Shown here piece after piece: positions 1 through 64,000 of a stretch of 64,000 bases of DNA. The position numbers and the translations under genes are program-made. The DNA is from Deltaproteobacteria bacterium (GTDB lineage Bacteria > Desulfobacterota > Deferrimicrobia > Deferrimicrobiales > Deferrimicrobiaceae), in NCBI GenBank assembly GCA_021815305.1, contig JAKAHC010000001.1:1-64000 (forward strand), written 5' to 3'. The notes beneath the pieces were generated by a model. It was given only the letters and a program-made list of their open reading frames with translations, did not search any database and was not told the DNA's origin. Numbering within the stretch: the stretch's first letter is position 1; each line of letters starts with the position of its first letter.

Positions 1-130
1 CGGAAAGTGGCCGGGATGCTACCGGATCAGGTGGCCGACTTCCACCGGAATCAGTGGCCGGGATCGACCGGAATGGGTGGCCGGCTTGCCACCGGAATCA
101 GTGGCCGGAATGGACCGGAATACGCAGCCA
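1..130. repeat. 23-bp-period tandem repeat, probable IS21-type element end
   Basis: About five and a half imperfect units of roughly 23 bp run from the window edge to about position 130. Each unit is built on CCGGAAT, then a short variable part, then GTGGCCGG; two units share CCGGAATCAGTGGCCGG. Arrays of this CCGGAA/GTGGCCGG type are familiar from the ends of IS21-family insertion sequences, where the transposase binds several subterminal repeats. No istA or istB coding sequence is visible, so the element body would lie to the left of the window. Bases 131-178 hold only AT-richer unassigned sequence with no gene. The repeat is seen directly; the IS assignment is inference. Confidence 0.55.
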
Positions 131-178
131 ATGCATTTTCAATGCTCATTTTGCATTGGCGATTCAGTTTTACATCGC

Positions 179-706
179 CTAAAACAGGCCATGGTCCCGC
201 GCCCATAAGATGAACTCACCCGGGCGGAACGGGAAGCGGCCACCGGCCCGCAGGAGTTCATCTACGAGGCGATCAGCTTCGGACTCGGTCAAGAGATCGT
301 GCCTTACTCCTCGGGCGACGAGCGAAAGTGTTCGAACCACGTTTACGCCCCTTTCACGACCAATCTGGACAGCAACATCGTCATCTGTGAAGGCAATAGC
401 GCCGTGTGCTTCCGCCCAAGCAAGAACAGTCGCTTCGCCAATATCGTGCATTCCGGCACCCAAGCGCCGGGCATACTCGGCAAAAAGCCTGAGTTCCTTC
501 AGGTTGGCGAGGTTTTCGACCCGAAGCCATGGGAGGTCGATCGCCTCCTGAAGTTCCGGGTACGCTGGCAATCCCTCGTGGAGTTCCTGTAATACTGCTG
601 TGGTCGTGACACGCTCGTCCTTCTCAAAGAGCCGATCGAGCATTGGAAGCTGTCGTGCACGAGCGAATGTACTCAGGGGCGCACTGTCCAAGACGAGGAC
701 CGCCAT
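179..706 (-). CDS. PIN-domain nuclease, partner of HTH-ImmA protein
   Basis: Predicted 175-residue PIN-fold ribonuclease. Acidic residues sit where PIN nucleases place their metal ligands: Asp7 in LVLDSAPL, Glu91 in the DIGEAT helix, and the Asp108-Asp110 cluster in FTDDD. The start is the ATG at 706, a single base after the TGA of the preceding gene (TGATATG), so the two are almost certainly cotranslated. A longer reading frame reaching further upstream lies inside the neighbour and was discarded. Gene pairing suggests a toxin (this nuclease) with an HTH-ImmA controller, but PIN proteins also act outside toxin-antitoxin pairs. Ends close to the repeat array at the window edge. Confidence 0.75.
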   Translation of the reverse strand: MAVLVLDSAPLSTFARARQLPMLDRLFEKDERVTTTAVLQELHEGLPAYPELQEAIDLPWLRVENLANLKELRLFAEYARRLGAGMHDIGEATVLAWAEAHGAIAFTDDDVAVQIGRERGVNVVRTLSLVARGVRHDLLTESEADRLVDELLRAGGRFPFRPGEFILWARDHGLF

Positions 707-707
707 A

Positions 708-1823
708 TCAGTCGAGGCTGAACTGTGCTCGCATCGACTCGACAGGAATGCGGTCCTCCGGCGGCAGGTCCTCCGCAGAGATCGTACCATGGAGTAAATC
801 GAGAGTTCGGTTGTAACCTATCTTGTGGCGCTTGAACGCACGGATAACTGCTTGCGCGTAACGAGGCGCCACTGCAGGAGGCATCATCTCCTCGCGCATC
901 ATGAAACCGCTGCCCAGGTAATCTGCCTTGGTTGGTCGTTCCTTACCGAGTTGTTCATGCGCTCGACTGTCGATGAGGGAAAGATGGCGCAAATGGCCCA
1001 GCACAGCAGTCCAACTGACGCCATACTCAGCGCCAAGCCCCACTGCCGCTTGGCGTGGCTCTCGATTGCCATCCAATTCCTGCCAGCGAGAGGAGACCGA
1101 CCCACGGGGCATCAGAAAATGAATGACGAATGCATTGATAAACCGTTCGCGGTCGTCGCCACCCGAGCCCACGATCCATTCGTCGGAGAACTCGTCGGCG
1201 AATATGTGATGGCCAAGCTCATGGGTGAAAGTGAACCGTCGACGACCCGACGGCGTTGCACCGTTCACCACCGCGACGCCACCGGTGTCGAGACGCAGAT
1301 ACGATCCATCGAGCGAATCGTTGCCGAGATCGAGGCAAAAACCGTAGAGGCCAACACGCTCGGCGACAGTCAAAAGCTCCCATATTGGGCCTGGTGGCAG
1401 CTCCAGTTGACGGCGCAAGTCGCGGGCGGACGCTTCAGCGCGTTCGACAGAGTTGATGCTCATCGGCTTGGGCAACGGAGGCGGATCAAGGAGGCCCAGA
1501 TCGATGACAAGCTTCACATCTTGGGCAAGCCTTTCAAGCAAAGCATCGGCCTTGGACTCATCGGTCGGCTCGCGACTTGCCCGACGACTCACTACGGCGG
1601 GAAGCGGAGGCGAGAGGAACCACTCAATCGGTAGCTTGAGCACGTTTGCGATGCCGGTAAGTTCCAGTGAATCCAGCTTTCGCTCACCTGACTCCACCTT
1701 GGTGATCGCCGTCCGATCGAGGCGGACCGCCGTGGCGAGATCTGCTTGGCTTAGCTGCGCAATCTTGCGTGCTTCGGCCACCCTGGAGCCAAGTTCCTTC
1801 CAACTGGAGATTCGTCGCGTCAT
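708..1823 (-). CDS. XRE-family HTH / ImmA-IrrE metalloprotease fusion (COG2856)
   Basis: 371-residue protein. An XRE-type helix-turn-helix occupies residues about 10-68 (LSQADLATAVRLDRTAITKVE). It is followed by a zinc-protease domain with the HExxH motif HELGHH at 201-206. Proteins of this class repress their own operon and are thought to relieve repression or release a partner by proteolysis in response to a signal; ImmA of ICEBs1 and the DdrO protease IrrE are studied relatives. It lies directly upstream of a PIN nuclease gene with a 1-bp gap, a typical two-gene toxin/regulator layout. The ATG at 1823 sits 6 bp after a promoter -10-like box and a palindrome, suggesting a leaderless, autoregulated transcript. 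Confidence 0.88.
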   Translation of the reverse strand: MTRRISSWKELGSRVAEARKIAQLSQADLATAVRLDRTAITKVESGERKLDSLELTGIANVLKLPIEWFLSPPLPAVVSRRASREPTDESKADALLERLAQDVKLVIDLGLLDPPPLPKPMSINSVERAEASARDLRRQLELPPGPIWELLTVAERVGLYGFCLDLGNDSLDGSYLRLDTGGVAVVNGATPSGRRRFTFTHELGHHIFADEFSDEWIVGSGGDDRERFINAFVIHFLMPRGSVSSRWQELDGNREPRQAAVGLGAEYGVSWTAVLGHLRHLSLIDSRAHEQLGKERPTKADYLGSGFMMREEMMPPAVAPRYAQAVIRAFKRHKIGYNRTLDLLHGTISAEDLPPEDRIPVESMRAQFSLD

Positions 1824-1824
1824 A

Positions 1825-1858
1825 GTGCGAAATTAGCACATCCAAAAACTAAAATCAA
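1825..1858 (-). promoter_or_regulatory. Promoter with overlapping palindrome for HTH-ImmA operon
   Basis: On the minus strand a TTGATT -35 candidate (1853-1858) is separated by 17 bp from TAATTT (1830-1835), which is preceded by TG as in an extended -10. The palindrome GTGCGAAATTAGCAC (1825-1839, six of seven arm pairs match) overlaps the -10. Six bases separate the -10 from the ATG, so the expected start of transcription falls on the A of the start codon. The XRE domain of the downstream protein is the natural candidate to bind the palindrome. Motifs are seen; function is inferred. Confidence 0.5.
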
Positions 1859-1891
1859 AGTACGGTTTTTTTATGGCCGGCCCTCCGCGTT

Positions 1892-4255
1892 TTACCTCTG
1901 GATTTGGACCCGCACCGGTACCCGCACCCTCGCCTCCAGGCGGGCGTAAATGTCCACTTGGGCATCTTGCACAATAGAGACGACAACTCCATAGCGCTGT
2001 GGAGAGTCCTCAGGTAGTGCCCATTTTGCCTGGCATCGCACTACTAGAAAGTATGTATCCCCATAATTCTCGGGCTTCCGCCGCATTGTGAAGGTTGCCT
2101 TCTGAAGGGTACTCGCTTCACGTTGCGTGGGCTTCGGGATCATGGGGCAATCGTAGGGCGAACCGATCCGTTCAACCTTTGGCTCGGTCTGAGATCGTTG
2201 GCGGAATGCTTCAGCCACCTCGTCGACGTTCCTGCCTCGGATGAGCCTGAATGACATCGTGGTTCCGAGGTAGTCAAACCGGCTGTGACGAACCGGAGGA
2301 TCGAAGGCCAAGTTTACGCTGATGCGACGCTCCCCGCGGTGGTCCTCATAAAATTCATCCGGGATCGGTACTTCATAGATGTGGAAGGAATCGAAAGGAA
2401 GTGTGTTCTCAGCATACAGCACCACTCGGTTCGAGTCCGACGACAATGCCCGTTGAAGCGATGGAACTCCGTAACCACAGAGATGTCGTATCGCATCCTC
2501 ACCGAGTGGCTCCAGGAGCTCGGTCGCAGGTTTGGGCACTGTTGCGGATGACGCTAACAGAGCCCTAACTAGGTTTGCAGACGCACGAGGGACATTTCCA
2601 AGGAGCCTCGCTGCATTGTGCGCAACCCGGGGGGCTGCAAAGGAGGTTCCAACTGCCGTCCCAAAGAGGCGCGCCAAATACTCTCGATTCGTTGAGATGA
2701 CGGAAAGCTCTGTTGTGTACTCGAGTCTCTGCAAGGTTCCGTTGTAGCCTAGATTCCCACCGTAATCGCAGAACTCGGGTTTAATAGCACCTCCAATCCC
2801 GGGGCCCGATCGTGTGAAAGGCGATGGCTGCCCGGGCTGGGCAATAGGACGGAACTGAACCGCGCCACGTTGAGGCGGAACATCTGCACTGTTTGCGAGG
2901 GCTCCGACGGTCAAGACGATGCAACCCGTTGCCGGCTCGATGATCTTGGCGGGCGGTTCGAGAAGGTAACGCGGATAGCCGCTGACGTGCTCGTCAGGAT
3001 CTTCCGCGCCAAAAGGCTCATAGTCGTAGTTGCCGGCTGAGACGACAATGACAACGTCAAGCTCGCGCGCAAGGTTATCGAGAATCGAAGCCCACGGGGA
3101 CAACTTGCCGCCGTTGAATGGGGTTCGTGGATCGCCCAAGGACGCGTTAAAGACTCTGCATCCATGGGTGCTCTTGAAGTACTCGATAGCCTGCCTCATC
3201 TGGGTCGTAATAAGGCTCTCATCATCAAACTCGTTGTTCGCGTTCAGCACCCGGGCACTGAACAGACGTAGTTGAGGGACGAAACTGCGCTGTTCGATGC
3301 GCTGCTGAACGTTTCCGTAAAGCGCGAGTCCCGCAACCAACGTCCCGTGACCATGCGCATCGCTCGGATCTCCAAGTTGGGCCGGTACCGCGGTAGCTTC
3401 GCCAATCGCCGGCCCTATCAGAGGATGTCCGCTTGTCACGCCGCTATCGAGTGTACACACCCCAGGGACTTCTCCAGGCGACTGAGGAACTCCGCCGAGG
3501 TCTTGCAGACTCACATCGAGCTGTTCGCTCACCCGAAGCGAGACGCGCGGAGGCAAATCGATGCTTGCTACGGCATCAACTATCAAGAGGGCCTTGATAC
3601 ACTGTCCCGAAGCCTTCACACGCGCTAGGACGAGGGATGAGCCGACATAGGTATCAGTGATTCGCCCGCCTTGGGCATCGACGAAGGTACGGATCTGAGC
3701 AAGGCGGTTCTGACAATCTTGAATATTCCCTGTGTGCCAAAGATCAAGGTCAAGCGTGTACGTTATCCCGTCCAAAAAGTGGTCCAGAGTGGTTATTCCC
3801 CCCGCTCTCAGCAGCCGTCCGATCCGATCGGTGGGGCCTATCCTTCCAACCTCCTCAATCTTACTGATGAGTCCAACGTACGGTGGATTCTTCTGACCGT
3901 GAGGCGGCCCCCCACGGTAAGCCTCTACTTGCCGCCTGAATTGGCGTAGTTCAGCGTCGGACGAGAATAGGACAAACCTATCCCCCTCAGTATGTCCGAC
4001 CAGAGTAAGACCGGCCCGCTGCCATGTATCCTCATCGACGTTTCCATCAAGCTTGACCCGTAGGATCAACGCCGGGTCGATTCCGCGAGGTGGTGGTTGT
4101 CGAGTGAAACCCTCCAGCATCACCTCTACCCGCTGTCCGATGTTCTCTCCATGTCGACGAAAGTCGCGGGACGGAATCTTCCCGTAGCCAGGCTTCTTCT
4201 TACGCTGGGCCTCGTACTCGACACGACGCAGGGGTAGATGCGGAAGATCAGGCAT
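1892..4255 (-). CDS. Subtilisin-like S8 serine protease of an AAA-protease pair (IetS-like)
   Basis: 787-residue protein with a long N-terminal region of about 260 residues and a subtilase domain. The catalytic triad is visible: Asp270 in TLDSGV, His303 in HGHGTLVAG and Ser538 in GTSFAAP, with the oxyanion Asn409 in VSAGN. There is no signal peptide, so it is probably cytoplasmic. The gene begins 2 bp after the TAG of an AAA ATPase gene, so the two are coexpressed. AAA ATPase plus subtilase pairs match the IetA/IetS arrangement, first described for plasmid stability in Agrobacterium and later listed among phage-defence systems. The C-terminal 240 residues carry no motif I recognise and may be a sensing or partner-binding region. 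Confidence 0.88.
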   Translation of the reverse strand: MPDLPHLPLRRVEYEAQRKKKPGYGKIPSRDFRRHGENIGQRVEVMLEGFTRQPPPRGIDPALILRVKLDGNVDEDTWQRAGLTLVGHTEGDRFVLFSSDAELRQFRRQVEAYRGGPPHGQKNPPYVGLISKIEEVGRIGPTDRIGRLLRAGGITTLDHFLDGITYTLDLDLWHTGNIQDCQNRLAQIRTFVDAQGGRITDTYVGSSLVLARVKASGQCIKALLIVDAVASIDLPPRVSLRVSEQLDVSLQDLGGVPQSPGEVPGVCTLDSGVTSGHPLIGPAIGEATAVPAQLGDPSDAHGHGTLVAGLALYGNVQQRIEQRSFVPQLRLFSARVLNANNEFDDESLITTQMRQAIEYFKSTHGCRVFNASLGDPRTPFNGGKLSPWASILDNLARELDVVIVVSAGNYDYEPFGAEDPDEHVSGYPRYLLEPPAKIIEPATGCIVLTVGALANSADVPPQRGAVQFRPIAQPGQPSPFTRSGPGIGGAIKPEFCDYGGNLGYNGTLQRLEYTTELSVISTNREYLARLFGTAVGTSFAAPRVAHNAARLLGNVPRASANLVRALLASSATVPKPATELLEPLGEDAIRHLCGYGVPSLQRALSSDSNRVVLYAENTLPFDSFHIYEVPIPDEFYEDHRGERRISVNLAFDPPVRHSRFDYLGTTMSFRLIRGRNVDEVAEAFRQRSQTEPKVERIGSPYDCPMIPKPTQREASTLQKATFTMRRKPENYGDTYFLVVRCQAKWALPEDSPQRYGVVVSIVQDAQVDIYARLEARVRVPVRVQIQR

Positions 4256-4257
4256 TT

Positions 4258-5274
4258 CTACCTTATCCCAAGCTGTCGGTCATTTGCGGCGTCTCGGACA
4301 CGTCTCCTAGATCGCTGTCGCTCAATCGCCTCATCCATCAGTTCCTGCGTCACCGCATCACTATCCCGGAGTATGGCGCTCTTGATGGCCTCGAGGCAGA
4401 TCCACTCAACTTCAGCGTGTGTCATACCTCGAAGCTTCTTCGCTGTTCGGCTGAAGTTGACCTCCTTCTGCGGATAATTCTTAAGCTTCATCGATAGGAG
4501 CGCACGGATCTCCGATTGACTCGGTCTTTCGAAGAAAATGATTTCGTCAAATCGCCTCCAAAGAGCATGGTCGAGCGAGCCCTCGTAGTTCGTCGCAGCG
4601 ATTATCAGACTCTTCCCTTGAAAGTTGTCAAGCAATTGAAGGAAGCTGTTGACCACTCTCTTGAGCTCTCCGTGTTCAGTCGCATCGTTCCTACTCCTCC
4701 CGATCGCATCAAATTCATCAAATAGGACTACCCAGATACCCGACCGGGCGTATTCGAAAACCTTGCGCAGGTTGGCGGATGTCTCGCCAAGATACGATGA
4801 AACGATGGCGTCAAAGCGAGTATAGAGCATTGGCAAGTGGAGTTCAGCGGCGATGATTTCGGCACAAAGGCTCTTGCCACAACCCGGAGGCCCACACATT
4901 AACAGCCGCAGCTTCGGAAGAAGTCCATGGACGTGAAGCAGTTCAGACTTCCGGTATTCATTGAGAATGCGGATGACCTGCGCCTGTGTCTCGTCCTTTA
5001 AAATAATATCGCTAAGGGATCGAGCAGGTTGCCGGACGTCGACAAGGAATGCCTGTCGCTCCTTGTCTTTCGGCAACTGCTCCGAAAGTGAAAATGAGTT
5101 GGACGGTTTGGGTATCGCGGGATTGTCTAACATTCGCAGGAGCTCCTTTGCGAGAGCGTGATTCTTCTTTTGTTCTTCCTCAGCGATGATTTCCAGCGCA
5201 ACCGACCGAAAGAGGTCATCGTCGTTACGAGCGTAACTAGCGAAGAGTTTCCTTAGCAATTCTCCTCTAGCCAT
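4258..5274 (-). CDS. AAA+ ATPase of an AAA-protease pair (IetA-like)
   Basis: 338-residue ATPase. The AAA+ core has Walker A GPPGCGKS at 128-135, Walker B VLFDE at 183-187, sensor-1 ATN at 227-229 and an arginine finger in WRRFD near 240. The first 110 residues are helical and lack a known domain. FtsH/katanin-like ATPases with these features remodel or unfold proteins, so it plausibly gates or activates the downstream subtilase. A GAGGGG Shine-Dalgarno lies 8 bp upstream of the ATG. Codon use and GC are lower than in the chromosomal genes to the right, as for the rest of this end of the island. Pair identity as IetAS-like rests on gene order and domains only. Confidence 0.87.
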   Translation of the reverse strand: MARGELLRKLFASYARNDDDLFRSVALEIIAEEEQKKNHALAKELLRMLDNPAIPKPSNSFSLSEQLPKDKERQAFLVDVRQPARSLSDIILKDETQAQVIRILNEYRKSELLHVHGLLPKLRLLMCGPPGCGKSLCAEIIAAELHLPMLYTRFDAIVSSYLGETSANLRKVFEYARSGIWVVLFDEFDAIGRSRNDATEHGELKRVVNSFLQLLDNFQGKSLIIAATNYEGSLDHALWRRFDEIIFFERPSQSEIRALLSMKLKNYPQKEVNFSRTAKKLRGMTHAEVEWICLEAIKSAILRDSDAVTQELMDEAIERQRSRRRVRDAANDRQLGIR

Positions 5275-5351
5275 CTCGTTTACCCCTCAGACTGGACTTG
5301 CAACCACATTGAAGTTTCGTGCGTGAAGACATCGATCCGCCGAATGCAATA

Positions 5352-7985
5352 TCACACCACCGTGACGGCAGTGATTCCTCCCTTAGTCCTTCTCCCCCTG
5401 ATCGTATCCGCGACAGCCCTTAGATCAGCAATGTCCTTGCCGAGTTGTGTGGAACTCGGAACGGAAGCGTTCTTCGCCGATGAATGGTCGTGCGCATCCA
5501 CGACATCGCAACATGCCTTGTGCAGCCTGTCGATTTCTTTAAATTCATCTTCCGTGAAACCGACCACACCGCCAAGTTTATCAATGCGGATCCAATCTCG
5601 GTACCGTTTCACCACACCATTGAACACGACGTCCTGTATGACCCTTTCGATCGTAGCTCGCAAAAGATCGTATTGGAGGGTCATCTTCGCCCTGTCTTCC
5701 TCGTTCGGGTAGGGCGGCCAATTTTTCTCCATCGCCTTCTGCGTCTTCTCAAGTTTGTCCAAGCGCTCTTTGTAGGATTTGTGCTCCCATGGAAGCCCCA
5801 CGGACACACAGCCCGGACGGTCATTAATCCATTCGAGATGATGTATGACGTGAGCGACGTTCTTTTGCTCAATCACGTCGCGCAATTCACCGAGGAAAGC
5901 GGTGTCGTGCGTCAGTATGATTACCTGCCGCTTCCTGGCTTCCTCCACCAAACGGCGGGCAACATCCTTTCGACGGTGGTGGTCAAGTGACGAAACAGGA
6001 TCGTCGAACACAATCCCATTTCCGTGGCCCGCCAAGTGTAGCTCCGCCAGAAACGAGCCGATGGCAATTGCGCGCTGTTCGCCTTCGCTCAGTATCTCGT
6101 CCAACTTTGTCGTTACGGGAAGATCAAGCACCAGCTTATGTTTCATCTTGGTTTTCTCGACGCGCTCGATAAGCTTGGTTTTGATGTGATCCACTCCCAT
6201 CGCGCGAAACTCAGCATTGAGCGCGTTTTTCAGTTTGGTCGTGACGGCCTGAGTTGCAAACTCCTTGGCCTTATCCGAGATGGCCTTTGTTTTCAGGTCC
6301 TCCTTGCAGCCCGTCAGCATTGCTTTAACCTTCATTCGCTGGATCAGATCCAACACCGAATTGAGGCGGATCGACAGGCTCGCGCGTGCTCGAAGTTCGG
6401 ACCTTTCATCTTCAAGGACCTTCTTCTGCTTCTCGTCACCAGCCTTGTCGAGGTCAGTTGCCTGAGCAGCGAAATTGGTCGAAAGGGACTTCAACTCCAC
6501 GCGCGGGTCGCCTTCAAGCACCCGGGCTCCATCCCATGCATGTGCCTTGATCGCGCCCAATAGCCATGTCCTGCGGGCTTCGACTTTTTGCTCGAACTCT
6601 TGCGCGGACTGAAGAAGAGAAACATCCAGTTGCCTAAGCTCTTCGGTCGTGGCTGCATCCAACCCAAAAGACAGCGAAGCTCCGGCAATTCTCTGCGTCG
6701 CCTTGGCACGCTGTTCTCGCTTCTCAGTCGCAACCTTTGCGGTGTCCTGCTTCAGAAAGTGGTCGAAGCGTTTCAGCCGTTCAGCCGTTACCTGATCTAT
6801 GGACTGCTGGCACAACGGACACTTTCCCCCCGAATCCACATATGGGAACGGCTTGCCCGGATACGCGACGCCAATCGAGAAACGTCGCGCTGCCTCAAAC
6901 AAGTCTTTCCACACCTGCTCCCCAGTACCTGGGAGCAGGGCCTCTCCGGCCCAGAAATATGTCGCCGCAACCGCCTCCGCCTTGGATGCAGATTCAGCTT
7001 CTGCATCGTATGCCTTGAGTTTCTCTACCGCGGCATCGCTGACCCACGCAATCGCAGCGTCGATGCGGGACACCAACCCGTCGATACGCTGCGCCGAGAG
7101 ACGCAGCACCTTTGCTTTGGCTTTTGGGTCGTTCTCCGCCAAAGTCTTCTCAAGGTCGGACAGTCGACTTGTTTCGACTGCTGTTAGCGTAGCGAGCGCT
7201 GTCACTTTCTGGGAATCGGTGTGAGCGTTTACGGAGGCGATCATCTTGCCTACTGCTGTGTCCCCCAGAAGATCGACAAAAGGTGCCGTGTCGGTGTTAA
7301 CGGTGGCAATTTCCGCGTTCAACCGTTGTGCCAATTCAGGCAGAACGAGCTGGCCAAGGTTTTCAACGATGTCAAGACCATACGGGAGGTAAGCCACGTC
7401 CTGCTCATTATCCAAGTAAGCCCGAGCGCATCGTTTATCAAACACAGCGATAGTTGAGAGTTCGTCGGGAGGCGTTATGCCGCGCGTCCAAATGAGCGTG
7501 CGTGGCTGCCCGCCAACCTCGATGTCAAATGTCGCTTCCGGGACCTTAGAACCTGCATTGGGGTCAAATGCATCGGCGTGGACTGTTTCCGCAAGGTCGC
7601 GGGCGCGGCAGGCGCGCTTCAGCACACGAAAATAGCCGGACTTCCCAGAACCATTACCGCCATAAATTACGGTGATCCCTTTTGGCGCAAACTCAAGTTT
7701 TTGTGCCGGTGCGATACGGTTTACGTGCTTCAGATCTCGCATTGCCAGAAGTACGACGGGTGTGGTTTTCGACACGTTGGCGGGAAGGTGGTCTTTTGAC
7801 AGTGGAACTGGCTTGCGGTTTTTCGGATCGGGCAGCTCATGGGCCGATCTCAGCATTGCATACAGGTCGTCGTAGTCCTGACCGCTGAGCTTCCCCTCTT
7901 CCTGAAAAAGACGGCGCACCGCATCGCGTTGCCAAGTGCTTAGGACCGTGCTAGACCACGCAAGAATGTCGTCAAGCAAGGGCAT
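5352..7985 (-). CDS. RloC/PrrC-like ABC-type ATPase with zinc hook
   Basis: 877-residue SMC/ABC-like ATPase. Walker A GGNGSGKS lies at 109-116, the ABC signature LSEGEQ at 632-637, Walker B IVFDDPVSSLD near 658-668 and an H-loop LTHD at 691-694. Between the two ATPase halves are coiled-coil stretches and a CPLC motif (Cys389, Cys392) resembling the zinc hook of Rad50/RloC. After the ATPase a C-terminal region of about 170 residues contains Arg776-x3-Glu780 and later histidines (822, 832, 834). PrrC and RloC anticodon nucleases use an Arg-x3-Glu...His triad, so this may be a tRNA-cutting effector, but the spacing to His is longer than in PrrC. An overcoming-lysogenization-type or other Rad50-like role cannot be excluded. 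Shine-Dalgarno GAGGGGAG precedes the ATG. Confidence 0.75.
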   Translation of the reverse strand: MPLLDDILAWSSTVLSTWQRDAVRRLFQEEGKLSGQDYDDLYAMLRSAHELPDPKNRKPVPLSKDHLPANVSKTTPVVLLAMRDLKHVNRIAPAQKLEFAPKGITVIYGGNGSGKSGYFRVLKRACRARDLAETVHADAFDPNAGSKVPEATFDIEVGGQPRTLIWTRGITPPDELSTIAVFDKRCARAYLDNEQDVAYLPYGLDIVENLGQLVLPELAQRLNAEIATVNTDTAPFVDLLGDTAVGKMIASVNAHTDSQKVTALATLTAVETSRLSDLEKTLAENDPKAKAKVLRLSAQRIDGLVSRIDAAIAWVSDAAVEKLKAYDAEAESASKAEAVAATYFWAGEALLPGTGEQVWKDLFEAARRFSIGVAYPGKPFPYVDSGGKCPLCQQSIDQVTAERLKRFDHFLKQDTAKVATEKREQRAKATQRIAGASLSFGLDAATTEELRQLDVSLLQSAQEFEQKVEARRTWLLGAIKAHAWDGARVLEGDPRVELKSLSTNFAAQATDLDKAGDEKQKKVLEDERSELRARASLSIRLNSVLDLIQRMKVKAMLTGCKEDLKTKAISDKAKEFATQAVTTKLKNALNAEFRAMGVDHIKTKLIERVEKTKMKHKLVLDLPVTTKLDEILSEGEQRAIAIGSFLAELHLAGHGNGIVFDDPVSSLDHHRRKDVARRLVEEARKRQVIILTHDTAFLGELRDVIEQKNVAHVIHHLEWINDRPGCVSVGLPWEHKSYKERLDKLEKTQKAMEKNWPPYPNEEDRAKMTLQYDLLRATIERVIQDVVFNGVVKRYRDWIRIDKLGGVVGFTEDEFKEIDRLHKACCDVVDAHDHSSAKNASVPSSTQLGKDIADLRAVADTIRGRRTKGGITAVTVV

Positions 7986-8084
7986 CGGTCTGCTCCCCTC
8001 TTCATATACACGCTCGTGGTTATTCTTCCGAGCGGTTTCTCATGCCTTCCGCCCAATAAGGGCACCAAAAACAAACCGAGCCGG

Positions 8085-9665
8085 TCAAATCTCTTCTCCT
8101 CCCGGAAGTTCCAGGGCGGGGATTGCCGGCAGCGCCTTTCCGACGATCCCCTGGATACCGCCGTACATCCTCGCCATGTTGACGATGGCCTTTGTGGACT
8201 GCCTTTCTCGCTTGGCCCATTGACGCTCTGTCGCCCTCTTTTCCGACTCGAGATCGTCCTTCATCTGCGTGAACGCCTCGATCACCCCTTGGACCGCATG
8301 GCGGAACTCGGCCCCTGAAAGATATTCGTACAGCATCTCCATCTTCTCGTTCTTGCCCACCACAGATGCGCGGGCTATGGCGACCTGAACCAGACCCCCG
8401 CGAAGGATGTACGCCATTCCCACGGCTGAAGCAAAGTCGCAAACCCATATGCCTCCGAGGTGCCCCACGTGGCGCAACCCCTCCGGCATGGCCTGCGAGA
8501 CGATCACCGCGATGTCTGCCTTCGCCTCCCGCTGGTCCTCCTTGAGTTTGTCCACCCATGCGTTATTCCAGTTCTTCGTCCTCTTGGATTCCCACAGGAT
8601 CTTCCCGCAGCTCTGGCCCCCCGGCGTGAAAACCTCCTGCATGCAGTCGGCACCCCGGACACCTTTGGAGATCTCGTTCAAAGCGTCGTGCGGGAACTCG
8701 GCGCAGAGCATTTTCTCCAGCTCGATTTCCTGGACCTCCCCTTGAGCCTGCTGGCTCCCCTGCTCAGCCCTGCGCTTTAGATCTTCGATCTGTTTGACCA
8801 AATCAGATATCTTATGGTCCTTTTCAGCTTCCCGAAGACGGTGCTCTTCGTCTTTCCGGGCAGCGATCTCGGAGGCAATACTTTTCCTCTCATCCTCGAT
8901 CTTTCTGGCAACCTCCAGATCAAGTTGCTCGGTACGGATCTCGAGATCCCTCTTGTCTTGGAGGAGTTTAAGTTCCCGGGCGGTAGCGGTCTTCAGTTTC
9001 TCGTCCTGCTCTCTCACCTGCTGTTGCAACATCTTAAGGGAAATTCCAAGCTCGCTTTTCGCTTTCTTGATCGCCTTCTCTTCGGCATCGGCAATCCTTA
9101 TCTTCGCCTGCTCTTCGAGCTCCTGCGCCCTCTTCCTTTGGGTCTCCTCCTGATCCCTCAGCGCGGCGACTTGGCTAGAAAGATCCGCAAGCTTATGTTC
9201 CCTCTCAACCTCCTTCAGCCGATGCTCCTCGTCCTTCCTTGACGAGACGGTCGCCACAATGGCCATCCTTTCCTTCTCCATCCTTCTGGCCACTTCCAAA
9301 TCAAGTTGGTCAGCACGGAGTTCGAGAGCCTTCTTCTCCTGGAGGAGGTTGAGCTCCCGGGCCGCGGACTCCTTCGCCCTATCCTGCTCTTTCTTAAGCT
9401 GTTGCCGAAGGTCGTCCATCGTGGCAGAGGTTTCGGCCATTATCTGTTCCCTGGCTTCAGCTTCCACCTCCGAAGCCCGAGTTTTAGCTTTTTCTTCAAG
9501 CTCCTGTACCTTCTCCCTGAAAACTTCTTCCTGCGCCTTCAGTCTTGAGTCCATATCAGACTTGTATTTCTTTGCGAGCTTCTCCTCTATTGAGTGAGTC
9601 AATGCCTGGGTAATTTCGATTTCTCTTCCGCAGTGAGGGCAGATAATGGACGGAGTGGGCATCAT
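8085..9665 (-). CDS. DUF2130 coiled-coil protein with candidate PD-(D/E)XK nuclease domain
   Basis: 526 residues from the ATG at 9665, which lies 31 bp after the DUF499 stop with GAGG just upstream; a longer frame would overlap that gene. Order: a CPHC zinc motif at 9-12, a long charged coiled coil (about 30-315), then the DUF2130 domain. In the latter, Asp340, Glu359-Ser-Lys361 (LWESKR) and Gln378 are spaced as in PD-(D/E)XK nucleases. The coiled coil contains a tandem duplication with a 127-residue period: residues 53-170 resemble 180-297 (both contain RKDEEHRL). Cotranscription with a methylase and a P-loop protein suggests an effector role in the same defence system. The DUF2130 family call is solid; nuclease activity is inference. 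Confidence 0.82.
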   Translation of the reverse strand: MMPTPSIICPHCGREIEITQALTHSIEEKLAKKYKSDMDSRLKAQEEVFREKVQELEEKAKTRASEVEAEAREQIMAETSATMDDLRQQLKKEQDRAKESAARELNLLQEKKALELRADQLDLEVARRMEKERMAIVATVSSRKDEEHRLKEVEREHKLADLSSQVAALRDQEETQRKRAQELEEQAKIRIADAEEKAIKKAKSELGISLKMLQQQVREQDEKLKTATARELKLLQDKRDLEIRTEQLDLEVARKIEDERKSIASEIAARKDEEHRLREAEKDHKISDLVKQIEDLKRRAEQGSQQAQGEVQEIELEKMLCAEFPHDALNEISKGVRGADCMQEVFTPGGQSCGKILWESKRTKNWNNAWVDKLKEDQREAKADIAVIVSQAMPEGLRHVGHLGGIWVCDFASAVGMAYILRGGLVQVAIARASVVGKNEKMEMLYEYLSGAEFRHAVQGVIEAFTQMKDDLESEKRATERQWAKRERQSTKAIVNMARMYGGIQGIVGKALPAIPALELPGGEEI

Positions 9666-9696
9666 GCACCTCAGATCGTATGACGTGATTGACGTT

Positions 9697-12600
9697 TTAT
9701 GGCCACTGAAATTCAAATCCATCCTTCAGTTCTTTCAGCAGCCTATTGATCTCCTTCGCCGTATCCTCCGACGGTCTTTCCTTGCCGTCACCCAGCTCGA
9801 TCTGGACCCGGAACTTCAGGGGTATGTTGAACTTCGCCTTCAACTCAAGGAGGTTCGGGATGATCTCTGCGAGATCCTGGATCTCAGATGGTTCAAGCTC
9901 CGCGTGGGCAACGAGGCACTTGGATGGTGTTGTGGGACCTATACCGCCTACGCCCGGTCGACCAGACGGCCCGGAAGCGACCTTCAGCTTGATCAACTGC
10001 GCCGCCGGGTAGTCGCAGGGCCAGTTGCCCGACGTACCGTCCAGTTCGGTAAAGCGGGCATTGATCGATGCCGTGATCACGTCCTTGATCGTCTTCCAGG
10101 GCAAGTTTTGGCCGAACTTCTGCGAAAGCGCGGTGGCGATGGATAGGGCTGTTGCAGTGCCATCAGACCAGCCATCGGGCAGGTTCTCCGGCAGTATCTC
10201 AGCAGCGGCGATCATGGGCGGCGGCTGACGAAGGATTGCCTTTGGTGTCAGTACGCCCGCCGGAATGGCTTCCGTGAGCACGCTGGCCGGGCCGCTCACG
10301 AGCCATAGCGCCCCGGCCTCAACGGCGGCCGTGATCGCCTTGGTGATGACCGCCGCGCTCGTCTTGGGAATGGAAACAGGCTCCATATATCCGTTGTGCT
10401 GGACTTGGACGACCGTGTTGCCGCCGAAGTAGTCGAGAACGGCCTGCACCGCGATCTCGTCGTCCCTCCACAGTTCGGGCAGGTTGCCGGTCAAAAGAAG
10501 TTGGTATGGCAATTCGCCCAGTTCGGCCACCTCCGGCAAAACCAATTCGAGGGCCGGATCGTTCATGGCGGCATCGTCGGAGCGCGTGCGCCACCACGTT
10601 CGTAATGAGCCATCGGGCCGCGTCAGTCGCAGCACGAACGCGCCTTGCTCGCAGCCATCGGCCAGCGTGTCCAGGATGGCTTGGGCCTTGAGCATCTTGG
10701 GCAGATGAGGCAGTTGCGCGAACGCGCCCGACAGATCCTTTACGCGGCGGCTTGTTTCGCCTTCGCGCCACAGGTTGTACGGGCCGTCCGGCAGCAACGC
10801 CTCCGCTGTGATCGAAGAATCCTGAACGCGCGAGCGCGAGTCATTTTTGATGATGTTGAAATGCGGCTCGTCCGTGACATTGATCTTGAAGGCCTGAACT
10901 TCGTCCTTCTCAGAAACGGTCACGACGATGCAATACGCCTGCTTGACGGCTTCCGGTACGCGACCCCTTGCCTTGTCGATATTGATGGCCAGCGTCTGCA
11001 TACGCGCGACGTCGACATCGCCGCCTTTTTCCTGCTCCTTCAGGTCGGCGCGCACCTGCTCCCACGCCAGGTAATCGCGGACGCGCGCTGAAGCGACCTC
11101 CATGCCATCCTTGGAGGGTGCCAACAGAAGCACGGCATTTCGGTAGACGCGCGGTTTCTCCGGGCCGGTGGTTTCGTCCAGATATCGCTTGGCTTCGGGG
11201 CTCGGCTTGCCGGAATCCGACGCCGCGCCCGGTGCCAGTACGGCAAAGTGAAACTGGCCGTCGTCCTCAATATCGCGAGGGCGAACGGGCAGCGTATGGA
11301 CGCGCACACCGGCGGCCGACGCTCCGGCCGTGAGGGACTTCACCTTGCCGATTTCATCCAGCAGGCGGGCCCGCACCACGTCGTCGGAGACACGGCCCGC
11401 TGCAACCGCGTGCATCTGCGTGAGATTCGGCCGGTTGCCTAGGCGCCACATGCCGGGCAACTGGTTGTCGCCCACGGCCGTGTACTGGTCATCCAGCCAG
11501 AAACTCGCCTGCGCCCAGCGATTGAGACCCTTCTCCAACTCGATCCGGTCGGTACGGGCAGCGCCCAACAGAACGAGAAGATCGCGGGACCGCGCGCTCT
11601 GACCGATGGGCTGCGAATGGAGGAACGTACCAACGATGGCCTGCTCGACTTCCCGGAACCGCAGACCTACGGAATCGCGCTGGATGTCTCGGGCCCGTCC
11701 AAATTCGCCTTCGATGATGCCCGTCCAGGCAGGTCTCTTCCCCTCGTTCTCCTCAGTATCGGCCACCGTCACAAGTTCGCGCAGGGCTTCGGACATACCG
11801 CCCCGCCCAGGTGCGTTCAAAAGAACGCCGGGCCCCACCAGAGGTGCCGTGTCCCATTTCTCGGCCTCGCGTAGCGCCAGCGCAAACGTGCGCAGGACGC
11901 CTCTCGCCTTCTGGAAGCGATCCAACTGGGTCCACTTGGTGTAGAAGACCTCCGTCAGGTCCGGATGGAACGGATAGCTCTTGAGATAGCGTTCCTCGGC
12001 GTCCGCACCCTGTTTTTTTGTCTGCTCGTCGATGTCGAAGATGCCCTTGAGCGCCGCCTGAACGTGCGGCCGAAATGCGTTTCGATCCTTGATAGATTCC
12101 GGCGTAAAGAAGCGTCGCCTAAGCAATTCGGCCACGTCCTCCTTCACCACGGGCTCCACCGCCTCCTCACGCTGGCGCTGGAAGATGTCGTAGAGCTCTC
12201 CCTGAAGCTGGCGGCCGAAGCTGTCGCCCTTGGCCGGATCGCTGGCCAGGAGCGACGCCACGACGCAGCAGCGGTCCACCTTGGTGGCGGCCTGTGTCAG
12301 GTATTGGAAGAAATTGATGATGCGAACCTTCCACTTGGGGTCCGCCGCCACCTTCTCGCGGACATACATCAACACTTCGTCGACTAGGATCAGGACGCCA
12401 AGGCCATCCTTGACGGGCAGCTCCAGCATCGTTGTCAGCAGGTTCTCGGCCGGAGCGCTGTCGCGTTCCTCGGCCTTATTGTCGGCGTGCAGAATCTTCA
12501 ACCCCTCGTCGCCGGCGAGCTGGTAGGCCAGTACGCTCCAGGGCTGCTTGAGCGTGCGGACCTTACCGCCAGGCGAGCGCACCTCCATGCCTTTCTCGAC

Positions 12601-13020
12601 GTCCAACTTGTCGAAGCAGAGCCCGGCAATGCGCGCCTTGGGAGGCGTCTGCCCGATGGCCTCGATGAACTCGGCCACGGCGGGCAACTTGGGCAGGTTG
12701 GCCGGATCGGTCACCAGATGCAGTAGTGTAATCAAGGTGTGGGTCTTGCCGCCACCGTAGGTCAGCTCGAGCTGGCGCACAGCCTTATCGTTCTTACCCG
12801 CCACGCGCAGCACCACGTCCCGCACCAACTGGCGCAGGTTGTACGTCGGGAAAGTGAGTGCGAAGAACTTTTCCGGGTCCTCGTAGACTGGCCGCTTGCC
12901 GCTCTGCATGAGGACCTCGTAGAGGTCGGCGGCGAACATGTGGAGCGGGAGCTCCCCCGAGCGCAAATCCTCCCGCAGATTTACGACTTCGTGCCAGCAC
13001 TTCCAAGGTAACTTTGCCAT
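9697..13020 (-). CDS. DUF499 P-loop ATPase, phage-defence associated
   Basis: 1107-residue protein of the DUF499 family. The N-terminal P-loop is TYGGGKTHT at about 87-95, the glycine-rich form typical of DUF499, and a Walker B-like strand VLILVDEV follows in the first quarter. The family is large, mostly predicted to be cytoplasmic ATPases, and is repeatedly found next to DUF1156 methylases in defence loci. It is encoded 32 bp downstream of the DUF1156 gene and 31 bp upstream of the DUF2130 gene, on the same strand and at similarly high GC. Its molecular job is not established; a motor or remodelling role linked to DNA recognition by the methylase partner is a reasonable guess. Confidence 0.85.
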   Translation of the reverse strand: MAKLPWKCWHEVVNLREDLRSGELPLHMFAADLYEVLMQSGKRPVYEDPEKFFALTFPTYNLRQLVRDVVLRVAGKNDKAVRQLELTYGGGKTHTLITLLHLVTDPANLPKLPAVAEFIEAIGQTPPKARIAGLCFDKLDVEKGMEVRSPGGKVRTLKQPWSVLAYQLAGDEGLKILHADNKAEERDSAPAENLLTTMLELPVKDGLGVLILVDEVLMYVREKVAADPKWKVRIINFFQYLTQAATKVDRCCVVASLLASDPAKGDSFGRQLQGELYDIFQRQREEAVEPVVKEDVAELLRRRFFTPESIKDRNAFRPHVQAALKGIFDIDEQTKKQGADAEERYLKSYPFHPDLTEVFYTKWTQLDRFQKARGVLRTFALALREAEKWDTAPLVGPGVLLNAPGRGGMSEALRELVTVADTEENEGKRPAWTGIIEGEFGRARDIQRDSVGLRFREVEQAIVGTFLHSQPIGQSARSRDLLVLLGAARTDRIELEKGLNRWAQASFWLDDQYTAVGDNQLPGMWRLGNRPNLTQMHAVAAGRVSDDVVRARLLDEIGKVKSLTAGASAAGVRVHTLPVRPRDIEDDGQFHFAVLAPGAASDSGKPSPEAKRYLDETTGPEKPRVYRNAVLLLAPSKDGMEVASARVRDYLAWEQVRADLKEQEKGGDVDVARMQTLAINIDKARGRVPEAVKQAYCIVVTVSEKDEVQAFKINVTDEPHFNIIKNDSRSRVQDSSITAEALLPDGPYNLWREGETSRRVKDLSGAFAQLPHLPKMLKAQAILDTLADGCEQGAFVLRLTRPDGSLRTWWRTRSDDAAMNDPALELVLPEVAELGELPYQLLLTGNLPELWRDDEIAVQAVLDYFGGNTVVQVQHNGYMEPVSIPKTSAAVITKAITAAVEAGALWLVSGPASVLTEAIPAGVLTPKAILRQPPPMIAAAEILPENLPDGWSDGTATALSIATALSQKFGQNLPWKTIKDVITASINARFTELDGTSGNWPCDYPAAQLIKLKVASGPSGRPGVGGIGPTTPSKCLVAHAELEPSEIQDLAEIIPNLLELKAKFNIPLKFRVQIELGDGKERPSEDTAKEINRLLKELKDGFEFQWP

Positions 13021-13052
13021 AACGTGGCTCCTATCCCGACGCCGAGGGTCGG

Positions 13053-16000
13053 TTAATTCCCCTCATCGAATGCCAGCGTTGTCTGAGGCGTTGCGCCCTT
13101 GGCCTGAACGTGGTTGCTGAGCGATTCCAGGATCTGGAGTTCCTGAGAACCGGCATCCTTGCGAGAAAGCTCGATGAGCGACTGCAGAAGCCGCTTGAAG
13201 AGTTCCTGCCGCCGCAGGCCGTGCTCGTCTAGGTATTCGTCCACCTTCAGCACGTCCGCCGCGCGCCAGAGATGCATCAGCCGGTGGATTCGGTCGATGA
13301 GCGGTACAGGCTGGCCACCGGGGGCCTCGTAGCCCATGCTCTTGTGCTTGCGTTGTGCCCAGGTCTTGAGCTTCACCTTGCTGCCGGAATCCGAGGCGCT
13401 GTCCAGATCGGCCTCGGCATCCGGGTCGGCATCCTCATTCTCCTCGTCCTCATCCTGGCTGCCACTGCTGCCGCCGGTGCGGACCAAAATGTCCCATGAG
13501 GCCTCCAACTCACGGTCGGAAAGATCGCAGGCCGTAGCGTAGAGGATGCACGCGCCGGAGGGTGCCTCCTCTAGACCAAAGTCATGGCGGTGGAGCAGGT
13601 AGTAGGCCGTCGGGGCGTCCATGCGGTCGGCGGCCGCGAGATCCGCGCCTTCCCGATCGCCGGCCAGCACCTGGCCAACCACGAAGTCCACCACCATGCG
13701 GCGAACCTGGGAGAGGAACTCGCCGACCTCCATGGTCTTGCCGGGGTCGTTGGCCTTCTTCACCACGGGGTGCTTGCTGTAGGCCTCCAACGCCGGGCCG
13801 GTGGCGGCCCAGACGAAGTCGGGGCCTCGAATCCCCGCGTCCCAGAACTCGCGCAAACTCGTGGCGATGTTCACCCGCATTTCTTCCAGTACCTTGTTAT
13901 CCCAGCCCGGGCGGGCTGTTGCGGGACGCTTTTTACAGACGAGCCAGACGGAGGACGATAAAGCTGCGCCGTTGATGGCAACCGCACGAGTAGTTCGTTC
14001 GGTTTGGATCGGCCAACTTCCGTCGACGACAAACCCGGATGCGATTATGGCGGAGACCAAGGTCTCCCACGCATTTGGATGCTTGTGGGCAAAGACAACA
14101 ACGAAATGGCCTCTGTCGACCAGCAGATCAAAGCAACAGCTAAAGACCTTCCTCATCCCATCTTCATATGCAGTTCTTGAAGCCACAGAGTTTCCATCGA
14201 AACGGGACCGATCATCTATGAGCTCCCCGTCTTCGGAGTCGTGATCCCACTTTGGCCCGATCGGTGACTTGAAAGCACTCGCAGTGTCTGGAGACAGATC
14301 ACTTACACTCCCTCGGAGCCAACAGTAGAACAAGTCCATCACATCCGAATAAGCAATCGCGTCATAGTAAGGTGGATCAGTCAGGATCAGGTCGTATGTT
14401 TCATGTTGACGAAGCGTCGTCGATGACTGGTGCCGCACATGAGGTACGGGCGACGACCGCGTTGCCAGAAGGCAATGCGAGATGACTAACGCCACCCAGT
14501 TTACAGCATTTCCGAAACTCCCAGTGAGGGTTGATAGTGTGTTCACCTCACTAAAGTCCCAGGACATTGGAAGTGCGAATCGCTGCAGTGTGTTGACGCT
14601 AAACTCGGCCCCAACTTGCCAGTGGCAGACGGTGGTCGAAGAATCCACGAGGCGGTCAACGCAGATGCTCATGTAAGCACCGATGGCCTCAGACCATGAC
14701 GCTTCGTAACCTAGCTTACGGCAGGTTTCTCTTGCCTCGCGGGCAACGACCGAAAAGTTCCCAAGCATTGCATATTGACGGCCGAGAAGTAGGCGCCGCC
14801 AAGAGTCAATGCCATAGAGAATGACGCGAAAGCCTGAGTTGCCTTCGACCCGCGAGAGGGGCAACATCGCTTTAAGGTGGCCCGTAGGGAGTTGCTCGAA
14901 AATGCGATCGACCCGTGCCTCATCTATCTCGGCAACGTCGAATTCGTGCTGAGTTGGCAGGCGATACTCCTTGCCGCTCTGACCGTCCACAACCACGGCG
15001 TTCATGACGGCGCCGAGCCGCCCAGCCCGGCCTTCGAGACGAATGTCCTCCATCGTCATGATGGTGTTGCAGCACGGGCACTGAGCTCCGGCCCGCGACA
15101 TTGTTCCTGCACCGATCCGCTTGTCGTGCTCCCTCTTCTGCGCCGCATTTCCACCCTTGATTGGCACGTAGTTCTCGATGCCGAAGATGACACCGGTACT
15201 ATCAAGGTTCGGCACCATGGTCAAAAGGACGCGCTTATTGGCCTTCTTACAGAGCCAGCGGGTCTTGAGGAGCGGTACCGTGGCACGGCAGTTCTTGCAG
15301 GTCACCATCCGCGCCCAGAGGTACGCCACCGTGGGTTTGGCAACCCAGCGGGGATTCTTCTTGTCGGCCAGATACTCCTCGCTTAACTCGGAGTTGAGCG
15401 CGGTGGTATCCGGGGCGCCGTCGTCTTCGAGCGGCACGAGTCGCATGGGCTGCTTCTCGTAAGCCTTTCCGAACTTGAGCGCCTCGAAGTCCGCGTAGGT
15501 GGGATAAAAACCCGCCAGCTCCCGCCGGGCGTTGGTCAGCACCCACTTGCCCCAAGCGCGCACGTGCCAGGCCAAGTCTGCCTCGGGCGCGCGTCCGGAG
15601 TCTGCCTTATCTTTCAGGAAGAGATCGTTCTCGAATTCCCGCGCCTGTTTCTTTGTGCGCTTGGTTTTCCCGACGAGATGCGGCTGGGCTTTGTAGAAGG
15701 CTGCCATGAAGTCCTCATCATCGAGGATGAAGTCGGGCAACGGGTGCGTTTTCCCCGCCAGTTTCTGCGGGTACTCGAGGGTGCATTTGAGGACGAACCA
15801 GGCGACGGGATTGATGTCCACCGCCGTGACCTCGCAGCCCAGGCGCATGGCCTCAAGTGGAATGGCCCCGCCACCCGCGAATGGGTCAAGCACTCTCGGT
15901 GCGCGGCCCCCGTACGACTTGCGGATTTCTTGTCGAAACCATTCCAGATCGTCGGCGTTCTCAGTCTCACGCTTCCAGTGCAGGATGCCGCCTTCGGTTT

Positions 16001-16292
16001 CATCCTTGATGCGCTCGACTGCCTGACCATTCGGCATCTTTTTCTTCTCAATTTTCTGGACCACCCTGCCACCGATCTTCTCACATAGCTTCTGGCGCTC
16101 CTCCGCCGTTCCGGGATCTGGCAAGAGCGTGGCAATCAACGCCGCCCGGCAAGCCGCCAGCGGTCGCCGAGCAGGCCAGATATGAAGCGTCGAAATATGC
16201 CCATGGCGCACATTTTTCTCGTGGACCGAGTCCAAGGAAGCCTGCTTTAGCGGAAATGCACGCTCGATAAGGCGGGGAAAATCAGCCATCAT
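13053..16292 (-). CDS. DUF1156 DNA adenine methyltransferase (DrmMI-like)
   Basis: 1079-residue N6-adenine DNA methylase. The DUF1156 start motif is at residues 8-45 (AFPLKQ...HIWPARRP). SAM-binding motif I is DPFAGGGAIP near 136-145, and the catalytic motif DPPY lies near residue 640. Two zinc-ribbon cysteine pairs (CKNC, CPCC) sit between them. Such enzymes modify host DNA in class 1 DISARM and related systems so that only unmodified phage DNA is attacked. Nucleotides about 13960-14960 (residues about 445-775, spanning DPPY) are far AT-richer than the flanks: hand-counted 60-base lines give 27 and 29 G+C, against 45 at 13621-13680. This suggests an exchanged specificity segment. The ATG at 16292 is directly followed by a second in-frame ATG. 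Confidence 0.88.
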   Translation of the reverse strand: MMADFPRLIERAFPLKQASLDSVHEKNVRHGHISTLHIWPARRPLAACRAALIATLLPDPGTAEERQKLCEKIGGRVVQKIEKKKMPNGQAVERIKDETEGGILHWKRETENADDLEWFRQEIRKSYGGRAPRVLDPFAGGGAIPLEAMRLGCEVTAVDINPVAWFVLKCTLEYPQKLAGKTHPLPDFILDDEDFMAAFYKAQPHLVGKTKRTKKQAREFENDLFLKDKADSGRAPEADLAWHVRAWGKWVLTNARRELAGFYPTYADFEALKFGKAYEKQPMRLVPLEDDGAPDTTALNSELSEEYLADKKNPRWVAKPTVAYLWARMVTCKNCRATVPLLKTRWLCKKANKRVLLTMVPNLDSTGVIFGIENYVPIKGGNAAQKREHDKRIGAGTMSRAGAQCPCCNTIMTMEDIRLEGRAGRLGAVMNAVVVDGQSGKEYRLPTQHEFDVAEIDEARVDRIFEQLPTGHLKAMLPLSRVEGNSGFRVILYGIDSWRRLLLGRQYAMLGNFSVVAREARETCRKLGYEASWSEAIGAYMSICVDRLVDSSTTVCHWQVGAEFSVNTLQRFALPMSWDFSEVNTLSTLTGSFGNAVNWVALVISHCLLATRSSPVPHVRHQSSTTLRQHETYDLILTDPPYYDAIAYSDVMDLFYCWLRGSVSDLSPDTASAFKSPIGPKWDHDSEDGELIDDRSRFDGNSVASRTAYEDGMRKVFSCCFDLLVDRGHFVVVFAHKHPNAWETLVSAIIASGFVVDGSWPIQTERTTRAVAINGAALSSSVWLVCKKRPATARPGWDNKVLEEMRVNIATSLREFWDAGIRGPDFVWAATGPALEAYSKHPVVKKANDPGKTMEVGEFLSQVRRMVVDFVVGQVLAGDREGADLAAADRMDAPTAYYLLHRHDFGLEEAPSGACILYATACDLSDRELEASWDILVRTGGSSGSQDEDEENEDADPDAEADLDSASDSGSKVKLKTWAQRKHKSMGYEAPGGQPVPLIDRIHRLMHLWRAADVLKVDEYLDEHGLRRQELFKRLLQSLIELSRKDAGSQELQILESLSNHVQAKGATPQTTLAFDEGN

Positions 16293-16304
16293 TCATACCT
16301 TTCG

Positions 16305-17243
16305 TCAGCCAATTCCCAACGCTTCATTCCCGAAGAACCAAATCCGCTTCCCTTTGGGTCCAATCATCAGAGCGTTGGTTGGCGGCGCGATCTGTACACG
16401 GATATGACCTTGTTTTCGAGTGGAAATGTAGCGGTAGTCAGTATCGCCAATTCGAATTCCCGCAACAGGAGCCCCGGAGTAACGAGAATCAACATGCTCA
16501 TCACGTGACATAACGGAAATCAACACGACGGATGGCCTGACCAGATTCAGGAGGTCCACCGAGTATCCAGAACTATGGCCATGATGCGGAGCGACCAGGA
16601 TATCCGCATTCGCCAAGAATGGCCGCCACACCCGCCCATAATCGCCCGTGTCATTGATGATCGCCTCCCATGCTTCCTTTTCGACATCGCCACAGATGAG
16701 AATGGAGTTGCCATACACGTCAATGCGGGTGACCACACTCGCATTGTTGACGCGAGCATTTGCATCTCCGCCCACTCGACGCGCCACGCCTACGGGCAGT
16801 GAAAGTTCAGAGATGCTCACGCCTCCATAGTCGGCGCTTAGCGTGGCTGGGCCGAAGTTCTGCTGGCGATGCCGAAGGAATCCACAAACCTTGGCCCAAG
16901 AGCCGCCTGCACAAGTGGACTCACAGTCGATCAGGTACGACTCGTCGGGATCGAGCGTGCGGAGAAACTGCGGGCTATACTTGAATAGATTTGCGTAGTC
17001 ATCCAAATGATCGCAATGGAGGTGACTGACCGTCGCCTTGTAGATGCTGAAAGTCGCTGGTATCGCCAATGCATCTGCCAACGGCGTCGAGATTTTCGGT
17101 CTGCTTACTGCTGTTGCCAACCAACTGATCGGCGAGAACCCGGTCGTGCATCCAGCATCGAAGATGCACCAACGACCATTCGGCAGATGAATCGCCGCAC
17201 ATTGTCCATGATCAACGTTGAACAGGTAAAAGCTCGCATTCAC
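16305..17243 (-). CDS. MBL-fold hydrolase (ComEC/RNase-like)
   Basis: 312-residue metallo-beta-lactamase-fold protein. The metal motif HxHxDH is complete as His74, His76, Asp78, His79 in SHLHCDHL. A downstream APHHGHSSGY motif supplies a further ligand, as in ComEC/Rec2-type MBL domains. There is no signal peptide or TM segment. The start is a GTG whose TGA overlap with the preceding membrane-protein gene (GTGA) implies translational coupling. An out-of-frame ATG nearby was rejected. Being locked between a membrane protein and a DNA methylase in a defence operon, it may be a nuclease or phosphodiesterase effector, but the substrate cannot be read from sequence. GC is lower than in the helicase and DUF499 genes. 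Confidence 0.82.
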   Translation of the reverse strand: MNASFYLFNVDHGQCAAIHLPNGRWCIFDAGCTTGFSPISWLATAVSRPKISTPLADALAIPATFSIYKATVSHLHCDHLDDYANLFKYSPQFLRTLDPDESYLIDCESTCAGGSWAKVCGFLRHRQQNFGPATLSADYGGVSISELSLPVGVARRVGGDANARVNNASVVTRIDVYGNSILICGDVEKEAWEAIINDTGDYGRVWRPFLANADILVAPHHGHSSGYSVDLLNLVRPSVVLISVMSRDEHVDSRYSGAPVAGIRIGDTDYRYISTRKQGHIRVQIAPPTNALMIGPKGKRIWFFGNEALGIG

Positions 17244-17893
17244 AGCGCACCCCCTTTAGCTCGCGGGAGAGCTAGGAACTGCACGTAGGTCTCAAGTGCG
17301 TAGAGCCTGGCAAAGCGGTGCATGCGAAAAACCGCGAGCCCGGTAGCGACTAGAAAGGCGATGGCGTATGGCCACACCTCCCAACCTCTTGCGACGAGAA
17401 TGATAATCATGGATATGATCGCCGCGGACGCGATTCCTCGAAACATGCCGTAGTTGCCGTTGAAGGTGTGGGCGCGGTCATCTCGTCCAGCAGCGCGCAC
17501 AGTTGCATAGATCTGGTGGAAGAGAGGATGCCACGACTTCGGCGAGACGTTGGGACCGAGTATGAAATTGTCAAACTCAAGGTCGATACGTATGCGTTCC
17601 TGGAGTTTTACTAGCTGGAGTTCCGACAGAAGGCCACCCTTGCCAGTTCGCGGCCAGTCGGACGGCCAGCCGCCGATGAGCTTCCACCAGGCGGACTCCA
17701 GCAGATTCCCCACAGCTTGGAGTAGATGGCCAGCAACGTAGGCCAAAAGCAGCGCGAGCCCAAAACCGCCCAGACTTACATTGAGTTTCTGGACCTCACC
17801 AAGATAGTCCGGCCAGATCAGCCCGGCAGCAAGCAGGATCACCGTACCAGGAGCAATCACACCAACAAACTCATAGAAGTCGAATTGTCTCAT
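17240..17893 (-). CDS. Four-TM membrane protein coupled to MBL hydrolase
   Basis: 217-residue membrane protein with four predicted TM helices at about 9-28, 40-62, 154-169 and 174-190, and a soluble loop of about 90 residues between helices 2 and 3. I recognise no named family. The ATG at 17893 sits 2 bp after the TGA of the helicase gene, and its own TGA overlaps the GTG of the MBL gene. A longer in-frame extension inside the helicase gene was rejected because the true N-terminus (MRQFDFYEF) leads straight into TM1. Small TM proteins in defence operons often act as membrane-disrupting effectors or anchors. Here the pairing with a hydrolase suggests a membrane-tethered enzyme or a two-part effector; this is inference. 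Confidence 0.75.
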   Translation of the reverse strand: MRQFDFYEFVGVIAPGTVILLAAGLIWPDYLGEVQKLNVSLGGFGLALLLAYVAGHLLQAVGNLLESAWWKLIGGWPSDWPRTGKGGLLSELQLVKLQERIRIDLEFDNFILGPNVSPKSWHPLFHQIYATVRAAGRDDRAHTFNGNYGMFRGIASAAIISMIIILVARGWEVWPYAIAFLVATGLAVFRMHRFARLYALETYVQFLALPRAKGGAL

Positions 17894-17895
17894 CC

Positions 17896-20800
17896 TCACA
17901 CCTCCCCGACTTCCATGACCTGCGCGTGCGCGATTCGCACGCCACCGAGTTCCCGCACCGTTTCCACAACCTGCGTCTTGGTGAAGGGCCGGACCAGGAG
18001 CTTCTCGAATGGGTCCTGAACGCGGACCATCTGCGGAGAGGGTGCAGCGCAGTGATAGACGACATAGAGCCAATAGTCGGCGCGCAGGTTACAAGCGCGA
18101 GCCCACTCGTTGTCGGTAACCTCGATTTCTCCCGTATTGGCACGGCCTTTGACCTCGATACAGCGCCGTTCGTTGCCCGGACGAATGGAGAGCACGTCGA
18201 AGCCGGGGTGGTCGGGCAGCCCGGCGGCGCGAGCCAGCTCGGGCGCATGGACGAAGCGGACCTTGGCGCCGGCCGCCTCCTCGAAGGCGCGCACCAGGTC
18301 CATGGCGATCTGTTCGATTTCGGCCTGATGCCGATCAAGGTCGGCCGGTTCGGTAGACGGAACGACCAGCGCGTGGGCGATGAATACCACCTCTCCGGGC
18401 ACGATCAACTCCGGTTCGCGGCGAAGTATCGCAAGGGCTTTGTCGCGGCGCTGGGACAAGGCGCGTTGCTGCTCTTTAATCTCCGACAGGTGCTGGGCGG
18501 CCGCTTTGTTCCCTTCGCGGGCCTTCTGCGAGAGCTTGGCGCGGGCGATGGCCAGCTCGGCCTCCTGGAAGTCGAAACCACGCTTAATAAAGTTCTCGCG
18601 TTCGATTGCCGTGTTGAGCAGGCGTGTTCTACGATCCACCGCCATGGTGCGCGCAACGCGCTCAGCGAGATAAGCCTGGGCCAGCTGGCGATGCTGTTTG
18701 GCGACCACCGCCAGACGTTGGGCATCGGGCGGCAACCCGTGCCCGCCGCGTAACAGAAGGAGATGTTCGACGGGACAGACGGAGACCTCCGCGCCCTCGG
18801 ATTGACGGACCCCTACAAGGCGACACTCCTCGGTCTCTTCCTGACATAGCTCGTCGATTTCGGAGTCGCCTTTACGGATCACGGTGAGCCGCGCCAAGTG
18901 GAAGATGTAGGGATTCTTGGCCGTGGGATCGACGAACACGGCGCCGCGAAGGGCATCTTTGCCGAGTTGGTTGCGGATCAGCTCGCGAAAGCGTTCGAAC
19001 AGCGGTTCTCCCGGATGCATCCAGACGCAGGCCTGGCTGTCTTCGGGGCGCACCACCGACAGAGATGTACGCTGATGAGGAGGATAGATCTCGAGCGCGG
19101 CCAGGAGCGGGTCAACCGCGCCTTTCCTCGCCGGTTGCAGGGCGAACACGTCGCCCAGATCGCCATCGACTTCGATGCCGACAAGCGGCGCGGCGGATGA
19201 GATGAAGCGACGGACGTAACCGGGAAGGAGGCGAAAGAAGACCTCCTGCTCGATGCTTTCGCGCAGGCGCGGCAGTTCCTTCTTCACGTCGCCGCCGTCG
19301 CCATAGAGACGGCGCTCGCGCTCCGCAAGCGCCTGCACCTGCTCCTTCGTCAGGCGGCCGTCGAGTTCCCGCGCGATGGCTTCGGGGTCGCCGAGCATCG
19401 CCATCTCCATGTACTTCTTGATGGACACGTCGGCGAAGATGCGGCCGATGCTGTCGTAGACCTTGTCGCTCTTGAGCTGCTTGCGGATTTTTTCGAGCTT
19501 GTCGAGGAGCGTCTTCAGGACCCGGCCTTCGCGGGTCGAGGGCGCGACGAGGTTCAGGATGATGACCGGATCGTGCTTCTGACCGTAGCGGTGGATTCGG
19601 CCCATGCGCTGTTCCAGGCGGGCCGGATTCCAGGGAACGTCGTAGTTGATCATGATCCAACAGAACTGAAGGTTGATCCCCTCGGCCGCAGCGTCGGTGC
19701 AGATCATGAAGCGCGCGCCACCTTCGCCACAGGGCTTGCGGAAGCGCTCGACCTGCTCCTGGCGTTCGGTGTAGTGCATGCCGCCGTGGATCATGGCGAT
19801 CTGGCCGGTGTAGCCCATGCCGCCGAGGCGGCGCACAAGGAAGTCCAGCGTGTCCCTGTGCTCCGTGAAGACGATCAATTTCTCGCCCGCGTACTTGGGA
19901 TCGGTGATGACGGCGCGCAGCTTGTCGAACTTCGACTCGTGCCCCGCTTCGTAGATTCGTTGGGCAAGGTCACGCAGCTGCTCTACCTGCTTCCGTTCGG
20001 CCACAAGATCGGCGAGCGATGCGGCGATGACGCCTTGCAGGAGTTTGTCTTCGGCAACCTCGTTCTCTTCCCGGCCATCCTCCGTGCCCTCATCGTCCGC
20101 CGTCTTGGTTTCCAAGACGTCGTCGTCTTCGGTGATTCGCTTCTGGAGCATCAGCAATTGCTCCATCGTGATCCGACCGGCCTGAACGTCATCAATCACT
20201 GTGCCGAGCTTCTCGATGCGGCGTTCGAAGGAACAAAGCAGGGCGTAGGTGGAACTGGCCAAGCGACGTTGGAAGACGCCCATGGCCAAGCACGCGGCCG
20301 ATTGGTTCAGAAGCTTGGCCTTGTTGTAGACGTGCTGGAGGTACTCTGTCGTTTCATCGTAGAGCCGTTGCTCGCTCACATTGCCCTGGGTCAGATCGTA
20401 GGCAAGGGTATCGGCGATGCGGCGCGGATAGAGCGGCTCGCCGGTCAGTTTAACCATCTCTTCCTTAATACGCCGGATGAAGTACTGCTTCCTGTGTTCG
20501 GAGGGAAACTGGTCGAAGGCCTCGACGGTGGTCAGCACCTCCGGCTCCAGCAATCGCCAAAGGGCGTAATACGGGTAGTCCTTTCCCATGTGGGGTGTCG
20601 CCGTCAGCAGAAGCAGATGATGCGCGTGCCATGGCAGCTGCCACGCCCGGTCGCCGGTGTGAACACCGGCAATCGCCTCAGCCAGGCGGTATCGATCCGT
20701 CTTGCGAATGCGGAAGTCGTTTCCCCTGTCGCACGAGAGTTTGTGGGCCTCGTCGAAGACCACGAGGTCGTAGGGTTCGACCTCTTTTTCCCGAAACCTG

Positions 20801-21522
20801 GCGAACATTCGGTCTCCGGCCAGTGTATCGACGCTCACGATGAGGCGGTTGCTCGAATGTCCCGTGAAGGGATTGTTGGTTCGCGCATCGCTGCCGCTGA
20901 CAATGTCGAACTGAAGGCTGAACAGGACCGAAAACTCGCGTTGCCAGTTGCCGACCAGACCGGCGGGCGGGACGATCAGGATCCGCTTGAGCAGACGGCG
21001 CGAAAGCATCTCGCGAATGTAGAGGCCTGTCATGATCGTCTTGCCCGCCCCCGCATCGTCGGCAAGCAGGTAGCGCAACCGAGGCTGCTTCAGCATGTGG
21101 TCGTAAACGGCAATGCGCTGGTGCGGCAGGGGATCGATGCTGGCGATTTCGGTGGCGAAGGCGGGATTGGCCAAGTGCCCGAAGGAAAGCCGCTCGCCTT
21201 CGACTAGCGCCTGCACTACCTCCGATGCTGCGGTGAAGTCCAGGACGGGCGGCTTGTCGGCGTATGGCGGGGGTTCGGGCTCCGCAACTCGGTCAGCGTC
21301 CAGTTCGCCCGCCAACTTCAGGATCTGACTCCAAGACAACTGGGAGGGGCGGGATTTTCCGTTCTCCCACCGGTTGATCGTCGGAAACGAAACGCCAAGC
21401 TCTTGTGCCAAGGCGGCTTGCGTGAGCCCCAGCCGGGCCCGGAGGCGCTTTATCTTGGCGGGGTAATCCTCGGTAGGCAGGTGATCCGTAGTTCGTTTTC
21501 CCATCGATCCAGCGGCGCACAT
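17896..21522 (-). CDS. HTH-SNF2 helicase-DUF3883 fusion (DrmD-like)
   Basis: 1208 residues. Order: an XRE helix-turn-helix at about 22-70 (LTQAALAQELGVSFPTINRW), a SNF2 helicase with Walker A DDAGAGKT at 155-162 and DEAH at 257-260, a helicase C-terminal lobe with RMGRIHRYGQ, then a C-terminal DUF3883-type domain. In the last, an Asp in GFDVLS and a Glu-x-Lys in IEVKGR resemble a restriction-nuclease fold. SNF2 helicases paired with DUF1156 methylases are the core of class 1 DISARM (DrmD); the fused HTH is unusual and points to operon autoregulation. The start is ATG 21522, placed at the predicted transcription start. ATG 21504 is the alternative, with an 18-base leader. It is the first gene of the six-gene block. 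Confidence 0.88.
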   Translation of the reverse strand: MCAAGSMGKRTTDHLPTEDYPAKIKRLRARLGLTQAALAQELGVSFPTINRWENGKSRPSQLSWSQILKLAGELDADRVAEPEPPPYADKPPVLDFTAASEVVQALVEGERLSFGHLANPAFATEIASIDPLPHQRIAVYDHMLKQPRLRYLLADDAGAGKTIMTGLYIREMLSRRLLKRILIVPPAGLVGNWQREFSVLFSLQFDIVSGSDARTNNPFTGHSSNRLIVSVDTLAGDRMFARFREKEVEPYDLVVFDEAHKLSCDRGNDFRIRKTDRYRLAEAIAGVHTGDRAWQLPWHAHHLLLLTATPHMGKDYPYYALWRLLEPEVLTTVEAFDQFPSEHRKQYFIRRIKEEMVKLTGEPLYPRRIADTLAYDLTQGNVSEQRLYDETTEYLQHVYNKAKLLNQSAACLAMGVFQRRLASSTYALLCSFERRIEKLGTVIDDVQAGRITMEQLLMLQKRITEDDDVLETKTADDEGTEDGREENEVAEDKLLQGVIAASLADLVAERKQVEQLRDLAQRIYEAGHESKFDKLRAVITDPKYAGEKLIVFTEHRDTLDFLVRRLGGMGYTGQIAMIHGGMHYTERQEQVERFRKPCGEGGARFMICTDAAAEGINLQFCWIMINYDVPWNPARLEQRMGRIHRYGQKHDPVIILNLVAPSTREGRVLKTLLDKLEKIRKQLKSDKVYDSIGRIFADVSIKKYMEMAMLGDPEAIARELDGRLTKEQVQALAERERRLYGDGGDVKKELPRLRESIEQEVFFRLLPGYVRRFISSAAPLVGIEVDGDLGDVFALQPARKGAVDPLLAALEIYPPHQRTSLSVVRPEDSQACVWMHPGEPLFERFRELIRNQLGKDALRGAVFVDPTAKNPYIFHLARLTVIRKGDSEIDELCQEETEECRLVGVRQSEGAEVSVCPVEHLLLLRGGHGLPPDAQRLAVVAKQHRQLAQAYLAERVARTMAVDRRTRLLNTAIERENFIKRGFDFQEAELAIARAKLSQKAREGNKAAAQHLSEIKEQQRALSQRRDKALAILRREPELIVPGEVVFIAHALVVPSTEPADLDRHQAEIEQIAMDLVRAFEEAAGAKVRFVHAPELARAAGLPDHPGFDVLSIRPGNERRCIEVKGRANTGEIEVTDNEWARACNLRADYWLYVVYHCAAPSPQMVRVQDPFEKLLVRPFTKTQVVETVRELGGVRIAHAQVMEVGEV

Positions 21523-21528
21523 GAACGG

Positions 21529-21557
21529 AACATATCAGATGATATAGCCGCTGTCAA
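21529..21557 (-). promoter_or_regulatory. Promoter/operator of the helicase-methylase operon
   Basis: On the minus strand a perfect TTGACA (21552-21557) stands 17 bp from TATGTT (21529-21534). The inverted repeat ATATC-AGAT-GATAT (21532-21545) sits in the spacer and overlaps the -10. Six bases then lead to the ATG at 21522, so the transcript is probably leaderless or starts within a few bases of the ATG. The palindrome is well placed to be an operator; the HTH of the helicase encoded immediately downstream is the obvious candidate binder. Sequence elements are seen; binding is inferred. Confidence 0.65.
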
Positions 21558-21613
21558 TAGGTCACGCGATCTGACTACTCTTGCGGCGGCGACTACTGCA
21601 GGAATGACGGCAA

Positions 21614-23428
21614 TCAGGGCATATTTTTCGTACCGATCTTGTTCCCTAGCGCGATCACACATTCTGCAACGGTCATGCACTCAAAGCTCGCCACGAACTC
21701 GGGGTGAGCGACCGCGAGTCGCTGATAGCAGGCGTCGGAGACGCACATAATTAGATCGCCCCGACTCCGTGTCATAGCGACATACGCGATGCGCCTTTCT
21801 TCGCGGTCTTCGTCGTCAGTGGACCACCACACGGCAGAGGGACAGCGAGCAGCATTGGAGGTTTTCGGACATACAAAAACGGTCACGTCGTGCGTTTCGC
21901 CCTTGACGCCGTGAACTGTGTGAATCGGAACACCAGCAAGAGCGCGACCGTCGGCCATCGATTGAGGCAGGAAGTTGGCACACGGCTTATCCCAGCCGCG
22001 ATGCTTCTTGGGTTTGAGTCTTCCCGCGACGAAGGCGAGCCCAGGGCTCAATCCGAAGTCGGTTATCTCTCCGTCGAGCATCCCGCCGACTTCTGTGTGC
22101 CAGTCGAAAGACGTGCCGCTCGTGGCGATTGCATCGGCTTTAAGGAGACATCGAACGGCAAGCGCTTTCCAGTCGCCAGGGTCGATACTCGCAGCAGCAA
22201 GTTCCTCGTCATCTACACCCTCGTGCTGGAAGACCGCACGCTCAAGCGCTGCCCGAGCTGCCGCCAGTGCGGAGACGTTTCTGCTCCGGCGGAATGCCAC
22301 CACTGCTCGATGGAGATGGGTGAGAGGGGGGCAATGGAGAGAGGGTGTATTCCCGGCACGACGCCCGGTAAGATCTTCGACCGTTGAGGTCGCACGCGCG
22401 ATCACCTTAAGAAGTGTAGTGGTACGAGTTGAGCGGACCGCGTCCACGACCTTCGGCACGTCCAATACCATATTGCTGTATCGCACAAGGAGTGCCCGCC
22501 CGACCCGTTCCTCAGCGGGTTCGATCGCTCCTCCCGAATCCTTCACGTGCGCTGCGGCGGCCGCGACGGCGGCGGCGCAGCGCCGACTTCTGGCAAGGGT
22601 CAGTCGCGCGGCACCGGCAATTGTTTCAAACGTATTGAAGAGGTCGGGTCGAGTACCGGTGAATTCGAAGATTGCCTGATCCGGGTCACCCACAAGAAAA
22701 CCACTGGACGTAGTTTCTTCCATCAGCAGTCGGATGCTCTTGCCAAGAAAGTATCCGGTGTCTTGCAGTTCATCAACGATTAGAAACGGGAACCGTCGAA
22801 TGATCTCGACACGAACGACCGGACCGAAAGTTCGATCCTCCAGAACTTTCGTTGCCCAAAACGCCGCATCAGAGTGAGTGAGTAGACCGCGATGCGCCCA
22901 TATCTTTCTCTTTTCCTCTATGACCTGTCTCAGGTCGTAGCCGGTTAGCCGCTGCAGCGGTAGGGTCGGGCCAGACTTGTATGCTATGACTTCCGCGCCA
23001 TTCTCCTCGCCGATATATACACAGCCGAACAGATTGATTCCCTTACCAACAGTCGTACTCTGATTTGAGGCGCATCTCGCCCAGTGCTCCGCACCCCATT
23101 CGCCTACCACGAGGCGGGGGTCGGCGAACCACGTGAAGACACGGCGAAGGTGGGGACGAATGACGTACCGAAAAAGGAAGGCATCAATTGTACCAACGAA
23201 ATGCGGATGCCCAAGGTCGTGGCCCATTGCCTTCCGGATCTCGTTGCCAGCAACTCGCGTGAAGGATAGGGCGGCGATGCCGCTGGTTCTTGCTGGCCAC
23301 GTGTCGAGTTCTTTTCGGATCACCTCAGAGACCAACCAAGTTTTTCCACTCCCTGGAGCAGCACGGACGACTCGCACGCGCGCATCAGTCTCGATAACGA
23401 CCCGCTGCTCGTGCGTGGGCGTTCTCAT
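21614..23428 (-). CDS. UvrD/Rep-family helicase (GajB-like)
   Basis: 604-residue superfamily 1 helicase. Walker A APGSGKT is at 24-30, the Walker B region is FLIVDELQDT, and the C-terminal motif AYVAMTRSRGDL is typical of UvrD/PcrA. The ATG at 23428 overlaps the TGA of the upstream OLD-nuclease gene as ATGA, giving tight translational coupling; a longer frame reading back into that gene was rejected. OLD nuclease plus UvrD helicase is the Gabija layout (GajA-GajB), in which the helicase partner senses DNA intermediates and activates the nuclease. The stretch 21523-21613 after this gene carries only the promoter of the next operon. Confidence 0.85.
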   Translation of the reverse strand: MRTPTHEQRVVIETDARVRVVRAAPGSGKTWLVSEVIRKELDTWPARTSGIAALSFTRVAGNEIRKAMGHDLGHPHFVGTIDAFLFRYVIRPHLRRVFTWFADPRLVVGEWGAEHWARCASNQSTTVGKGINLFGCVYIGEENGAEVIAYKSGPTLPLQRLTGYDLRQVIEEKRKIWAHRGLLTHSDAAFWATKVLEDRTFGPVVRVEIIRRFPFLIVDELQDTGYFLGKSIRLLMEETTSSGFLVGDPDQAIFEFTGTRPDLFNTFETIAGAARLTLARSRRCAAAVAAAAAHVKDSGGAIEPAEERVGRALLVRYSNMVLDVPKVVDAVRSTRTTTLLKVIARATSTVEDLTGRRAGNTPSLHCPPLTHLHRAVVAFRRSRNVSALAAARAALERAVFQHEGVDDEELAAASIDPGDWKALAVRCLLKADAIATSGTSFDWHTEVGGMLDGEITDFGLSPGLAFVAGRLKPKKHRGWDKPCANFLPQSMADGRALAGVPIHTVHGVKGETHDVTVFVCPKTSNAARCPSAVWWSTDDEDREERRIAYVAMTRSRGDLIMCVSDACYQRLAVAHPEFVASFECMTVAECVIALGNKIGTKNMP

Positions 23429-25263
23429 GCGCCAGCGACTTCGGGACCCGAGGCGGTCTCGCTGACCGAGGTAACGACATGGTCGATCGCCTCCTTGAGA
23501 TATCCGGGCACGGTAAAGAACGCTGGGCATAGTCCGCTTCCGTCTGCCCCAATGAGCTTGGCTGCAAGGCGGTGAGCAAACTCGGCCTTGCTCCCTGTGT
23601 GATCTGCCCGGCAGATGCCTCGCCACACCGCCATTGCCTTGGCTTTCCGGTCATTCCCCGCCTCTATGACCTTGGTCTGGTTAAAGGTCCCCGGTGTCCC
23701 AACGAAACAATCCTCCCACGCCGCTGCCATGACGGCGGCATTGTCGTCTCCTGCCTCAGCAAGGTCATACTCAAGCGTAATCTGAGAGTGGCGGACCTTC
23801 ACTGTCGTATGCCCGGCAAAAATGTCGACGAGCTTCGTGGTTCGGTCGGACATCTTAAATCCTGAACCCTCCGCTTCGGGAGCATCCTGTTCCCACGAGG
23901 TGCCTCGACTGACCGGTGGATCCGCATCTGTTACGATGGCCACCGGGATGCCAAACACCGAGGGATCCAGCAGCTTTTTGAACGTCCCGAACGCAACACC
24001 GCAAATGGGAATCACGGTGATGTGGAGCTTGGCCAAGTCGTGCCCGAGCCGCTGAGCCAACGCCGGGACGAGGAGCGCCTCAGAGATGCCCTCAACAAGA
24101 ATCACTGCTTTCGCGAAGTATAGCGTGGCCCGTGTGATGTCCATCATCCGTTGAAGTTCCCCTCGCTCTTTCTCATCCATGGTTGCATTCGCGAGGCTGT
24201 TGCACCGTGGCTTGCCGCTCATCTGGTCGGAGAACAGCACGTGGATGCGGCTGGGCGGCACGCTCGCCGCGAGGGTCGGCGAATGTGTCGTCACGATCGT
24301 CTGAGGTGTCTTCTCTCCCGGCGTCTTCTTCGCGAGGTAATCGGCCAGTAGCATCGTCAGTTGAGGGTGAAGGTGGGCTTCCGGTTCCTCAACGAGAAAA
24401 ATCGGGCACTCATCCGGGTCCGGCGACCGTAAGTGCTCAAGCACAACCGCCATATACAGGAGGTTGTTGTAGCCGAGCCCGTTAGCAGCAAGCGCGCCGA
24501 TTGGAGAACCATCCATTTGAATCTGCAACGAACGGAGGATCTTCTCGAACTCAACTTCGGCGGCCTTGATCGCAGACGGGGAATAATCGGTACCGGCGAG
24601 TTCCTTGGTCGTAACCTGCAGTGACGATTTTGTATCGCCAATTAGTGGGTGGTCTTCGAGTGACTGGTTGGCATTCGCATAGATCTTCTTGATGTCGTCC
24701 TCCGTCGTCCCGCCCTTCCGACCTGCAAGCTCACGCAGAAGCAATGCGAGACGGCTGCGGTACCCGGGCGCCAAGGACGCCTCCGCATCCCGTAGGGCAG
24801 GCAGAAATGTGATCGGCAAGGACTCCAAGAGCTTCGTCGGAACTTCGGGCGCTTCAGCTGCCGCAGTGCCGCCTGTGCGTTTAATCGATGCCTGCTTCTT
24901 GCTTTTCGGCCACGAAGCCTCGAACCGTATGATGGCCTTTGACTTTGAAAGGTCCAAGAGATCAAAGTCTACAATCTCGTAGAAATAGGCACGCTGTTCC
25001 TCTGTCAATCCGTTGAAGGTCAGCGTAATGGTTATCGTGCGCTCCGTGATGTCCGTTGCTGAGTCTTTGTAGAAATCGTCACGTTCCAGCCAGAGAGCAT
25101 CGCCACGCGAAGCACTGGGGCCGACTGCATGGCGAATCGCCTGTAGCAAGTTGGTTTTTCCGATGTTGTTCCTGCCGACCAGTACGTTAAGGCCAGGCTG
25201 CAGCTCGATACGCAGCGATTCGAACGAACGGAAGCTCGTGATCTCAACGGTAGAAAGATACAT
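23425..25263 (-). CDS. OLD-family ATPase-TOPRIM nuclease (GajA-like)
   Basis: 612-residue protein. The N-terminal ABC-type ATPase has Walker A GRNNIGKT at 30-37 and a Walker B region LVEEPEAHLHPQ. The C-terminal TOPRIM nuclease begins near 385 with AVILVEGISE and continues to IVTDADPP. This order is characteristic of OLD proteins; size and a directly overlapping UvrD helicase gene match GajA of Gabija. In Gabija the nuclease is held inactive by nucleotides and cuts DNA when they are depleted during phage attack. Class 2 OLD/UvrD pairs outside Gabija look alike, so the name is a best fit. A hairpin lies upstream, between this gene and the HTH regulator. Confidence 0.86.
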   Translation of the reverse strand: MYLSTVEITSFRSFESLRIELQPGLNVLVGRNNIGKTNLLQAIRHAVGPSASRGDALWLERDDFYKDSATDITERTITITLTFNGLTEEQRAYFYEIVDFDLLDLSKSKAIIRFEASWPKSKKQASIKRTGGTAAAEAPEVPTKLLESLPITFLPALRDAEASLAPGYRSRLALLLRELAGRKGGTTEDDIKKIYANANQSLEDHPLIGDTKSSLQVTTKELAGTDYSPSAIKAAEVEFEKILRSLQIQMDGSPIGALAANGLGYNNLLYMAVVLEHLRSPDPDECPIFLVEEPEAHLHPQLTMLLADYLAKKTPGEKTPQTIVTTHSPTLAASVPPSRIHVLFSDQMSGKPRCNSLANATMDEKERGELQRMMDITRATLYFAKAVILVEGISEALLVPALAQRLGHDLAKLHITVIPICGVAFGTFKKLLDPSVFGIPVAIVTDADPPVSRGTSWEQDAPEAEGSGFKMSDRTTKLVDIFAGHTTVKVRHSQITLEYDLAEAGDDNAAVMAAAWEDCFVGTPGTFNQTKVIEAGNDRKAKAMAVWRGICRADHTGSKAEFAHRLAAKLIGADGSGLCPAFFTVPGYLKEAIDHVVTSVSETASGPEVAGA

Positions 25264-25355
25264 TCTGGCGCGACCTCAGATTTCGGCTTGACCGATCTGC
25301 AGGTAGAGCGAGCTACGTCCGGATCGCCAGTTAAATATTCGAGATCGCCTATGTG

Positions 25356-25380
25356 GAACTCGCCCTCGCCGGGAGAGTTC
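25356..25380 (-). other. Hairpin between HTH regulator and OLD nuclease genes
   Basis: GAACTC (25356-25361) and GAGTTC (25375-25380) form a six-pair stem with partial extra pairing in the loop. It lies 13 bp after the regulator stop and about 90 bp before the OLD gene start. No T-tract follows on the minus strand, so it is not a standard intrinsic terminator. It could be a processing or attenuation element, or chance. Confidence 0.3.
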
Positions 25381-25392
25381 CGTCAGCAGTCT

Positions 25393-25974
25393 CTACTTAC
25401 TCTTCAGAAGCCTCTGGAGGGCCGGGAACAAGTTTCGTAGAGTGTCCGCATCCAGTCCCTCTATTTGCTCGTGAAGCCAACTTTTCATTTCGCTTCCTGT
25501 GACGGGGTCGAGTGAGAGAAAGACGGGATCGTCTTCGAGATTCGTCGCAAGTGGAAGCCCAAAGTATTCACAGATCCGCCTCAACTTCGTCCTTGTTGGT
25601 CGCTGGGCGGAACTGCTCCACCTGGATACCGTCGTTACGTCGACTCCGAGCTCGGCGGCGAAATATTTTCTCTGTCCATGCGCCAAGCCTTCTATCAGGT
25701 GCCGGATGTTGGCAGTCAATACGTTGACCTTCTCTTTCGATAAGAGATTCAGAGTCCGCATGTCGTTGACGCCGATCTTGTATGCCTTTGCCATCGCGGA
25801 AATCTCTTTCGGCTGAAGATCAACGCCACCGCTGAGAATTTCCTGAGCACGACGGATGTCGCAACCAAGGAGATCCGTAAGCTTGGCGGCCCATTCTTCC
25901 CGTCGCTCACCTTCGCGCCAGAGCAGGTATCGAATGTTCAGTGTCAGGCTCTCCACGCCCCAATATTCCCACAC
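25393..25974 (-). CDS. Tandem-HTH regulator-like protein
   Basis: 193-residue protein with two XRE-like segments. One is at about 10-75 (degenerate) and a clearer one at about 85-145 containing YFAAELGVDVTTVSRW. The C-terminal 45 residues are acidic and helical. The start is a GTG at 25974; a second in-frame GTG at 25956 is an alternative, and no ATG is available. It is the first minus-strand gene after the divergent integrase, only 40 bp away, and precedes the Gabija-like pair. It may therefore regulate the integrase or the defence genes. I do not recognise a specific family. Confidence 0.65.
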   Translation of the reverse strand: MWEYWGVESLTLNIRYLLWREGERREEWAAKLTDLLGCDIRRAQEILSGGVDLQPKEISAMAKAYKIGVNDMRTLNLLSKEKVNVLTANIRHLIEGLAHGQRKYFAAELGVDVTTVSRWSSSAQRPTRTKLRRICEYFGLPLATNLEDDPVFLSLDPVTGSEMKSWLHEQIEGLDADTLRNLFPALQRLLKSK

Positions 25975-26014
25975 GCCAAGAAGTTTTGCAAATATTAGGC
26001 GTATCTAGGCAACA

Positions 26015-27523
26015 ATGCAATTACCCGTTGACAGAAAATTGCGTTATAAGTTAATATCGCCATATATGGAACAGCTTCATCGGCATTACGACAATATTAC
26101 GCATTTCATGCCTATACCGGCGGTATCCTTCGAATACGTTGCGGATGAAACTCCGCCAGCCGAGGCTCTTGATCTCTGGGCGTTACAGGGTTCTGCGGTG
26201 GTCCCGCATATAGCTCCGGAAGGAAATCCAACAGGGGGAGGAAAACTCTTTATGCTCGGCTCCGTTCGGACAAAGGAGAAATGCCCCGTGTGCGGCGGAG
26301 AATTCGAGGAGGTCCGGCATCCAAATCGAAGGCAGAAGATTCTGGACCTCGAATGCGCAGGGTGCCTCACGAATCCCAGGCGGTATTTCGTGGATGCCCG
26401 CGCATTCAAAGACTCGGCGGGTTCTCCGGGAAGGATCTTCACCGACAGCAACGGGAACGCCTTCGACTCGTTCGACTCCGCGATGCGAACGTTGGAGGCG
26501 ATGCGCCGAGAGGTGGACGAGCACCGCTTCGATTCGACCAGGTGGAAGAAGGACGCCCGGCAGAAACTGCTCCTCTCCGAGGTCTGCAAGGGATGGCTCG
26601 ATTCCCTCAAACGTGCAAACCCCGATGGCGATTACCGCCTGCACCAGGAGACCTGCTTGCGGCTCCACGTCCTCCCGGTACTCGGCGAGATGGATGTCCG
26701 CCACTTCCGTGGCTTCGACATCCAGAAGCTTCACAAGGCCCTTCTTGAAAAAGGGAGGGAACCGGACGGGACACCGAAAGAGGAGTTCCAACGCCGAAAA
26801 CCTGGCCCCGGCGAGGGGCCGCTATCGGCGAACTCGGTGAGGGACATCCTGAGGGGGTTCAAGTCCTGCCTCAAGTGGCTCCAGAAGCAAGAGGTGATCG
26901 AGCGGATTCCGACCTTTCCGTCGACCTCTCCCGTACCCCGGACAGACGTCCGGTGGCTCAACCCCGCTGATCAGGCGTCGGTGCTGGAGCACATTCCGGA
27001 ATACGCGAGGCTCCTGATCGAGACGATGATCGAAACCGGTGTCCGCCCGGGCTCCATGATCGCGGCGAAGGCGCGCGACCTCGAAGACGGCGGCATCCGG
27101 ATCGAGCGGGCCTTCACCCGCAAACGCATGCTCAAGGAAACCAAGACCGGAGTCACCTCGTGGAAAGCACTCTCCTCAAGTCTGTACGCCCGGCTCGTGG
27201 CAAGCACCCGCGACAAACTCCCCGACGCATGGCTCTTCACGAACTCGCAGGGAGGACCCTTCACGACCAACCTTGCCTCGGAAATCTGGAGGGACGCCGC
27301 GCGCGAGGCGAAAGTCAACGTCTGCCTATACGTCTCGATCCGGCACTCGCGGGTCTCACAAAAACGCCGCGACCTGGAGCGCAAAATGGCCGACGAGATG
27401 AGGCAGGAACTCGACCATGCCCGATTCGAGACTACCCGGAAGCACTACGCCCGGGACGAGAGGGATGCGTTCAGGAGGAGGAAGGATGGCACCGACGTGG
27501 CACCAAGGTCCGAAGACAAGTAA
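26015..27523 (+). CDS. Tyrosine integrase of the genomic island
   Basis: 502-residue tyrosine recombinase. An N-terminal C4 zinc motif (Cys90, Cys93, Cys114, Cys117) is followed by a core-binding domain (about 175-290) and a catalytic domain. Box-I Arg is in GVRPGSM, the box-II RH in SIRHSR, and the nucleophile Tyr is near 477 in RKHYARDE. The usual box-II histidine before the arginine is replaced (V-S-I-R-H), so activity may be altered. The first 100 bp are markedly AT-rich compared with the rest of the gene. It ends about 20 bp from the tRNA-Gly remnant and reads toward it, the classic position for an island integrase acting at a tRNA attachment site. Confidence 0.87.
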   Translation: MQLPVDRKLRYKLISPYMEQLHRHYDNITHFMPIPAVSFEYVADETPPAEALDLWALQGSAVVPHIAPEGNPTGGGKLFMLGSVRTKEKCPVCGGEFEEVRHPNRRQKILDLECAGCLTNPRRYFVDARAFKDSAGSPGRIFTDSNGNAFDSFDSAMRTLEAMRREVDEHRFDSTRWKKDARQKLLLSEVCKGWLDSLKRANPDGDYRLHQETCLRLHVLPVLGEMDVRHFRGFDIQKLHKALLEKGREPDGTPKEEFQRRKPGPGEGPLSANSVRDILRGFKSCLKWLQKQEVIERIPTFPSTSPVPRTDVRWLNPADQASVLEHIPEYARLLIETMIETGVRPGSMIAAKARDLEDGGIRIERAFTRKRMLKETKTGVTSWKALSSSLYARLVASTRDKLPDAWLFTNSQGGPFTTNLASEIWRDAAREAKVNVCLYVSIRHSRVSQKRRDLERKMADEMRQELDHARFETTRKHYARDERDAFRRRKDGTDVAPRSEDK

Positions 27524-27540
27524 CAATCTTTCGGATTTAA

Positions 27541-27601
27541 TGGGATTTTTGAACGACCCTTACCTTGGCAAGGTCGCACTCTACCGCTGAGTTACGCCCG
27601 C
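27541..27601 (-). tRNA. tRNA-Gly(GCC), 3' part lost or degenerate
   Basis: Reading the minus strand from 27601, the following are intact: acceptor strand GCGGGCG, D-arm ACTC-AGCGGTA-GAGT and anticodon arm CGACC-TTGCCAA-GGT with anticodon GCC. After GGT (27562) the 3' side of the anticodon stem breaks down. A TTCAAAA T-loop-like run and ATCCC remain, but no T-stem pairing and no CGCCCGC acceptor strand follow. The gene is therefore not functional as it stands. The break falls at the anticodon stem-loop, beside the integrase gene, which fits an attachment-site crossover there; a displaced 3' half would be expected at the other island end. Confidence 0.7.
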
Positions 27602-27638
27602 GCAGATTGTCAAGTATCTGAAATCCGGGGAGCGCCTG

Positions 27639-28811
27639 TCAAGAACAACCTTCGCGGGACCTGGGACCCGGCGGCGGCGTTCTTCCGGCCTTCGCGGCGT
27701 ACACCCGCCCCTTCCAGCGGCTTCGCTCCCCTTTCCAGAAGCGGACGGCGGAGGTCCAGGTCATGAAGAGATAGAGCATGGCGATCCCCGGCAGGCAGAG
27801 CGACCACGCCGGCGATCTCCCGTAGAACGCCAGCGTGGGCATGTACGTCAGGCACATGACCCCGAGCGCCCCCGCGGACGCCCAGCGCGCGGGACCGCTC
27901 GCCGAGGCGAGCCCCGCCACAGGGAGGAGGAACGCGACGGCCATGACGACGGTACACAGTGCGAGGAGAACGCCCGAGTACCGCAACTGCGTGTACGCGG
28001 TCCTGGCCACCATGTCCCGGATCTCACCGAGGCCGTTGTACGGGCGGACGGTCCGCACGGAGCGCGTCACTCCGACCCATGTGGACCCGCCGGCCTCCTT
28101 GACCCGGCGGGCGAGGGCGCAATCGTCGATGAGCTCCTCCTTGATCGTTTCCAGGCCGCCGATCCCCTCGAACAGGCGGGTTTCCATGAGGATGCACCCT
28201 CCCGCCGCCGCGGCCACGCGCGACGAGGGCGAATTGGCGAGCCGGAACGGGTAGAGGAGCTTGAAGAAGTAGACGAACGCCGGAAGGAGGAGCTTCTCCC
28301 GGAAACTCCCCATCGGGGGAGCGGCCATCAGGGAGAGGAAGGAAATCCCCTCTTTTCGCATCTTGCCGAGGAGGGCGCAGATCATGCCGGGAGCCAGTTC
28401 GATGTCGGCGTCCAGGAGAAGCGTGTACGCCGTGCGGACGCGGCGGCGGCCCTGCTCCAGTGCCCACAGCTTCCCGCTCCATCCCGGGGGCGGCGGTACG
28501 CCCGCCACCACCCGCAACCCCTCCGGTCCGGCAAGGCGCGCCCGCTCCGCGGTTCCGTCCGTGGAGCCGTCGTCGACCAGGACGACCGAGAGGCCGTCTC
28601 CCTGGGCCGCAACGGAAGACAGGGTCCGCCCGATGACCCGCGCCTCGTCGCGCGCCGGGATCAGCACCGTGACGCCGGAGAGATCCTCCCTCCGGCAGGG
28701 GGAGACCGCTTCGAGAACCTCCCGGTTGCTCCAGGGGCGCCACGGCAGGAACGCCACGGCCAGCCAGAGGATCGCCGGGATCGCAAACAGGTACGGCGGG
28801 AGGTCGGACAA
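27639..28811 (-). CDS. hpnB: Hopene-associated glycosyltransferase HpnB
   Basis: 390-residue family 2 glycosyltransferase. After an N-terminal TM segment come VTVLIPARDE and the nucleotide-sugar motif VVLVDDGSTDGTAERAR, then DAD/E acidic motifs, and several TM helices in the last 110 residues. This architecture and length match HpnB, found in hopanoid clusters with an unproven role in glycosylating hopanoids. It follows dxs by 13 bp on the same strand, ending the hpnB-dxs-ispH unit. It is the first chromosomal gene after the tRNA junction, and GC is back at the high core level. Confidence 0.9.
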   Translation of the reverse strand: MSDLPPYLFAIPAILWLAVAFLPWRPWSNREVLEAVSPCRREDLSGVTVLIPARDEARVIGRTLSSVAAQGDGLSVVLVDDGSTDGTAERARLAGPEGLRVVAGVPPPPGWSGKLWALEQGRRRVRTAYTLLLDADIELAPGMICALLGKMRKEGISFLSLMAAPPMGSFREKLLLPAFVYFFKLLYPFRLANSPSSRVAAAAGGCILMETRLFEGIGGLETIKEELIDDCALARRVKEAGGSTWVGVTRSVRTVRPYNGLGEIRDMVARTAYTQLRYSGVLLALCTVVMAVAFLLPVAGLASASGPARWASAGALGVMCLTYMPTLAFYGRSPAWSLCLPGIAMLYLFMTWTSAVRFWKGERSRWKGRVYAAKAGRTPPPGPRSREGCS

Positions 28812-28824
28812 CCGCGGCGGCCTT

Positions 28825-30750
28825 TCAGATCCCGGAGGCTTCCCGCACCCGTCTCTCCGGCGCGGGTGCCGCGAAGGAAGCCCGCCCGAACCATTCCCGG
28901 ATCCGGCAGACCATTCCCTCGACGTCGATGCCGTGCAGGGCGCGCAGCTCCCGCTGCGTGCCCTGCTCCACGAAGGCGTCGGGCAGCCCGATGCGGAGGA
29001 CCCGGGGGGCGATGCCTTCCTCCTCCATCAGTTCCAGGACGGCGCCGCCGAACCCGCCCTGCAGGACGTTCTCCTCCACGGTGATGACCGAACCCGTCCG
29101 CAGCGCCTCGGAACGGAGGAGATCCCGGTCCAGGGGTTTCACGAAGCGGGCGTCGACAACTGCGAGGCGGATCCCCTCCGCCTCCAGCCGCTCCGCCGCC
29201 GCGAGAACGGGCCGGACCACGCTCCCCAGGGCGAACACGACCCCGTCGTTCCCGTCCCGCAGCTTTTCCCCCCGTCCGACGGGTATCGGCTCCGGGCGGA
29301 GGTCCGTCGGAACGCCCTCCGCGCTCCCCCTCGGATACCGGAAGGCGAAGGGCCCCTCGTGGGCGAGGGCCGTGGCCATGGCGCTGCGCAGCTCCGCTTC
29401 GTCCCGGGGAACCATGATCGTCATGTTGGGGACGTGACGAAGGTAGGACAGATCGAACACGCCGTGGTGCGTGGGGCCGTCGGCGCCGACGAGCCCCCCG
29501 CGATCGAGGGCGAAGACGACGGGGAGGTTCTGCTGGCAGACGTCGTGGAGAATGTTGTCGTAGGCCCGCTGGAGAAACGTGGAATAGATGGCCACGACGG
29601 GACGCAGGCCCCTGCAGGCGAGGCCCGCAGCAAAAGTCACGGCATGCGGCTCCGCGATTCCCACGTCGTGGAACCGTTCCGGGAAACAACGCGCGAACTC
29701 CTCGAGGCCGGTGCCGTCCTTCATGGCGGCCGTCACCGCCACGATCCGGTCGTCCTCGGCGGCCATCTCCATCAGGGTCTTCCCGAAGACCGAGGTGTAA
29801 CTCTCCGCTCCTCCCCCGGATTCCCTCGCGGCGCCGGTTTCCGGGTCGAACGGGCCGATCCCGTGGAAGCGGGCCGGGCTCTCCTCGGCGGGGGCGTATC
29901 CCTTCCCTTTCCGGGTGACGACGTGCACGAGGACCGGGCCTTTCATGCGCAGCACGTTTTCGAAGGTGCGGACGAGTTCCCCGAGGCGATGGCCGTCGAG
30001 GGGACCGACGTAAGTGAAACCGAAGGCTTCGAAGAGCATGCCCGGGGTCAGGAAGCTCTTGAGCGATTCCTCCGCGCGGCGGGCGAACCGGAGAAGGTCC
30101 GGCCCGATGCCGGGGACTCTCCCCAGGAACTCCCGGATCTCCTTCCGGAAGCGGATCCCGAGGTCCGAGGTCATCTTGCGGCTGAGGTATGAGGAAACGG
30201 CCCCCACGTTGGGAGAGATGGACATCTCGTTTCCGTTGAGAACGACGACCAGGTCCTTCTTCAGGTGCCCCGCCTGGTTGAGCCCCTCGAAGGCCAGCCC
30301 CCCGGTCAGGGACCCGTCGCCGATCACGGCGACGATCCTGTCCTTCCCCCCGAGCAGGTCTCTCGCGGCCGCCATCCCGAGGGCCGCCGAGATGGAGGTA
30401 CTTGCGTGCCCCACGTCGAAGCTGTCGTAGGGGCTCTCTTCCCGCTTGGGAAAACCGCTGATGCCGTCCAACTGGCGGAGGGTGTGGAAGCGGTCCCGGC
30501 GGCCGGTAAGCAGCTTGTGGGCGTAGGCCTGGTGCCCCACGTCCCAGACGATCGTATCCTCCGGAGCGTTCAGCACGCGGTGCAGCGCAATGGCCAGTTC
30601 CACGACGCCCAAGGAGCTGGCGAGGTGACCGCCGTTCCTCGAAACGGTCTCGATCATCCGCTCGCGGATCTCCTGCGCGAGCCGTTCCAGCTCGGCGATG
30701 CTCAAGAGTTTCAGGGCGGCAGGGGTATCCAGGCGGTCCAGAATGTTCAG
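28825..30750 (-). CDS. dxs: 1-deoxy-D-xylulose-5-phosphate synthase
   Basis: 641-residue thiamine-diphosphate enzyme making DXP from pyruvate and glyceraldehyde 3-phosphate, the first step of the MEP isoprenoid pathway that feeds squalene and hopanoid synthesis. The TPP motif GDGSLTGG...N lies at 144-158, VGHAST near 113-118, and the transketolase pyrimidine domain and C-terminal domain follow. Family alignment places the N-terminus at [12 protein letters not shown]. The only plausible start there is CTG at 30750, overlapping the ispH stop as CTGA, with AGGAGG upstream at normal spacing; no ATG, GTG or TTG is nearby in frame. Reading further upstream would run through ispH. Confidence 0.93.
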
Positions 30751-31664
30751 GGAACTCCTCCTTCCGATGCCGCGTGGTCGCGCCGCGGCGGCGGTCCCGC
30801 GACCGGGGCTCCGTTCCGGGACGACAGGATCCGCTGGATCTCGTCGATGAGTCCCTTCGGCGTCGAGGCGCCCCCGGTCAGCCCGATCTTTCCGTATCGC
30901 CGGATCTCTTCCATCGGAAGGTCCCCCGCGGTCTCCACGTGCAGGCAGGGCGTTCCCTGGGCGGAGACGACCTGGGCGATGCGGCGGGTGTTGCCGCTCT
31001 CGAACCCGCCGACCACGATCATGAAATCCACCGTACGCGCGATGCGCACCGCCTCTTCCTGCCGCTCCCTCGTGGTGTCGCAGATGGTCCGGAGGACGAT
31101 CACGTCGCATCGCCTGCACCGGATCAGATCGTCGGCGACGGCCTCGAAGATCTCTTTCTCCTGGGTCGTCTGGGCGGCGAGGCAATACCGTTTCCCCGGA
31201 TCGAGCATCATGCGGGACAACTGCTCCCTCGTCTCGAAAAGGAGCGCGCCCGAGGCGGCGTAGCTCAGGAGCCCTTTCACCTCGGGGTGTTTTTCCTCGC
31301 CATAGAGGAGGAGCGTGCGCCCCGACAGTGTCTGTTCGCGGATGAGGAGCTGCGCTTTCTTCACCTTCGGGCAAGTGGCGTCGACGACCGTCACGCCGCG
31401 TGCGAGGAGCCGGTGTTCGACACCCCTCGGAACTCCATGGGCGCGGATGACGGCCGTGCTCCCCGACGGGAGGTCCTCCGGCGCGGGGACCGTCCGGACG
31501 CCCTTCCTCTCGTAGGCGGACAGCACCTGCGGGTTGTGGATAATCGGCCCGAGCGTGAAGATCCCGCCGCCGGAACCACCCGCCTCCACCAGCGCATCGA
31601 GCTTGTGAAGGGCGAGGATCACCCCCATGCAGAACCCCGCTGTCTTCGCGCGGATCACTTCCAT
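30747..31664 (-). CDS. ispH: 4-hydroxy-3-methylbut-2-enyl diphosphate reductase
   Basis: 305-residue iron-sulfur enzyme of the last MEP pathway step, giving IPP and DMAPP. The three cluster-binding cysteines are present: Cys12 (AGFCMGV), Cys98 (DATCPKV) and Cys195 (TICDTT). The HNPQV and RAHGVP motifs of the family are also clear. It lies at the head of the ispH-dxs-hpnB unit and shares a 4-bp overlap with dxs. Coupling isoprenoid supply genes to hopanoid genes makes functional sense. The start is the ATG at 31664; upstream is a 198-bp AT-rich divergent promoter region. Confidence 0.95.
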
Positions 31665-31862
31665 GGTGGAACGTCTCCGGGGCGTCCGACGGCGATTGCC
31701 CCCGCCGGAGTCCGGGACCGGCGAGGATCGACTCGTTAGGGAACTTTCTCCGTGTGCCGCAGGAATATATTGTATTATAAGCTTTCCGGTTATCGAGAGC
31801 CATTATAATATACCGAGCGTAAAGACCGCGCCTGCCCGTGTGGCGGGCCACTGTGAGCCAAG
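31665..31862. promoter_or_regulatory. Divergent promoter region between ispH and DUF116 gene
   Basis: This intergenic stretch contains an AT-rich core at about 31765-31812 in otherwise GC-rich DNA. A TATAAT box faces each way: 31804-31809 on the plus strand toward the DUF116-TPR-hpnH unit, and the complement of 31774-31779 on the minus strand toward ispH-dxs-hpnB. Matching -35 boxes are weak on both strands (TGGCTC on the minus strand at 17-bp spacing). Opposing boxes 25 bp apart suggest that the two hopanoid-related units are co-regulated. Confidence 0.5.
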
Positions 31863-32723
31863 ATGCGACCCACGACACCCGCACTCGCGAAACCCTCCAA
31901 CGACGAATCCTCCGACAGGGCGAAGAAGCGGCTTTTCATCGGACTGGTGCTGGGCACCAGCGGAATCGTATGCCTTGTCCTCGCGTCCTTCTGGATTGTC
32001 CCCTACATCGGGCTGGCGAGGATTCACCCGCTCGTTCCCTGGATCTTCGGCGGAGTGATCCTGGCCGCGATCCTCCTGGTGCTGTGGTTTTCCTGCGGCC
32101 TCGTCGTCAATATCCTCGTCGGGAAGGACCTCCCGCTGTTCAAGCGACTCCGGGGGATCACCGTGCGGCTGTTCCTTCCCCTCATGATCCTCGTCGGCCG
32201 GGCGCTCGGGATGTCCAAGGACATGGTCCGCTCGTCCTTCATCCAGGTGAACAACGAACTGGTCGCCGACCGGAAACGGAAATACTCGCCGGACCAGATC
32301 CTCCTGCTGATGCCCCACTGCCTGCAGAATGCCGACTGCGGCATCAAGCTGACCTATGACGTGTTCCAGTGCGCGCGGTGCGGCAAATGCCCCATCGACA
32401 ACCTGGTCGGGCTCAGCGAGAAGTACGGCATCGACCTCGTCATCGCCACGGGGGGAACGATCGCGCGGAGCATCATCGTCAAGAAGCGTCCGAAGCTGGT
32501 TTTGGCCGTTGCCTGCGAGCGCGACCTGGCCAGCGGAATCCAGGACATCCATCCCCTGCCCGCATTCGGCGTTCTGAACCGAAGGCCGTTCGGGCCATGC
32601 CACAACACCCAGGTCGCCCCCGAGGATCTGGAGGCGGCGATCCGGATGTTCCTCGAACCGCGCTACCTGGCGGCATGCGAACCGCCTGCCGGAGTGCCGG
32701 TGGCGAATTTCCGCCATCAATAG
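31863..32723 (+). CDS. DUF116 cysteine-rich membrane protein
   Basis: 286-residue DUF116 protein. Two TM helices (about 24-48 and 58-84) precede a cytoplasmic domain with a conserved cysteine set: Cys153 and Cys159 (PHCLQNADC), Cys170, Cys173 and Cys176 (CARCGKC), Cys218 and Cys246. The arrangement suggests an iron-sulfur or zinc centre. DUF116 proteins are common in anaerobic Desulfobacterota and Firmicutes; their function is unknown. It heads a unit leading to a secreted TPR-like protein and hpnH, so a redox role connected to the radical-SAM HpnH is conceivable but unproven. Confidence 0.85.
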
Positions 32724-32736
32724 CCTCCCTGCGCCC

Positions 32737-33504
32737 ATGAGAGCGGCTCTACGCACACTGGCGGCGTCCGTCTTCCTCTGGACGCACGCGCCCTCCGTCG
32801 TCGCGGCGCCCCCTTCCCTCGCCCCGACTCCGTCGCAGAAGACGGCGGTGCCGCCGGACGCGGGGATCCCCCTCTGGGCCCCCTGCGGGCGGGAACAGGC
32901 GGAGCGGTGGGACGCCGCGTCGGATCGCGACGGCCGGGCCGCGCTTCTTGCCGCCGCCTGCCACGCGTATCTCGTCGAGCGGGGCGGCGGGGACAGGAAG
33001 AGCCAGATCGAGGATGCAAGGCGCGGCAGGAAGGCCGCAGGCATCGCCGTCGGCGCATTCCCCGGCAGCGGGGTGGCCCACTACCTTTCCGCCTACCTTG
33101 CGGGGCTCGAGGCGGACCGGGTCCCCTGGCGGGGACTGGGGCTCGTTTCCGTCATCGAGAACGAGGCCCTGATGGCGGCGGAAAGGAACCCCCGGCTGGA
33201 CCACGCAGGACCGGACCGGATGCTGGGCGAACTGTACCTGCGCGCTCCGTCCTACCCGATCAGCGTCGGGAACCGGGGCAAGGCGCTGTCGCATTACCGC
33301 AGAGCCGTCACCCTCGACCCCGATTTCATAGGGAACCGCCTGGGGCTGGCCGAGGCGCTCGCGGAGAACGACCACCGCGCCGAGGCGTGCGACGAGTTGT
33401 CGCGGCTCCCGCGGGAGATGCCTCCCGGCGCGGAGGAGCGCCCCGCGTGGGAGAAAGCGTATTCCCTGCGGGACCGCCTCTGCGCCCCGGCGGGGATGCG
33501 ATGA
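32737..33504 (+). CDS. Exported TPR-like protein of the hopanoid locus
   Basis: 255 residues with an N-terminal signal peptide (hydrophobic core about 7-22, cleavage likely after VVA), so periplasmic. The region about 170-225 contains helical-repeat features (ALSHYRRAVTLDPDF, NRLGLAEALAEN) resembling tetratricopeptide units; resemblance to TatT-type TRAP accessory proteins is possible but weak. It starts 13 bp after the DUF116 stop and ends 38 bp before hpnH, so the three are probably cotranscribed. I cannot assign a function. Confidence 0.7.
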   Translation: MRAALRTLAASVFLWTHAPSVVAAPPSLAPTPSQKTAVPPDAGIPLWAPCGREQAERWDAASDRDGRAALLAAACHAYLVERGGGDRKSQIEDARRGRKAAGIAVGAFPGSGVAHYLSAYLAGLEADRVPWRGLGLVSVIENEALMAAERNPRLDHAGPDRMLGELYLRAPSYPISVGNRGKALSHYRRAVTLDPDFIGNRLGLAEALAENDHRAEACDELSRLPREMPPGAEERPAWEKAYSLRDRLCAPAGMR

Positions 33505-33542
33505 ACCCCGGGAAATGAAGGAATCCGCAAAAGGAGCGTCTC

Positions 33543-34562
33543 GTGGGAATCCCCGCCATCCAGCAGGCCCGCATCGGGGCCCATATCGTCCGGCAGGTCC
33601 TTTCGGGCAACCGGCGGTTCCCTCTGGTCCTCATGTTGGAGCCGCTGTTCCGGTGCAACCTGCGCTGCGTGGGGTGCGGCAAGATCTCCCACCCCGATGA
33701 GGTCATGAACCGGAGCCTGGACGCGGCCAAATGCGTCGCGGCGGCCGAGGAGTGCGGCGCCCCCGTCGTATCCATCGCCGGCGGGGAACCGCTGCTCCAC
33801 CCCGACATGCCGGACATCGTCCGGGAGCTTGCGGCGCGCAGGCGATTCGTCTACCTATGCACCAACGGCATCCTCGTGGAGAAGCGGCTTGGCGAGTTTT
33901 CCCCGTCACGCCGCCTCTCCGTGAACATCCACCTCGACGGCATGCGGGAGCGCCACGATGCGATCGTGGACTGCCCCGGGGTCTTCGACAAAGCCGTGGC
34001 GGCGATCCGCCTCCTTGTCTCCCGGGGCTACCGGGTGACGACCAACACAACGTTCTTCGGCGGCGAAACCCCCGAGAGCGCGGCGCGGTTCTTCGATTTT
34101 CTCGCCTCCCTGGGGGTCGAGGCGATGACGGTTTCCGCGGGGTTCGGTTACGAGAGCGCCGCGGACCGGAAGAACTTCCTCGGCCGCGACGGCACGAAGG
34201 ACCTGTTCCGGCGCCTCTTCGAAATCGGGCGCGGGCGGGGCTGGACGTTCAATCACAGCGGCCTGTACCTGGACTTCCTGGCGGGAAACCGGGAATATCG
34301 CTGCTCCCCGTGGGCCAACCCGACCCGCAATGTCTTCGGCTGGCAGCGTCCGTGCTACCTGTTGAACGACGGCTACGCGCCTACGTACAGGGAGCTTGTC
34401 GACGCCACGGACTGGGGAACGTGCGGCGCGGGGAGAGACCCGCGGTGCGCCGACTGCATGGTGCATTGCGGGTTCGAGCCCACCGCGGTCCTCGATTCCC
34501 TCAGGCATCCCTTCCGGGCCTTTCGGGCCGCCCTCCGGGGCGCTCCGCCGGGAAACCGGTAG
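33543..34562 (+). CDS. hpnH: Adenosyl-hopene transferase HpnH
   Basis: 339-residue radical-SAM enzyme that joins the 5'-deoxyadenosyl group to diploptene, the first step of extended (C35) hopanoid side-chain synthesis. The cluster-binding CxxxCxxC is Cys38, Cys42, Cys45 in CNLRCVGC, followed by SIAGGEPLL. The C-terminal cysteines (CGAGRDPRCADCMVHC) are also typical of HpnH. The start is a GTG preceded by AAAAGGAG. It converges with hpnG, whose stop is 13 bp away; HpnG acts on its product, so both enzymes of the pathway are adjacent. Confidence 0.95.
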   Translation: MGIPAIQQARIGAHIVRQVLSGNRRFPLVLMLEPLFRCNLRCVGCGKISHPDEVMNRSLDAAKCVAAAEECGAPVVSIAGGEPLLHPDMPDIVRELAARRRFVYLCTNGILVEKRLGEFSPSRRLSVNIHLDGMRERHDAIVDCPGVFDKAVAAIRLLVSRGYRVTTNTTFFGGETPESAARFFDFLASLGVEAMTVSAGFGYESAADRKNFLGRDGTKDLFRRLFEIGRGRGWTFNHSGLYLDFLAGNREYRCSPWANPTRNVFGWQRPCYLLNDGYAPTYRELVDATDWGTCGAGRDPRCADCMVHCGFEPTAVLDSLRHPFRAFRAALRGAPPGNR

Positions 34563-34574
34563 CCCGGAAACGGT

Positions 34575-35345
34575 TCACCTTCCCGAAGCGAGCCGGGAGG
34601 GAAGCCCCTGCCGTTCGAGAACTCCCCACCCGCCCCGGAGGGAGGAAAGCGCTACGGCGAGGTCTTTCCCCGCGCGGAGCAGATCGACGAGCAGGGATGG
34701 ACGCGTCCGAAGGTTGCGCAACAGGACCCCGGGCCGGACCCTCCCATCGTCGCCGAGGAAACCGGGCAGGTCCGGGGGCACCCCGCGTCCCGACGGGTCG
34801 CAGATCGAGCGCAGGGCGAAGAACGGAAGGCCGGTCGCCGCCGCCACGCGGCCCACGCCCGCGCTTTCCATGTCCACCGCAAGGGCGCCGGTGCGCTCGT
34901 GAAGAGACCGCTTCGATTCGGGGGACAGGACGGCATGCGCAGCGGTGACGATCCCTCCTCGGCATGCGGCGAATCCTCCGGCCGCCAGGGACGCGAGGGC
35001 GAATTCCGCGCACGGGCCGTCGGCCCGTATCGGAGGGCACGCGTCCCCCGTCTCTTCCACGACACCGTCCCCCACGACCAGGAACCCCGCGCCGAGGCCT
35101 GGCGCGATCCCGCCGGAGACGCCCAGGACCGCAAGCGCGGTCGCTCCCCCCGATTCCACGAGCCTCCGGGCCGCCGACCGGGCGTTCCCGCACCCTACGC
35201 CGGAAATCGCGCTCACCAGTTCCGTGCCGTCCCGCGCCCGGGAGCGGAAGACCGGCTCCTCCCCCCGAAGGCGCGCCGCCCCGCGGCCGAGCAGCGCTAT
35301 GGCTTCCAGCGGAAGGGGGATCACGAGGCCCAACGCCGGATGCAC
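34575..35345 (-). CDS. hpnG: Hopanoid-associated nucleoside phosphorylase HpnG
   Basis: 256-residue purine-nucleoside-phosphorylase-fold protein. GVSGGIAPGL, the VDMESAGV substrate motif and the SICDPSG ending fit HpnG, which removes adenine from adenosylhopane to give phosphoribohopane/ribosylhopane. It is transcribed just downstream of shc (3-bp gap), so cyclization and side-chain trimming are coexpressed. The length is slightly greater than typical MTA/SAH nucleosidases. Confidence 0.92.
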   Translation of the reverse strand: MHPALGLVIPLPLEAIALLGRGAARLRGEEPVFRSRARDGTELVSAISGVGCGNARSAARRLVESGGATALAVLGVSGGIAPGLGAGFLVVGDGVVEETGDACPPIRADGPCAEFALASLAAGGFAACRGGIVTAAHAVLSPESKRSLHERTGALAVDMESAGVGRVAAATGLPFFALRSICDPSGRGVPPDLPGFLGDDGRVRPGVLLRNLRTRPSLLVDLLRAGKDLAVALSSLRGGWGVLERQGLPSRLASGR

Positions 35346-35348
35346 GCG

Positions 35349-37319
35349 CTATCTCCCGGAGAACCGGAACGGATCCGCGGAGGGGGCGAGCCTCGCCTCG
35401 TCCTGCGCGGTGGCGCCGGACACTATGAGACGCCGGTACGTCCCGAGGGCCCACGTGGGGAAATATTGCCGGTAGCCATGGTACCGGAGGTAAAAGACCC
35501 TCGGGAAACCGGTCCCCGTGAACTGCGGTTCGTCCCACCCTCCCTTGTCGTCCTGCATCCGGACGAGGTGGAGGATGCCGCGCGCAACCTCGGGGCTTTC
35601 CGCCTCGCCGGCCGCCATGAGTCCCAGCAGCGCCCACGCGGTCTGTGACGCCGTGCTTTCCCCCGACCCGGCCAGGGACGGGTCCTCGTAGGACCGGCAC
35701 GACTCCCCCCAGCCGCCGTCGGGGTTCTGCCGCGACTTGAGCCAGCCGACGGCCCGGCGGATGTGGGCCTGGGACATGTCCTCCCCCACCTGGCGGAACG
35801 CAGCGAGGACGGACCACGTCCCGTAGAGGTAATTCACTCCCCAGCGGCCGAACCACGCCCCGCACTCCTCCTGCTCGCGGCGCAGGAACGCCAGGGCGCG
35901 CGCGACGGGGCGATCGGATTTCCGGTACCCGAGCATCCCCAGCATCTCGACGGCCCGCCCGGTCACGTCTGCCGTGCTCGGATCGAGGAGCGCGCCATGG
36001 TCGGCGAAGGGAATCTCGTTGAGATAGAGCCTGTTGTTGTCGACGTCGAACGCCCCCCAGCCGCCGTCGGACCCCTGCATGCCGAGAACCCAGCGCACGG
36101 CCCGGGACAACGCTTCCCTGCGCTCTTCCTCCCCGAGAACGCCCGCCCGGAACAGCGCGATGAGGACCTTCGCCGTGTCGTCCACGTCGGGATACATGTC
36201 GTTCTCGAACTGGAAGGCCCATCCCCCCGGGGTGAGATCCGGGGCACGGTCCGCCCAGTCGCCCCGGACCGTGATCTGGCGGCCGAAGAGCCATCCCACC
36301 GCCGACCGCACGGCATCGTTCTCCCGGGGGACGCCCGCTTCGATCAGCGACGTAAGGCTGATGGCCGTGTCCCATACGGGCGAAACGCACGGTTGGCAAA
36401 AACTCTCGTCGCCCCGCGTGACGAGGAGGTCGTCCAGGGCCCGCAACCCCCGGACCATGTCGGGATGATCGTCCGCGTACCCGAGGACTTTCAGGGCCAT
36501 GACCGCGTTGGCCATGGCCGGGAAGATGGCTCCGAGCCCCCCCTCGCCCTGCATCCGCTCGAGGGTCCAGCGTTCGGCGAGACGAACCGCTTTTCGCCGG
36601 ACGGTCAGGGGGACCCACCCGTCGGCCTGCTTCAGCCCCCGGTCCAGCAGGAGAAAAAGGTCTTTCCGGATCCGTCCCGGCGTGAACCGGCCCACCTCGC
36701 GGATCCGGTCCTGCGGCAAGGAGAAAAGCTCCTCCACGCCCTTCCCCGCTTCCAGGGCGCACACCGGCCGCGCCGCGTAAAGGATGAGCAGGGGGGCGAT
36801 CACGGTGCGGGACCAGTAGGAAACCTTCTGCAGGTGGAAGAAGAACCACCGCGGCAGGAGCATGATCTCCACCGGCATGGCGGGTGCCGTCCGCCAGGGG
36901 ATCTGGCCGAACAGGGCCAGGGAGATGCGGGTGAAGACGTTCACCCGGGACGCCCCTCCCATGGAGAGAACGAGTTCCCGCGCCCTGGCCATGTGGGGAG
37001 CGCCCGGAGGATCCCCGCAAAGCTTGAGGGCGAAGTACGCCTTGACGGTCACGCTGATGTCGGGGGGGCCGCCCGCGTAAAGGGGCCATCCCCCGTCGGG
37101 CCTCTGCCTGCGGCGCAGGTAGCGCGCCAGCCGGTCCGCAAGGTCCGGATCGATCGCACGTCCCAGGAAGCGTTGGAGAAGGATGTACTCGGAGGGTATG
37201 GTCGCGTCCGCCTCCACGGCGAAGGCCCAGTATCCCCGGGAGTCCTGCAGGGAGAGAAGCCGTTCCCTCCCCTTCCGGGCCGTCTCCTCGATCTGTTCCT
37301 GGGTCGCCGTTTCGGTCAT
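35349..37319 (-). CDS. shc: Squalene-hopene cyclase
   Basis: 656-residue class II triterpene cyclase (also called hpnF) that folds squalene into hopene/hopanol at the inner membrane. The proton-donating DxDD motif is DVDD at 378-381. Several QW repeats are visible (for example DGGWPLY, DGGWGAF, DGGWGES, KGGWDEP). The start at ATG 37319 gives the usual N-terminus (IEETARKGRERLLSLQ...GYW); a 13-residue extension to 37358 is possible but has no better ribosome site. It diverges from hpnA across a 116-bp gap. Confidence 0.95.
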   Translation of the reverse strand: MTETATQEQIEETARKGRERLLSLQDSRGYWAFAVEADATIPSEYILLQRFLGRAIDPDLADRLARYLRRRQRPDGGWPLYAGGPPDISVTVKAYFALKLCGDPPGAPHMARARELVLSMGGASRVNVFTRISLALFGQIPWRTAPAMPVEIMLLPRWFFFHLQKVSYWSRTVIAPLLILYAARPVCALEAGKGVEELFSLPQDRIREVGRFTPGRIRKDLFLLLDRGLKQADGWVPLTVRRKAVRLAERWTLERMQGEGGLGAIFPAMANAVMALKVLGYADDHPDMVRGLRALDDLLVTRGDESFCQPCVSPVWDTAISLTSLIEAGVPRENDAVRSAVGWLFGRQITVRGDWADRAPDLTPGGWAFQFENDMYPDVDDTAKVLIALFRAGVLGEEERREALSRAVRWVLGMQGSDGGWGAFDVDNNRLYLNEIPFADHGALLDPSTADVTGRAVEMLGMLGYRKSDRPVARALAFLRREQEECGAWFGRWGVNYLYGTWSVLAAFRQVGEDMSQAHIRRAVGWLKSRQNPDGGWGESCRSYEDPSLAGSGESTASQTAWALLGLMAAGEAESPEVARGILHLVRMQDDKGGWDEPQFTGTGFPRVFYLRYHGYRQYFPTWALGTYRRLIVSGATAQDEARLAPSADPFRFSGR

Positions 37320-37435
37320 CGGTCGGAAGCCGTGGCGCAACGAAACGTTCCGGCGCACGGCGTCGCATATGTTGTATTGTAGAATCTCCCGCAGTAAAGG
37401 ACCATTCCAATGATCCGGCTCGGCGCAGGGGAAGG

Positions 37436-38428
37436 ATGAAGACGCTGGTCACGGGAGGCACGGGGTTCGTCGGCGCGGCGGTGGTCCGCAAACTCGTCGC
37501 TGCCGGGCGCAAGGTGCGCGCCCTGGTCCGCCCGGGCAGCGATCTCCGGAACCTTTCCGGCCTTACCGTGGAGGTCGCCAGGGGGGACCTGCTGGACCCG
37601 GTTTCCCTGGAGCTCGCCGTCAAGGGGTGCGATGCCCTGTTCCACGTGGCGGCGGATTACCGCCTCTATGTCCCGAACCCGGACGCGATGTACCGGACGA
37701 ACGTCGAGGGGACCCGCGTCCTCCTGTCGGCCGCCCTCGCGGCGGGCGTTCGGCGGATCGTCTACACGAGCAGCGTGGCCACCCTGGGGCACACCCCCGA
37801 CGGGAGCCCGGCCGACGAGGAGTCCCCCTCGGGGCTCGACGACATGATCGGCCCCTACAAGCGGTCGAAGTACCTGGCCGAGGAAGTGGTGCGGGAACTC
37901 GTGCGGAAGGAGGGGCTGCCCGCGGTCATCGTGAACCCGTCCACACCGGTGGGTCCCGGGGACGTGAAACCCACGCCCACGGGAAGGATGATCGCCGACG
38001 CCGTCATGGGCCGCATCCCGGCCTACGTGGACACGGGGCTCAACATCGTCCACGTGGACGACGTGGCCGAAGGGCACATCCTCGCCTTCGAGCGGGGACG
38101 AACGGGGGAGCGGTACATCCTGGGAGGAACGGACATGGCCCTCCGCGAGATCCTGGAAGCGATCGCCGCGCTCTCGGGGGGACACCCTCCCCGCCTGCGC
38201 CTTCCGCACGGCCTGGTTCTTTCCGCGGCGTACCTCATGGAAGGATGGGCCAGGGCCTTCGGAGGGGCCGAGCCCCGGGCGACGGTGGACAGCGTGCGCA
38301 TGTCGAAACGGCGCATGTTCTACTCGTCGGGGAAGGCGATGCGCGAACTGGGGTATGCGCCGCGTCCCGCGCAGGAGGCCCTTCGGGACGCCGTGGCGTG
38401 GTTCCGGGGGAACGGGTGCGGCGGGTAG
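37436..38428 (+). CDS. hpnA: Hopanoid-associated sugar epimerase HpnA
   Basis: 330-residue extended short-chain dehydrogenase/epimerase. The NAD-binding GGTGFVG is at 7-13, a YxxxK active site lies in PYKRSKYLAE, and the NVEGT and VNPSTPVGP motifs are typical. HpnA is widespread in hopanoid clusters; its exact reaction is not settled, though a role in head-group sugar metabolism is supposed. A GGGGAAGG Shine-Dalgarno precedes the ATG. It opens the hpnA-OMP-hpnI-hpnJ-hpnK-hpnL operon. Confidence 0.93.
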   Translation: MKTLVTGGTGFVGAAVVRKLVAAGRKVRALVRPGSDLRNLSGLTVEVARGDLLDPVSLELAVKGCDALFHVAADYRLYVPNPDAMYRTNVEGTRVLLSAALAAGVRRIVYTSSVATLGHTPDGSPADEESPSGLDDMIGPYKRSKYLAEEVVRELVRKEGLPAVIVNPSTPVGPGDVKPTPTGRMIADAVMGRIPAYVDTGLNIVHVDDVAEGHILAFERGRTGERYILGGTDMALREILEAIAALSGGHPPRLRLPHGLVLSAAYLMEGWARAFGGAEPRATVDSVRMSKRRMFYSSGKAMRELGYAPRPAQEALRDAVAWFRGNGCGG

Positions 38429-39756
38429 GCGAAGCTTCCGGGGAAGCCGCGCCTCCGTGCGCGGGGGGCAGGGTCCGGGGCAGGGTCCGGGGCGGTATCC
38501 GGCCCACGGTTTTTCGCGGCGTGCCCTGCGCGTTCCTCGCAGTCTGGTTCCTTCTGTTGCCGGCGTGCACGAGCCGGATCGCCAAGAAGGACCTCCCGTA
38601 CCCGCTGACCAACGGGAACTTCGGGGACCGCGTGAAAGTGGTCACGATCCCTCTTCCCGCGATCGCGGCGACGCCGAACGAAGGGATCACCTACGGGGGG
38701 CTCACCCCGTTCCTCCTCCACAACAGGAAGGACGAGGTCGACACGCTGGTCGCTCCCCAGCTCTATTACAACGCGAACTTCGGGGTGACCGGGACGTTCT
38801 TCGGATCCTTCTACCTCTCTCCGGAGCGCAACTGGGAGATCAACCTGTCCCGGTCCGCGAAAGTGAACGAGGATTACGAGCTGAAGATCCGGGACAAGAC
38901 CCTGCTCGGCAAAAAGATCGAGATCCGCGCCTTCCTGTACGGGTTCACCGACGGCTCCGCGCGGTTTTTCGGGTTCCAGTCCCGGAGTCCGAGCGGAAAC
39001 GAAACCAACTACGGGGACCGGGAGGCCGGGGTCACCCTCTCCGTGGGCTACGACGTATCGGAACATGTCCAGTTCGTGGTGAACGAGAGGTACCGGCACG
39101 TGGACATCGTTCCGGGGGCGGTCACCTCGCTCCCCTTCCTGCGCGACCGGTTCACGGCGGCGGAGGTCCCCGGCATCGACGGGTTCACCACCCACGCCCA
39201 GGGGCTCGCCCTGGTTTACAGCACGGTGGACTCCAGGGAGTTCCCGACCCGGGGGCTTTACGCCCGCGCCTCCGTGGAGACGAGTCAGCGGATTCTGGGC
39301 AGCTCCGCCAATTTCCAGCACTACGACATCGAGGCGAAGGGGTACTTCCCTGCGCGGGAGGACCGGTTCATCACCATCGCCCGCGCCGCATACAACCAGA
39401 CCCTCGGGAACGGGGTCCCCTTCCTGGAACGCAGCATCCTCGGCGGGGAGAACACCCTCCGGGGGTACGGGCGCGGCCGGTTCATCGACAGCAGCTACCT
39501 CCTTCTCAACGTCGAGGAGCGGATCCGCCTCTTCCGGTGGAAGGTCTTCAACGTGAACGCCGACTGGGAGGTGGTCCCGTTTCTCGACATCGGTTCCGTG
39601 ATGAAAGCCCTGGACCGGATCGACCGCCACTCCTTCGAGTACAACCCCGGAATCGGCTTCCGGGCCACGGTGCGTCCCAACATCGTAGGCCGGATCGACA
39701 TCGGCTGGGGGAAGGAAGGCCCCGCCGTCTTCGTCGGTCTCGGATACCCTTTCTGA
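38416..39756 (+). CDS. BamA/TamA-like outer-membrane beta-barrel in hopanoid operon
   Basis: Up to 446 residues. The C-terminal 330 residues read as an Omp85/surface-antigen barrel: alternating beta strands, GGENTLRGYGRGRF near the family xRGY motif, and a terminal Phe (GLGYPF) for BAM recognition. No POTRA domains are seen. A hydrophobic stretch ending in LLPAC suggests a lipoprotein-type signal. The start is uncertain: GTG 38416 overlaps the hpnA stop by 13 bp, and GTG 38521 would give a short signal without a basic n-region. A small repeat (CAGGGTCCGGGG twice) lies between these. Position inside the hopanoid operon suggests a role in outer-membrane hopanoid placement, which is inference. 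Confidence 0.78.
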   Translation: MRRVGEASGEAAPPCAGGRVRGRVRGGIRPTVFRGVPCAFLAVWFLLLPACTSRIAKKDLPYPLTNGNFGDRVKVVTIPLPAIAATPNEGITYGGLTPFLLHNRKDEVDTLVAPQLYYNANFGVTGTFFGSFYLSPERNWEINLSRSAKVNEDYELKIRDKTLLGKKIEIRAFLYGFTDGSARFFGFQSRSPSGNETNYGDREAGVTLSVGYDVSEHVQFVVNERYRHVDIVPGAVTSLPFLRDRFTAAEVPGIDGFTTHAQGLALVYSTVDSREFPTRGLYARASVETSQRILGSSANFQHYDIEAKGYFPAREDRFITIARAAYNQTLGNGVPFLERSILGGENTLRGYGRGRFIDSSYLLLNVEERIRLFRWKVFNVNADWEVVPFLDIGSVMKALDRIDRHSFEYNPGIGFRATVRPNIVGRIDIGWGKEGPAVFVGLGYPF

Positions 39757-39770
39757 CGGGGATCGCGCAC

Positions 39771-40940
39771 GTGTTCGCGGCCCTTTTCTCGCTCCTCCGG
39801 GCTCTCCTCCTGGCCGCCACCCTTGGAGGGATCGCCTATCTCGTTGCCGCGGTCGTCTCCGTTGCCGCGTTCGCCAGGCGCAGGCCGCCGCCCTCTCCCG
39901 TGCGATTCCCGCCGGTTACGGTCCTCAAACCGGTCTGCGGGCTCGACCCCGGGCTCCGGGAAAACCTGCGTTCCTTCTGTGCGCAGGACTACCCCTTGTA
40001 CCAGGTGATCTTCGGAGTCCGCGACGCGGACGATCCCGCCGTCCCCGTGATCCGGGAGGTGCTCCGGGAATTCCCTTCCCTGGATGCGGACCTGGTGATC
40101 GACGACCGGGTGATCGGGAAGAACCTGAAGGTCTCCAACCTGTTCAACATGATGCCCCGCGCGCGTCACGATCTTCTCGTCATCGCGGACAGCGACATGC
40201 GGGTCGGCGACGATTACCTGAGCGCCGTGGCGGCTCCCTTCGAGGATCCCGCGGTCGGGGCGGTCACATGCATCTACAGCGGGACGCCCGGCCCGGGACT
40301 CCCCTCTGCTCTCGGCGCCATGTACATCAACGAATGGTTCCTCCCGTCGGTCCTGGTCGCCGTCTCTTTCCGGAAACTCCGGTTCTGTTTCGGGGCGACG
40401 ATGGCGGTCCGCCGGGAGGCGCTCGCGGCGATCGGGGGCATGGAAACGCTGGCCCCGTACCTCGCGGACGACTACATGCTGGGAAACCGGGTCAGCGAGT
40501 GCGGCTACAAGGTTTCCCTGGCGCCCTACGTGGTCGAGGGGATCGTCTGCGAACCGGGGTTCCGGTCCCTGCTGGTCCACGAATTGCGCTGGGCGCGAAC
40601 GATCCGAGCCTGCCGACCGGCGGGGTATGCCTTCTCGGTTCTCGGAAACGGGGCGGTCTCCGTCTCCGCCCTTCACCTGCTGGCGTCCGGGTTCGGAACC
40701 GCCGGCATGGCCCTTTTCGGCGCGTCGATCGGACTTCGCGCCCTGCTCCACGTCGCCGTTACGGCCGTCGTCCGCGGTCCCGCCCCGTCCGGGGCCTGGA
40801 GGATCCCGCTGCGCGATGCGCTCTGCCTTGCGATCTGGGCGGCGGGTTTCCTCGGGCGGGGTGTAGAATGGAGAGGGAAAACCTTTTCCGTCCGTCCGGA
40901 CGGACACCTTGGCGCGGACCGGGACGGAGGAACGCCATAA
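39771..40940 (+). CDS. hpnI: Hopanoid glycosyltransferase HpnI
   Basis: 389-residue family 21-like (ceramide-glucosyltransferase-type) enzyme. There is an N-terminal TM helix (about 7-33), VTVLKPVCGLDPGL, an IADSDM acidic motif, a YLADDYMLG motif and a C-terminal ELRWART of the (Q/R)xxRW type, then C-terminal TM helices. HpnI adds N-acetylglucosamine to bacteriohopanetetrol on the way to the cyclitol ether; HpnK and HpnJ act next. The start is the GTG at 39771, 14 bp after the barrel-protein stop. Confidence 0.93.
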   Translation: MFAALFSLLRALLLAATLGGIAYLVAAVVSVAAFARRRPPPSPVRFPPVTVLKPVCGLDPGLRENLRSFCAQDYPLYQVIFGVRDADDPAVPVIREVLREFPSLDADLVIDDRVIGKNLKVSNLFNMMPRARHDLLVIADSDMRVGDDYLSAVAAPFEDPAVGAVTCIYSGTPGPGLPSALGAMYINEWFLPSVLVAVSFRKLRFCFGATMAVRREALAAIGGMETLAPYLADDYMLGNRVSECGYKVSLAPYVVEGIVCEPGFRSLLVHELRWARTIRACRPAGYAFSVLGNGAVSVSALHLLASGFGTAGMALFGASIGLRALLHVAVTAVVRGPAPSGAWRIPLRDALCLAIWAAGFLGRGVEWRGKTFSVRPDGHLGADRDGGTP

Positions 40941-42358
40941 GAACCCTCTTTCTCAACCCCCCCTCGTTCGAAGGATTCGACGGGGGCGCGGGGGCGCGAT
41001 ACCAGGCGCGGAGGGAGATCCGCTCCTTCTGGTACCCCACCTGGCTGGCCCTTCCCGCCGCCATGGTCCCCGACAGCCGTCTCGTCGACGCTCCCGCCCG
41101 GGGGATGACGCTCGAGGACATCCTGCCGCTGGCCGCCGACTTCGGACTTGCCGTCCTGCACACAAGCACCCCTTCGTTCCCCTCCGACGTCCGGGTCGCC
41201 GAGGCGCTCAAGGAGGCCAACCCGCGCCTGATCATCGGCTTCGTGGGGGCCCACGTCGCCGTGTCCCCGGAACCGTCGCTCCTCGCCTCCCCTGCGATCG
41301 ACTTCGTGGCGGGCAACGAGTTCGAATGCACCCTGCGGGAGGTCGCCGCGGGAGAGCCTTTCGGGAAGATCGCCGGGCTGAGCTACAAGTCGGACGGGAG
41401 AGTCGTTCGCAACCCTCCCCGCGCCCCGATCGAGGACATGGATTCCCTCCCCCACGTCGTCGACGTCTACCGCCGAGATCTCCGGGTCGAGGATTACTTC
41501 ATCGGTTACCTGCTCCACCCGTACGTGTCCCTCTACACGGGTCGCGGGTGCCGCTCCCGCTGCACCTTCTGCCTGTGGCCGCAGACGATCGGCGGGCACC
41601 GCTACCGCACGCGGAGTCCGGAAAACGTCGCAGAGGAGATCGGGAAAGCCATGCGCTATTTCCCGCAGGTGAAAGAGATCTTCTTCGACGACGACACCTT
41701 CACCGACGACCGGCCGCGCGCCGAGGCGATCGCGAGACTTCTGGGGAAGATGGGGGTGACCTGGTCCTGCAGCGCCAAGGCGAACGTACCGCGCGAGACT
41801 CTCCGCGTGATGCGGGAGAACGGGTTGCGCCTCCTCCTCGTCGGGTACGAGTCGGGTTGCCAGGAGATCCTCGACAACATCCGGAAGGGAACCCGGGTCG
41901 ACGAGGCCCGGCGGTTCACGAGGGATTGCCACGACCTCGGCATCGCCATCCATGGGACCTTCATCATCGGCCTGCCGGGGGAAACCCCGGGGACGATCGA
42001 CCGCACCATACGGTTCGCGCAGGAGGTCGATCCGCATACCCTCCAGGTCTCTCTGGCGGCCGCCTACCCGGGCACGGAGCTGTACCGCCAGGCGGCGGAG
42101 CGCGGATGGCTGGTCGAGGAGGGACGGCGCATGGTGGCCGAGGACGGCGTGCAGGTGAGCTCCCTGTCCTATCCCGATCTTCCGAAGGAGGAGATGTTCC
42201 GTGCCGTGGAGACGTTCTACAGGCGCTTCTACTTCCGGCCGCGGAAGATCTTGGAGTTCGTCTCCGAGATGGCCGCAAGTCCCCGGATGCTCCGCCGGAG
42301 GTTGAGGGAGGGGATGGAGTTCTTCCGGTTCCTCTCGGAGCGGGAGAACAAGGCCTGA
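40937..42358 (+). CDS. hpnJ: Hopanoid radical-SAM protein HpnJ
   Basis: 473-residue B12-binding-type radical-SAM enzyme that contracts the glucosamine ring to form the cyclitol ether head group of bacteriohopanetetrol. The cluster motif CxxxCxxC is Cys205, Cys209, Cys212 in GCRSRCTFC. The family N-terminus (RTLFLNPPSFEGFDGGAG) places initiation at codon ATA 40937, which overlaps the hpnI stop as ATAA and has GGAGGAA at ideal distance. The nearest conventional start (ATG 40868) would overlap hpnI by 73 bp and add an unrelated 23-residue leader. Either a true ATA start or a sequence error is possible. Confidence 0.92.
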   Translation: MRTLFLNPPSFEGFDGGAGARYQARREIRSFWYPTWLALPAAMVPDSRLVDAPARGMTLEDILPLAADFGLAVLHTSTPSFPSDVRVAEALKEANPRLIIGFVGAHVAVSPEPSLLASPAIDFVAGNEFECTLREVAAGEPFGKIAGLSYKSDGRVVRNPPRAPIEDMDSLPHVVDVYRRDLRVEDYFIGYLLHPYVSLYTGRGCRSRCTFCLWPQTIGGHRYRTRSPENVAEEIGKAMRYFPQVKEIFFDDDTFTDDRPRAEAIARLLGKMGVTWSCSAKANVPRETLRVMRENGLRLLLVGYESGCQEILDNIRKGTRVDEARRFTRDCHDLGIAIHGTFIIGLPGETPGTIDRTIRFAQEVDPHTLQVSLAAAYPGTELYRQAAERGWLVEEGRRMVAEDGVQVSSLSYPDLPKEEMFRAVETFYRRFYFRPRKILEFVSEMAASPRMLRRRLREGMEFFRFLSERENKA

Positions 42359-43221
42359 AAGCGATCATCGTCACGGGGGACGATTTCGGGCTCTCCGTCC
42401 CCGTCAACGAGGCCGTCGAGGAAGCCCACCTGCGGGGAATCCTCGGCGCCGCGAGCCTCATGGTCGGCGGCAAGGCCGCCGCGGACGCCGTCCGGCGCGC
42501 CAGGGCGATGCCGTCGCTGAATGTGGGGCTCCACGTGGCGGTGACGCGGGGATGTCCCGTGCTCCCCGCGCGGGAGATACCCGCCCTCGTCGACCGCGGG
42601 GGCCTGCTCCGGTCAGGCCTTGGGGGCGCGGGGGTGCGATTCTTCCTCCGGCCGGGAGTCCGGCGTCAGCTCGAGGCGGAGATCCGGGCGCAGTTCGAGG
42701 CGTTCCGCGGGACCGGTCTGCGCCTCGACCACGTGAACGTCCACAACCACATGCACCTCCACCCGACGGTCCTCGGGCTGCTCCTCCGCGTGGCGCGGGA
42801 ACACGGGCCTGTGCCGGTCCGCCTCCCGCGCGAGCCGTTCCTCCCCTCGTGGCGCGCGGCGGGAGAGGGCATGGGAAGGCGGCTCCTTTCCTCCCTGTTC
42901 CTCCTCCCCTGGGCAGGCCTCGTGCGGGCTCGCCTGCGTCGAAACGGCATCCCGTGCAACGACCACCTCTTCGGGATGCACGACACCGGGAAAATGGAGG
43001 AGAAGCTCGTGATGCGCCTTCTGGCCCTCCTGCCGCCGGGCATTTCGGAACTCCACTTCCACCCCGCGAAAACCCGGGGGTCGGACCCGGATCCGCCCGC
43101 CCCGGGATTCGAGGCCGAGCGCGATCTTTCCGCACTGACGAGCCCGGCGGTCGCGGCGGCGCTTTGCCGCCTCGGGATCCGGCGCGTCGGCTTCGGCGAT
43201 CTCGCCGGCGGGAACCGATGA
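42355..43221 (+). CDS. hpnK: Hopanoid deacetylase HpnK (YdjC-like)
   Basis: 288-residue YdjC-fold carbohydrate deacetylase. Metal-binding motifs are TGDDFGLS at 7-14 and the histidine-rich VHNHMHLHP near 127-135. HpnK removes the acetyl group from the N-acetylglucosaminyl hopanoid made by HpnI. The predicted start is CTG at 42355, overlapping the hpnJ TGA as CTGA; family alignment (KAIIVTGDDFG) allows no other start nearby. It overlaps hpnL at its 3' end as ATGA. The head-group pathway genes therefore form a chain of overlaps. Confidence 0.92.
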   Translation: MKAIIVTGDDFGLSVPVNEAVEEAHLRGILGAASLMVGGKAAADAVRRARAMPSLNVGLHVAVTRGCPVLPAREIPALVDRGGLLRSGLGGAGVRFFLRPGVRRQLEAEIRAQFEAFRGTGLRLDHVNVHNHMHLHPTVLGLLLRVAREHGPVPVRLPREPFLPSWRAAGEGMGRRLLSSLFLLPWAGLVRARLRRNGIPCNDHLFGMHDTGKMEEKLVMRLLALLPPGISELHFHPAKTRGSDPDPPAPGFEAERDLSALTSPAVAAALCRLGIRRVGFGDLAGGNR

Positions 43222-44297
43222 AGCGAACTGCGGCCCTCCTGGGGTTCGCGGGGATGGCGCTGGCCATCGCGCTGGTGGCCTCCCAGGGAATCGGGGAGGT
43301 CTGGTCCGCCCTGGCGGGGGCAGGTTGGGGGCTGCTTGCCGTGTGCGCGTTCTACCCGGCCGCGCTGCTGATGGACACGGAATGCTGGCGCCTCCTCTTC
43401 CCGGCGGAACATCGGCCGGACTTTTCCGCGTTGGTCCTGCCGCGATGGATCTGCGACGCGGTCAACGGCCTGCTCCCGGTGGCCCATGTCGGCGGCGAGT
43501 TTGTCCGTGCCCGCCTGGTCGCCCATCGCGGCATCCCTGGCGCGTACGCCGGCGCCGGGGTGGTGGCGGACATCACCGCGGGCATTCTCACCGAGATTCT
43601 CTTCACCTTCGCCGGGATCGCGCTGCTCGTCCGGCGGGGCGGGGGGGGCGGAACCGTGACCGCCGCCGCGGTGGGCGCGCTCCTTTTCTGCGCCATCGTG
43701 GCGCTCTTCCTGGTCGCGCAGAGGAGCGGGATGTTCCTCCGCCTGGCCCGCCTGCTGGAGCGGCTGGTCCAGGTGGGCGACTGGGAGAACGTCATGGGGA
43801 GCGCGCGGGCGCTGGACGCCGCCGTGATGGAAACCTACGGGAGGAGGCGGGAATTCCTCGCGGCGTGCCTTTGGCGCATGGGAGGGTGGCTCGCCGGCAC
43901 GCTGGAAGTCTGGCTGGCGCTCTTTTTCCTGGGGAGGCCCGTCGGGATCGGCGAGGCCGTCATGCTGGAGAGCCTGGGGCAGGCCCTTCGCCACGCGGCG
44001 TTCATGGTCCCCGGGGCGCTGGGGGTTCAGGAGGGAGGATTCATCCTCCTGGGATCCTTCGTCGGCATCGCGCCGGAAACCGGCCTGGCCCTGTCGCTCA
44101 TGAAGCGGATCCGGGAGCTTCTCGTCGGGCTTCCCGCCCTTCTGCTCTGGCAGATCGCCGAGGGGCGCCGCTTCTTCCGCGCCCGTCCGCAGTCCCTTTC
44201 CGCGGATCCGGGGACCGCAGGAGAACCGCCCCCCCCCCTGCCCCGGGCGGGGGGCCGTCACCGTTTGAAGATTTCCCCCACGAAGCGGAAGAAGTAG
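43218..44297 (+). CDS. hpnL: Hopanoid-associated membrane protein HpnL
   Basis: 359-residue polytopic membrane protein of the lysylphosphatidylglycerol-synthase-TM (UPF0104) superfamily. About eight TM segments are visible, with HVGGEFVRARL and PGALGVQEGGF conserved motifs. HpnL has been linked to hopanoid transport or head-group handling; its mechanism is unknown. It is the last gene of the operon. Its 3' end overlaps the convergent pgsA gene by 40 bp, and the last 40 residues are a proline- and charge-rich tail probably outside the membrane fold. Confidence 0.9.
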   Translation: MKRTAALLGFAGMALAIALVASQGIGEVWSALAGAGWGLLAVCAFYPAALLMDTECWRLLFPAEHRPDFSALVLPRWICDAVNGLLPVAHVGGEFVRARLVAHRGIPGAYAGAGVVADITAGILTEILFTFAGIALLVRRGGGGGTVTAAAVGALLFCAIVALFLVAQRSGMFLRLARLLERLVQVGDWENVMGSARALDAAVMETYGRRREFLAACLWRMGGWLAGTLEVWLALFFLGRPVGIGEAVMLESLGQALRHAAFMVPGALGVQEGGFILLGSFVGIAPETGLALSLMKRIRELLVGLPALLLWQIAEGRRFFRARPQSLSADPGTAGEPPPPLPRAGGRHRLKISPTKRKK

Positions 44298-44830
44298 TCC
44301 ATGCCCGACCAGGCGGTGAGGACCAGCCCCGCGGCCAGGAACCCCAGGCCGATCGTACGCACGGGGAGCCCGAAAACGGGATAGTGGAGAATGAGGGCCG
44401 CGATCCCGATGTTCAGCAGCAGCGTCTTCGCCTTCCCCAGCTTCGACGCGGCGATGATCACCCCTTCCGTCGAGGCCATCCCCCGGAGCGCCGTCACGCC
44501 GATCTCGCGCCCGACGACGATGACCACCACCCAGGCCGGGATCCTGCCCGGAGGGATGAGCATGGTCATGACGGCGCACACCAGAAGCTTGTCCGCCAGG
44601 GGATCCAGGAGCTTCCCCAGGGAGGTGACCATCTGGTATCGCCGGGCGATGTAACCGTCGAAAAGGTCGGTGACCGTGGCGGAGACGAACAGGACGAAGG
44701 CGGCCACCGAGCGGCCGAAGGAGATCGCCCTTCCCGCGGGCGGCATGAGGATGAGCACGACCACGGGGATGACCAGCATCCGCAGCATCGTGAGGATGTT
44801 GGGTGTGTTCAGCCGGGAGGAGCCGCTCAT
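44258..44830 (-). CDS. pgsA: CDP-diacylglycerol-glycerol-3-phosphate phosphatidyltransferase
   Basis: 190-residue membrane enzyme making phosphatidylglycerophosphate. The CDP-alcohol phosphatidyltransferase signature is complete: Asp55-x2-Asp58-Gly-x2-Ala-Arg, then Gly72, Asp76 and Asp80 (DLFDGYIARR...LGKLLDPLADK). Four or more TM helices follow. The ATG at 44830 overlaps the TGA of the upstream lytic transglycosylase gene (ATGA). A long upstream in-frame extension was rejected because it reads through that gene. Confidence 0.94.
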   Translation of the reverse strand: MSGSSRLNTPNILTMLRMLVIPVVVLILMPPAGRAISFGRSVAAFVLFVSATVTDLFDGYIARRYQMVTSLGKLLDPLADKLLVCAVMTMLIPPGRIPAWVVVIVVGREIGVTALRGMASTEGVIIAASKLGKAKTLLLNIGIAALILHYPVFGLPVRTIGLGFLAAGLVLTAWSGMDYFFRFVGEIFKR

Positions 44831-45414
44831 TCGACGGCGGAGTATTGACGGTACAGGTCGAGCACCCGGCGGACGTACTGCCGCGTCTCCTGGTAGGGTG
44901 GAACGCCTCCATACTTCTTCACCGCGGCGGGGCCGGCGTTGTAGGCGGCGATGACGTAGGCGAGGTTCCCCTCGAACTCGGCCAGGAGTTCCTTGATGTA
45001 CTTGATCCCCCCTTCGATGTTCTCGATGGGATCGAAGGGATCGCTGACGTTGAGCCTCTTCGAGGTGAAGGGCATCAGCTGCATGATCCCCCTGGCTCCC
45101 TTGGGGGAGACGGCCTTTCGCTGTCCGTTGGACTCCGCCTTGATGATGGCATGTACCAGCGCGGGGGGAAGGTGGTTCGCCCGGCAGTACCGGTCGACGT
45201 AGGTGGAGATCCATTCCTCTCCGGGACGCGAGGATGGAACCCGTTGGGCGGGGGGCCGGGGCGCTTCCCTGAGGTACAGTTCGAATTTCCCGTCGGGCTG
45301 GGTGTTCGAGAAGTGGACCACGCCGTCCCCATCGATGTAGCGGTAGATGTCGGCACGGACCGCCGCCGGGAGCAGGAGAAGGGAAAGGATGAAAAAGCTC
45401 CGAAAATAAAACAT
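44827..45414 (-). CDS. SLT-domain lytic transglycosylase with DUF4124 N-terminus
   Basis: 195-residue periplasmic peptidoglycan lytic transglycosylase. The signal peptide covers residues 1-21, a short DUF4124-like segment follows (IYRYIDGDGVVHFSNTQP), then the SLT domain with catalytic Glu94 (KAESNGQ), GIMQLMP at 109-115 and AYNAGP near 150. It diverges from nadB across 63 bp and overlaps pgsA by 4 bp. Confidence 0.92.
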   Translation of the reverse strand: MFYFRSFFILSLLLLPAAVRADIYRYIDGDGVVHFSNTQPDGKFELYLREAPRPPAQRVPSSRPGEEWISTYVDRYCRANHLPPALVHAIIKAESNGQRKAVSPKGARGIMQLMPFTSKRLNVSDPFDPIENIEGGIKYIKELLAEFEGNLAYVIAAYNAGPAAVKKYGGVPPYQETRQYVRRVLDLYRQYSAVE

Positions 45415-45477
45415 AATCCAGTATTGTAGGGAATGACCCCCTTCAAGTCAAACGGGGGGTGTCCGGGAGGAGTTCCG

Positions 45478-47085
45478 ATGGAGAAAGCTTCGCGGTTCCT
45501 GGTCATCGGAAGCGGAATCGCCGGGTTGAGTTTCGCCCTGCATGCGGCCAGGAACGGGACGGTCACGATCATCACCAAGAAGGAGGCGGCCGAATCGAGC
45601 ACCAACTACGCCCAGGGGGGAATCGCCACCGTCTGGAGCGGGGAGGACACCTTCGAATCCCACATCGAGGACACCCACCGCGCGGGGGCCGGACTGTGCC
45701 ACGCCGACACGGTGGACCTGGTCGTGCGGGATGCCCCGGCGCGTATCCGGGAACTGATCGGGTGGGGGGTGGAGTTCACCCGGCGCACGGGAAAACGGGA
45801 ATACGACCTCCACCGCGAGGGCGGGCACTCCAGGCGACGGATCTTCCACGCGCAGGACCTGACCGGGCGGGAAGTGGAGAGGGCTCTGCTCGATCGGGCG
45901 CGGAAGAACCGGAGGATCCGGATCCTCGAGAACCACGCCGCGATCAACCTCATCACGCGGCAGAAGATCTCCTCCTTCGACCGGCAGGACGCGGACGAAG
46001 TGCTGGGTGCGTACGTGCTGGACCGGAACACCGGGGCGATCCACACCTTCGTGGCGGAGGCGACGATCCTCTCCACGGGGGGCTCCGGGAAGGTGTATCT
46101 GTACACGAGCAATCCGGACGTCGCCACCGGGGACGGGGTCGCCATGGCGTACCGCGCCGGGGCGACGATCGCGAACATGGAATTCGTCCAGTTCCACCCC
46201 ACGTGCCTCTACCATCCCCATGCCAAGTCGTTCCTCATCTCCGAGGCGGTCCGCGGCGAGGGGGCGGTCCTCCTGAACCGCGCCGGGAAACGGTTCATGG
46301 AAGACGTCCACCCGATGAAGGAGCTCGCTCCCCGGGACATCGTCGCGCGGGCGATCGACTCGGAACTCAAGCGCACCGGCGAGGATTGCGCGTATCTCGA
46401 CATCCGCCACAAGGGGGCGCCGTTCATCAGGAAACACTTCCCGAACATCTACAGGACCTGCCTGTCCTTCGGCATCGACATGACCCGGGACCCGCTGCCC
46501 GTGGTGCCCGCCGCCCACTACCAGTGCGGCGGCGTGCGGACCAACCTCCAGGGGGAAACCGACGTCCGGAGGCTCTTCGCCATCGGCGAGTGCGCATGCA
46601 CCGGGCTGCACGGGGCGAACCGCCTCGCCTCCAACTCCCTGCTGGAAGCGCTGGTCTTCTCCGACCGGGCCGCCCGGCGCGCCGTCGCCGCCTACTCCGG
46701 GAAGCCGCACCCGAGAACCGCCATTCCGAAGTGGGACCCCGGGAAGGCGCAGGAGCCCGACGAGGCGGTCGTCGTCTCCCACAACTGGGAGGAGATCCGG
46801 CGGACGATGTGGAACTACGTGGGGATCGTCCGGTCGAACAAGCGCCTCTCCCGCGCGCTCGACCGGATCGAACTGCTGAAGCGGGAGATTTCCGAGTATT
46901 ACTGGAACTTCAAGGTGACCGGGGACGTGCTCGAACTGCGCAACATCTGTACGGTGGCGGAGCTCATCGTACGGTGCGCCATGCAACGGAAGGAAAGCCG
47001 GGGGCTTCACACCACGATCGATTACCCCTACCTCGATGAAGAACACGGCCGGAGGGACACGCTGATCCGGCGGCCCCGTTTCTAG
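45478..47085 (+). CDS. nadB: L-aspartate oxidase
   Basis: 535-residue FAD enzyme converting aspartate to iminoaspartate for NAD synthesis. FAD-binding GSGIAGLS is at 12-19, STNYAQGGIA near 40, and GLHGANRLASNSLLEALVF marks the C-terminal FAD site. The C-terminal helical domain is present. The start at ATG 45478 has GGGAGGAG upstream; a 15-residue longer reading lacks a good site. It is monocistronic here: it converges with a lipoprotein gene 14 bp downstream, with no nadA or nadC nearby. Confidence 0.94.
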   Translation: MEKASRFLVIGSGIAGLSFALHAARNGTVTIITKKEAAESSTNYAQGGIATVWSGEDTFESHIEDTHRAGAGLCHADTVDLVVRDAPARIRELIGWGVEFTRRTGKREYDLHREGGHSRRRIFHAQDLTGREVERALLDRARKNRRIRILENHAAINLITRQKISSFDRQDADEVLGAYVLDRNTGAIHTFVAEATILSTGGSGKVYLYTSNPDVATGDGVAMAYRAGATIANMEFVQFHPTCLYHPHAKSFLISEAVRGEGAVLLNRAGKRFMEDVHPMKELAPRDIVARAIDSELKRTGEDCAYLDIRHKGAPFIRKHFPNIYRTCLSFGIDMTRDPLPVVPAAHYQCGGVRTNLQGETDVRRLFAIGECACTGLHGANRLASNSLLEALVFSDRAARRAVAAYSGKPHPRTAIPKWDPGKAQEPDEAVVVSHNWEEIRRTMWNYVGIVRSNKRLSRALDRIELLKREISEYYWNFKVTGDVLELRNICTVAELIVRCAMQRKESRGLHTTIDYPYLDEEHGRRDTLIRRPRF

Positions 47086-47098
47086 GGGAACCGGGGCG

Positions 47099-47728
47099 TC
47101 ATTCCCAGGCGAGGGCTGCGCGCCCGTCCACCCCGGACAGGACGAGCTTGAACCGCGGCTCCCCGGGCTTCGGCGGGACCGGAGCCTTTTCCGCCTCCAT
47201 GGGGAAGGCCACCTCGTAGGTCCGGTACCACGTGCCCGCGTAGGGGAAGAAGCGCGCGATTTCCTCCGGACGCATGGAAGCCTTCCGGATGTACACCGGC
47301 CGGAAATCCTTCTCGTCCGACCGCACCAGGCGAAGGCTCCACAGCGTACCGGGCTTCTCCAGGTCGTTTCCTTTCTCGTCCGGCACGAACAGGGCCACGA
47401 AGAACCGCACGTGTCCCGCGGATTCCCCGCGCCAATAGGAGATCACCCGATCCCTGCGCGCCGCGTCGAGGTAATAGATGTTGGAGTATTCCTCCGCGAA
47501 CGCGTTGAGCCACTGGGGCGAAAGCCAGGTGGCGGACAGGATGAACCGGGTCTCCAGTCCGTCGTGGACCTCGCGCGACCGCGTCATCGCCTCCGTCACC
47601 TTGGCGTACGACGGAGAGCCCATCACCTTCTCGTACAGGGAGACCGACCGCGATCCGCACCCCGCCGAGGCGGACGCCGCCGCCAGCAGCGCAAGGATCG
47701 TCCACCGCGCAGCCCGGCGCTCACGCAC
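47099..47728 (-). CDS. Hypothetical lipoprotein
   Basis: 209-residue exported lipoprotein. Basic n-region, hydrophobic core and lipobox ASAGC (Cys24). The mature part is rich in aromatic and charged residues and has no motif I recognise. The start overlaps the 3' end of pyrE by 8 bp, so it is cotranscribed with pyrE. No function can be assigned. Confidence 0.72.
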   Translation of the reverse strand: MRERRAARWTILALLAAASASAGCGSRSVSLYEKVMGSPSYAKVTEAMTRSREVHDGLETRFILSATWLSPQWLNAFAEEYSNIYYLDAARRDRVISYWRGESAGHVRFFVALFVPDEKGNDLEKPGTLWSLRLVRSDEKDFRPVYIRKASMRPEEIARFFPYAGTWYRTYEVAFPMEAEKAPVPPKPGEPRFKLVLSGVDGRAALAWE

Positions 47729-48317
47729 GTTCCACGTCCTCTCTCAGGAACATCGGCTCGATCCGGTACCCGGCGTCCGCCACGGCCTGCGCGCCCCCTT
47801 CGTCCCTGTCGACAAGGCACAGAACGCGGACGACGACCAGCCCGGACGCGACGGACCGTTCCACCGCCCGCAGCGTCGACGCGCCCGTGGTCACCACGTC
47901 CTCGAGAATCGCGACCCTCATGCCGGTGAACAGGTTCTTCGTCCCCTCGATCCACTGGGCGGTCCCGTGCTTCTTCGGCTCCTTCCGGATGATGTACGCC
48001 GGAACCGGCCACCCCCGGAGAACGCTGGTGATGGACACGGCCGTCACGATCGGGTCGGCGCCCAGGGTGATCCCGCCCACCGCCTGCGGACGTTCCCCCT
48101 GTTCCAGCATCGAGCAGAAGAGGCGCCCGGTGAGCACGGCACCCTCCGCGTCGAGCGTGCTCTGCCTGCAGTCGATGTAGAAGTCGGATTCGCGCCCCGA
48201 GGTGAGGACGACCTTCCTCCTCTCGTAGCTCTTCTCCTTCAGGACGGATAGGAACCTGCGTCGATCCTCGGCGAGCTCGGGCGGGAACACGTGTGGACCG
48301 TACGGCTGCGTCGGCAT
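47721..48317 (-). CDS. pyrE: Orotate phosphoribosyltransferase
   Basis: 198-residue pyrimidine biosynthesis enzyme forming OMP from orotate and PRPP. The PRPP-binding motif VAILEDVVTTGAS is at 135-147, and the SGRESDFYIDCRQ region is typical of OPRT. The ATG at 48317 follows GGGGGTG; a 55-residue upstream extension of unrelated composition was discarded. It sits downstream of purF with a 37-bp gap. Confidence 0.93.
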   Translation of the reverse strand: MPTQPYGPHVFPPELAEDRRRFLSVLKEKSYERRKVVLTSGRESDFYIDCRQSTLDAEGAVLTGRLFCSMLEQGERPQAVGGITLGADPIVTAVSITSVLRGWPVPAYIIRKEPKKHGTAQWIEGTKNLFTGMRVAILEDVVTTGASTLRAVERSVASGLVVVRVLCLVDRDEGGAQAVADAGYRIEPMFLREDVERA

Positions 48318-48354
48318 GGTCACCCCCGGGTGGGCATGGTTGCGGTCGGCGGTT

Positions 48355-49773
48355 TCAGATGCGGACCGACCCTCGGAACAGAGGCAGCTGCTCCTCGGTT
48401 TCCTCCACCTCGAGCGGCACCGGGTAGTTCCCCGAGAAACAGGCGTCGCAGTAGGTCGCCTTCCCGTTGGGAACACAGGCATGAAGCCCCCGCATGCTCA
48501 GATACCCGAGGGTGTCGGAGGTGAGGTACTTGTTGATCTCCTCCAGCGTGTGGGTCGCCGCGATCAGGTCGCGCCGCAGCGGCGTGTCGATCCCGTAGAA
48601 GCAGGGGTAGCAGGTAGGGGGGGAGCTGATGCGCACGTGGATCTCCCGGGCCCCCGCGGCCCGGATCATCTTGATGATCTTCCGCCCCGTGGTGCCCCTC
48701 ACGATCGAATCGTCGACCACGACCACGCGCTTCCCTTCCACGACGCCGCGCACCGCGTTCAGCTTGATTTTCACTCCGAAGTGGCGGATCGACTGCTGCG
48801 GCTCGATGAAGGTGCGTCCCACGTAATGGTTCCGGATCAGCCCCATCTCGAAGGGAATCCCCGCCGCCTCGGAGAATCCCAGCGCCGCGGGAACTCCCGA
48901 GTCGGGCACGGGGATGACGATGTCGGCCTGCGCCGGGCACTCCCGCGCCAGTTGGCGGCCGAGCTCCTTGCGGATCTCGTAGTTGCTGCGCCCGCCCATG
49001 ATCGAGTCCGGCCGGGCGAAATAGATGTACTCGAAGATGCAGAACCGCGCGGTCGCGGGCGGGAACGGTTTATAGGATCTCACCCCGCGACGGTCCACCA
49101 CGACCATCTCCCCGGGCTCCACCTCGCGCAGGTACTCGGCCTCGATCAGGTCGAGCGCGCACGACTCGGAGCAGATCACGTGCCCGCCTTCCCCCTTCAG
49201 CTTCCCGAGGACCAGCGGCCGGATCCCGTGGGGGTCCCGTATGCCGATCAGCTTGTCGCGGGCGAGAAACAGGAGGGAGTAAGCTCCGCGGACCTGGCCG
49301 AGGGCGTCCACGATGCGGTCCTCGATGCGGTCCTTCCGGGAGCGGGCGATCAGGTGGACGATGACCTCGGTGTCCATCGTGGACTGGAAGATGGAGCCGG
49401 AGACCTCGAGCTCGCGCTTGATCTCGTGCGCATTGACGAGGTTCCCGTTGTGGGCCACCGCGATGGAGCCGGACTCGAAGTCCACGACGACGGGCTGGGC
49501 GTTCTTGAGCTCGGAGCTCCCCGTCGTCGAGTAGCGGACGTGGCCGATGGCCATGGTGCCCGGAAGCCTGGTGAGGATCTCCTCCGAGAAGATGTCGGCC
49601 ACAAGGCCCATCTCCTTGTGGAAGGTGATCATTTCCCCGTCGGAACTGGCGATCCCCGCGCTCTCCTGCCCCCTGTGCTGCAGGGCGTAGAGCCCGAGGT
49701 AGGTCATGTTGGCCGCCTCGGGATGCCCGTGGATCCCGAAGACGCCGCACTCCTCATGCCACCTTTCGAACAT
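48355..49773 (-). CDS. purF: Amidophosphoribosyltransferase
   Basis: 472-residue enzyme for the first committed step of purine synthesis. The catalytic N-terminal Cys is Cys9, after a short propeptide that must be removed. The class II glutaminase motifs ([16 protein letters not shown]) and the PRPP motif [13 protein letters not shown] are clear. Cysteines in ICSESC, CYPC and [11 protein letters not shown] indicate the iron-sulfur, Bacillus-type form. It follows purL with an 11-bp gap on the same strand. Confidence 0.95.
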
Positions 49774-49784
49774 GCGACGCCCCT

Positions 49785-52016
49785 TTACCCGTCCAGGCCC
49801 AGGCCCTTCGCGAACCCTTCCCGCCACGCCTTGTGCAGGTCCGCCGCTCCGACACGGGCCACGCCCTCGATGTCGATGTGTTCCCCGCCAACGACTCCGA
49901 CTTCCACCATTGTAATACGGAACGGCCGGGCGGCGGCCAGGAGGGCGTCCCTCCCGGCAGGGCGGCACGAAAGGAGCACCACGCCCTGGCACTCGGAGAA
50001 CATCGCGAAGTCCGCCCGGATCGCCTCCGCGAAGGGGTTCACCACGCGAGCGCCCACTGCGCCGTCGGGACGGGTGATGCAGCTCTCCGCGAGGGCGCAG
50101 GCGAATCCTCCCTCGGAGAGATCGTGCGCCGAGGAAACCAGCCGATCCGACGCCGCCGCCCGCAGGAACTCCTGCAGCCTCCTCTCGTGATCCAGGTCCA
50201 CCGGCGGCGGGGTCCCCGCGACCTTCCCGTGCGCCTCCCTGAGGTAGAGGGAACCGCCGAGGTGCACGCCGAGACGGTCCGCCCCCGCGAGGAAGATCCT
50301 GTCCCCTTCGGCGTCGAACCATTGCACGAGATGCCTGCTTGCGTCCTCCAGGAGCCCCACCATCGCCACCGTCGGAGTGGGGTGGATGCCCTTCCCCATC
50401 GTCTCGTTGTAGAAGGAGACGTTTCCCGAGACGACCGGGACGGAGAGGGCCTCGCATGCCTTCGCCATCCCCTCGATCGCCGACCGGAACTGCCACATGA
50501 TCTCCGGCTTCTCCGGGTTCCCGAAATTCAGGCAGTCCGTCAGGCCGATCGGCTCGGCTCCCGCGCAGGACACGTTCCGCGCCGACTCGCACACGGCGAT
50601 CATTCCCCCGACGAACGGATCGAGGCGGCAGTACCTGCTGTTGCAGTCCACCGACATCGCAATCCCCTTCCCCGTTCCCTTGACGCGCAGCACGGCTGCG
50701 TCCGATCCCGGGAGCACCAGGGTGTTCGTCCGGATCATGTGGTCGTACTGGCGGAACACCCACTTCTTGTCCGCCATCTCCGGGCAGCTCATCAGGCGCA
50801 CCCAGACCTCCGCGAGGTCGGAGGGGGCGGGAAGCCCAGCAGGGTCGAGGCTCTGCAGGGAATCCTGAACGGCGGGCCGCGCCGACGGCCGGTCGTACAC
50901 CGGGGCCTGGTCGGTCAGCGCGGCGACGGGGATCTCCGCCACCGTCTCCCCGCGCCACTGGACCCTCCCCATGCCGTCCCCCGTCACCTCGCCGATCACG
51001 GAGACATCCAGGTCCCACTTCTCGAAGATCGCCCGGACCTCGTCCTCGCGCCCCTTCTTCGCCACGATGAGCATCCGCTCCTGGGATTCCGAGAGCATCA
51101 GCTCGTACGGGATCATCCCCTCCTCCCGCTGGGGGACGCGGTCCAGGTCCATCAGGAACCCCGTGCCGGCGCGGGACGCCATCTCGAAGGAAGAGGAGGT
51201 GAGTCCCGCCGCTCCCATGTCCTGGATCCCCACGATCGCGTCGGTTCGCATCAGCTCGAGGCACGCCTCGAGGAGGAGTTTCTCCGTGAACGGGTCTCCG
51301 ACCTGGACGGTGGGCCGCTTCTCCTCGGATTTCTCGTCGAACTCGCCGGATGCCATCGTCGCGCCGTGGATCCCGTCCCTGCCGGTCTTCGACCCCACGT
51401 AGATGACGGGGTTCCCGACGCCAGATGCCGTCCCGCGCCAGATCCGCTCGTGGCGGACGATTCCCAGGGTGAAGGCGTTGACGAGGATGTTCCCGTCGTA
51501 GCACTCGTCGAAGGAGACCTCTCCGCCCACGGTGGGGACGCCGATGCAGTTGCCGTACCCCGCGATCCCCGCCACGACCCCGTTGACCAGGTACCGCGTC
51601 CGGGGATGGTCGGGACGGCCGAATCGCAGGGAGTCAAGCGACGCGATGGGCCGCGCTCCCATCGTGAACACGTCGCGGAGGATCCCCCCGACTCCGGTGG
51701 CCGCTCCCTGGTACGGCTCGATGTACGAAGGGTGGTTGTGGCTCTCCATCTTGAAGGACACGGCGAGCCCTTCGCCGATGTCGAGGATCCCCGCGTTCTC
51801 CCCGGGCCCCTGCAGGACGCGCGGCCCCCTCGTCGGAAATTTCTTCAGGTGGATCCTGGAGCTCTTGTAGGAGCAGTGCTCGCTCCACATGACGGAGAAG
51901 ATGCCCAGTTCGGTGAAGTTCGGATCCCTCCCGAGGAGGGTCCGGATCCGCTCGAACTCCTCCCCGGAGAGGCCGTGCTCCCTCGCCCGTTCCGGGCTGA
52001 CCGGCATTTCCCTCAT
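49785..52016 (-). CDS. purL: FGAM synthase subunit PurL (small type)
   Basis: 743-residue synthetase subunit of the PurSQL complex that converts FGAR to FGAM. Motifs [20 protein letters not shown] and [16 protein letters not shown] mark the PurM-like ATP-binding core; SAHDLSEGG lies in the C-terminal half. The length fits the small form that needs separate PurQ and PurS, both encoded immediately upstream. The ATG at 52016 overlaps the purQ TGA as ATGA. Confidence 0.96.
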
Positions 52017-52714
52017 TTCCCTCTCTCCTTGAGCCAGGAAACCATGGAATCGAAGACCTGCCGCCCGTCCTCGCTCCCGAGCACCGCTTCCGCGCACCGC
52101 TCCGGGTGGGGCATCATCCCGAGAACGTTCCCGGCCTCGTTGCAGATCCCCGCGATGTTCCGGGCCGAGCCGTTGGGGTTCGCGTCCTCCGTGATGCGGC
52201 CATCGGGAGTGCAGTACCGGAACACCACCTGCCCCCGCTCCTCGAGGGAGAAAAGGGTCTTCTCGTCCGCGAAGTAGTTTCCCTGGTAGTGCGCCACGGG
52301 GACCTTGAGGATCGAACCCGGCGGGATTCTTCCGGTGAAGGGGGTGCGGGAGGTCTCGGCCGCGAGGTACACGTAATCGCACACGAAATGCAGGGACCCG
52401 TTGACGATCATCGCCCCGGGCAGCAGGCCCGCCTCGAGCAGGATCTGGAACCCGTTGCAGATCCCGATCACCGGCCCGCCCTCCCCGGCGAACCGCTTCA
52501 CCGCCCCCATCACGGGGGAGAGTTTCGCCAGCGCCCCCGTCCGGAGGTAGTCGCCGTAGGTGAAGCCTCCCGGCACGACCACCGCATCGAACCCCGCAAG
52601 GGAGGACTGTTTGTGCCAGACGAATTCGGCGTCCACCCCCGCGACGTACTTGAGGGCGTGGTATGCGTCGTGGTCGCAGTTGGACCCGGGGAACACGAGG
52701 ACAGCGGCTTTCAT
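52013..52714 (-). CDS. purQ: FGAM synthase glutaminase subunit PurQ
   Basis: 233-residue class I glutaminase supplying ammonia to PurL. The nucleophile Cys is in GICNGFQ, and the His/Glu pair in [10 protein letters not shown]. The N-terminal [14 protein letters not shown] is typical of PurQ. It is encoded between purS (11-bp gap) and purL (4-bp overlap); the ATG is at 52714. Confidence 0.95.
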
Positions 52715-52725
52715 GGCGCTCCCCC

Positions 52726-52968
52726 TTACCCCTCGATCTCGATCCGGTAGTCTTCGATGACCGTGTTCGCGAGAAGCCTCCGGCACGCTTCTTCGAGCCG
52801 CATCCGCGCCTCGTCCCTGCCGGTCTCCTTCAGGGTGAGCTCCATGAACTTGCCGACCCTCACGTCCTCCACGCCGCCGATCCCGAGGTGGGTGAGCGAC
52901 GCGTGGATGGCCTTCCCCTGCGGGTCGAGAACGCCCTTCTTGAGCGTGACGAAGATTTTCGCCTTCAA
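52726..52968 (-). CDS. purS: FGAM synthase subunit PurS
   Basis: 80-residue PurS, the small dimeric subunit that bridges PurQ and PurL. It begins [20 protein letters not shown] and carries the [13 protein letters not shown] motif. The start is TTG at 52968, overlapping the purB stop as TTGA, with GAGGA upstream; no ATG is available in frame. The reading frame extends far upstream through purB, which hides this gene. Confidence 0.92.
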
Positions 52969-54275
52969 GCCTGCTTCCTCCTCGCGCGGAACACCCGGTC
53001 GATGATCCCGTCGATGTTCTTCAGGTAGTATCCGATGTCGAACAACGCGTCGAACTCCCGCTTCGTCAGCGCGGACCGGACGTCCTTGTCCTTCCACAGG
53101 AGCGTGGAGAGCTTCCGCCCCGTCTTCCACGACGCCATGGCGGAGCGCTGCACCACGTCGTAGGCCTTCTCGCGGGAAAATCCCTTTCCCGTCAGCGCCA
53201 GGAGCACCCGCTGCGAGTAGAGCAGCCCATGCGTGCTCTCGAGGTTCCTCCGCATCCGGTCGGGGTAGACCTGGAGCTTCTCCATCATCCCCCGGAACCT
53301 CCCGAGGGCGAAATGAAGGACGATGGTGGCATCGGGCGCGATGACACGCTCCGCCGAGGAATGGCTGATGTCCCGCTCGTGCCACAGCGCGATGTTCTCC
53401 AACGCCGTGACGGCGTAGCCGCGCAGGAGGCGGGAAAGGCCGGAGAGGTTCTCCGAGAGGACGGGGTTCCGCTTGTGGGGCATCGCGGACGAGCCCTTCT
53501 GCCCCGCGGAGAAATACTCTTCCGCCTCGAGTACCTCCGTGCGCTGGAGGTGGCGTATCTCGGTGGCGAACTTGTCCAGGGAGGAACCGACGATCGCCAG
53601 GGTCGAAAACACCTCGGCGTGCCGGTCCCGCTGGATCACCTGCGTGGACGCCGGCGCGGGGGAAAGCCCCAGCCTGCGGCACACGTACTCCTCGACGAAA
53701 GGATCGATGTTGGCGAAGGTTCCCACGGCGCCGGAGATCTTCCCGACGGAGATGACGTCGCGCGCGCGTTTCAGGCGGACGATGCCGCGGCGGACCTCGT
53801 CCGCCCACAGGGCCATCTTCCAGCCGAAAGTCACCGGCTCGGCGTGGATGCCGTGGGTCCGGCCGATCATCACCGTGTGGCGGTGCTCGAGGGCCCTGCC
53901 CTTCAGGACCTCGAACGCCCCCTCCGCCTCCCGGATCAGGAGCGACAGCGCCTGCCGCATCTGGACGGCAAAAGCGGTATCCAGGACGTCCGAGCTGGTC
54001 ATCCCCACGTGGAGGAACCGGGAATCGTCTCCGATGTGCTCGGCCACGGAAGTGAGGAACGCGATGACGTCGTGCTTGACCTTCTTTTCGATCTCGTTGA
54101 TGCGGGCCACGTCGAAGGCGGCCTTCTTCCGGACGCGGGCGAGGGCGCTCTCGGGCACCCAACCCTTCCGGACCATCGCCTCCATCGCCAGCAGTTCGAT
54201 GTCGAGCCAGATGCGGAACCGGTTCCCGTCGTTCCAGACGGCCGCCATTTCAGGCCGCGTGTACCGTTCGATCAC
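52965..54275 (-). CDS. purB: Adenylosuccinate lyase
   Basis: 436-residue fumarase/aspartase-superfamily enzyme acting twice in purine synthesis (SAICAR to AICAR, adenylosuccinate to AMP). The family signature [10 protein letters not shown] and the TSSDVLDT and [10 protein letters not shown] motifs are present. The start is a GTG at 54275 after a strong GGGGGG Shine-Dalgarno. It lies first in a purB-purS-purQ-purL-purF run, 11 bp downstream of dut. Confidence 0.95.
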
Positions 54276-54286
54276 GTCGCCCCCCT

Positions 54287-54736
54287 TTAGCGTCCCGTGT
54301 GCCCGAAACCGCCCGTCCCTCGCCCCGTTCCGTCGAGGGCCGCAACGACGTCGATGCCCGCCCGCAGCACCGGCGAGAACACGATCTGCGCGATCCGGTC
54401 GCCCCGGCGGATCCGGAACGGTTCCTCTCCGAGGTTCGCCAACACCACGTGGATCTCCCCGCGGAAGTCCGGGTCGATCGTCCCCGGGCTGTTCAGGCAC
54501 GTGACCCCGTGGCGGACCGCAAGCCCGCTGCGGGGCCGGACCTGCGCCTCCACGCCCGGCGGCAAGGAAATCGCCAGCCCGGTCGGGATCTTGGCGCGCC
54601 CCATCGGCGGGATCACCACCTCCCCGGCCACCGACGCCTTCAGGTCCATCCCCGCGGCCCCTTCGGTCTGGTACGCCGGGAGGAGATCCTCCTCGCCGCG
54701 CACCAGGAGCACGCGGATCCGGCACTCCCCGTCCAT
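54287..54736 (-). CDS. dut: dUTP pyrophosphatase
   Basis: 149-residue trimeric dUTPase. The five conserved motifs are visible, including [32 protein letters not shown] and the C-terminal P-loop-like [10 protein letters not shown]. It hydrolyses dUTP to dUMP, limiting uracil in DNA. It is 9 bp downstream of the M16 protease gene on the same strand. Confidence 0.95.
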
Positions 54737-54745
54737 ATCCTAATC

Positions 54746-55990
54746 CTAAAACGAAAGCCCGCCGTCGGGGAGGTCTCCGACGGCCGCCAGCGTGAAACGG
54801 TCCCGGCGGAGCGACTCCGATGCGAGCTCCCGTACCCGGTCCGGAGTCACCGCGTCCACGTGGGAGAGGATCGCCTCGGGCGGCTCCAGACGGTCGAGGA
54901 ACATCTCGTTCATTCCCAGGAACGACATGCGGTACCCCGTGCTCTCCAGCGACAGGAGGGTGTTCCCCTTGATGAACTCCTTGGCGAAGTTCACCTCCTC
55001 GTCCCGGATTCCGCCCCTCTGGAGTTCGTCCACCACTTCCCCCGCGATTGCGAGGACATCCTCCGCCTGCGCCCGCCCCGTCCCGGCGTAGATCTCGAGG
55101 ATCCCCGTGTCGGCGTAGGCGGACAGCGACGACCCCACGGAGTACGCGAGGCCGCGCTCCTCCCGGATCCGCTGGAAGAGGCGGCTGCTGGAGCCGCCTC
55201 CCAGGATGGCGTTCAGAACGTCCATCGCGAAGACCGAAGCGCTTCTCCGCGAAACCGCCGGCGCACCCAGGCAAAGGTGCACCTGTTCCAGCGGCCTCGG
55301 CTTGAGAAACGCGCCGCGCACCGGTTCCGTGGGGGAGGAAGGGAGCAGCGGGAACTCGAGGGAAAGGGCATCCAGTGCCTTGCGGAACGCCTCGACGACC
55401 ACATCGTGCGGAAGGTTCCCCACTTCCGTCACGACGATCCCCCGGCGGCGGAACCGGTCTCCGAAATAATCCACCACCCGCCGCCTGTCGAACCCCTCGA
55501 CGCTCTCCGCCGTCCCCTGGACCGGCAACCCCAGCGGGTGGCCGCCCCAATAGGAAGCGTTGAAGAAGTCGTGGAGGTACTCCTCCGGCGTGTCGTCCAC
55601 CATGAGGATCTCCTGGAGGATGACGCCCTTCTCCCGCGCGAACTCGTTCTCGTCGAAGAGGGAATTCCGGTAGATGTCCGTAAGCAGGTCCCAGAGAAGG
55701 GGAAAATCCTTTTCCATCGCCTTGGCGAAGAAGTACGTGTACTCGCGGGAAGTGTACGCGTTCATCGTCCCGCCCACTGCGTCGATGGCGCGGGAAATGT
55801 CGACTGCCTTCCGGCGCGGCGTCCCCTTGAAGAGCATGTGCTCGATGAAGTGGGCGATGCCGTTGTCGCCGGGCGTCTCCGCCCGCGAACCCACGGGGAC
55901 CCAGATCCCCACCGTGGAGGAGCGCAGATACGGGACCTGCTCGGTGACTATGGAAACGCCGTTGTCGAGGACCGTTCTTGCGACCGTCAT
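54746..55990 (-). CDS. M16-family zinc peptidase
   Basis: 414-residue pitrilysin/MPP-like metalloprotease. The inverted zinc motif HxxEH is HFIEH at 47-51, with a downstream Glu in REKGVILQE. The C-terminal LGGGSSSRLFQRIREERGLAY is the family second-domain motif. It is the usual neighbour of pnp in Geobacter-like genomes. The ATG at 55990 is 14 bp after the pnp stop; a longer frame would overlap pnp. Confidence 0.92.
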   Translation of the reverse strand: MTVARTVLDNGVSIVTEQVPYLRSSTVGIWVPVGSRAETPGDNGIAHFIEHMLFKGTPRRKAVDISRAIDAVGGTMNAYTSREYTYFFAKAMEKDFPLLWDLLTDIYRNSLFDENEFAREKGVILQEILMVDDTPEEYLHDFFNASYWGGHPLGLPVQGTAESVEGFDRRRVVDYFGDRFRRRGIVVTEVGNLPHDVVVEAFRKALDALSLEFPLLPSSPTEPVRGAFLKPRPLEQVHLCLGAPAVSRRSASVFAMDVLNAILGGGSSSRLFQRIREERGLAYSVGSSLSAYADTGILEIYAGTGRAQAEDVLAIAGEVVDELQRGGIRDEEVNFAKEFIKGNTLLSLESTGYRMSFLGMNEMFLDRLEPPEAILSHVDAVTPDRVRELASESLRRDRFTLAAVGDLPDGGLSF

Positions 55991-56003
55991 CGACGTCGCC
56001 GGC

Positions 56004-58190
56004 CTAGCGGCGCCCTCTCGGCCCCCCGCGGCCCCGGTCGCGATCGCGGTCCCGACCGGGACCTCCTTCCTTGTCCGAACCCGGCGGTGGTCCCGTGGCG
56101 GCCTTGAAGCGCCCCTCCTCCTCGAACTCCTTGTGGGTGAGCCGGATCTTGCCGTCCCGGTCCACCTCGAGGACGCGGACCGTGACCTCGTCGCCCTCCC
56201 TGAAGCATTCGGCCGCGTTGACCCGTTGCTTCGAGATCTGGGAGACATGGAGCAGCCCGTCGGTCCCCGGAAAGATCTCCACGAAGGCGCCGAAATCCAT
56301 GATCTTGCGGACCCTGCCCTGGTAGACCTTTCCCACTTCGGGCTCCTGTGTGATCCCCTCGATGATGGAGATGGCCGCGCGCGCCGAGTCGGCGTCGACC
56401 GCGGCGATCTTCACGGTCCCGTCGTCCTCGATGTCGATCTTCACCCCGGTCTGCTCCTGGATGCCGCGGATGACCTTGCCTCCCGGGCCGATGATCTCGC
56501 GGATCTTGTCCGTCTTGACCATCATCACGTAGATCCGGGGCGCGAAGGGGGAAAGCTCGGCCCGGTGTTCGGGCAGGACGGCGTTCATCTTCCCGATGAT
56601 GTGGAGGCGACCCTCCCGGGCCTGCCGCAGGGCGGTCAGCATGATCTCGCGGCTGACGCCGCCGATCTTGATGTCCATCTGGATGGCGGTGACGCCGTTT
56701 TTCGTCCCCGCCACCTTGAAGTCCATGTCGCCCAGGTGGTCCTCGTCGCCGAGGATGTCGGAGAGAACGGCCACCTCGTTCCCCTCCTTGATCAGCCCCA
56801 TGGCGATGCCCGACACCGCGCCGGTCGTGGGGATGCCTGCGTCCATCATCGCAAGGGACGACCCGCACACCGTGGCCATCGAGGAAGAGCCGTTGGACTC
56901 GAGCACTTCGGAGACCACGCGGACCGTGTAGGGGAAATCGGCGCCCTGCGGGAGCACCTTCGTCACGGCGCGCTCGGCCAAGGCGCCGTGGCCCACCTCC
57001 CGGCGCCCGGGGGCGCGCAGCATCTTCACCTCGCCGACGCTGAAGGGGGGAAAATTGTAGTGGAGCATGAAGGCCTTCGTGGTGTCGCCCAAAATCGAGT
57101 CGATCCGCTGCTCGTCTTGCGATGTCCCGAGGGTGGCCGTCGCCAGGACCTGCGTCTCGCCGCGCGTGAAGACCGCGGAACCGTGCGTCCGCGGAAGCAC
57201 TCCGACCTCGCAGGAGATGTGGCGTATGTCCGTCAACCCCCTGCCGTCGATCCGCTTCTTCTCGCGGAGGATCTTCCCGCGGACGATCTTCTTCTCGAGA
57301 CCCTTGAAGGCCTCCCCGATCAGCGTCCCCTTTTCCGCGCGCTCTTCCTCCGAGAAGGCGTTGCGCACCGCCTCGGAGACCTCTTCGATCCTTTTCCGCC
57401 GCTCCTGCTTGGCCTGGATCGCGTATGCGGCGGCGAGATCCTCCCCCGCGGTCTTCTCGATCTTTTTCACGTCTTCCTCGGGAAGCGACACCTTCTCGAA
57501 TACGCGCTTCTCCTTGCCCACCTCCCTCGCCATCCGCTCCTGCAATTCGAGGACGGGGAGCAGGGACCGGTGCGCGAACAGGATGGCGTCGAGAACCTCC
57601 TCCTCGGGAATCTCGTTGGCCTCCCCTTCCACCATCAGGATCGCATCGCGGCTGCCGGCGACGAAGAGGTTCAGGTCGCTGCGCTCGAAATCGGGGATCC
57701 GGGGGTTGATCACCAGCTCGCCGTCGATCCGGCCGACCCGCGCGCCGGCGATGGGGCCGTTGAAAGGGATGTCGGAGATCGAGAGGGCCGCGGAGGCTCC
57801 GATCATCGCAAGGATCGCCGTGTCGTTTTCCTTGTCCGCCGACAGGACGGTGGCGATGACCTGGATCTCGTTGTAGAACCCTTTCGGGAAGAGGGGGCGG
57901 ATGGGGCGGTCTATGAGCCGTGAGGTGAGGACCTCGAACTCGGAGAGCCTCCCCTCGCGCTTGAAGAAGCCTCCGGGGATCTTCCCCACAGCGAAGGTTT
58001 TCTCCACGTAGTCGACCACCAGGGGGAGGAAGTCGATCCCCGGACGGGCCGATTCCGTCACACAGGCGGAAACCAGCACCACGGACTCGCCGTACCGCAC
58101 GACCGCGGCGCCGCCGGCCTGCTTGGCCCAACGACCCGTTTCGATATGCATTTCCCGCCCGGATATTTCCGTTTCGTACACGTTACCCAC
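56004..58190 (-). CDS. pnp: Polyribonucleotide nucleotidyltransferase
   Basis: 728-residue PNPase, a 3'-5' phosphorolytic exoribonuclease and degradosome enzyme. Two RNase PH domains are followed by a KH domain (IGPGGK) and an S1 domain (GKVYQGRVRKIMDFGAFVEI), ending in an Arg/Gly/Asp-rich tail. The start is GTG 58190; GTG 58181 is a close alternative. It lies 82 bp after rpsO, the conserved rpsO-pnp arrangement in which the intergenic region often carries autoregulatory structure. Confidence 0.96.
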   Translation of the reverse strand: MGNVYETEISGREMHIETGRWAKQAGGAAVVRYGESVVLVSACVTESARPGIDFLPLVVDYVEKTFAVGKIPGGFFKREGRLSEFEVLTSRLIDRPIRPLFPKGFYNEIQVIATVLSADKENDTAILAMIGASAALSISDIPFNGPIAGARVGRIDGELVINPRIPDFERSDLNLFVAGSRDAILMVEGEANEIPEEEVLDAILFAHRSLLPVLELQERMAREVGKEKRVFEKVSLPEEDVKKIEKTAGEDLAAAYAIQAKQERRKRIEEVSEAVRNAFSEEERAEKGTLIGEAFKGLEKKIVRGKILREKKRIDGRGLTDIRHISCEVGVLPRTHGSAVFTRGETQVLATATLGTSQDEQRIDSILGDTTKAFMLHYNFPPFSVGEVKMLRAPGRREVGHGALAERAVTKVLPQGADFPYTVRVVSEVLESNGSSSMATVCGSSLAMMDAGIPTTGAVSGIAMGLIKEGNEVAVLSDILGDEDHLGDMDFKVAGTKNGVTAIQMDIKIGGVSREIMLTALRQAREGRLHIIGKMNAVLPEHRAELSPFAPRIYVMMVKTDKIREIIGPGGKVIRGIQEQTGVKIDIEDDGTVKIAAVDADSARAAISIIEGITQEPEVGKVYQGRVRKIMDFGAFVEIFPGTDGLLHVSQISKQRVNAAECFREGDEVTVRVLEVDRDGKIRLTHKEFEEEGRFKAATGPPPGSDKEGGPGRDRDRDRGRGGPRGRR

Positions 58191-58272
58191 GGTTTTGTGT
58201 TCCCTTCTCGTGTCGGCGCCCGTTGGGGCCGAAGATTGAGTGTATCGGAAGTTGTGTTTAAAAAATGTCTGG

Positions 58273-58542
58273 TTACTTGCGCAGGCCGAGGGACTCGACC
58301 ACGGCCTTGTACCGCAGGGACTCCTTGGATTTCAGGTAGTCCAGAAGCCGGCGCCTCTGACCGACGAGCTTCAGCAATCCCCTGCGGGAGTTGAAATCCT
58401 TCGAGTGGGCCTTCAAGTGGTCCGTGATCATATTGATCCGCTCCGTCAGAAGCGCGATCTGGACCTCGGGAGAGCCGGTATCCGACTCATGCACACGGAA
58501 CTTGCCGATGATGTCCTTTTTCTTCTCCGTGACCAAGCTCAT
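58273..58542 (-). CDS. rpsO: 30S ribosomal protein S15
   Basis: 89-residue S15, which binds the central domain of 16S rRNA. The sequence is typical throughout ([35 protein letters not shown]) and of standard length. AAAAGGTC and an upstream AGGAG serve as ribosome site. A promoter-like element lies directly upstream, after the truB stop. Confidence 0.96.
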
Positions 58543-58601
58543 GACCTTTTGTCCTTCTCCTTTCGATTCGACGGAAATTTCCGGTTTTCTTGAAGATTTT
58601 C

Positions 58602-58630
58602 TTTATACCATATCACCGATGGGAAGTAAA
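58602..58630 (-). promoter_or_regulatory. Promoter of rpsO-pnp
   Basis: On the minus strand TTTACT (58625-58630) is 17 bp from TATAAA (58602-58607), a good sigma-70-type match in a short AT-rich stretch between truB and rpsO. It lies about 60 bp upstream of the rpsO ATG, so rpsO-pnp can be expressed independently of the infB operon. Confidence 0.6.
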
Positions 58631-58631
58631 A

Positions 58632-59522
58632 TCATATGCCCCGAAGGATCCTCCACAACCCCGCCGCATCCCTCCCCACGATCGCGAGCGGATCCCCCGG
58701 TTCCGTGACCAGGAGCGCCACGCTTCCACGCTCCTCCGACGCCCACCCCGCCAGCCACGCCCCCGCGAGGCGCCCGTTGCGCACCGCCGGCACCGCTCCC
58801 GCCGGCACCACCCACTGCGGAAACCGGGAAAGGGCCTTCGCGATCGGCATCAGCACCCGGTCCCCCTCTCCCCGGGAAACGCGCTCCGAAAGCGCGTCGA
58901 GCGTCACCGCGTCCTCGACCCGGAGCGCCCCGACGCGCAGTCTCCGAAGCCCCGCCACCGTCGTCGGTACGCCGAGGCGCGCCCGAAGGACGCCGGGCAG
59001 GGAACGCACGTAAAACCCCTTGGAGCAGGAAAGGACCGCCCGGAACCCTTCCGGCCCGGAATCGACCAGGCGGGCGCCGGTGACCGTGACCTTCCTGGGA
59101 GGAAGCGCGACCTCTTTCCCCTTCCGCGCGAGGGAGTAGGACCGCACCCCCCCGACTTTCACCGCGGAGAACATCGGGGGGACCTGATCGAAGGTCCCGA
59201 CCCACGACGAAACCGCGGCGGCCGCCTCCGCCTCGGACACCGATGCCCCGGGACGCTCCTCCACAGGCTTTCCCGTGATGTCCCCCGTGTCGGTGGCGAT
59301 GCCGACGCGAAACCGCACTTCGTATTCCTTCTCCTCGGCGGAGAGGTACCCGGCGATCTTGGTCGCCTGGCCGACACAGACGGGGAGGACGCCCGTGGCC
59401 ATCGGGTCGAGGGTGCCCGCATGACCGCACTTCCGCTCCCCCAGGATGCGTCCGACCGCCCGGACCGCCTGGAAGGAAGTGATTCCGCCGGGCTTGTCCA
59501 GGACGATCACGCCTGCGGTCAC
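58632..59522 (-). CDS. truB: tRNA pseudouridine-55 synthase
   Basis: 296-residue pseudouridine synthase modifying U55 in the T-loop of tRNAs. The catalytic Asp39 is in HAGTLDPMATGVLPV. The N-terminal GVIVLDKPGGITS and the KVGGVRSYSLAR motif are typical. The GTG start at 59522 overlaps the nrnA stop as GTGA. Confidence 0.94.
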   Translation of the reverse strand: MTAGVIVLDKPGGITSFQAVRAVGRILGERKCGHAGTLDPMATGVLPVCVGQATKIAGYLSAEEKEYEVRFRVGIATDTGDITGKPVEERPGASVSEAEAAAAVSSWVGTFDQVPPMFSAVKVGGVRSYSLARKGKEVALPPRKVTVTGARLVDSGPEGFRAVLSCSKGFYVRSLPGVLRARLGVPTTVAGLRRLRVGALRVEDAVTLDALSERVSRGEGDRVLMPIAKALSRFPQWVVPAGAVPAVRNGRLAGAWLAGWASEERGSVALLVTEPGDPLAIVGRDAAGLWRILRGI

Positions 59523-60481
59523 GGCAGCACGGCCTCGAGGGCTTCGGTCACCTTCCGCCTCACCTCGGCAAGGGTCCCGGGGACGGTACATCCCGCGGCG
59601 TTGCGGTGTCCGCCTCCTCCGAACCGCGCCGCGACCGCGGAGACGTCCACCCGCCCTTTCGAACGGAAGCTCACCCGGATCCCCCCTCTTTCCTCCTCCC
59701 GGAAGGAGACCGCCACCTCCACGCCGACGATCGAGCGGGGGTAGTTGATGAACCCTTCGAGGGCATCCTTCCCCTCCGCGAACTCCGAAAGGTCCGTCCG
59801 CGTCGTGGCGATGGAGGCGACCCTCCCCCCCGATGCGATTTCGAGGGACCCGAGCACGCGCCCGAGCAGCCGGAGGCGGCCGGCGCTCTGGGTCTCGTAC
59901 ACCTGCTCGGCCACCCCCCAGGGATCCACCCCGCGCCGGATCATGTCCCCGGCCACCTCGAAAGCCTCAGGAGAGGCGCTGCTGTAATGGAACGAACCGG
60001 TGTCCGTGAGGACGGCGACGTAGAGGTTCACCGCCACGTCCGGATCGATGTCGTAGCGCAGGGCGGTGAGGACGCGGTGGATCAGAAGCCCCGTCGCCGC
60101 CGCGTCGGGATCGACCAGCGCGAGGTCCCCCCGGTCGCCGTTCGTCCGGTGATGGTCGATGTTGATCATCAGGGGGCACTTGCGCAGCTCCGCCCCGACC
60201 CTGCCCGTCCGCTCGGGAGAACCGCAGTCTACGACCACCGCGACATCGTACCCCGCCCCGTCTTCCGTGGAGACCACCGTTTCCGCACCCGGGAGGAACC
60301 GCAGGTTCCCGGGGACGGGGTCGGCGTTGAGAACCGTCGCGGTCTTCCCCATCTTCCGCAGCGCCAGCGCCAGGGCCAGCTCCGACCCGATCGCGTCACC
60401 CTCCGGGTTCTCGTGGCAGGCGATGAGGAACCGATCCTTCTCCGTGAGGACGCGGCAGACGGCGTCCATGTCGCCCCTCAA
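59519..60481 (-). CDS. nrnA: DHH-family oligoribonuclease/pAp phosphatase
   Basis: 320-residue NrnA-like phosphoesterase degrading nanoRNAs and 3',5'-pAp. Motifs are ACHENPEGDAIGS, the DHH motif INIDHHRTN and the C-terminal DHHA1 GGGGHRNAAGC. The start is TTG 60481 (TTGA overlap with rbfA, AAGGAGG upstream) or ATG 60469 (GAGGGG upstream). It sits between rbfA and truB as in Geobacter-type operons. Confidence 0.92.
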   Translation of the reverse strand: MRGDMDAVCRVLTEKDRFLIACHENPEGDAIGSELALALALRKMGKTATVLNADPVPGNLRFLPGAETVVSTEDGAGYDVAVVVDCGSPERTGRVGAELRKCPLMINIDHHRTNGDRGDLALVDPDAAATGLLIHRVLTALRYDIDPDVAVNLYVAVLTDTGSFHYSSASPEAFEVAGDMIRRGVDPWGVAEQVYETQSAGRLRLLGRVLGSLEIASGGRVASIATTRTDLSEFAEGKDALEGFINYPRSIVGVEVAVSFREEERGGIRVSFRSKGRVDVSAVAARFGGGGHRNAAGCTVPGTLAEVRRKVTEALEAVLP

Positions 60482-60843
60482 TGCGGTTCCTCCTTCTTCC
60501 CTTCGATTCCGCGGAGGATCGCGTCGATCCGGGCGCCGCGATCGTACGAGTCGTCGTAGTGGAACTGCAACTCGGGTGCGTAGCGCAGATCGAGGGAATG
60601 GCCAAGCTCCCTGCGAAGGAATCCGCTGCAGCGGCGCAGCGCCCGCGCCACCTCTTTCCGCTCCTCGGGGCCGACAAGCGCCGAGTAGTTGACGTGCGCG
60701 ATCTTGAGGTCGGGCGTTACGGAGACTTCGGTGATGGTGACCGCGGACAGTCCCGGGTCCTTCACCTTCCGCTGCAGCAGGAGGGAGATCTCCTCACGGA
60801 TCCGTTCCCCCACGCGCATCGGGCGGTCCCCGCGACCCTTCAT
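60478..60843 (-). CDS. rbfA: Ribosome-binding factor A
   Basis: 121-residue RbfA, a 30S maturation factor with a KH-like fold. RVGERIREEISLLL, the VTITEVSVTPDLKIAHVNYS core and RYAPELQFHYDDS are characteristic. The ATG overlaps the DUF503 gene stop (ATGA) and the gene ends overlapping nrnA (TTGA). Confidence 0.94.
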   Translation of the reverse strand: MKGRGDRPMRVGERIREEISLLLQRKVKDPGLSAVTITEVSVTPDLKIAHVNYSALVGPEERKEVARALRRCSGFLRRELGHSLDLRYAPELQFHYDDSYDRGARIDAILRGIEGKKEEPH

Positions 60844-61172
60844 TCCGATCCGATCCCTTCGGGGTATATGTCCGTTCCGATCCCTTCCGGGCGGAGGAGC
60901 TCGATGCGACTGCCGAGGAGTTCCACCTCCCCGTCCCTGCCGATCCCGCCGGAGATCCGGTCGAGCATCGACCGCGCCAGGCGCGCATCGGTCGTGACCA
61001 GCGCCACGCCGATCGCCCCGCGCTGCCAGAGGTCCTGGTGCGCCACCTCGGCCACCGATACGGGGTACCCCGCACGGATCCGGGCGACGAGACCGGAGAG
61101 GCGGCGTCGTTTGTCCTTCAGGGACGCCACGCCCGGGAACAAAAGCTCCGCGGTAAGGACCGCCACCAGCAT
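60840..61172 (-). CDS. DUF503 family protein
   Basis: 110-residue DUF503 (YlxP-like) protein. The N-terminus MLVAVLTAELLFPGVASLKDKR and the core VSVAEVAHQDLWQRGAIGVA match the family, which is regularly encoded between infB and rbfA. Function is unknown; a link to ribosome assembly is assumed from context. The C-terminal tail repeats PEGIG twice (PEGIGTDIYPEGIGSE), which comes from a short DNA repeat. Confidence 0.9.
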   Translation of the reverse strand: MLVAVLTAELLFPGVASLKDKRRRLSGLVARIRAGYPVSVAEVAHQDLWQRGAIGVALVTTDARLARSMLDRISGGIGRDGEVELLGSRIELLRPEGIGTDIYPEGIGSE

Positions 61173-61210
61173 GGGATGGTTCCTGTCGTACGCCGTCTGT
61201 TCGGACCGCG

Positions 61211-63712
61211 TCAGGCGAGGGTGCCGGCGACCTTCTCGACGATGAACGCCTCGATCTGGTCGCCGACCTGCAGGTCGTTGTAGCTCTCGATCCCCAGGCC
61301 GCACTCGTATCCTTCGGTGACTTCCTTGACGTCGTCCTTGAACCGCTTGAGGGAGGCGAGCTTCCCCTCGTGCACCACGACGCTGTCCCTGAGAAGCCGG
61401 ATGTTGGAGCTGCGCGTGATCTTGCCGTTGATGACGCCGCACCCGGCAACCGTCCCGATCTTCGAGATGTGGAACACGTTGCGCACCTCGGCCCTCCCCA
61501 GGATGACTTCCCGCAGCGTCGGATCGAGGAGACCCTCCATCGCCTTCCGGACGTCGTCCACCACGTCGTAGATGACCGAGTAGAGGCGGATGTCCACCCC
61601 CTCCCGCTCGGCGAGATCGGCTCCCTTCGCCTCGGGGCGGACGTTGAAGCCGATGACGACGGCCGCGGAGGCGGAAGCCAGCATCACGTCCGACTCGGAG
61701 ATCCCCCCGACACCGGCGTGGATGACGTTGACCTTCACCTTCTCCGTGGCGAGCTTGTTGAGGGAGAACTGGAGGGCCTCCATCGACCCCTGTACGTCGG
61801 ACTTGATGACGATGTTCAGGTCCTTCATTTCGCCCGCGTCGATCTTCCTGTGGAGATCCTCGAGGCTCATCCGCGGCCGCACCACGGTGCGCTCCCTCTC
61901 CTTCTCCGCGCGGTGGAGGGCGATCTGACGCGCAGTGCGCTCGTCCTTCAGGACCGCGAATTTCTGGCCGGCTTCCGGGAGACCGGAGAGCCCCTGGATT
62001 TCCACGGGGGTGCCGGTGTCCGCCTGGTCCAGCCGCTTCCCCTTGTGGTTGACCAACGCGCGGACCCTCCCGTAGTGGATCCCGGTAACGATGGGGTCTC
62101 CCACCCTGAGCGTTCCGTCCTCCACGAGGACGGTGGCGACGGGGCCCCGTCCCTTCTCCAGGCGGGATTCGATGACCGTGCCGCGGGCGAACTTGGTGGG
62201 ATTGGCGCGCAGTTCGAGGATGTCCGCCTGCAGCAGGATGAGCTCGAGCAGTTCGTTGATGCCGATGCGCCGCTTCGCGGAAACGTTGGCGTAAAGCGTC
62301 TGGCCGCCCCACCCTTCGGGAACGAGGCCGTGGTCGGACAGCTGCTGGCGGATCCGGTCCGGCTGGGCGCCCGGCTTGTCGATCTTGTTGACCGCGACGA
62401 TGATGGGCACCCCCGCCGCCTTGGCGTGGTCGATCGCCTCGACCGTCTGGGGCATCACGCCGTCGTCGGCGCCGACGACGAGGACGACGATGTCGGTCAC
62501 CGACGCGCCGCGGGCGCGCATCGAGGTGAAGGCCTCGTGGCCCGGCGTGTCGAGGATGACCATGCGCCTGCCGGCGTGCTCCACTTCATACGCGCCGATG
62601 TGCTGCGTGATCCCTCCCGCCTCCGACTCGGTGACGTTGCTCTCCCGGATGGCGTCGAGAAGCGTGGTCTTGCCGTGGTCCACATGACCCATGATGGTGA
62701 CCACGGGCGGCCGCGGCCGAAGATCCTCCTCCCGGTCCGCCTCCTGATCGATCAGGCTCTCCACTTCGGGAGCCACGTTCTCCACGTCGAAGCCGTACTC
62801 CTGGGCGAGGAGGCTCGCCGTGTCGGCGTCCAACAGCTGATTCAGCGTGGTGGGGGTCCCCATCTCGATGAGCTTCTTGATGACGTCGGCGGCCTTGATC
62901 CCCATCCTGTGGGCCAGGTCGCCCACGGTGATGACCTCTTCGATCTTCAGAAGCCGTTTGCTGGCTTTCGGCGGAATCGTGGAAGGGGCCTTCTTTTCCC
63001 TGACGGGCTTCCCCCGCCTCTTGGCCGTTCGGCTGGGCTGGAACTGTCGGACGACGACCGCCTCGGCCTCCGCGGCGGGAGCGGCCGCGTCGGCTTTTTT
63101 CGCCTCGGCCTCCGGTTCCTCGAGGACTTCCTTGATGATCGTCTGCTTCAGGACCCCTTTCTGGACCTTCTTCTCGTGGGGTCTCGCCTTCTTCCACTTC
63201 TTTTCCTTTTCCTTCCGCGCGTCCTCGGGCTTCACGGCGGGCGCGGGCTTTTCCACGACCCGCACGCTCGCCTCCGGCGTCTGCGGCATCTCGGCCGGCG
63301 GCGCCTCGCCCTCCGCGGGGGGAACCTCCATGGGCGCGGGAGCGGCCTCGACCGGGACCTTCGGCTCCGCATCGGGCGGAGGGGGCTCCCGCTGCGGCTG
63401 GGGTTCGGCGGCAGGGGGCTCGGCGGCAGGCTCGGCTTCCGGGGGCGGCGCGGGCGCCCCTCTCCGGAGGATGACCTTCTGCGAACGGCGTTCGAGCACT
63501 CCGTCGGCACGTGTCAGGGTGGTGGTCTGGGGCGGAGGAGGAGGGGGAGCGGGCTTCTTGAAATGGCCCCTGACCCTTTCGATCAGGTCTCCCTCCAGGT
63601 TGCTCGACGCCGACTTCCCCTTTGCGCCGATCCGTTCCAGGAAGACAAGGAGCTCCTTGCTGGTCTCCATGCCCAGTTCCTTGGCCAGATCGCGTATCCG
63701 AACCTTATCCAT
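61211..63712 (-). CDS. infB: Translation initiation factor IF-2
   Basis: 833-residue IF-2, the GTPase that delivers fMet-tRNA to the 30S subunit. The N-terminal IF2N domain is at 1-55, followed by a long Pro/Ala/Glu-rich linker. A second IF2N domain lies near 255-300. The G domain has GHVDHGKT near 342, DTPGHEAF and NKID, and domains II-IV follow. The ATG at 63712 is 12 bp after the ylxR stop. Confidence 0.97.
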
Positions 63713-63724
63713 CCACTCCCCCCG

Positions 63725-64000
63725 CTATTTTGTAGCCTCGCCCGACGCCATGGCGGCAAGCATCTTCGCCAGATCCGTGCCTCCGGCACCCATCTTCCAT
63801 CGCGCACCGCCTTTTTGCGTGCGGATCCTGGCCGCGAATATCACCATACATCCACCGGACCGGCAGAGATAGATCCCCCGCCCCGGCAGCTTCCCTCCCG
63901 GATCGGGTTTCCACTCCCCCCCCGGCTTTCCCGCAATGCGCAGCAACCGATCCTTGCCGCGGACGGCCCCGCACTGTGCGCAGGTGCGCTGCGGTCCCCC
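63725..64000 (-). CDS. ylxR: YlxR (DUF448) protein, 5' end beyond window
   Basis: The last 91 residues of a YlxR-family RNA-binding/nucleoid protein. Visible: RTCAQCG (zinc-knuckle-like Cys pair), LLRIAGKP and the family signature GKLPGRGIYLCRSGGC. YlxR normally sits between nusA and infB; here it directly precedes infB. The start lies past the right edge. Confidence 0.85.
   Translation of the reverse strand, partial: GGPQRTCAQCGAVRGKDRLLRIAGKPGGEWKPDPGGKLPGRGIYLCRSGGCMVIFAARIRTQKGGARWKMGAGGTDLAKMLAAMASGEATK

Follow-up and report, generated by a model that had tools for sequence, protein, structure and literature searches.

The helicase HmaA encoded in this stretch of DNA probably has two functions, one as a defence helicase and one as repressor of the operon that encodes it: the helix-turn-helix (HTH) domain fused to its N-terminus would act on a palindrome in the hmaA promoter, with a second contact at the motif ATCGYGTG. 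We put the probability of this reading, which is drawn from sequence comparisons, at about 0.8. Autorepression by the fused HTH is strongly supported by the conservation of the palindrome among orthologues, its covariation with the recognition helix, the second element and the occurrence of a single composite site, at hmaA.

The hma operon and its promoter

The following features were assigned in the window, that is, the whole 64-kb stretch of DNA that was analysed.

21563..21570, minus strand: second element of the candidate operator, ATCGCGTG, 16 nt from the edge of the palindrome; the only copy in the window
21552..21557, minus strand: -35 element TTGACA, from the sequence; TTGAC is equally placed in 29 of 60 orthologues, starting 10-12 nt before the palindrome
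21531..21546, no strand assigned: candidate operator palindrome, family 16-mer TATnnCA-NN-TGnnATA, here TATATCA-TC-TGATATG; from conservation in orthologues
21529..21534, minus strand: -10 element TATGTT, preceded by TG (extended -10); from the sequence and a sigma-70 scan
21520..21522, minus strand: first possible start codon ATG, leaderless if used
21502..21504, minus strand: in-frame alternative start codon ATG (Met7), giving an 18-nt leader with a weak GGA upstream
17896..21522, minus strand: hmaA, encoding an HTH, an SNF2/SF2 helicase and a C-terminal NOV_C domain (PADLOC HmaA, 8e-151; Pfam)
21301..21477, minus strand: XRE/434-like HTH domain of HmaA, residues 16-74 (Pfam HTH_3/HTH_31; PDB 434 and P22 C2; structural model)
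21382..21384, minus strand: codon for Pro47 in the recognition helix, at the presumed position of Gln29 of the 434 repressor; best covarying column, also used in the tree test
17240..17893, minus strand: accessory gene with weak Csx27/tm_4 matches, probably encoding a membrane protein
16305..17243, minus strand: accessory gene PDC-M48B, with an HxHxDH metallo-beta-lactamase-like motif identified by eye
13053..16292, minus strand: hmaB, DUF1156 adenine methyltransferase (DUF1156, 6e-18; PADLOC HmaB, 3e-107)
9697..13020, minus strand: hmaC, DUF499 AAA+ ATPase (DUF499, 7e-19; PADLOC HmaC, 2e-74)

With HmaA, HmaB and HmaC all matched, the operon is, as judged from these profiles, an Hma system of the DUF499-centred, BREX-related kind. 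The HmaA protein has 1208 residues and, as the first-pass annotation had stated, carries an XRE domain at its N-terminus (Pfam HTH_3 at residues 24-69, 7e-13). SNF2 and Helicase_C domains are also present, as is a NOV_C domain at residues 1069-1163 (Pfam, 9.5e-16), which we take to belong to the PD-(D/E)XK clan. Among PDB sequences, the HTH matches the 434 repressor (E 6e-5) and the P22 C2 repressor (E 0.003). In a structural model of residues 16-422, the HTH is helical and confidently predicted, and a poorly ordered linker of low confidence separates it from the motor. No Pfam match to a Tudor domain was found in HmaA, in which the HTH occupies the N-terminus and is followed by the low-confidence linker. 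Within HmaB, residues 441-640 (window approximately 14373-14972) are hypervariable, with identity of about one third, and their flanks are well conserved, as expected of a specificity domain.

The membrane-protein and PDC-M48B genes between hmaA and hmaB (window 16305-17893) recur as a pair in L063 (9517-11017) and L070 (5395-6965). Since these two loci are diverged and only one of them has the HTH, the pair looks like a mobile module of Hma operons. Further downstream, hmaC and the next gene, which codes for a DUF2130 protein (8085-9722), share 26 bases (9697-9722), an overlap that suggests translational coupling and a longer operon. The whole belongs to a densely packed, minus-strand defence island (window 179-25974), whose members are a PIN protein (PDC-S70), an RmrA-like HTH-M78 protein, IetS, IetA, a PDC-S06 ATPase, the DUF2130 protein, HmaC, HmaB, the two accessory genes, HmaA, GajB, GajA and an XRE protein. 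A gene of the phage integrase family follows on the plus strand (26015-27523).

The hma promoter reads, on the minus strand, TTGACA, a 17-bp spacer, TATGTT, the six bases CCGTTC and the ATG at 21522, exactly where the first-pass annotation had placed it, and it is the only sigma-70-like site between 21400 and 21700 (mean in shuffles, 0.3). The same annotation described a palindrome covering the -10 element. The palindrome does overlap the TAT of this element (three of six bases) and the end of the spacer, but it does not cover the whole -10. Leaderless initiation, which had been thought to be implied, is not: the ATG at 21504 would provide a leader, and the orthologues mostly have leaders, their start codons lying mostly 23-76 nt past the palindrome, with a motif resembling a Shine-Dalgarno sequence in 24 of 53.

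Conservation of the palindrome and covariation with the recognition helix

The sequence ATATCA-GA-TGATAT (21532-21545) occurs once in the 2.77-Mb genome. Taken by itself, the window palindrome is at chance level, because the window contains 37 similar inverted repeats (perfect 6-bp arms with a 2-nt loop). A chance origin thus holds for the single sequence; it is ruled out by the conservation in orthologues, which makes the palindrome highly significant. About 70 loci with close relatives of the window helicase were fetched by similarity to it; most are metagenome-assembled contigs, and their labels include Bacteroidetes, Deltaproteobacteria, Verrucomicrobia, Lentisphaerae, Planctomycetes, Latescibacterota, Elusimicrobia, Gemmatimonadota, Methylomirabilota and others. 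The ten core bases of TATnnCA-NN-TGnnATA were scored in the 250 bp upstream of the gene. At least nine were present upstream of 54 of 65 HTH-fused hmaA genes (ten in 37, nine in 17), so that the comparison of orthologous upstream regions, proposed as a check in the first-pass annotation, finds the palindrome conserved both in sequence and in its position in the promoter. In dinucleotide shuffles, all ten core bases were found in 0 of 1300 and at least nine in 13 of 1300, and at least nine were found in none of 703 gene-body pieces and upstream of none of 29 hmaA homologues lacking the HTH. Strict palindromes in the fetched loci lay upstream of the HTH-helicase gene in 41 of 41 cases. The forms found with HTH-fused genes are TATATCA-NN-TGATATA, TATAACA-NN-TGTTATA, TATCGCA-NN-TGCGATA and mixtures of these. 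Additional genomes of two phyla yielded few new loci, among them L195, which at 39% identity still has TATAGCA-GA-CGCTATA, and L188, which together with L049 and L078 belongs to the few HTH loci with no clear palindrome. Plasmids gave only weak matches or matches in the range of HTH-less homologues, and phages gave none. A locus labelled as a Methanomassiliicoccaceae archaeon (L075), which may be contamination, has an HTH-fused hmaA with TATGACA-AA-TGCTATA upstream and no TTGACA.

In the orthologues, TGnTATA of the right half-site and a T two bases further on together make up an extended -10 (TATAnT). As TTGAC also lies at a fixed distance, a protein on the palindrome would cover the core promoter. 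The conservation of the right half-site could in part reflect the promoter, and one might go further and regard the palindrome as nothing but an extended promoter TGnTATAnT with an incidental mirror half; the right half is an extended -10 at nearly all loci, and 6-bp palindromes are common by chance. This explanation is nevertheless extremely improbable. The left half-site TATnnCA, which RNA polymerase does not need, is conserved to nearly the same degree (56-58 of 60 at A2, T3 and C6), hmaA promoters of HTH-less loci have no palindrome, and the palindrome is also present in the archaeal metagenome-assembled genome (L075), where -35/-10 promoters are unexpected.

The palindrome also varies with the protein. 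Where residue 47 of HmaA is proline or valine, position 5 of the half-site is T in 16 of 19 loci, as against 5 of 39 where it is alanine (Fisher 1.7e-7, uncorrected for kinship). When all columns of the HTH and helicase were scored against the half-site T, residue 47 ranked first of 260 (z 10.5), and the second-best column, residue 56, likewise lies within the HTH. On the tree of the helicase region, about four of six independent pairs were concordant and none discordant (p about 0.125), too few pairs for significance. The window and its nearest relative on this tree, L010, illustrate the change: their helicase regions are 84% identical, and the window has P47 with TATATCA twice, L010 an alanine with TATAACA twice. 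By eye, we align residue 47 with Gln29 of the 434 repressor and Val33 of the P22 repressor, an equivalence that we presume to hold. We propose a one-residue specificity code in which proline or valine selects T, and alanine selects A or G. Pockets for the thymine methyl group formed by aliphatic side chains of the recognition helix are typical of phage repressors (PMC3317979).

A different regulator, whether encoded by the host or, like the XRE protein at 25393-25974, by the island, could instead read the palindrome, leaving the HmaA HTH to target DNA only. The island does hold further XRE genes, and palindromes of this type are often bound by XRE proteins of other families. Yet the palindrome follows HTH-fused hmaA through many phyla and is absent beside HTH-less hmaA, it covaries with HmaA's own recognition helix, and the composite site described below is the sole such site in each genome, all of which makes a separate regulator highly improbable. 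The earlier proposal that the helicase represses its own operon therefore stands in so far as the fused HTH appears to read the palindrome and the gene to control itself, given the conservation, the linkage to the HTH, the single occurrence per genome and the covariation; repression as such is inferred from the overlap with the -10 element.

The second element

An element that had gone unreported in the first-pass annotation, ATCGYGTG, accompanies the palindrome. With matches defined as at least six of eight bases, 31 loci carry it at a distance of exactly 16 nt, upstream of the palindrome in 23 and inverted and downstream in 8, and five loci of an early-branching group carry it downstream at 15 nt. 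If spacings of 15-17 nt are allowed, the element is present in 40 of 60 loci and missing from 20; at other spacings it is near zero. It lies on opposite sides of the palindrome in the window and in L010. Because the spacing stays fixed whichever flank of the symmetric palindrome the element occupies, we infer that the two parts are read by one complex. ATCGYGTG is most likely recognized by HmaA or by a conserved component of the Hma complex. When HmaA residues were compared with the presence or side of the element, the top columns lay in the helicase body and were confounded with phylogeny. The possibility that ATCGYGTG is a half-site of the same HTH was considered unlikely, as the element is unchanged whether the palindrome is of the T or the A type. 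Hma loci lacking the HTH are generally without ATCGYGTG; upstream copies in two of them, L070 (inside a small ORF, with no palindrome) and L016, are taken as chance.

The composite of element and palindrome was found in 3 of 297 genomes of relatives and in 21 of 39 genomes that carry the gene, as one copy per genome and at hmaA every time, with no hit for a reversed-pattern control. Being single and always at hmaA, it represents a site dedicated to this gene, not a member of a regulon. In IMG/VR, the composite pattern matched at least 80 stretches, which by our own estimate is of the order expected by chance for a 15-base pattern. One viral-classed contig (IMGVR_UViG_3300048930_001424; L148/L184) contains a real HTH-fused hmaA with a full composite operator, the element lying downstream, which suggests that this hmaA is carried by a mobile element.

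With hmaB in the same operon, and with an asymmetric, adenine-containing sequence that fits a BREX-like N6 methyltransferase, ATCGYGTG might be the methylation site of HmaB, so that the promoter would sense self-methylation. We regard this as very unlikely. The block of HmaB resembling a target recognition domain (TRD; residues ~441-640) averages 38% identity among ATCGCGTG-sharing loci, compared with 77% for conserved blocks, and since it is so variable, the specificity of HmaB should differ while the element stays constant. Moreover, HTH-less Hma systems with a similar HmaB do not have ATCGYGTG. It is also unlikely, if somewhat less so, that HmaA on the operator activates transcription, or mainly parks or loads the motor or the Hma complex at a fixed site in the host, and does not repress. 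A composite whose asymmetric second element is able to sit on either side would agree with such a role, and an upstream element at about -45 would suit an activator, but a classical activator could not work from an element located downstream of the start site, and in the clear cases the palindrome extends into the core promoter. No activator is needed in any case, because the -35 and extended -10 elements are near consensus.

Proposed mechanism and relation to known systems

For repression by HmaA, we propose that a dimer of its 434-like HTH would bind TATnnCA-NN-TGnnATA, which includes the extended -10 element, and so shut RNA polymerase out of the hma promoter. About 28 bp (2.7 turns) from there, centre to centre, HmaA or the Hma complex would also recognize the sequence ATCGYGTG, and this additional contact might help the HTH dimer cooperatively at the level of the complex. 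As the site of the HTH dimer is symmetric, this contact could be made on either side. The outcome would be homeostatic autorepression, with the operon becoming derepressed whenever little HmaA is present, as on arrival in a new host, or when HmaA is drawn off, possibly by invading DNA. We speculate that DNA engagement by HmaA could in this way induce the operon. A fuller version, possible but doubtful, is that the 40-bp ATCGYGTG-N16-palindrome is read in either orientation by a single asymmetric Hma assembly, in which the motor or a partner subunit adds a sequence-specific contact to those of the HTH dimer. This assembly would park on the promoter and leave it for foreign DNA, so that infection would induce the operon.

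The Hma system was named in the PADLOC survey (PMC8565338) and later put among the DUF499-centred BREX-related (BR) systems, as Type-1 (PMC12839542). Hma/Type-1 BR systems share with the present operon an SNF2 HmaA, a DUF1156 HmaB, a DUF499 HmaC and a C-terminal domain of the PD-(D/E)XK clan on the helicase (PMC8565338; PMC12839542), whereas the BR helicases described have an N-terminal TUDOR (Types 1 and 3) or HKD domain (Type 2) in place of the XRE HTH seen here (PMC12839542). The passages searched contain no mention of an XRE HTH, an operator or a repressor for Hma (PMC8565338; PMC12839542), and a report of a self-regulating, HTH-fused hmaA was not found in the open-access literature.

By analogy, the nearest worked precedent for HmaA autorepression is M.SsoII, also an enzyme of a restriction system whose N-terminal DNA-binding region controls transcription of that system by way of a separate site (PMC3978073, PMC6100179); binding to this regulatory site competes with catalysis (PMC6100179). 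M.SsoII is a cytosine methyltransferase with one regulatory site, whereas HmaA is a helicase with a palindrome and an element that changes sides at a fixed distance. The marks of a self-regulating enzyme found here are the HTH fused to HmaA, a candidate operator overlapping its own promoter in orthologues and a single composite per genome. HmaA resembles the 434 and P22 C2 repressors in its HTH sequence, in a palindromic operator on a promoter and in drawing specificity from the first residues of helix 3, but it shares only the HTH with them, which is fused to a motor, and has no C-terminal repressor domain. RptR (PMC12255303), BrxR (PMC9122601, PMC9122589) and CapW (PMC9122588) similarly control defence operons by binding promoter DNA; unlike HmaA, they are stand-alone regulators and not parts of the effector.

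Taken together, these results bear on how BREX-like defence operons stay quiet yet ready. The known regulators are separate proteins, whereas in the HTH-fused Hma systems of many phyla this role appears to fall to the effector motor, acting through a defined 40-bp site. To test the proposed specificity code, short DNA and a 60-residue domain would suffice, and induction of the operon by engagement of foreign DNA is now directly testable.
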